Source: Candidatus Thorarchaeota archaeon SMTZ1-83 (lineage in GTDB: Archaea; Asgardarchaeota; Thorarchaeia; Thorarchaeales; Thorarchaeaceae). From it: a stretch of 5,827 nt of DNA. The translations under genes were made by a program, and so were the position numbers. The DNA lies in the NCBI GenBank assembly GCA_001563325.1, contig LRSK01000118.1:1-5827 (forward strand), in the 5' to 3' direction. Every line of letters begins with the position of its first letter. Positions within the stretch are counted from its first letter, which is position 1. The notes beneath the pieces are model-generated. The model was not told where the DNA came from, ran no database searches, and saw nothing but the letters and a program-made list of their open reading frames with translations. Below are positions 1 through 5,827 of this stretch, piece after piece.

Positions 1-153
1 TCCATGTTTACAGGGGTTAATCTCTACGTCAGCAATCTCTACAAAATCGACATCAGCTCCAAACTCCTCTGCTGCTTTAAGAGCAGTTTCAACAAGTGTT
101 GAGGTATTGCCGCCTTGTCTATTGCTTCCGGATATGCCTAGAACCCTTGCCAT
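1..153 (-). CDS. NADPH-dependent FMN reductase / iron-sulfur flavoprotein family, N-terminal 51 residues (3' end off window)
   Basis: Only the first 51 codons are inside the window; the frame is open at the left edge. The translation starts MARVLGISGSNRQGGNTS, a beta strand followed by the Ser/Asn/Arg/Gly-rich loop that holds the FMN phosphate in the flavodoxin-like NADPH-dependent FMN reductase family. A helix follows (about residues 18-32), then a second strand (DVDFVEIADVEI). Cys48 follows an Ile-Asn-Pro. In archaeal iron-sulfur flavoproteins (Isf) the compact 4Fe-4S cysteine motif begins at almost this position, so Cys48 may be its first ligand; the remaining cysteines would lie off the window. 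The expected product is a small cytoplasmic flavin-dependent electron carrier or reductase. The ATG is preceded by GAAGGT with a 6-base spacer. The gene has its own likely promoter after the ccmF terminator, so it is probably a separate unit. The family is well supported; FMN reductase versus Isf is not decided. Confidence 0.85.
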   Translation of the reverse strand, partial: MARVLGISGSNRQGGNTSTLVETALKAAEEFGADVDFVEIADVEINPCKHG

Positions 154-207
154 ATTGAAACCTTCAACAATCAATTACACCTGCATGAGATTCAATTTGT
201 AACCAAG

Positions 208-221
208 TTCTTAAGTTTCGC
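208..221 (-). promoter_or_regulatory. candidate archaeal BRE/TATA promoter for the flavoprotein gene
   Basis: Reading the minus strand, GCGAAA (221-216) followed by CTTAAGAA (215-208) resembles a purine-rich BRE followed by a TATA box. It sits just beyond the T-tract of the ccmF terminator and about 58 bases before the flavoprotein ATG. Initiation about 25 bases downstream (near 186) would give a leader of about 30 bases. The match is by eye, and the TATA element is not a consensus TTTATATA. Confidence 0.4.
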
Positions 222-223
222 TA

Positions 224-271
224 TAATAAAAAAGAAAATGAATGCCACTAAAATTAACGCTTTAGTGGCAT
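224..271 (-). terminator. hairpin plus T-tract terminator after ccmF
   Basis: A perfect 11-base inverted repeat (242-252 ATGCCACTAAA against 261-271 TTTAGTGGCAT) encloses an 8-base loop. On the minus strand it begins 23 bases after the ccmF stop. It is followed by a T-rich stretch (about 241-224) that includes a run of six T. This has the form of an intrinsic terminator. In archaea the T-tract alone is usually the main signal, with the hairpin possibly helping or stabilising the transcript 3' end. Confidence 0.75.
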
Positions 272-294
272 AGAGGGTTGTATCATGGCCAATA

Positions 295-2364
295 TCATTC
301 ATTTTCAGCAGATATTGGGATTTCATGTTCCAGTTTGTCTTCTTCAGAACCGTAGAGATCTTCATGCTTTCCTTTGAGGGCTTTTCTGAGATTAGAGAAC
401 TCCATGGCATTCAAAGGTAGCAGGGCCATTATCATTAGGAAGGTGCCAAGCCAAACAAATGAAACCAGAGGAAGAACCCTTGATTCAAGATCTACAGTGT
501 ATGTGCCTGGACCAAGTTGATTGAAAGTTCGGACTGATACAAACACATCCCTGAATGCGGTTGATTGTACAAATACCTCTTGTGACACCTGCTGCCATAG
601 CGGATTTCCCTTAACGACTATTACGCCGAGCCAAGCGGAACCCCCTTCCACTATTTGCACAAGAACACGCATTTCAAAATCGTATTGATCATTCCAATAT
701 ACCAAATTTATGTCAGCCACTCCCATCTCAATGCCTGATGCACCTAGCTGTGCTGAATCACCCTCTAGGTAAGAATTGCGTTGATCGATTACTACGTTTT
801 CACTCAGGAAGACACCAAGCAGTAGAACTACGAGACCCAAGTGGAGCATTAGTCGGCCCATTCGCCTCATTGTGAATGCGCCACCCTCTCTGCCTGCCAA
901 TGTACGGGCAAAGGCAATAACAAGATATGCAACGCCTCCCAGACCCAAGGGTATCAATGCATTAGCTGGCCAATAAAACGTAGGCAGAGCTTGTTCGATG
1001 GTGACTGTTAGAATAGCCAGTACCGCGCCAACACCGATTAGAGCCATTACCAGAATCGATTTCAGCTTCATACGGAAGAGTGTGCTTCTCATGCAGTAGA
1101 ATGCTGAAGCTATGAGAAAAAGTGAGCCTAGATAGAATCCAGCCCTGAAGAACTCCAACCCCACTGAAACCATGTTCTCGGTAAAGCCAAGTGGATCAAT
1201 AATGGCTTCGCCAAGATTGATTGCCGCAGGCAACACGACTCCAGACACTGATGTGGTGAGAATGACCAAAATACCAATCAAGGCGACTTTTAGGGAGAAA
1301 TCCCTGATGTTGGATAGAGAGAAGAAACTCCAACCCTGATCATCGTCTTCATCCTGCAAATCAATATAGCCTGCTCTTATGGTGAGCAGAGTAGCTAGCA
1401 AGAAGTTGAATAGAACAGTTGCAAGCATTGTCCAGCTGACTAAAGTGATTGAGAACCCATGTACGGAATTGAGAACGCCACTCCTAGTCACCCAAGTGGC
1501 GTATATCACTGTCACATAGGTGAATACTAGGAATGAGTCTCTCAGAACATCATTTCTTTTGAAAATAGCGTTCGCATGGAAGTATGCTGTCAGAAGCAAC
1601 CAAGGAACAAGAGAGGTGGTTTCTACGGGATCCCATGCCCAATATCCGCCCCATCCTAAAACTGTGTATGCCCAGTAGGCTCCAATTGCAATTCCCAGGG
1701 AGAGTATAAGCCATGAGGCTACTGTCATGAATCGGGTAAGAAACTCCAGAGCGGGTATAGGCTCAGCATTTCGCTCCTCAGAGCGTACAGTAAAGCCCGC
1801 TAGCTTGACAGAGAATGGTATCACAGCAATTGCGTAGGCAATGAATACAATAGGCGGATGGATGGCGTTCCAAAATGTACTCAAAAGAGGATTAAGTCCC
1901 AAGCCTTCAGAAGGAATGCTTCCAACAACTAATTGGAACGGATCTGATGTTAATGCATTTGCTGCAATCAATACTGTCTGCAACGCGACAAGAATTGCGC
2001 CTCTGTACACAATTGTATCATCTTCATATCCTCGAAGGACCATTCTGTAAGTCATCACTAAGAGAAATGAAATGGCAGTCCAGAATAGTAGTGAGCCTTG
2101 TTGCCCAGCCCAAAGTGAGGAAATCTTAAGCCACCAAACAGAAGTTGAATCCGTTGTTAAATACACATAATCATATTGAAACTGATTCCCGAAAATTAGA
2201 CTTAACATATAGAATGCCGAACCTAGGGCAGCGAGAGTTCCTACTGATACAAACATCATAGAGATAGTATCATAATTTCTAATCCTAGGTCCCAATAGTA
2301 GGATGGCAATGTCAATCACACCAGCTCCTGCTGCTATAATGAGCAATATCGTACCAATGTCCAT
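295..2364 (-). CDS. ccmF: CcmF-type cytochrome c haem lyase, complete
   Basis: This 689-residue polytopic membrane protein catalyses haem ligation to apocytochrome CXXCH cysteines on the outer face of the membrane (System I maturation). Hallmarks of the family are visible. LWAGQQGSLLFW (84-95) matches the CcmF WGGHEGSLLLW segment. The tryptophan-rich WWD haem-handling motif is at 238-255 (WGGYWAWDPVETTSLVPW). TRSGVLNSVHGFS lies at 293-305. Four histidines, H169 (HPP), H263, H302 and H508, occupy the positions of E. coli H173, H261, H303 and H491, which ligate the WWD-domain haem and the transmembrane b haem. About 15 hydrophobic segments can be counted, with a large extracytoplasmic loop (about 522-630) before the last one (632-652), as in known CcmF. 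The length is close to E. coli CcmF (647). An acidic insert (338-343) and an acidic 35-residue tail are distinctive. It starts 18 bases after the upstream gene with its own Shine-Dalgarno, so the two are co-transcribed. Whether it is a general lyase or one dedicated to the nearby cytochrome cannot be seen here. Confidence 0.95.
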   Translation of the reverse strand: MDIGTILLIIAAGAGVIDIAILLLGPRIRNYDTISMMFVSVGTLAALGSAFYMLSLIFGNQFQYDYVYLTTDSTSVWWLKISSLWAGQQGSLLFWTAISFLLVMTYRMVLRGYEDDTIVYRGAILVALQTVLIAANALTSDPFQLVVGSIPSEGLGLNPLLSTFWNAIHPPIVFIAYAIAVIPFSVKLAGFTVRSEERNAEPIPALEFLTRFMTVASWLILSLGIAIGAYWAYTVLGWGGYWAWDPVETTSLVPWLLLTAYFHANAIFKRNDVLRDSFLVFTYVTVIYATWVTRSGVLNSVHGFSITLVSWTMLATVLFNFLLATLLTIRAGYIDLQDEDDDQGWSFFSLSNIRDFSLKVALIGILVILTTSVSGVVLPAAINLGEAIIDPLGFTENMVSVGLEFFRAGFYLGSLFLIASAFYCMRSTLFRMKLKSILVMALIGVGAVLAILTVTIEQALPTFYWPANALIPLGLGGVAYLVIAFARTLAGREGGAFTMRRMGRLMLHLGLVVLLLGVFLSENVVIDQRNSYLEGDSAQLGASGIEMGVADINLVYWNDQYDFEMRVLVQIVEGGSAWLGVIVVKGNPLWQQVSQEVFVQSTAFRDVFVSVRTFNQLGPGTYTVDLESRVLPLVSFVWLGTFLMIMALLPLNAMEFSNLRKALKGKHEDLYGSEEDKLEHEIPISAENE

Positions 2365-2370
2365 TCTGCA

Positions 2371-2380
2371 ATCTCTCCTT
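2371..2380 (-). promoter_or_regulatory. Shine-Dalgarno of ccmF in the 18-base intergenic gap
   Basis: The minus strand reads AAGGAGAGAT, with 10 bases between GGAG and the ATG at 2364. It fills the short gap after the stop codon of the upstream gene (2385-2383) and leaves no room for a promoter. This supports one transcript for the two genes and fixes the ccmF start. Confidence 0.8.
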
Positions 2381-2382
2381 TG

Positions 2383-4605
2383 TTATGCTCCTCTTGTCGA
2401 CCTTCTTTGCCTCGGTTTCTTTTTTGTGGACCTCTTGCGAGCCTCCTTCTTTAGCTCCCTCTGAGTGGAAAGAGATCGTTCTCGTCGAATTCTTGTTATG
2501 CCGTATCCAACACCAGGTGCCACAACAAGGCCTATAGCGGCAGCAGTCTGCCATTGAGACCAGGGTGTTACAAATATGGGTGGTCCAAGAATTGTCAATC
2601 TATAGAAGGCGCTTTCGCCCACATTGCCCGACTCGTCTTCAGCGACACTATAGTATGAAACCACATCACCTTGAACGAAGCTACCAAGCTCTACTTGCCA
2701 TACCAGATATTCCTCATCTGCTCCAACTAATGTGAAGTTCTTTGGCTCGTACGTACCATCATTCACCTTCCAAAATAGCTGGAAGTAAGTGAGGAAACAA
2801 TGCGTGGGAAACTCATAGGTTCCAAACTCAACGATTACATTATCGCCAACTCTAACCTCATCGGGTGGATATACCGTTCTTAGTAAGACGACGGGTTCCC
2901 AGATGTCCTCACGTACGGTGAAATAATACGAGCCAGCAATGAAGGTCTTGCCGAGAGTGTCGTTAGCTACTATCACGAAGTTAACTTGAGTGCCATCAGT
3001 CATGGCGTCAATTGTGGTGTTGTACACGCCTCCAAAACCTGGACTTGGCATAAGCTCAATTAATGTCACATTTGTATCTCCACCATGAGATATGCTGCAA
3101 TTAGCAATGACAGTGTCTACACCATCAGCATCCAGTACTGTAGCTAGGAAGGTAATATCATCAATAGGACGAGGATTTGTTGGAGTCACGCGAACATACG
3201 AAACAACCGGAAGACCATAACTCCAGATTCGCTCTAATGCGAGCATTCCTAATGCCTGGACTCCCGTGTAATGATACTGCCATTCCTCGTCGAAGACTGT
3301 AAACTCCTGGTCCCCGTTTGCATAGAATCCTCCATTGATCTTATCCCAGAGCTTTGATAGGACTATATCTAATGTATCGATTATTAGCTGTATGTAGAAT
3401 GTATCCAAAGTCGCTTCGTACAGTTCCTCCTCTGCCCGAACCATCTGAAACTGAATCTCGGTTGCTTTGTAAGTCTCTGTACCTTCATAATCTGTGGGAG
3501 CATAAGGAACGCCATTCAGCGTTTCTGCGTACCATGCACCGAATGTCTGATCCCAGTTGTAGGACAAGAGTGCATCATGTGCTTCTTCAGCCCAATTCAG
3601 GAGCGATCCATTACCCGTCAATTGATAGCCTCTCAAAAGGGTTCGAATCGCCATTGCATTCAAGTCAGTTATAACAACGGACGGAGGCCTGGACAATGCG
3701 CCTACACTTGGCTCACCACCAGATCTATTTGTGGCAATCCTAAAGCCTTGGTAAATACTCTCATTGTATTGCCTCATGTGCCTAACCATGAAATCAACCG
3801 AGTTCTCCGCCATGGATATCATTGTGGAGTTCGAATACTCAGTACCCGCATCAAACAGAGCAAGAGCTCCAAGAGCGAGATGATCAAGTCGCTTGCCATT
3901 GTTGGGATATGTTTCCAGCACATCATCAGTCACTGAACCATTTCGGTATGCAATGAACGAGAGACCCCCATATATGTCATCATAGAGAATGTCTGTCAAT
4001 GCTCTAATAGCTGATTCTTTTTCAGCAGAGAAATCAAGGCTCGAATTCGCAGACTCCGCCATTGAAAGAGCGTAATAGGCATAGGCTTGAATTCCAGCTC
4101 TTTTCGATTCCATTATATCGACTATCGTAGGATTAACGTGTGCAGAACCTATTGGACGATATACATAGAAACCAGGATAGGATGGATCCAAGAAAAGCTC
4201 AACCATTGTAAGAGCTGCCCTTGACAAAATCTCAGCTAATGTTGCGTTAGCAGTCATATTGTAGACTCTGCTCATGGATGCTATAGCCCAGTAATAGTCT
4301 ATCAGACTCTGAACAGGAATCTGTCCCCCGAGAGCTGTCCATGCGGTGGCGCTCCAGTCACCGAAACCAAGATGGAATACTGTTCCATAGTCTGCATCTA
4401 CGAGATGTTCAATCATAATGTCAGATGTTGCTAAAGCGAAGTCATAGTAAGAACTCACATTGAACTGAGTCTCTTCTTGTGCAGGATATGGCATATCCTC
4501 TATCAGGATTGCAGAACCGTTATGAACAGGCAATGGCTCTGCAGTCATTGTATTCGAAGCCACGATTAGGATCATAATCGTGACAACTATGAAATTTCGA
4601 TACAT
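2383..4605 (-). CDS. secreted membrane-anchored alpha/alpha-barrel-like protein with two Ig-like domains (function unknown)
   Basis: This encodes 740 residues from the chosen start. Residues 1-22 (MYRNFIVVTIMILIVASNTMTA) form a signal peptide. Residues about 54-465 are helix-rich, with spaced D..(Y/F/N)G(G/A) turns at about 209-214 (DDIYGG), 352-357 (DQTFGA) and 421-427 (DKINGGF). This is the layout of (alpha/alpha)6 barrels such as AGE epimerases, six-hairpin glycosidases and the C-terminal part of YyaL proteins. I could not place catalytic residues, so no substrate is claimed. Two beta-rich Ig/fibronectin-like domains follow (about 467-564 and 571-672), then a hydrophobic segment (about 676-702) and a tail with 17 Lys/Arg in its last 36 residues. 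This predicts a type I protein with the bulk outside and the tail in the cytoplasm. Fifteen N-X-S/T sequons all lie on the predicted outside. An in-frame ATG at 4653 would add 16 residues, but it lacks a ribosome site and would place charged residues before the signal peptide. It is co-transcribed with ccmF. Confidence 0.85.
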   Translation of the reverse strand: MYRNFIVVTIMILIVASNTMTAEPLPVHNGSAILIEDMPYPAQEETQFNVSSYYDFALATSDIMIEHLVDADYGTVFHLGFGDWSATAWTALGGQIPVQSLIDYYWAIASMSRVYNMTANATLAEILSRAALTMVELFLDPSYPGFYVYRPIGSAHVNPTIVDIMESKRAGIQAYAYYALSMAESANSSLDFSAEKESAIRALTDILYDDIYGGLSFIAYRNGSVTDDVLETYPNNGKRLDHLALGALALFDAGTEYSNSTMISMAENSVDFMVRHMRQYNESIYQGFRIATNRSGGEPSVGALSRPPSVVITDLNAMAIRTLLRGYQLTGNGSLLNWAEEAHDALLSYNWDQTFGAWYAETLNGVPYAPTDYEGTETYKATEIQFQMVRAEEELYEATLDTFYIQLIIDTLDIVLSKLWDKINGGFYANGDQEFTVFDEEWQYHYTGVQALGMLALERIWSYGLPVVSYVRVTPTNPRPIDDITFLATVLDADGVDTVIANCSISHGGDTNVTLIELMPSPGFGGVYNTTIDAMTDGTQVNFVIVANDTLGKTFIAGSYYFTVREDIWEPVVLLRTVYPPDEVRVGDNVIVEFGTYEFPTHCFLTYFQLFWKVNDGTYEPKNFTLVGADEEYLVWQVELGSFVQGDVVSYYSVAEDESGNVGESAFYRLTILGPPIFVTPWSQWQTAAAIGLVVAPGVGYGITRIRRERSLSTQRELKKEARKRSTKKKPRQRRSTRGA

Positions 4606-4614
4606 TGTATCAAT

Positions 4615-4621
4615 AGCTCCT
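4615..4621 (-). promoter_or_regulatory. Shine-Dalgarno that selects the 4605 start
   Basis: The minus strand reads AGGAGCT, with 11 bases between AGGAG and the ATG at 4605. The alternative in-frame ATG at 4653 is preceded by GGATAACTTCAA, which has no convincing ribosome site. The site therefore favours the shorter protein, which begins directly with its signal peptide. Confidence 0.7.
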
Positions 4622-4710
4622 AAGATAAGTCTGCGGTCGAAGTCGATGACCATTTGAAGTTATCCGAATGGCATACTGCTAGCGTTAGTCACGCATGCGG
4701 GACTCATAGG

Positions 4711-4746
4711 TGAAAAAATAGGGGGAACGGATGCTTATGCATCCGT
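4711..4746 (-). terminator. hairpin plus T-tract terminator after the cytochrome gene
   Basis: A perfect 8-base inverted repeat (4727-4734 ACGGATGC against 4739-4746 GCATCCGT) has a 4-base loop. On the minus strand it begins 34 bases after the cytochrome stop. It is followed by TTCCCCCTA and then six T (4718-4713). It probably ends or attenuates the cytochrome transcript and separates it from the next two genes. The C-run between stem and T-tract is unusual. Nothing else firm is visible in the 175-base gap 4606-4780. Confidence 0.65.
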
Positions 4747-4780
4747 AGTCGCCCATGAGTTAATTCCAACCTTGTTCGCT

Positions 4781-5827
4781 CTATCGTCGACGTCCGACGA
4801 GAATTCCTAGAACCAAACCAATGACAATACCACCAACACTACCAGCGACGATGAGAAGTGTGTCTGCACCGATAACAGTAACGGTAGTGGTGATTGTATT
4901 TGTGACAGTCACAGTGACTTCTTCGGGAACACTCTCATAGAAAGTCGCCTTGGCCTCCAGCAAATCTCTGTAGGCAGCGTTTAGTTCCTCGAAGATAGTC
5001 CCAGGATTATGGAATCCTTGCGATCTGTCGTAGCCAAGCAGGTCGAATACATACTCTGCATTATCAATGTCAAGAATGAGATCATCGACAAGAGTATGAT
5101 CGGCTCCCGCTGTGTCATTGTAGGCGAGAATAAGGGTTCTCAAAGCATCGGATTCAGAGTAGAACTCAGTAGAGAGCGCCGTAAAGGCGTCCTGAATCAT
5201 CTCCAACTGACCGAGTGCCCATTCCTCAGTGTCCATGTGGCAGAAATCACTCTGGCCGCAAGCGGCAGTGAGATTGAGTGCAAAGCTGTGGTTAACGAAC
5301 GGATTTCCGCTCTGTCTAGTGAGTGAATATCCGTGGCAGCTAATACACTCAACGCCAGCTAGGTCATGAGGCCCTCCCTTGTAGATTTCATACATTGGAT
5401 GCCTGAGCTCAATGTGGCAAAGCCCACAGAGCTCTGTTGCATTTGTGGCTCTGATGTAACCTGGAGCCAGCACATCTTCGCTACCTTTGGTAGTTTCGTA
5501 TAGTTCAGTCCAGTCTGAGTGGACTGCGTGACATGCAGGACAGGTTATGGCGTTGTAGTTGCCATCGACATCAGCGAATGTTTCGTCTACATCGGGAGAA
5601 GTGGTAGCGAGCTCATCTGGGTTTGTTAGGAAGATTGAACCCTCAGCTGTCATGCAGTGCATGCAGCTTTCGCTCGCATGGCCACTAGCCCTTAAGTCCT
5701 CTAGAGAATCCGCATGTGCAGAAGTCGACCACCAGCCACCCTGGTATGGATGATCACCCATTGGGTCACCTGTGTGACAAGTAAGGCATGGCGCACCATC
5801 ATAGGCCACCCATTCCGCAGCACTGAC
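4781..5827 (-). CDS. membrane-anchored multiheme cytochrome c, NrfA/octaheme nitrite reductase superfamily (5' end off window)
   Basis: The frame stays open to the right edge, giving 348 visible residues (numbered from 5827). The GTG at 5809 lies inside the frame and is not a believable start, because VSAAEW continues upstream of it without a break. Canonical haem sites CXXCH are at residues 14-18, 96-100, 134-138 and 161-165. A CMHCM lies at 55-59 and a CX5CH at 190-197. Residues 143-165 (HPMYE, then GPH, then AGVECISCH) match the NrfA block that carries its active-site His264 and haem 4, with the same 18-residue His-to-Cys spacing. NHSF (H180) and GFHNP (H273) resemble distal-ligand motifs of this superfamily. 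The C-terminal helical region (200-298) also fits. A Thr/Val-rich stalk (304-318) leads to a transmembrane anchor (about 321-345) and RRR. The haem domain should therefore face outward. Its role is electron transfer or reduction of a small N/S oxyanion; nitrite reduction is not established. At least one haem lies N-terminal to the NrfA-like core, so an octaheme form is possible. Confidence 0.88.
   Translation of the reverse strand, partial: VSAAEWVAYDGAPCLTCHTGDPMGDHPYQGGWWSTSAHADSLEDLRASGHASESCMHCMTAEGSIFLTNPDELATTSPDVDETFADVDGNYNAITCPACHAVHSDWTELYETTKGSEDVLAPGYIRATNATELCGLCHIELRHPMYEIYKGGPHDLAGVECISCHGYSLTRQSGNPFVNHSFALNLTAACGQSDFCHMDTEEWALGQLEMIQDAFTALSTEFYSESDALRTLILAYNDTAGADHTLVDDLILDIDNAEYVFDLLGYDRSQGFHNPGTIFEELNAAYRDLLEAKATFYESVPEEVTVTVTNTITTTVTVIGADTLLIVAGSVGGIVIGLVLGILVGRRR

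Follow-up and report, generated by a model that had tools for sequence, protein, structure and literature searches.

A conserved CXXCM motif at the catalytic-haem place of an OcwA-like multihaem cytochrome from three archaeal groups

The cytochrome gene at the end of the archaeal DNA analyzed here (the window, a stretch of 5,827 nucleotides) encodes CMHCM at site 5 of a nine-site multihaem protein. Judged by the aligned relatives, Met in this position is conserved within an archaeal branch of OcwA-like cytochromes and occurs in three groups. We favor a reading, with a probability of about 0.5 for the explanation as a whole, in which the protein belongs, as an archaeal representative, to the nine-haem, OcwA-like part of the NrfA/HAO/c554 cytochromes and carries a Met-ligated haem at site 5; the chief rival is a site without haem.

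The window corresponds to bases 1–5827, reversed, of contig C330 (12,344 bases; genome G000), and its features are listed in Table 1. As the window starts at base 1 of the contig, the N-terminus of the cytochrome reading frame is open at the contig end. The 348 residues present are 100% identical to residues 146–493 of P0048, a full-length protein of 493 aa retrieved in the protein search, which possibly stems from the same data. The window protein matches Pfam family PF02335 (Cytochrom_C552) with 68.5 bits, exceeding the cut-off of 24.1. In a structure model of P0048 (apo, mean pLDDT 72), both ends are helical and the last helix is preceded by three long ones; sequence and model suggest that the cytochrome is likely fixed outside the cell membrane by the helices at both ends.

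Table 1. Features of the window, with positions counted from its first nucleotide.
Feature	Position	Strand	Basis
CcmF/NrfE-type haem lyase	295..2364	-	PF01578 at 92 bits, exceeding a cut-off of 29.9; TIGR03145 at 170.9 bits, under cut-off 927.3
Usual neighbour: (alpha/alpha)6 sugar-epimerase-like domain, beta-strand region and C-terminal helix	2383..4653	-	
C-terminal 348 residues of nine-site multihaem cytochrome, sites 4–9	4781..5827	-	ORF; P0048; PF02335
Hydrophobic C-terminal helix, likely membrane anchor, preceded by Thr/Val-rich stalk	4787..4861	-	P0048 model helix 468–492
Site 9, expanded CGQSDFCH (CX5CH), residues 190–197	5237..5260	-	translation
Site 8, CISCH, residues 161–165	5333..5347	-	translation
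His143 (RHP); counterpart of OcwA haem 5 distal His pair and of NrfA active-site His	5399..5401	-	alignments; OcwA paper
Site 7, CGLCH, residues 134–138	5414..5428	-	translation
Site 6, CPACH, residues 96–100	5528..5542	-	translation
Site 5, CMHCM, residues 55–59; Met replaces proximal His/Lys	5651..5665	-	translation; aligned with OcwA haem 5
Arg46	5690..5692	-	117/117 filled Thorarchaeota-group rows; sister groups differ
Site 4, CLTCH, residues 14–18	5774..5788	-	translation

The motif is encoded by TGC ATG CAC TGC ATG (C55-M56-H57-C58-M59, window 5665–5651), as the initial annotation had read it. Its description as the fifth site from the C-terminus holds when the expanded CX5CH is counted as a site, and the spacing of 41 residues to the next site (C55 to C96) was given correctly. 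The survey of residue 59 that it had called for was run on an alignment of 124 rows (the window, 120 database matches and three loci, with some near-duplicates), of which 108 have M as the fifth letter, 13 have Q, two H and one L. The first cysteine is present in 117/117 and the second in 122/122 of the rows ungapped there. A sequencing or assembly error in the contig has a negligible probability: besides P0048, whose identity may reflect shared data, the five nearest other relatives (82–86% identity) read CMHCM in four cases and CLHCM in one, and the motif codons differ synonymously from locus to locus. Error or a one-off change is ruled out by these relatives carrying the motif.

Genome searches, with fragments counted, gave matches for 15 of the family's 47 genomes and, using an alignment as query, for 22 of the 227 in the phylum. 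The first protein search scored 7993 candidates and gave 133 matches, of which the best 120 were used; the second covered the best 120 of 151 matches, and the third gave 81 matches. The relatives fall into three groups, for which we use labels drawn from record names: a Thorarchaeota group, with named records mostly from Thorarchaeota, together with Promethearchaeota; a Hodarchaeales group, in which 15 of the 23 rows with an NCBI organism name are Hodarchaeales or Hodarchaeota; and a Bathyarchaeota group, named after its single named row. Some rows bear other names (Odinarchaeota, Heimdallarchaeota, Hermodarchaeota, and one Thorarchaeota in the second group). Counts per group refer to rows of at least 380 residues, with shorter matches left out (9/120 in the first group, 4/56 in the second and three in the third). 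Methionine is the fifth letter of site 5 in 99 of the 111 Thorarchaeota-group rows (Q 10, L 1, H 1), 41 of the 52 Hodarchaeales-group rows (V 4, K 1, Q 1, L 1; Cys pair absent in 4) and 28 of the 44 Bathyarchaeota-group rows (H 13, L 1; segment absent in 2). With P0264–P0266 (H, K, K) added, the 210 rows comprise M 168, H 15, Q 11, V 4, K 3, L 3 and six without the motif, and the Cys pair is retained in 204/210. P0265 and P0266, relatives of the Bathyarchaeota group, have the NrfA-type letter in CLTCK. The initial annotation knew of no described family with CXXCM at this place, and our search of the open-licence PMC literature found no report that contradicts this; on Asgard multihaem cytochromes or extracellular electron transfer, the excerpts available from the same source contained nothing on point.

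The fifth letter has changed repeatedly. A quick tree of 102 hand-chosen rows, thinned at 72% identity and built with the columns of sites 2 and 5 omitted, places the Thorarchaeota and Hodarchaeales groups each on a single branch and clusters 28 of the 30 rows filed as Bathyarchaeota (P0267 and P0268 fall with the outgroup). On this tree the letter needs 20 changes, and 8/8 outgroup rows have H. A more careful tree of 45 Bathyarchaeota-group rows and five Asgard rows, from which the motif-less P0255 and P0256 were omitted, needs 8 changes, its supported branches forcing at least 6 for M and at least 5 for H, with one for K; possible long-branch attraction among its Asgard members is a caveat. 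The long branch of P0264–P0266 is placed differently in the two trees. Even close neighbours carry different letters: P0232 has CLRCH, next to P0236 and P0247 with CLSCM. This interchange of H, K and M with the Cys pair retained suggests, at the level of sequence, that the place still carries haem and that M replaces the ligand.

In the mechanism that we propose, the haem of site 5, the place where OcwA and NrfA have their five-coordinate catalytic haem, is probably still bound by the two cysteines, and Met is probably its proximal ligand. With a His on the opposite side in about two-thirds of the Met-bearing relatives, the window protein included, the resulting Met- or His/Met-ligated haem would be tuned for electron transfer. 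The cytochrome most likely serves to transfer electrons from the membrane to an acceptor outside the cell, and not to reduce nitrite.

If site 5 were haemless, the protein would hold eight haems and the Cys pair would form a disulfide or structural site. We consider this less likely, since four observations speak for a working site and not for decay: the repeated M/H interchange among close relatives, the K of P0265/P0266, C-x-H-C-M in 140/163 Asgard rows, and the recurrence of this composite motif at site 2. A haemless site would nevertheless fit several observations: both cysteines are lost in four Hodarchaeales-group rows and the segment in two Bathyarchaeota-group rows, none of these six has the distal-segment His (though they amount to two independent cases only), and Val stands at the fifth position in four rows. 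Because Val cannot bind iron and the motif is lost in those six rows, the haem is dispensable in some lineages. In addition, Ccm normally requires the motif His (PMC4158909), and the authors of the OcwA structure consider it possible that MccA arose through loss of haem 5 (PMC6703420).

The distal segment contains a His in 89/111 Thorarchaeota-group rows; as the window protein has it (H143), a His/Met haem is possible there. By fifth letter, it accompanies 110/168 M rows, 20/21 rows with V, L, Q or K, 13/15 H rows and 0/6 motif-less rows. This coupling gives a Fisher p of 0.005 with related rows counted separately, and it fails with 12 independent pairs, in which the His differs in about 3.2 and the median p is 0.25. 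The approximately 3.2 differing pairs always point in the expected direction, and the six motif-less rows make up only two independent pairs. Such a pattern would be expected if the iron needs at least one ligand, but with phylogeny taken into account it does not reach significance. Alternatively, the Cys pair would bind a haem at which Met is merely tolerated, the iron ligand being the distal RHP His or none. The V and L rows, mostly with a distal-segment His (4/4 and 2/3, respectively), would fit such tolerance; in 58/168 M rows, however, this His is absent and Met is the only ligand in sight, and M is far commoner than the other non-His letters, which makes mere tolerance distinctly improbable.

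Cys, His, Cys and Met together form a copper-like ligand set, and C-x-H-C-M might thus be a site for another metal, such as copper, that replaces haem 5. Copper has been described at the active site of MccA (PMC6703420). The idea is very unlikely to hold for the archaeal proteins, as the Bathyarchaeota group can dispense with the third-position His (S in 17/28 M rows) and as H, K, Q, V and L alternate at the Met position.

Sites 3, 4, 6, 7, 8 and 9 read C..CH or an expanded CXnCH in 207/207 rows of the three groups. Site 9 is expanded in 110/111 Thorarchaeota-group rows, mostly as CX4–5CH and longer still in P0077. Expanded forms also occur at site 1, where P0044, P0115, P0172 and P0186 are exceptions with a cut or altered N-terminus; P0092 has a contracted CYCH (CX1CH) at this site, compared to CXXCH or longer in its relatives. 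Site 2 is CXXCH in 111/111 Thorarchaeota-group and 44/44 Bathyarchaeota-group rows. The 52 Hodarchaeales-group rows have CXXCM in 19 (16 of these with H as third letter), CCM in 12, CCH in 11, expanded forms in three, CXXCH, CXXCR and CXXCF in two each, and CXXCL in one. Within this group (P0123–P0178), the CCH and CCM motifs are contracted, with adjacent cysteines. A wider reading, which we hold only tentatively, takes C-x-H-C-M as a distinct, actively kept archaeal attachment motif for haem c, matured by the neighbouring CcmF and giving Met-ligated, high-potential electron-transfer haems at two five-coordinate catalytic places, namely site 5 in the three archaeal groups and site 2 in part of the Hodarchaeales group. 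It would be a natural third ligand type beside CXXCH and CXXCK.

CcmF, encoded two genes downstream of the cytochrome, probably attaches the haem of site 5. A b562 with CXXCM, CXXCK or CXXCR as its motif is not matured by E. coli Ccm (Allen 2005, cited in PMC4158909), so that attachment at site 5 would need a specialised lyase. NrfE is needed for CXXCK, and CcmF adjoins an unusual ANME cytochrome (PMC9012536). One CcmF per genome is the usual count, which leaves no sign of an additional, dedicated lyase. In genome G007, a further CMHCM copy (L040) adjoins neither the partner gene nor CcmF. Of the 20 Asgard genomes in which the cytochrome match exceeds a fragment, G006 and G098 gave no CcmF, the contig of the latter being short. 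The G006 cytochrome (L051) has CMRCH at site 5, with neither partner nor CcmF adjoining, and this genome, about 86% complete, yielded a CcmC-type protein only. A regular motif without CcmF is suggestive, but comes from one genome whose other haems would still need attaching. The usual neighbour was rejected as a haem handler: it has a sugar-epimerase-like fold and no invariant Cys, His or Met in 19 rows, one His being retained in at least 90% of them. A PF14522 search of the window's own genome gave no matches and also missed the window's own cytochrome, and is therefore uninformative on other cytochromes.

In G028 (L013 1498–1734, minus strand), a 78-residue protein directly before CcmF consists of the N- and C-terminal membrane ends of the cytochrome and has no haem domain, which reflects either a real deletion or an assembly fault. 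In G035 (L056, approximately 7800–9300), the C-terminal part of the cytochrome alone was matched ahead of the partner and CcmF, and the stretch upstream, which contains 100 N, has no C..C[HMQ] motif in three forward frames. Four NADH:quinone oxidoreductase/Mrp-type membrane subunits adjoin the cytochrome in G010 (L053 10297–17242). A small DoxX-like membrane protein, under the Pfam cut-off, is encoded between the CcmE and CcmC-type genes of L060 (6732–7124, minus strand) and has a relative in the G034 locus.

The initial annotation had placed CMHCM at the equivalent of NrfA catalytic haem 1, and the alignments bear this out. The family profile aligns CMHCM with CLKCH of OcwA haem 5, which superposes on the active haem of NrfA (PMC6703420). 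With MAFFT, the CXXCK motifs of P0222 (Clostridia, named nitrite reductase) and of P0265/P0266 share the CMHCM columns; to the contrary, one local alignment to a solved NrfA structure (1oah) placed its CXXCK on site 2. The suggested descent from CXXCK finds no support, with H in 8/8 chosen outgroup rows and K in 3/210 family rows. The argument that ATG is one base from AAG is weak because the Q, L, K and V of the family each appear to lie near M or one another in codon space. R46, proposed as the NrfA active-site Arg, lies 13 residues ahead of M59, compared to 20 in W. succinogenes NrfA (Arg114–Lys134), and its column holds Leu in 48/52 Hodarchaeales-group and 26/44 Bathyarchaeota-group rows. 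In the W. succinogenes enzyme, Arg114 is the active-site Arg (PMC8840924).

An NrfA-type identity must be abandoned, the nearest relative being the nine-haem OcwA. The catalytic Tyr and the Ca segment of NrfA (ligand residues named in PMC8840924) are absent: CGLCH-IEL-RHP leaves four residues before the His, and the active-site His before Pro is present as H143. NCBIfam equivalog scores of the truncated window protein are 32.4 and 27.3 bits, against cut-offs of 595 and 692.5. NrfA membership is contradicted by CMHCM, the missing Tyr/Ca segment, the nine sites and these scores. P0012, P0020, P0025 and other Asgard proteins are publicly named ammonia-forming nitrite reductase c552 and lack the catalytic ligand. 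With neither this ligand nor a Tyr/Ca segment, many of these proteins are probably mislabelled.

The place is one that sets chemistry, as with the Lys of NrfA and the special haem of HAO. A conserved Met at site 5 would be a third proximal ligand; some Ccm system would then accept CXXCM, unlike that of E. coli, and Asgard archaea would gain a surface cytochrome of the metal-reducer type. As M and H interchange between close relatives in the Bathyarchaeota group, the ligand question is directly testable there.

Among known systems, the closest is OcwA (Thermincola potens, PDB 6i5b), a nine-haem cell-surface terminal reductase. The full-length archaeal relatives have nine motifs in matching order (the window itself holds sites 4–9) and three C-terminal helices as in OcwA, which is also the best sequence profile match; both have an RHP-segment His at haem 5, H143 being by sequence one of OcwA's pair. 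By fold, the apo model gave OcwA as best match in a second look with VIA, and OcwA is absent among the 50 Foldseek matches listed. OcwA haem 5 has CXXCH with an open distal site, whereas the archaeal cytochrome has CXXCM; it further differs in its modelled helix at each end, the expanded motif at site 9 and often site 1, and a shortened stretch between sites 7 and 8. NrfA shares the C-terminal five sites, the helix bundle and the place of the catalytic haem, with a proximal Lys (CXXCK) or His instead of Met and five haems against nine sites. HAO, with CXXCH at the corresponding haem, and the octahaem nitrite reductases have eight haems; the octahaem enzyme of Thioalkalivibrio has CXXCK (PMC8840924). 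The octahaem sulfite reductase MccA (4rkm/4rkn) has no haem at place 5 (PMC6703420), where the Cys pair is retained in the window protein. Site 2 is plain CXXCH in all Thorarchaeota-group rows, in contrast to the extended haem 2 motif of MccA, CX15CH. Finally, NrfE, and CcmF adjoining ANME MHC-B, likewise pair a haem-lyase gene with a cytochrome of odd haem motifs; the substrate motif of NrfE is CXXCK, and here it would be CXXCM.
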